Source: an uncultured Sutterella sp. (GTDB taxonomy: Bacteria; Pseudomonadota; Gammaproteobacteria; Burkholderiales; Burkholderiaceae_F). From it: 13,844 bases of DNA. The stretch's first letter is position 1. Every line of letters begins with the position of its first letter. The stretch covers positions 1-13,844 of the forward strand of contig CAKQKT010000051.1 of assembly GCA_934249275.1 (NCBI GenBank). Direction: 5' to 3'. Shown piece by piece: positions 1-13,844 of the stretch. A model generated the notes under the pieces. The model saw only the letters and a program-made list of their open reading frames with translations, made no database searches and was not told the origin of the DNA. Both the position numbers and the translations under genes were made by a program.

Positions 1-720
1 GTTGAGGCCGTGCTGAACGTTGCGAACGACGTCAACCGGATTGGAGGCACGGTTGAACTTGGCGCCCTCGACCTTGTCGCCCATGTAGGCCCAGTCGAGC
101 ATCAGGTCGGTCGACTTGCAGGACCAGCACACGCCGTTGGCGGCAGCGGCCGTGCCCGGCTTGTGGGCCTTCTGAGTGTTGTTGTCGGGATAGTTGTCCT
201 TGAGGATGTCCCAGGCCTTGTAGGACTTGCCGCCTTCGAGCGTCGTGTAGAGCCAGCCGTCCTTGGCTTCGAAGCGGCCGCCGAACGCACGGTCGACGAT
301 GAACTGGTCGATCGCCATGAACGTGTGGGCGCGCGGAAGGTCATGCTCCTTCGTGAAGCCGTGGCCGCCGAGAGCGCGGTCAAAGAACGGATCGGGCGCC
401 GGACCGTTGGCAGCCTTCTTCGACTGGCGGGCCGGACGGTCGGAAGCCATGAAGGCCGTCTTGTACTGGTCCTGATGGCAGGCGCCGCACTGGGCCGGGT
501 ACATATTGACGGCGGGACGCTTCTTCATGTCCTTGAGGTGAGCTTCGGTGCCGGTATGGCACGTCGCGCAGGACAGATCCTTGTGGGCGGCGCCCGCATG
601 ATCCTTGGCGACGTTCGAGTGGCAGGCCGCGCACTGATTGTCGGCCGCCTGAGCCGGCGCACCCGCGAGAAGGCCGAGAAGCGCAAGCGCCGCAGCAACG
701 GGAGTCAGTTGTTTATGCAT
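1..720 (-). CDS. Multiheme cytochrome c, NrfA/octaheme nitrite reductase-like (C-terminus outside window)
   Basis: This is the N-terminal 240 residues of an exported c-type cytochrome; the gene runs off the left edge. A Sec signal peptide is seen (basic start MHKQ, hydrophobic core, AQA cleavage site near residue 25). Heme-attachment motifs follow: CAACH at 30-34, CATCH at 51-55, CGACH at 78-82 and CWSCK at 198-202. Lysine replacing histidine in CXXCK is the known mark of the catalytic heme of pentaheme NrfA and of octaheme nitrite reductases. Three ordinary hemes before the CXXCK heme is the octaheme order (catalytic heme fourth) rather than the NrfA order (catalytic heme first). The likely role is periplasmic reduction of nitrite, hydroxylamine or a sulfur oxyanion; which one is not decidable from this fragment. 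A Shine-Dalgarno AGGAG (729-733) lies 8 bases before the ATG and supports the start. Its terminator and any partner genes lie outside the window. Confidence 0.88.
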   Translation of the reverse strand, partial: MHKQLTPVAAALALLGLLAGAPAQAADNQCAACHSNVAKDHAGAAHKDLSCATCHTGTEAHLKDMKKRPAVNMYPAQCGACHQDQYKTAFMASDRPARQSKKAANGPAPDPFFDRALGGHGFTKEHDLPRAHTFMAIDQFIVDRAFGGRFEAKDGWLYTTLEGGKSYKAWDILKDNYPDNNTQKAHKPGTAAAANGVCWSCKSTDLMLDWAYMGDKVEGAKFNRASNPVDVVRNVQHGLN

Positions 721-811
721 GGTTGTATCTCCTGTGACAAGGCCGTCGCTCGGGGTTGGCGCGGTCCTTATCTTTTACAAAAGTTTAGGTTTGCTTAAAC
801 AATTCTTAAAT

Positions 812-834
812 CCCTCCATGGTGATGGTGGAGGG
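812..834. repeat. Inverted repeat upstream of the multiheme cytochrome gene
   Basis: Arms CCCTCCA (812-818) and TGGAGGG (828-834) are perfect inverted repeats separated by 9 bases. They sit about 95 bases upstream of the cytochrome start, beside an AT-rich stretch (772-811) that probably holds its promoter. No hexamer pair there is good enough to call. The arms could be an operator or an mRNA hairpin. Nothing else stands out between 721 and 948, and no small gene is seen. Confidence 0.4.
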
Positions 835-948
835 TAATTCCCAAGAACCACGAAAATAACTGCGGCAGAAGGGGCTCGCGCATATACCTCCAAAGAGGCA
901 TCTCCATGGTGACGTTCACCCACCCCAAAAACCACCCCCTTCGGCACC

Positions 949-983
949 AAAAAGCCCGCTGGCGCAAACGTGCGCAGGCGGGC
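949..983 (-). terminator. Rho-independent terminator of the symporter gene
   Basis: Read on the minus strand, arms of 13 bases (971-983 with 954-966, one G-A mismatch and one wobble) close a 4-base loop and are followed directly by a run of five T (949-953). It begins 33 bases past the stop codon of the minus-strand symporter gene and ends that transcript before the cytochrome promoter region. Confidence 0.88.
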
Positions 984-1015
984 CTCAATCAAGGATTCGA
1001 GCGATCAGCCGGAAA

Positions 1016-2446
1016 TCAACACTGTTCGATTTCCTCATCCTTGTGGCGCGGCCAGCAGAGGATGCCCTTGGTGCTCGGCATCACCTTCGGATCGAATTCC
1101 GGATTGGCGATGCCGCGCTTCTTCTGGCCGATGTAGTCGTCGAGCGCGATGAAGGCGAACTTGCCCAGGAGCAGGATGGCGACAAGGTTGACGATGGCCA
1201 TGAGCGCCATGAAGAGGTCGGCGAGGTTCCAGACGAGGCCGAGCGAGGCGACGGAGCCGAGATAGACCATCATCACGACGAAGGCGCGGTAGATCCACAG
1301 CGCGGCCGAATGACGGCTGATGAAGTCCATGTTGATTTCGCCGTAGAAGTAGTTGCCGATGATGGAGCTGAAGGCGAAGAAGAGAACCGTGACGCTCATG
1401 AAGGCATTCGTCCATTCGCCGAGCTGGCCGGAGAGCGTCTGCTGGATGAGCGCAATGCCGGTCTTGCCGGAGTCGGCCCAGCCCGGGGTGAGCAGAACGA
1501 GCATGGCGGAGGCCGTGCACACGATCAGCGTGTCGAAGTAGACGCCGAGGGCCTGAACGAGACCCTGCTTGGCGGGATGGGTTGCGTCGGCCGTGGCGGC
1601 GGCGTTCGGAACCGCACCCATGCCGGCCTCGTTGGAGAAGAGGCCGCGCTTGATGCCGGTCATGAGAGCCATGCCGAAGCCGGCGCCGAGAACGGCGTCG
1701 AAGTCGAAGGCGCAGCGCAAGACGGTGGAGAGCACTTCGGGAAGAAGAGAGATGTTCATCACCGTGACGGAAAGCGCCACGAGGATGTAGGCGCCGGCCA
1801 TGACCGGAACCATCACGCCGACCACCTTGGCGATGCGGTTGAGGCCGCCGAAGATCACGAGAGCCGTGACGGCGGCGATGGCGAAGCCGGTCGCCTGCGT
1901 GTCAAAGCCGAACGAAGCCTGCATGGAGAGGCTGATCGTATTGGCCTGAACGGAGTTGAAGATCAGGCCGTAGGTGACGGCGAGCAAAACGGCAAAGACG
2001 GACGCAAAGAACGAGGAGCCGAGCACGTTGCCGATGTAGTAGGCCGGGCCGCCCACGAAGCCGCCGCCCTTGCGCGGGGCCTTGTAGATCTGGGCGAGCG
2101 TGGATTCGACGAAGCCCGAGGCGGCGCCGATCGTGGCGATGACCCACATCCAGAAGACGGCGCCCGGGCCGCCCGTGGCAACCGCGATGGCAATGCCGGC
2201 GATGTTGCCGACGCCGACGCGGGAGGCGGTCGACACGCAGAAGGCCTGGAAGGTCGAAATATGGCCCTCGCGCGGCTTGGCGCCGGCGCCTTCCGTCATC
2301 AGGCGGAACATCTCGGGAAGGCAGCGGATCTGAACGAAGCGCGTGCGGATCGTGAACCACAAGCCGATGCCGATGAGCATCACGATGAGAACGTATGACC
2401 ACAAATAATTGTTGATCACACCGACAATGTCATTGAGCCAATTCAT
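1016..2446 (-). CDS. Alanine/glycine:sodium symporter (AGCS family)
   Basis: A 476-residue inner-membrane carrier that would import alanine or glycine, or a related small amino acid, with Na+. Family signatures are clear: a segment at about 66-102 with the RVGVGNIAG core (76-84) and GGPGAVFW; GGPAYYIG at 132-139; and further on NEAGMGAVPNAAATAD followed by HPAKQG. Many hydrophobic segments fit the family's roughly 10-11 helices, and the length is normal. The start is supported by AAGGA about 8 bases upstream. The gene stands alone: a terminator lies 33 bases downstream and a probable promoter about 150 bases upstream. Substrate choice within the family cannot be read from the sequence. Confidence 0.95.
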   Translation of the reverse strand: MNWLNDIVGVINNYLWSYVLIVMLIGIGLWFTIRTRFVQIRCLPEMFRLMTEGAGAKPREGHISTFQAFCVSTASRVGVGNIAGIAIAVATGGPGAVFWMWVIATIGAASGFVESTLAQIYKAPRKGGGFVGGPAYYIGNVLGSSFFASVFAVLLAVTYGLIFNSVQANTISLSMQASFGFDTQATGFAIAAVTALVIFGGLNRIAKVVGVMVPVMAGAYILVALSVTVMNISLLPEVLSTVLRCAFDFDAVLGAGFGMALMTGIKRGLFSNEAGMGAVPNAAATADATHPAKQGLVQALGVYFDTLIVCTASAMLVLLTPGWADSGKTGIALIQQTLSGQLGEWTNAFMSVTVLFFAFSSIIGNYFYGEINMDFISRHSAALWIYRAFVVMMVYLGSVASLGLVWNLADLFMALMAIVNLVAILLLGKFAFIALDDYIGQKKRGIANPEFDPKVMPSTKGILCWPRHKDEEIEQC

Positions 2447-2549
2447 GTAGAAATATCCTTCTCGGTCTTTTCATTTGTTCAGGTGTTTTTCGTCAACGGC
2501 CGAAATTCGAGCTCCTGCACGAGCATTGGACAGATCAACCGAAAATACG

Positions 2550-2575
2550 ACGGACGGAGCGGGGGACAGGTCCGT
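2550..2575 (-). repeat. Inverted repeat in the leader of the symporter mRNA
   Basis: Arms ACGGAC (2550-2555) and GTCCGT (2570-2575) are perfect, with a 14-base G-rich loop on the plus strand (C-rich in the RNA). It lies inside the predicted leader of about 145 bases between the candidate promoter and the symporter start. I looked for a glycine-riboswitch core because of the gene's substrate and did not find one. The rest of 2447-2681 shows no small gene. Confidence 0.35.
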
Positions 2576-2597
2576 GTTTTCTAAAAACGATTTTTTG

Positions 2598-2627
2598 ATT
2601 GTAACAAACCGTTTGGCCTTGCGGCAA
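2598..2627 (-). promoter_or_regulatory. Probable sigma-70 promoter of the symporter gene
   Basis: On the minus strand a -35-like TTGCCG (2622-2627) and a -10-like TACAAT (2598-2603) are 18 bases apart in an AT-rich stretch. Transcription would start near 2590, giving a leader of about 145 bases before the symporter ATG. It also lies just beyond the 3' end of rnfH, so the two genes are probably transcribed separately. Confidence 0.5.
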
Positions 2628-2681
2628 AAGAGCGCCGGTCTTTATCAACTTCATCAGCGGCCTCACAGCCGCTGGGACGCC

Positions 2682-2996
2682 TTACTGTTGCTTCACGAGA
2701 CGGCGGCGTCCTCCATGGCGGCCGCAGGTGACGACGCGAACGTCGCCCTGGCTTTCGGCACGGGCCTTGCGAACAAGCTTCGGATCGCAGACAAGCGCAC
2801 CCGCAACCTCGAGCCGGTCACCGTCATGAAGAACCGTCGTCCCGTCGATGCGGCGGCCGAAAACGGCAAGCCCGGCCCCCTGCGAAAGCTTTTCTCCCGA
2901 GAGCGCGAGCACCGCTTCCGCGGACGCCCCCTCCTCTGCCTCGACGGTCTTCGCCGTCACTCCGTTCTCATTCACAAACAACACTTCCACATGCAT
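2682..2996 (-). CDS. rnfH: RnfH family ubiquitin-like protein
   Basis: A 104-residue beta-grasp protein of the RnfH/UPF0125 family. The family features are visible: MHVEVLFVNENG at the start, a FGRRID segment near residue 46, LHDGDRLEVAGAL, then the conserved DPK plus basic residues (about 71-77). The tail from about residue 85 is basic and not characteristic. Family function is poorly defined; in other proteobacteria it lies beside ratA and divergent from smpB. The divergent smpB is present here, but ratA is not next to it. AAAGG sits 7 bases before the ATG. No T-rich terminator is seen; an inverted repeat (2655-2661 with 2668-2674) lies just past the stop but lacks a T tract. Confidence 0.88.
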   Translation of the reverse strand: MHVEVLFVNENGVTAKTVEAEEGASAEAVLALSGEKLSQGAGLAVFGRRIDGTTVLHDGDRLEVAGALVCDPKLVRKARAESQGDVRVVTCGRHGGRRRLVKQQ

Positions 2997-3062
2997 GTTT
3001 CAACCTTTACATAAACCGTGCGCAGCAGGGCCGTAAAGGCTAATGCAGCGCCAAAAAAACCT

Positions 3063-3092
3063 TACAATATTAGATTACAGTGCAATTTGCAC
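3063..3092 (+). promoter_or_regulatory. Candidate smpB promoter -10 with adjacent palindrome
   Basis: TACAAT (3063-3068) is a good -10 match about 95 bases before smpB, but no convincing -35 lies 16-18 bases upstream. Directly downstream is a perfect palindrome, GTGCAA-T-TTGCAC (3080-3092), where a repressor would overlap the start of transcription. Both are inferred from sequence only. Confidence 0.35.
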
Positions 3093-3152
3093 GAACCGGA
3101 CGCCTGCCGTACGACAGCAACTCAAAAAGAATCAAAAAAACAGAATATTAGA
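3066..3152 (+). repeat. Nine-base direct repeat flanking the smpB leader
   Basis: AATATTAGA occurs at 3066-3074, overlapping the candidate -10, and again at 3144-3152, just before the smpB start. The copies are 78 bases apart. In an AT-rich leader this may be chance. Confidence 0.3.
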
Positions 3153-3160
3153 GACAAATC

Positions 3161-3628
3161 ATGGCACTCATTCAGAACAAGCGCGCCCGCCACGACTACG
3201 CGATCGAAGAAAAGTTCGAGGCCGGCATCGTGCTTCAGGGCTGGGAAGTGAAGAGCGTTCGCGCCTCCCGCGCCCAGATCAATCTCGCGCATATCTACGT
3301 GCGCGACGGCGAGCTCTTTCTCTGCAACGCGCACATGACGCCCGCGGACCAGGCCTGCACCCACGTGACGCTCGAATCGAACCGCACGCGCAAGCTTCTC
3401 ATGCACCGCCGCGAAATCATGAAGCTCATCGGCAAGACCGAACGCGCCGGCTACACGCTCGTGCCGCTCGACCTGCACTTCACGCGCGGCCGCGTCAAGG
3501 TGACCGTTGCGCTCGCTCGAGGCATGCGCGAATTCGAAAAGCGCGCCGACCAGAGCAAGAAGGACTGGAAGCGCGAGCAGGAACGCATCATGAAGAAGGA
3601 TGCGCACGGCCGCCACGTCATCGAATAA
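3161..3628 (+). CDS. smpB: SsrA-binding protein SmpB
   Basis: A 155-residue cytosolic RNA-binding protein that escorts tmRNA to stalled ribosomes for trans-translation. The family hallmarks are plain: NKRARHDYAIEEKFEAG (6-22), the GWEVKSVR segment (about 27-34), a central RKLLMHRREI stretch (about 77-86), and a basic C-terminal tail (KKDWKREQERIMKK) that enters the ribosomal A site. Length is normal. The start is the ATG before ALIQNKRARHDY, which matches the family N-terminus; its ribosome-binding site is weak (GAGA). It is divergent from rnfH, as in many proteobacteria. The nitrogenase-like operon begins 86 bases downstream on the same strand with no terminator between, so read-through is possible. 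Confidence 0.97.
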   Translation: MALIQNKRARHDYAIEEKFEAGIVLQGWEVKSVRASRAQINLAHIYVRDGELFLCNAHMTPADQACTHVTLESNRTRKLLMHRREIMKLIGKTERAGYTLVPLDLHFTRGRVKVTVALARGMREFEKRADQSKKDWKREQERIMKKDAHGRHVIE

Positions 3629-3656
3629 GCCCCTGCAGACAGGCAGCGCGGCGCGG

Positions 3657-3679
3657 CGCGTGCTCGCGACATGCACGCG
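3657..3679 (+). repeat. GC-rich stem-loop between smpB and the nitrogenase-like genes
   Basis: Perfect arms CGCGTGC (3657-3663) and GCACGCG (3673-3679) enclose a 9-base loop. No T tract follows, so it is not a canonical terminator. It could stabilise or separate the smpB message from the downstream operon, or mask an upstream ATG at 3682. Confidence 0.45.
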
Positions 3680-3714
3680 TCATGAACCAACACAACACCG
3701 GGATTTCCATCCAT

Positions 3715-4578
3715 ATGCCTACCCTTGATTCACCGACGCTTGATACGGTTTTCTTCGACTACGACCGGAAGCCTCTTTCCCGTCATCCGATGACCTGCCT
3801 TGCGATCTACGGCAAGGGCGGCATCGGCAAGTCCACCACCGCGGCGAACGTTGCGCTTGCGCTGGCGCAGGACGGCAGGCGCGTCATGCTGATCGGCTGC
3901 GATCCGAAGGCCGATTCGACGTCCCTGCTTCGCGGCGGCGCCAGGATCGAAACCGTGCTATCCCTTCTGCGCACCCGCCACAGATCCGAACTCAAGCTTG
4001 AGGAAATGGTGGTCGAGGGCAAGGGCGGCGTTCTCTGCGTCGAAGCGGGCGGCCCCCGCCCGGGCGTGGGCTGCGCCGGCCGCGGCATCATCGCCGCCTT
4101 CGAGGCCCTCAAGGCTCAGGACGCCTTCAACATCCTTCGTCCCGACGTCGTGATCTTCGACGTCCTGGGCGACGTCGTCTGCGGCGGCTTTGCCATGCCG
4201 ATCCGCGACGGCTGGGCGAAGAACGTCTTCATCATCACCTCCGGCGAAAACATGGCGATCCATGCGGCCGCCAACATTGCCATGGCGGTCGAGACCTTCG
4301 CCGAACGCGGCTACGCACGTCTCGGCGGCATCATTCTCAATGCGCGCGACGTACCCCGCGAGAATGAAAAGGTCGAAGAGCTCGCCTCCGACCTCAAGAC
4401 AGCCATTGTGGGCCGCCTGCCCCGCTCGGCCGAAGTTCAGGAAGCCGACGCACTCGGACTCACCGTCCTCGAGCATGCGCCGTCGTCCGCCATGGCCGAC
4501 CGCTACCGCGAGCTTGCGCGCAGCCTCATCAAGGCCTGCGCCAGCTCCGCCTCAACCGCCGGCGGCTTCAAGTTCTGA
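3715..4578 (+). CDS. NifH-like iron protein of a nitrogenase-like system
   Basis: A 287-residue P-loop ATPase of the NifH/BchL/CfbC superfamily. As a homodimer with one shared [4Fe-4S] cluster it would feed electrons to the component-1 partners encoded next. Visible are the P-loop GKGGIGKST (33-41), switch I CDPKADST (62-69), the cluster cysteines C120 (in PGVGCAGRG) and C156 (in DVVCGGFAMP), and R123, equivalent to the arginine ADP-ribosylated in nitrogenase NifH. The middle is close to true NifH; the C-terminal part is more divergent and the NifH tail is missing. The start is uncertain: ATG 3682 and 3715 have poor ribosome sites, while ATG 3790 (MTCLAIYGKGG) matches where NifH usually begins but also lacks one. 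I chose 3715 because GGGAT lies 10 bases before it. The D-like gene follows after 8 bases. Confidence 0.93.
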   Translation: MPTLDSPTLDTVFFDYDRKPLSRHPMTCLAIYGKGGIGKSTTAANVALALAQDGRRVMLIGCDPKADSTSLLRGGARIETVLSLLRTRHRSELKLEEMVVEGKGGVLCVEAGGPRPGVGCAGRGIIAAFEALKAQDAFNILRPDVVIFDVLGDVVCGGFAMPIRDGWAKNVFIITSGENMAIHAAANIAMAVETFAERGYARLGGIILNARDVPRENEKVEELASDLKTAIVGRLPRSAEVQEADALGLTVLEHAPSSAMADRYRELARSLIKACASSASTAGGFKF

Positions 4579-4586
4579 GGAGAGCC

Positions 4587-5924
4587 ATGTTCAAGCTCTT
4601 TGCCCATACGCCCGAAAACGTCATTCCGGCGCCGAGCGTCAAGCTCGCCGAGGCGCAGTGGCCTGTGCCCTTCAAGCAGAGCCTCGAATACTCGCCTCCC
4701 GCACGAGGTCCCTGGACCATCGTGCATGTCGGCATGCTCGTTCCCGAATGCCACGAGATCTTCGTCTGCGCGCAGGGCTGCCTGCGCGGCGTCGTGCTCT
4801 CGGCGGCCGAGCTCGGCCTCCAGCGCCGCTTCTCCACGATCACCGTGACCGAAGAGCACCTGCGCGACGGACAGCTTGAGGACACGATCATCGAGGGCGT
4901 CACCCACATCATCGAGCGGCTGCCGAAGCATCCGCCCGCCGTTCTCATCTACTCGAGCTGCCTGCACCACTTTGCAAGCGCCGACATCGGATGGTGCTAC
5001 CGCAAGCTTTCCGAAGCGTTCCCGGACATCGTCTTCACCGACTGCTACATGACGCCGACGCTTCGCAAGAGCGAAATGCCGCCCGACAACAAGATGCGCC
5101 GCCAGCTCTATCACGGTCTCAAGCCCGCGGACGCGCCCAAGGGCGGCCTGCTCGTTGCAGGCTCTCTCGAGGCCTTCGGTCCCGAGAGCGACTTCGCGCG
5201 CGCGGCTCACGCAGCCGGCGTGCCGTTCTTCGAGCTTCCGGGCATGACGAAGTACGAGGAATACCGCCGCATGGCGCATGCGCGCTGGGTCGTCACGGTC
5301 AATCCGGCGGCCGCTCAGGCCGGCAAGTTCCTTGCCGAGCGGCACGGCATGCGGCACCTGCAGCTTCTTCTCGACTACAACGAACAGCGCATCGACGAGT
5401 CGCTCAGGACGCTTGCCGACCTGACGAACATTCCGCTCTGGGACACCACCGCCGAGAAATCGGCGGCCCGCACCGCGCTTGCTCAGGCGACCGCCGCGCT
5501 CGACGGCCGTCCCGTCGCGATCTGCCAGACGGCGACGACGCGTCCGGTGGCGCTTGCCCGCCGCCTTGTCGAATCCGGCATCCGCGTCACGGACCTTTAC
5601 TGCGACAGCTTCCTGCCGGCGGACAAGACCGATTTTGAAATTCTCCGCAAGAAGGCGCCCGGCATCGTCGTGCATCCGACGATCGTGCCGGAGATGCGCT
5701 TTGCCGCTCCCGCCGCCAAGCGCGACGACATCGTCGCCATCGGCCAGAAAGCCGCCTTCTACACGGGGGCAACCCACATGCTCAACATGCTCGAAGGCGG
5801 CCCATGGTGGGGCCACGGCGGCGTAAGAAGCCTTGCGCTCGCCCTCGCGGCCGCCGCTCGCGAGCCCGTCGACGTCGACCGCATCATCAGCGTCAAGGGA
5901 TATGGGTGCAACGGATGTTGCTAG
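4587..5924 (+). CDS. Nitrogenase component 1-like subunit, NifD/NifE-type
   Basis: A 445-residue protein of the nitrogenase component-1 (oxidoreductase) superfamily, taken as the alpha-like partner. GGAGAG (4579-4584) fits its start. N-terminal cysteines C55, C61, C65 (PECHEIFVCAQGCLRG) and C125 (YSSCLHHFASADIG) are the candidate ligands of a P-cluster-like or [4Fe-4S] cluster. The family C-terminal signature is seen as GQKAAFYTGATHMLNMLEGG (386-405), followed by PWWGHGG. I find no cysteine where NifD Cys275 would lie (WVVTVNP, 234-240) and no clear counterpart of NifD His442, so a FeMo-co-like cofactor held the same way is unlikely. The protein ends in GYGCNGCC, with cysteines at 441, 444 and 445. 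Lengths and motifs do not identify it as BchN, CfbD or MarD. Which subunit is alpha-like is my inference from gene order and cysteine pattern. Confidence 0.9.
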   Translation: MFKLFAHTPENVIPAPSVKLAEAQWPVPFKQSLEYSPPARGPWTIVHVGMLVPECHEIFVCAQGCLRGVVLSAAELGLQRRFSTITVTEEHLRDGQLEDTIIEGVTHIIERLPKHPPAVLIYSSCLHHFASADIGWCYRKLSEAFPDIVFTDCYMTPTLRKSEMPPDNKMRRQLYHGLKPADAPKGGLLVAGSLEAFGPESDFARAAHAAGVPFFELPGMTKYEEYRRMAHARWVVTVNPAAAQAGKFLAERHGMRHLQLLLDYNEQRIDESLRTLADLTNIPLWDTTAEKSAARTALAQATAALDGRPVAICQTATTRPVALARRLVESGIRVTDLYCDSFLPADKTDFEILRKKAPGIVVHPTIVPEMRFAAPAAKRDDIVAIGQKAAFYTGATHMLNMLEGGPWWGHGGVRSLALALAAAAREPVDVDRIISVKGYGCNGCC

Positions 5925-7090
5925 ACTACACGCAAAGCTCCATGTCGACCTATACGGCCGACTGCTCGGGCGTCGCAAGCGCCCTTTACGAACTCGGCGG
6001 CATGACCGTCATCCACGACGCCTCGGGCTGCAATTCGACCTACACCACGCACGACGAGCCCCGATGGAACACGATGCCGTCGGCCGTCTACATTTCGGCG
6101 CTCACCGAAATGGACGCCGTGCTCGGCAACGACGCCCGCATCGTCGACGACATCGTCGAGACGGCCCGCAAGCTGACGCCCGCCTTCGTCGCGATCGCCG
6201 GCACGCCCATTCCCATGATGACGGGCGTCGACCTCAAGGGCATTGCGCGCCTCGTTGAAAGCCGCACCCGCATTCCGTCCTTCGCCGTTCCGACCAACTC
6301 CATGCGCGCCTACAGCGTCGGCTGCGCACAGGCCTGGATCGAGCTCTCCCGCCGATTCGTCGCGCCGAACAACGTTCGCGCAGGCTCCTTCGGGATCAAT
6401 CTTCTGGGCGTCACGCCCCTCGACTTCTCGACGGGCGGCATGCTCGAATCCCTGAGAGCGGCCGCCGCCAGGGCCGGCTACACGATCAACGCCTGCTGGG
6501 CGATGGGCGACAAGCTCGAAGTGCTGGCCAACACGGCCGCCGCCCGCGTCAACGTCGTCGTGAGCGCCTCGGGCCTCCCTCTCGCCCAGAGCTTCGAACG
6601 CGCCTTCGGCACGCCGTATGTCTGCGGCCTGCCCGTCGGCAGCCTTGCCTCGCGCTGGCACGCCGCCGTCGAATGGGCCGCCAAAAACCGCCGCAGCGTT
6701 TCGGCCGCCGACTTTCTCGGCGCCGACAGGGGCGGTTCGCGAACGGCCGTTCTCGGCGAACCGCTGGCGGCAGCCTGCACGGCTGCGGCCATCAACCTCG
6801 TTCACCCGGGAAGCTGCCGGGCGCTCTCTCCTCTGCCGTCGCTCGGCATCGATGCGCCGATCCTCGCCTCGAATCTTTCCGAGGACCTGCTTCGCGAAAC
6901 GCTCAGGGGCACCGAAGTGCTCGCCGCCGACCCGCTCTTCGACATCATTGCCGAAGAAGCCGGAGTAACCCGCACCGTCGCCTTCCCGCATGAAGCCTGC
7001 TCCGGCCGCATGTACCGAAACGAAATCGTCAACATCCTTGAACGCGCCTCCCTCGACGCGCTCGTCAACACTTTAACGGACGAATCATGA
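5915..7090 (+). CDS. Nitrogenase component 1-like subunit, NifK/NifN-type
   Basis: A 391-residue member of the same superfamily, probably forming a heterodimer or heterotetramer with the D-like protein. C17 (ADCSGVASALYELGG) and C39 (HDASGCNSTYTTHDEPRW) reproduce the pair of N-terminal cluster cysteines of NifK (C70 and C95), at 22 residues instead of 25. The third NifK cysteine has no counterpart: the matching region reads AGTPIPMMTGVD (95-106). The C-terminal half has two further Rossmann-like segments, and GEPLAAACTAAA near 281-292. The ATG at 5915 overlaps the end of the D-like gene by 10 bases, pointing to translational coupling; ATG 5942 is an alternative that starts just before the conserved region. 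A NifE/N-like or BchB-like label would be equally loose, so no symbol is given. Confidence 0.88.
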   Translation: MLLDYTQSSMSTYTADCSGVASALYELGGMTVIHDASGCNSTYTTHDEPRWNTMPSAVYISALTEMDAVLGNDARIVDDIVETARKLTPAFVAIAGTPIPMMTGVDLKGIARLVESRTRIPSFAVPTNSMRAYSVGCAQAWIELSRRFVAPNNVRAGSFGINLLGVTPLDFSTGGMLESLRAAAARAGYTINACWAMGDKLEVLANTAAARVNVVVSASGLPLAQSFERAFGTPYVCGLPVGSLASRWHAAVEWAAKNRRSVSAADFLGADRGGSRTAVLGEPLAAACTAAAINLVHPGSCRALSPLPSLGIDAPILASNLSEDLLRETLRGTEVLAADPLFDIIAEEAGVTRTVAFPHEACSGRMYRNEIVNILERASLDALVNTLTDES

Positions 7091-8202
7091 AATTCAATCT
7101 CAAGCACTGCGCCGTTCTCCTCAGCGCATTTGCCATGGCCGCAACCTCTGCAGCCGCACGCACCGTCGTTGACGACAACGACACCAAGGTCGAGATTCCC
7201 GACCAGGTGAACCGCGTCGTCGTGACGAACATTCTTCCGCTCGCCTCCGCCGTGACGGTCTTCCTCAATGACGGCAAGACCGTGGTCGGCATGCACCCGG
7301 CTTCCTATTCCGCCGCCAAGACCGGCCTTCTCGGCAAGCTCTATCCCGACGTTCTCAAGGCCGACACCTCCTTCATGCAGGGCGCCAATCTCAACGTCGA
7401 AGCGCTGATGGCCCTCAAGCCCGACCTCGTCCTCGTCAACGCTCCCGACAAGCGCACGCTTGACGCCGTCCGCAATGCCGGCATTCCCGCCTTCGGCATC
7501 AGCCCGACCAAGTGGCACTACGATGTCATCGAAACGCACGCCCAGTGGATGAAGAGTCTCGCCGAGATCTGGCCCGATCAGAAGGGCAAGGGCGACTTGA
7601 TTGACAGCCGCTCGAAGGCCATCGCAAAAATGGTTGCCGACCGCACCAAGGATCTCAAGCCCGAGGAGCGAAGCAAGGTGCTCTTCCTCTTCCGCTACGA
7701 CAGCCGCCAGATCGTCACCTCCGGCAAGAACTTCTTCGGCCAGTACTGGTGCAACGCCGTCGGTGCGAAGAACGTCGCTGAAACCGTGACCGCCGACAAC
7801 GCCAACGCGATCGTCTCGATGGAGCAGATCTACGCTTGGAATCCGGACGTCATCTTCATTACGAACTTCACGGCCGCCAAGCCGTCCGACCTTCTTGAAA
7901 ACAAGATCGCCGGCCATGACTGGTCCGACATCAAGGCCGTCAAGGACAAGCGCGTCTACAAGCTTCCGCTCGGCATCTACCGCAGCTACACGCCGTCGGC
8001 CGACACGCCGCTCACGCTCCTCTGGATGGCCAAGCAGGTTTATCCCTCGCGCTTTGCCGACATCGACCTCACGAAGGAAGTGAAGGCCTGGTACAAGGAC
8101 GTCTTCGGAGTGACGCTCACCGATGCCGACGTCGACATGATGTTCAACCCGGGTGAAGGCGCCTCGGCCAGCGCCACGGTCGCCACCCGCAGCAACGGCT
8201 GA
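7087..8202 (+). CDS. Periplasmic substrate-binding protein, FepB/BtuF-type ABC importer
   Basis: A 371-residue class III (siderophore/cobalamin/heme-type) binding protein. A Sec signal peptide is visible (MKFNLK, hydrophobic core, cleavage near SAAA at about 21-24). There is no lipobox, so it should be soluble in the periplasm. Family features are IPDQVNRVVVTNILPLASAV after a short strand, NVEALMALKPDLVLVN, then a long central helix region, WNPDVIFITN, VYKLPLGIYR and TPLTLLWMAKQVYP. Its ATG overlaps the stop of the K-like gene as ATGA (7087-7090), which is strong evidence that the transporter and nitrogenase-like genes are one operon. The ligand could be a ferric chelate, cobalamin-like corrinoid, heme or another metal complex; sequence alone does not decide. 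Confidence 0.93.
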   Translation: MKFNLKHCAVLLSAFAMAATSAAARTVVDDNDTKVEIPDQVNRVVVTNILPLASAVTVFLNDGKTVVGMHPASYSAAKTGLLGKLYPDVLKADTSFMQGANLNVEALMALKPDLVLVNAPDKRTLDAVRNAGIPAFGISPTKWHYDVIETHAQWMKSLAEIWPDQKGKGDLIDSRSKAIAKMVADRTKDLKPEERSKVLFLFRYDSRQIVTSGKNFFGQYWCNAVGAKNVAETVTADNANAIVSMEQIYAWNPDVIFITNFTAAKPSDLLENKIAGHDWSDIKAVKDKRVYKLPLGIYRSYTPSADTPLTLLWMAKQVYPSRFADIDLTKEVKAWYKDVFGVTLTDADVDMMFNPGEGASASATVATRSNG

Positions 8203-8205
8203 TAA

Positions 8206-9261
8206 ATGTCCACCGCTCCCGTACGCGCGCGAAGCGCCCAGGCCGCCAAGGCGGCCGCCGGCCACTTTCGCCTCATCATCGCTTCTCTCGTCGCGGTTCT
8301 GCTCGTCACGGCCGTCGCCTCGCTCTGCATGGGCCGCTTCAGCCTCACGGGCGCGCAGGTTCTGGCCGTCCTGATGCCCGACGGCTGGATGTCCGTCGAA
8401 ACAAACCGCATGATGGAGAACATCGTGCTCAACGTGAGGCTCCCGCGCGTCATCCTCGCCATCATTGCCGGTGCGGGGCTCGCCATGTCGGGCGCCGCCT
8501 TTCAGGCGCTTTTTGCGAATCCCCTCGCCGCGCCCGACACGCTCGGCGTCGCCACGGGCGCCTCGTTCGGCGCGGTTCTCGGCATTCTCTTCGGATGGAA
8601 CGGCATGGGCATCCAGCTGATGAGCCTGGCAACGGGCCTCTCGGCGGTCTTCTTCGTGATCGTCATCAGCCGCGTGAGAAATGCAAGCTCGATTCTGATG
8701 ATCATCCTCTCGGGCATGGTCGTTGGGGCACTCTTCTCGGCCCTTGTGTCGCTCGTCAAGTACGCAGCCGACCCGCAGGACGTGCTCCCGTCCATCACCT
8801 TCTGGATGATGGGCGCGCTTACGGGCGCCACGAAGGCGAGCGTTCTCGCCGGCACCCCCATGGTGCTTCTCGGCATGCTCATTCTGTGGCTCCTGAGATG
8901 GCGCCTCAACGTCACGACGCTTCCCGCAGACGAGGCAGCCAGCCTCGGCATTCCGGTGCGCCGGATCCGCGCGGGCGTCATCATCTCCGCCACCATGATC
9001 ACGGCATCCGTCGTCTCGATGTGCGGCCTCATCGGCTGGGTAGGACTTCTCGTCCCGCATGCCGCACGCATGGTCTTCGGCGCCAACAACCGCTTCGTGC
9101 TGCCTGCCTCCATGGTGATGGGCGCTCTCTTCATGCTCGTGATCGACACGGTGGCGCGCACGGCGACCCAAAGCGAGATTCCGGTCTCCATTCTGACGGC
9201 CGTCGTGGGCGCGCCGTTCTTCATCTATCTCCTGCGCCGAACGGGCGGGATTTCGGGATAG
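8206..9261 (+). CDS. FecCD/BtuC-type ABC importer permease
   Basis: A 351-residue inner-membrane permease of the BtuC/FecCD family, expected to work as a homodimer with about 10 helices per chain. Seen are the family segment RLPRVILAIIAGAGLAMSG followed by AFQALFANPLAAPDTLGV, the coupling region ADEAASLGIPVRR, GLIGWVGLLVPHAARM, and the C-terminal EIPVSILTAVVGAPFFIYLL. A cytosolic basic N-terminus of about 20 residues precedes helix 1. It starts one codon after the tandem stops TGA-TAA of the binding-protein gene with no good Shine-Dalgarno, so translation is probably coupled. Confidence 0.95.
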   Translation: MSTAPVRARSAQAAKAAAGHFRLIIASLVAVLLVTAVASLCMGRFSLTGAQVLAVLMPDGWMSVETNRMMENIVLNVRLPRVILAIIAGAGLAMSGAAFQALFANPLAAPDTLGVATGASFGAVLGILFGWNGMGIQLMSLATGLSAVFFVIVISRVRNASSILMIILSGMVVGALFSALVSLVKYAADPQDVLPSITFWMMGALTGATKASVLAGTPMVLLGMLILWLLRWRLNVTTLPADEAASLGIPVRRIRAGVIISATMITASVVSMCGLIGWVGLLVPHAARMVFGANNRFVLPASMVMGALFMLVIDTVARTATQSEIPVSILTAVVGAPFFIYLLRRTGGISG

Positions 9262-9265
9262 CGCC

Positions 9266-10054
9266 ATGTCTCTTGATGTCATCCACGGCGGCTACGCCTG
9301 GCCGGGCCGCGAGCCCGTGCTCTCAGGCGTCGACTTTTCCTTTGACGGCAAGGGCGTCATGAGCATTCTCGGGCCCAACGGCGCAGGGAAGACGACCCTT
9401 CTGCGATGCATGCTCGGCCTGCTGAAGTTTACGGAGGGCGAGGCGCGCCTTGACGGCCGTGCCGTCTCCGACTGGAAGCCGCGCGACTTCTGGCGCACGA
9501 TCGGATACGTTCCTCAGGCCAAGCTTCCGGGCTTTGCCTCGATGTCGCTCGCCGACATGGTTGTGCTCGGCCGAAGCGCGCACATCGGCCCCTTCAGCCT
9601 GCCGTCCGATGCGGACTGGGCCGTCGTTGACCGCGTGATGACCGAAGTCGGCATCGAGCATCTGGCCAACCGCCTCTGCAGCGAAGTTTCGGGCGGCCAG
9701 TTCCAGCTTGCGCTCATCGCACGCGCCCTTGCGGCCGAACCCAAGATCCTCGTGCTGGACGAACCCGAGTCGAATCTCGACTTCCGCAACCAGATGGTCG
9801 TTCTCAACGTAATCGAGCGTCTGACCGAACAGGGACTCGGCGCCGTCATCAACACGCACTTCCCGGCTCACGCGCTCGAAATCTCCACGAAGACGCTGCT
9901 CGTGCCCAAGCACCGTCCGCCCATCTTCGGCAACACCCGCGACGTCATGACCGAGGATCAGCTCTCCGATGTCTTCGACGTGCGGGTGCGCATTCGCGAG
10001 CTCGACTTTCCCGAGCGCCGCTACACGTGCGTCGCAGCCGTCGAGCCGAAGTAG
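9266..10054 (+). CDS. FepC/BtuD-type ABC importer ATPase
   Basis: A 262-residue cytosolic ATPase that powers the importer. All catalytic motifs are present: Walker A GPNGAGKT (36-43), Q-loop glutamine in YVPQAK (Q84), ABC signature SEVSGGQ (139-145, Val in place of the usual Leu), Walker B ILVLDEPESNLD (161-172) with E166 as the catalytic glutamate, and switch histidine H198 in NTHFPAHA. It starts 4 bases after the permease stop and is the last gene of the operon, 25 bases before the terminator. Confidence 0.95.
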   Translation: MSLDVIHGGYAWPGREPVLSGVDFSFDGKGVMSILGPNGAGKTTLLRCMLGLLKFTEGEARLDGRAVSDWKPRDFWRTIGYVPQAKLPGFASMSLADMVVLGRSAHIGPFSLPSDADWAVVDRVMTEVGIEHLANRLCSEVSGGQFQLALIARALAAEPKILVLDEPESNLDFRNQMVVLNVIERLTEQGLGAVINTHFPAHALEISTKTLLVPKHRPPIFGNTRDVMTEDQLSDVFDVRVRIRELDFPERRYTCVAAVEPK

Positions 10055-10079
10055 TCCTTCCGCCTAACATCCAATAAGA

Positions 10080-10116
10080 AAGGATCGCTCCACAGCCGTG
10101 GAACGATCCTTCTTTT
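10080..10116. terminator. Strong, probably bidirectional terminator
   Basis: Fourteen-base arms (10080-10093 and 10098-10111, one C-A mismatch) close the loop AGCC, followed on the plus strand by CTTTT. Read on the minus strand the same stem is followed by TTCTTATT (T-rich but less uniform). It ends the nitrogenase-like/ABC operon and lies 33 bases past the stop of the converging phosphate permease gene, so it may serve both. Confidence 0.9.
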
Positions 10117-10149
10117 ATGCCTATCTTCCGTCGAAGTCCTGCTTTTGCC

Positions 10150-12414
10150 TCAGCGTTCGGAGGGCTGGATGGGCTCCACCGCATCGTCATCGGCCAGGAA
10201 GGGGATCTTCTTCTTTTCGGCAGAGGTCAGACCGGCCTCAAGCTCGCTCTGGAGGAGCTTCACCATCATGTAGCGGTTGAGGACTTCGCGCGCAAAGAGC
10301 AGGTAGCCGAGATAGAGCTCGGACTTGCGAAGCGAGATCTTCTCCTCGCCGATCTGAATCATGAAGTCGCGCTGAGCCTCTTCAATGAGTTCCAGTGCCT
10401 GCGAGCAGTTGGCCGGCACGAAGTTGTCGCGAATCATGATCATGCGCTTTGAGAGCGCCTCGATGTTGTCGCGCATGCGGCCCGTGAACGGCGAGTGGGA
10501 GTTGGCCACATAGTTCTGCGCAACACCGATCTGGTCGCGCAGCGCATGGCTGACTTCCTTCATGCTCGTGAAGGCGCGGTAGTAGAAGTTTCGGGCGTCT
10601 CGGTCGGAGCGAGAGCCGCCGCCCTCAAGCGCCATGTGGTAGTACTCGCCGCGACGCACCGTGATGAAGTCGAAGAGCTGGGCGGCATCGCCCTTGAGCT
10701 CGCGAAGCCTCTGATCGTCCTCCTTGAGGAAGGCCTGAAGGCCCTGAGCAAAGAGGGTGAGCGTGGCGTTGAGATTGTCGTTGACGCTTTCGGTCAGCAG
10801 GTCTCGAATGCTGGCCTTGTCGCCGCGGTCGATGCGTTCGTCTTCGCTTTCCTCATCCTTGTCCTTGACGAAGAAGTTCGTGCGAATGACGACGGCGAGC
10901 GCGAGAAGCATCATGATGACCTGAAGCGGTTCGCCCCAGCTGATGAACATCATGCAGATGATGCCGCAGGCGCTGAAGGCCGTAAAAGCGGTCATGAACC
11001 AGCCGGAAATCACGGTCAGCACGCCGGAGATTCTGTACACGGCGGACTCGCGGTCCCAGGCGCCGTCGGCAAGAGACGAACCCATGGCGACCATGAAGGT
11101 CACGTACGTCGTCGAAAGCGGAAGCTTGAGGCTCGTAGCCGAGGCGATGAGCGCTGCGGCCAGCACGAGATTCACGCTTGCGCGGATTTCGTCGAACGGA
11201 AGCTCGATCTCGCCCGGCGCAAGCCTCTTCTTTTCAAAGCGCGTGGCAAGGCTCTTGAGCACCGAAGCCGGAATGACCTGATGAGCAATGTTGTTGAAGC
11301 GAATGGCGGAGCGCACGGCGACGCGGGCGGGAAGCGAGGAGCCGAACTGCTCCTTGCCGCCTCGGGCTGACGAAGCCAGGCTGATGGACGTGCGGATGAC
11401 GCGGCGGGCTCGCTTGGAAAACCACAGCGTGAGCACCATCACGATGCCCGAAGCGAGCAGGAAGTAGGTCGGCGTCCCGTTGTTGTGACGCAGGCCCTCC
11501 ATCGTGAAGGTCGTCGGATCGGCGCCTTCGACGGCGGACCAGATCTCGTAGGAGGAAAGAGCGGCGAGCGGCACGCCGATGAAGTTCACAAGGTCGTTGC
11601 CGGCAAATGCAAAGGCAAGCGAGAACGTGCCGGCAAGAATGATGATCGGGAAGATGTTGAAGCGGAACGCCAGAATGAGGGCTTGGAAGAAGACCGTCAT
11701 GGCGGCGAAGCAGCCGATCAGCAGCTCGGTGGTGTTGGCGTCAATCCAGGCAACCCATTCGGGCTGCATGAAGGAGGCACCCTTGACACCCTTGATCACG
11801 AGGAAGTAGAAGACGGCCGTGAGCGAAACGCCGCCGTAGATGCCGCCGAACCACCTGTAATAGCGTTCGTAGTTGAAGGTGAAGATCAGGCGCAGCAGAT
11901 ACTGCACCAGAAGGCCCGCGAAGAAGGCGACCACAACGGACACAAGAATCGCCATGATCATGGCGAGCGCCTTGGCGGAATTGAGATAGAGCCCCAGATC
12001 CGTAATGGGAGCGCCGCTCGACCAGACCTTGTAGCATGCAAGCGCGGTGGCGCCGCCGAGAAGCTCGAAGACGATCGAGACGGTCGTGGAGGTGGGAAGC
12101 CCCAGAGAATTGAATGTATTGAGGAGCAGAACGTCGCAGACCATGACGGCCGTGAAGACGATGATCACTTCCTTGAATGTGAAGTGCTCCGGAACAAGGA
12201 CGCCCGTGCGGGCGACCTCCATCATGCCTGAAGAGAATGTGGCGCCCAGCAGGACACCCATGCTGGCCACGGCCATGATCACCCAAAAGGGTGCTGTGCG
12301 GGAACCGACGGCGGAATTGAGAAAATTGACGGCGTCGTTGGACACGCCGACAAAAAGGTCAATAACGGCCAGCGCGCCCAAGAGCGCCAGCGCTACAAGT
12401 ATGAATGTATCCAT
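10150..12414 (-). CDS. PiT-type inorganic phosphate permease with C-terminal PhoU-like domain
   Basis: A 754-residue inner-membrane phosphate transporter. The two PiT repeats are clear: GVSNDAVNFLNSAVGSR (23-39, N26/D27) with GLPTSTTVS (104-113), and AGNDLVNFIGVPLAALSS (271-288) with LPLSTTYVTFMVAMGSS (430-446). Both STT motifs lack the histidine usual in PiT proteins (V and Y instead). The membrane part ends near 515. After an acidic linker (KDKDEESEDE) comes a helical, charged region of about 200 residues (roughly 530-735) resembling PhoU/DUF47 helical bundles. In other bacteria PhoU or a DUF47 protein is a separate subunit encoded beside pit, so this is probably a fused regulator. The start ATG (12414) has no strong Shine-Dalgarno. 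Substrate phosphate is inferred from family; coupling to H+, Na+ or metal-phosphate is unknown. Confidence 0.92.
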   Translation of the reverse strand: MDTFILVALALLGALAVIDLFVGVSNDAVNFLNSAVGSRTAPFWVIMAVASMGVLLGATFSSGMMEVARTGVLVPEHFTFKEVIIVFTAVMVCDVLLLNTFNSLGLPTSTTVSIVFELLGGATALACYKVWSSGAPITDLGLYLNSAKALAMIMAILVSVVVAFFAGLLVQYLLRLIFTFNYERYYRWFGGIYGGVSLTAVFYFLVIKGVKGASFMQPEWVAWIDANTTELLIGCFAAMTVFFQALILAFRFNIFPIIILAGTFSLAFAFAGNDLVNFIGVPLAALSSYEIWSAVEGADPTTFTMEGLRHNNGTPTYFLLASGIVMVLTLWFSKRARRVIRTSISLASSARGGKEQFGSSLPARVAVRSAIRFNNIAHQVIPASVLKSLATRFEKKRLAPGEIELPFDEIRASVNLVLAAALIASATSLKLPLSTTYVTFMVAMGSSLADGAWDRESAVYRISGVLTVISGWFMTAFTAFSACGIICMMFISWGEPLQVIMMLLALAVVIRTNFFVKDKDEESEDERIDRGDKASIRDLLTESVNDNLNATLTLFAQGLQAFLKEDDQRLRELKGDAAQLFDFITVRRGEYYHMALEGGGSRSDRDARNFYYRAFTSMKEVSHALRDQIGVAQNYVANSHSPFTGRMRDNIEALSKRMIMIRDNFVPANCSQALELIEEAQRDFMIQIGEEKISLRKSELYLGYLLFAREVLNRYMMVKLLQSELEAGLTSAEKKKIPFLADDDAVEPIQPSER

Positions 12415-12459
12415 TCGAGTTGTATTTGCCCGAACCGCCTAGCCGACTATGACGCTCCG

Positions 12460-12506
12460 AGGATAAAAGCCGCAGGGCGTGACAGTTCCTGACAATTTGC
12501 AATCAG
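12460..12506 (-). promoter_or_regulatory. Candidate Pho-box-like promoter of the phosphate permease gene
   Basis: On the minus strand three related heptamers run CTGATTG (12500-12506), TTGTCAG (12489-12495) and CTGTCAC (12479-12485). Their starts are 11 and then 10 bases apart, close to the 11-base period of PhoB sites built on CTGTCAT. A -10-like TATCCT (12460-12465) follows 13 bases later, with no -35 at normal distance, as in activator-dependent promoters. The 10-base step and loose -10 spacing keep this tentative. Confidence 0.42.
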
Positions 12507-12543
12507 TATTAAACGGGTCAATTGTATCGAACCTCAAGGCATA

Positions 12544-12592
12544 TTGGGGAGATCGCTTACACGGTAAACCTCCCAATTTTCGCATCGGGAGG
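12544..12592. repeat. Three mutually exclusive pairing segments in the gap between the permease and MFS genes
   Basis: TTGGGGAG (12544-12551), CCTCCCAA (12569-12576) and GGGAGG (12587-12592) can pair as first-second or second-third but not both. On the minus strand, the second-third hairpin is followed by TTTACC and might be a weak terminator for the MFS gene, whose stop is 119 bases upstream. On the plus strand no gene is served. The rest of 12507-12710 shows no supported gene. Confidence 0.35.
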
Positions 12593-12710
12593 CTTCTTGA
12601 CAAGCCTATATTCCGCCGCTGTTGAGATCTTGAAGCTCAAGCCCGGAGAATACTTCTGCCTCTCAGTTGTTTTTTCACAACAAAGCGGTTATCTGCCGCA
12701 TCATGCGCGG

Positions 12711-13844
12711 CTATTCCAAATGCGCGGGATTCCCGTGCGAGCTCTCCTCGTTTTTCGGACGCATGTACCAGAGGAAGGCTGCGAGCGGCAGGAGAATGAA
12801 GCCGCCGAGGAAGATCACGGACTTGAGCGGCAGATACATGGCCATGCCGCCGCCCACGAGCGGGCCGATCACGCTGCCGACCTGCTGCGCCGAATACGAG
12901 AGGCCGAAGATGCGGCCGCGGTCTTCGGGCGGCGTGCTCATCGTGAGCACCGCATTGATGGCGGGGAAGATGCCGGCGAAGGTCAGACCGCCGATGAAGC
13001 GCCAGATGCCGAACGGAAGAAGCGTATCGGGAATGGCCTGAATCATGCCGAAGAACGCGGTGCCGATAAGCGCCGTATAGAGAACGGGGCGATATCCCCA
13101 CTTCTGGCCGAGAATGCCCCATATGGGAGAAGCAATGACGCCCGAAATGCCGACCGCCGAGAAAACGATGCCGGTCACGAAGACGATGCGGTCCATGCTG
13201 CCCTGAAGCTCGCCGATGTACATCGGCATGATGGGCTGCTGCAGAAGAATCGTCAGCTGGACGACGCCGGCGCAAAGCAGCATGCGCTGCACGACCGGAA
13301 TCTTGAGAAGGTTCGTCTTTTCGCGCTTGACGCCCTCGGTCTTCTGCTCCTTCTTGGGCGGCTCATGAATATAGAAGAATATGAGCAGCACGATGACGGC
13401 GAGTGCGCCGCCGCCGATGAAGAACGTCATTCGCATCGAGAATAGCTCGGCGAGCGCGCCGCCGAAAAAGGGCCCTAGCACACCGCCCGCCGTCATTCCG
13501 CCCTGCATGACGCCCATGGCGAGGCCCACGCGTTCGCGCGGAACCGAACCCGCCAGAATGGCGAGGCAGGCAGGCCAGAGCCCCGAGGCAAAGCCCTGGA
13601 AGCAGCGCATGGCAAGAAGCTACCACTCGTTCTGAACAAGGCCGCCGATCGTATAGGAAATGGCAAGAAGAACTGCGGCTCGCAGCGCCATGAGCTTGCG
13701 CGAGCGCTTGTCGGCGATGGCGCCCCAGATCGGAGCCATGACGCCGGAAATCAGAAAGGAAACGGAGAAAATGGGCTCTTCCGACTTTTTGGGGTAACCA
13801 GGCGCATTGGTCGATGTCAGAACTGGCTCTTGAGAAGGAAACGG
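12711..13844 (-). pseudogene. Major facilitator superfamily transporter, interrupted by in-frame TAG, 5' end outside window
   Basis: A minus-strand MFS drug-efflux-like (MdtG/TetA-type) carrier. The reading frame is open from the right edge, with the family's loop 2-3 motif at 13731 to about 13685 (PIWGAIADKRSRK), then stops at TAG 13620-13622 in the context NEW-stop-LLAMRCFQG. Downstream the frame continues for 299 residues with MFS features: MQGGMTAGGVLGPFFGG, a central cytosolic loop rich in K/E (PKKEQKTEG), the second-half counterpart ASPIWGILGQKWG, and a cytosolic tail. Homologues usually carry Q in the -QLLAxRxxQG- position, so a single C-to-T change (CAG to TAG on the coding strand) explains it. 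The ATG right after (13610) has no ribosome site and would give a carrier missing its first helices. The frame near the right edge (about 13760-13844) is less convincing and may hold a second defect. Confidence 0.75.

Follow-up and report, generated by a model that had tools for sequence, protein, structure and literature searches.

A nitrogenase-like reductase operon with a dedicated importer and its association with [FeFe]-hydrogenase maturation genes

In a stretch of 13,844 nucleotides from an uncultured Sutterella sp. (the window), three genes predicted to encode the H, D and K proteins of an uncharacterised nitrogenase-like (NFL) clade form an operon with the genes for a complete BtuFCD/FecBCD-type importer. 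We consider it probable that this NFL and its dedicated importer serve [FeFe]-hydrogenase maturation, either by supplying the iron-CO-CN unit of the H-cluster as HydG does elsewhere or by boosting this supply beside HydG. We infer the involvement in H-cluster assembly, how its steps follow one another, and the nature of the imported compound from features observed in the sequences, namely gene content, the pairing of reductase and importer, co-occurrence with HydE, the frequent absence of HydG, the replacement of the importer by hyp genes, and invariant cysteines in D and K.

The six-gene operon and its predicted products

All six genes are on the forward strand. The H gene, which ends at 4578 and has candidate starts at 3682, 3715, or 3790, is predicted to encode a NifH/CfbC-like ATP-dependent [4Fe-4S] reductase. 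It is followed by D (4587-5924) for the catalytic subunit, K (5915-7090) for its partner subunit, and genes for the class III binding protein (7087-8202), the BtuC/FecCD-type permease (8206-9261), and the ATPase (9266-10054) of the importer. The recomputed spacings between the genes are exactly 8, -10, -4, 3, and 4 bases, and the products matched Fer4_NifH (304.6 bits), Oxidored_nitro (66.7 bits for D, 79.2 for K), Peripla_BP_2 (74.3 bits), FecCD (280 bits), and ABC_tran (99.3 bits) above the curated Pfam cut-offs, reproducing the six genes, positions, and spacings of the original prediction. The terminator predicted downstream was also recovered, as a putative rho-independent hairpin on the same strand at approximately 10074-10118 with a folding energy of -22.2 kcal/mol, whereas shuffled sequences averaged -7.8 (z -5.7). 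This hairpin was not among the matches of a consensus terminator scan because its T tract is short. The overlaps and spacing of the genes support a single predicted transcript. Sutterella loci L001, L002, and L005 contain the identical six genes in identical order, so this arrangement is not due to chance; L003 has H-D-K and the binding protein only, and L004 is interrupted by a contig end.

The H translation contains the P-loop GKGGIGKST and, in the motifs GCAGRG and DVVCGG, both cluster cysteines. Its scores were below the NCBIfam cut-offs for NifH (319.7 bits; cut-off 394.35) and CfbC (303 bits; cut-off 402), and no NCBIfam nifD or nifK model came close to its cut-off with D or K. Three N-terminal cysteines are invariant in D (Cys61, Cys65, and Cys125), which also has a Cys-rich C-terminal tail, and one is invariant in K (Cys39); these suffice for one [4Fe-4S] cluster only. 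The P-cluster of nitrogenase is held by three cysteines from D and three from K, a pattern that K, with its one invariant cysteine, does not share with NifHDK, VnfDK, or AnfDK. Identity with the tetrapyrrole reductase DPOR was rejected since H, D, and K scored far under the cut-offs for BchL (193 bits; cut-off 345), BchN (21.8; 324), and BchB (41.3; 490) and D and K fall in separate clades; the closest fold to K is that of DPOR chains, judged from the chain letter to be BchB. CfbCD was rejected as well: CfbC is below cut-off and D and K are two different subunits, whereas CfbCD has a single catalytic subunit (PMC11423573). Placement of D and K inside a characterised clade would have counted against the original prediction. 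In a tree with long branches and one reference row per family, but no Cfb, Mar, or Isr rows, D, D', and Treponema D (99) and K, K', and Treponema K (100) were separate from BchN/B/Y/Z and NifDKEN, which places them outside the Nif and Bch families.

The occurrence of PF01497, PF01032, and ABC_tran together in one operon identifies the importer as BtuFCD/FecBCD-type. The solved structure nearest to the binding protein is 4ovk (1.3e-63), for which no ligand is named, followed by HI_1472 (4e-36), the molybdate binder MolA of the importer MolBCA (HI_1470-1472); this second relationship is distant and gives no sign of molybdate as the ligand here. The permease scored 202 and 185 bits with BtuC models, under the equivalog cut-offs of 461 and 334. 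No substrate subfamily was above cut-off among 6 families for the binding protein, 16 for the permease, and the best 25 of 181 for the ATPase. In 37 of 80 related loci, a TM1266-like domain is found at the C-terminus of an ATPase; the operon's ATPase does not have this domain.

The proposed pairing of the NFL with the importer proved to be conserved. Among 48 relatives with long flanks, the binding protein is present in 43 and the permease and ATPase in 42, so the ABC genes are not absent beside close homologues and the pairing stands. Treponema has NFL-importer pairs as well, and a Sporomusa plasmid has an NFL of another clade beside a siderophore importer and a TonB siderophore receptor. Thus, such pairing does not by itself prove that the NFL acts in hydrogenase maturation.

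Co-occurrence with HydE and [FeFe]-hydrogenase

The operon in Sutterella is not adjacent to hydE or hydF and the window does not extend to the hydrogenase genes, which is why a link to hydrogenase could not be seen in the original prediction. HydE co-occurs with the NFL in the genomes that bear the clade, as would be expected of an [FeFe]-hydrogenase maturation module. A HydE match at E<=0.001 was found in 12 of 12 NFL genomes, with 11 above cut-off and one (G001) slightly below; exactly one copy is above cut-off in ten of these genomes, two in G012, and none in G001. In the L. rennini family, 6 of 301 genomes contain HydE and 5 the NFL, all five being HydE-positive (p 3e-10), and in the S. 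wadsworthensis family, where the HydE threshold was at least 249 bits, 41 of 67 contain HydE and 10 the NFL, again all HydE-positive (p 0.005). HydE was above cut-off in 257 of 391 genomes of the I. bartlettii class, Clostridia, and all 16 with the NFL clade were HydE-positive (p 0.002), although shared ancestry of the genomes means that such p-values overstate independence. No NFL was found in the HydE-negative genomes of the L. rennini (0/295) and S. wadsworthensis (0/26) families. In the latter, the importer binding protein is present in 27 of 67 genomes, every one of them HydE-positive (p 9e-9). The [FeFe]-hydrogenase family PF02906, which includes hydrogenase-like proteins as well, was matched in 28 of 28 NFL genomes compared to 1 of 14 controls. 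One genome (G398) has a full importer-type cluster and neither HydG nor Hyp genes; a search of its 1.22 Mb gave no hydrogenase, and this genome is perhaps incomplete.

Gene neighborhoods point in the same direction. TM1266 (as a gene or ATPase domain) was found in 42, HydE in 23, and HydF in 17 of the 48 long-flanked loci, and hydE, hydF, and TM1266 surround the NFL in many clostridial loci. The neighbor names HydE, HydF, TM1266, and Hyp were confirmed on examples, with scores above NCBIfam cut-offs. These recurring neighbors, along with hyp genes in 11 loci, speak against the idea, put forward in the original prediction, that the substrate may be a corrinoid, heme, or siderophore. Reductive handling of such an imported compound with no relation to hydrogenase would fit the importer class and the DPOR-like fold of K, and other Clostridium species have NFLs beside transporters according to a passage of PMC3464626. 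However, no tetrapyrrole genes were seen by eye among conserved neighbors or the printed ORFs of related loci, and the constant presence of HydE, with no NFL in the HydE-negative genomes of two families, makes this explanation quite unlikely.

Since hydE, hydF, or both adjoin the NFL in many clostridial loci, the relationship could be reversed, with HydE and HydF building an organometallic cofactor for the NFL, which then performs another reduction. This is very unlikely given that the single HydE in 10 of 12 NFL genomes must serve hydrogenases too, that the D/K cysteines fit one [4Fe-4S] cluster only, and that the loss of HydG described below would be left unexplained. An indirect link, in which the NFL needs a low-potential ferredoxin or strict anaerobiosis that hydrogenase hosts happen to provide, agrees with host names that we take to be those of anaerobes or fermenters; we regard it as hardly probable because it does not account for the physical linkage to hydE, hydF, and TM1266 or for the HydG contrast among HydE-positive Clostridia.

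HydG absence and replacement of the importer by Hyp genes

Generally, the H-cluster is described as receiving its CO and CN- from HydG (TIGR03955), a radical-SAM maturase. HydG is missing in 32 of 45 NFL genomes. In the Clostridia sample, HydG and the NFL are nearly complementary, with HydG present in 1 of 16 NFL genomes compared to 57 of 59 HydE-positive controls that have no NFL (p 9e-13); two of these controls contain neither. By contrast, HydG is retained in 6 of the 10 S. wadsworthensis family genomes that have the NFL, in 4 of the 5 Sutterella genomes nearest the window, and in 4 of 5 NFL lactobacilli. Thus, HydG loss is not obligatory and, with the nearest relatives retaining HydG, the NFL in the window's host may be a second route alongside it. 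Four genomes (G372, G373, G375, and G377) lack HydG and the NFL and contain the importer binding protein; six (G339, G342, G376, G378, G386, and G387) have a HydE match, above cut-off in five, and lack HydG, the NFL, and the binding protein. We searched the literature and found no paper linking this NFL to HydG absence.

The hyp genes function in the synthesis of cyanide and of Fe(CN)2CO. Among the 103 loci left after removal of duplicates, 78 contain importer genes, 11 Hyp genes, none both, and 14 neither (p 2e-8), and there are two switches between importer and Hyp genes on the D tree. A second NFL is present in 10 of the 11 hyp-bearing loci. Locus L200 contains a single cluster, [FeFe]-hydrogenase-H'-D'-K'-HypF-HypC-HypD-HypE-TM1266-D-K-HydF-HydE, in which the hydrogenase is above the group A6 cut-off; HydG was not found in this genome (G561). 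HypCDEF is described for [NiFe] centres in a passage of PMC9431212; in these 11 loci Hyp genes take the importer's place, and the window contains no such genes.

An explanation based on iron supply is unlikely. The importer would bring in an iron chelate from which the NFL reductively frees iron for the assembly of the H-cluster and other Fe-S clusters, with CO and CN- coming from elsewhere. This would fit the FecBCD type of the importer, the siderophore genes on the Sporomusa plasmid, the retention of the binding protein in HydG-positive genomes with no NFL, and the FeoA-FeoB fusion gene near HydE/HydF in Sutterella-family loci (confirmed in L118; by eye in L117, L120, and L121). However, it leaves unexplained both the absence of HydG from 15 of 16 NFL Clostridia and the hyp genes at the importer's place.

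A putative route to the H-cluster and related systems

If the NFL and importer serve H-cluster maturation, the importer would take up a small iron complex carrying, or able to yield, cyanide and CO ligands. ATP-gated electrons would pass from H to a [4Fe-4S] cluster held by the three cysteines of D and the one of K, D/K would reduce the imported compound, and the product would go to HydE and HydF. In importer-less relatives, HypF, HypC, HypD, HypE, and the second NFL would produce the compound intracellularly. The NFL is thereby proposed to provide HydE/HydF with the same Fe-CO-CN unit as HydG, which belongs to another protein family and uses tyrosine-based radical chemistry in contrast to the ATP-driven two-component reductase of the NFL.

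More tentatively, there could possibly be many anaerobes, gut Clostridia and Lentisphaerae among them, that build the H-cluster without HydG, with the NFL furnishing the Fe-CO-CN unit from a precursor made by HypCDEF or from an iron-cyanide/carbonyl complex scavenged by the importer. Genomes with hydrogenase and HydE that lack HydG and contain the NFL with Hyp genes or the importer point to a second CO/CN- route. Were the scavenging branch true, an organometallic hydrogenase precursor would be a nutrient exchanged between microbes. An uncharacterised nitrogenase-like clade also gains a testable job.

A similar arrangement is found in the isethionate reductase IsrBHDK with the SsuABC importer, likewise an NFL with a dedicated substrate importer, which differs in that a radical-SAM protein takes part and the importer, for sulfonates, is of a different type, according to passages of PMC11423573. 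Links of NFLs to transporters and hydrogenases were already noted in 2012: passages of Dos Santos et al. (PMC3464626) describe NFLs of Coprococcus, Dorea, and others with few conserved cysteines, some beside ABC transporters and others beside hydrogenase maturation proteins, and offer metallocluster assembly as a possible role. These passages draw no link to HydG or Hyp and do not name Sutterella.

The proposed role may bear on a HydG puzzle in gas-fermenting acetogens. Of eight acetogens with HydE and HydF, passages of PMC9431212 report five without a HydG identifiable by known motifs and five with HypCDEF but without HypAB, for which no straightforward explanation is offered there. An atypical HydG-like protein in most of the acetogens and a predicted [NiFe]-hydrogenase are also reported (PMC9431212), and their HypCDEF may serve the latter enzyme. 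The relatives of K, by protein matches for K only, include proteins named for C. ljungdahlii, C. ragsdalei, and C. drakei.

The six-gene operon and its relatives

In the window, six genes on the + strand form a single run that encodes the H, D, and K subunits of a nitrogenase-like reductase (NFL) followed by the binding protein, permease, and ATPase of a BtuFCD/FecBCD-type importer. The spacings of 8, -10, -4, 3, and 4 nucleotides and the hairpin terminator that ends the run agree with the original prediction. Upstream of the operon is smpB and downstream is a gene for a PHO4-type transporter. All six proteins contain domains above Pfam cut-offs and none was above an NCBIfam cut-off among the matches examined (which for the ATPase were the top 25 of 181). 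The D protein is 91% identical to that of S. wadsworthensis and, judged by its nearest proteins, the host is a Sutterella relative. The C-terminal tail of D (5900-5924) is Cys-rich and conserved among D relatives (GxGC..C, 51 of 58), with low model confidence in this region. Positions 10-798 hold just one long ORF of uncertain coding status.

A genome scan for NFL relatives, of which we used the best 80 of at least 569, found H and D in all 80, K in 78, the binding protein in 64, and the permease and ATPase in 59. Among the 48 of these loci whose sequence extended 6 kb or more upstream and 5 kb or more downstream (long-flanked loci), the counts were 43 for the binding protein and 42 for the permease and ATPase, so the proposed pairing with ABC genes is conserved. 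Dos Santos 2012 records ABC transporters among the neighbors of such NFLs and, for Firmicutes including Coprococcus, hydrogenase maturation proteins, and raises metallocluster assembly as a possible role (PMC3464626). The gene order of the operon recurs on a spirochaete plasmid, Treponema saccharophilum pTS1 (L207, 10622-18278), with D and K outside both NFL clades. In a Lactobacillaceae locus (L149:7187-16408, genome G218), a tandem array of eight binding-protein genes lies between K and HydF, and locus L148 has six binding-protein genes, which suggests several ligands or a strong dosage need.

Association with [FeFe]-hydrogenase maturation

Clustering of neighboring proteins placed the maturases HydE and HydF and the putative hydrogenase system regulator TM1266 on the NFL strand, and NCBIfam models confirmed examples (score against cut-off: HydE 547 of 254.6, HydF 575.7 of 325.6, TM1266 117 of 60.8). 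TM1266 was present in 42 of the 48 long-flanked loci, as a gene or an ATPase domain, HydE in 23, and HydF in 17. Four long-flanked loci lacked all three, every one from Sutterella, where HydE is encoded away from the NFL locus. In S. wadsworthensis (L142) the maturase HydG is encoded approximately 9 kb upstream of H, and HydG is also present in L005, cut at the locus edge. Within the best 80 of at least 569 loci, TM1266 was a separate gene in 52 and fused ATPases numbered 37. In many clostridial loci the TM1266-like domain is C-terminal on the importer ATPase (for example, L195:11726-12784), often with a separate TM1266 gene too.

A search for the [FeFe]-hydrogenase family PF02906 was positive in all 28 NFL genomes and in 1 of 14 controls. 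With our own pattern, three of seven hydrogenase examples had all three H-cluster motifs and four had two. We also compared groups of genomes drawn around a centre genome and named after its record. HydE is uncommon in the Loigolactobacillus rennini family (6 of 301), and all five NFL genomes were within those six. The ten NFL genomes among 67 of the S. wadsworthensis family were all among the 41 with a HydE match of at least 249 bits (39 above cut-off). In the Intestinibacter bartlettii class (Clostridia), the NFL clade (>430 bits) occurred in 16 of 391 genomes, each of which belonged to the 257 HydE-positive ones. Five weaker matches (200-333 bits) were counted as other clades, and two weak matches (27 and 41 bits) were excluded. 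The NFL is very probably linked to hydrogenase maturation.

The importer itself tracks H-cluster maturation, because its binding-protein clade (>450 bits; 27 of 67 Sutterella-family genomes) was HydE-positive in 27 of 27 cases and because all three importer genes adjoin HydF-HydE in three genomes without HydG or the NFL (G372, G373, and G375), with one sulfatase-family gene intervening in G372 and G373. Genome G398 has a full importer-type cluster; HydG, HypB-F, and hydrogenase were all not found in the 1.22 of 1.23 Mb searched. Among Sutterella-family loci, a FeoA-FeoB fusion gene lies near HydE/HydF in L117, L118, L120, and L121 (family confirmed in L118 only), and a sulfatase-family protein sits between HydE and the importer in L118 and L119. 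A Lactobacillus locus (L150, genome G135) contains HydE, HydF, the binding protein, and the permease, with NFL and ATPase missing and an extra ORF of no assigned family filling the gap; it looks degenerate, and the genome has HydG.

Distribution of HydG

HydG was above cut-off in 14 of 46 genomes, including the NFL-less G135, and hence in 13 of 45 NFL genomes and absent in 32. In Clostridia, 1 of 16 NFL-clade genomes had HydG versus 57 of 59 HydE-positive, NFL-negative controls (Fisher p 9e-13, a value that overstates independence since the genomes share ancestry), and those with weaker NFL relatives had it in four of five cases. When these samples are counted together with five more Sutterella-family NFL genomes, HydG was in 15 of 64 distinct NFL genomes. 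Incomplete assembly is not the general cause of this absence, since G524 (Clostridium fermenticellae by its K protein), an NFL genome in a single 2.82-Mb contig, lacks HydG. The presence of HydG switches ten times on the D tree, which is a gene tree and not a species tree, and therefore more than one event is indicated. Four of the five Sutterella genomes nearest the window have both HydG and the operon, the fifth (L004) being a 1.7-Mb draft. In the window's organism the NFL system would therefore more likely be a second or conditional supply than a replacement for HydG.

Di Leonardo 2022 (PMC9431212) covers eight acetogens, all with HydE and HydF and only three with HydG, an absence left there without a straightforward explanation; five have HypCDEF without HypAB. 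These data are weaker support for a bypass of HydG because all but one have atypical HydG-like proteins and each has a [NiFe]-hydrogenase.

Loci with Hyp genes instead of the importer

Among 103 non-duplicate loci, 78 had importer genes, 11 had Hyp genes without the importer, and none had both. The remaining 14 lacked the two alike, and in 8 of those one flank was shorter than 2 kb. The importer/Hyp switch occurred twice on the D tree. Examples scored 753.5 of 466 bits for HypF, 392 of 193 for HypD, 423 of 252 for HypE, and 56.5 of 48 for HypC. The D' subunit of a second NFL was in 10 of the 11 Hyp loci, and the eleventh, L197, stops shortly past hypC. Visual inspection of the ORFs listed for five Hyp-type loci revealed no [NiFe] subunit. 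L200, from a genome without HydG, is a nearly self-contained cluster in the order group A6 [FeFe]-hydrogenase (776 of 765 bits), H', D', K', HypF, HypC, HypD, HypE, TM1266, D, K, HydF, and HydE.

As described in Di Leonardo 2022, HydG makes CO, CN-, and the Fe(CO)2CN unit, and HypCDEF make Fe(CN)2CO (PMC9431212). For an NFL that co-locates with HydE/HydF, nearly complements the distribution of HydG in Clostridia, and would receive its substrate from either Hyp proteins or an importer, the best explanation is a part in supplying the Fe(CO)2CN unit independently of HydG. Such chemistry is thinkable because the known substrates of nitrogenase include cyanate, thiocyanate, CO2, and other small molecules with C-N or C-O bonds. 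We somewhat favor the NFL being a bypass of, or supplement to, HydG. By the logic of replacement, the imported compound should be equivalent to the product of HypCDEF and H'D'K'; that the importer takes in a preformed iron-cyanide/carbonyl complex is a tentative and rather unlikely proposal. Among the papers listed by literature searches, none connects NFL, Hyp, and HydG.

An NFL of a different clade, on Sporomusa termitida plasmid pSPTER (L208, 5631-18080), neighbors genes for a TonB siderophore receptor, an AraC regulator, a binding protein, two permeases, an ATPase, and an alpha/beta hydrolase-fold protein; the siderophore idea of the original prediction may apply there. In a group with Mogibacterium records among its members, HypB lies upstream of the NFL locus in L054 (above cut-off) and L049 (profile matches), and L056 has an upstream protein of the ATC hydrolase family (PF14196), ATC being a cyanide-cysteine adduct.
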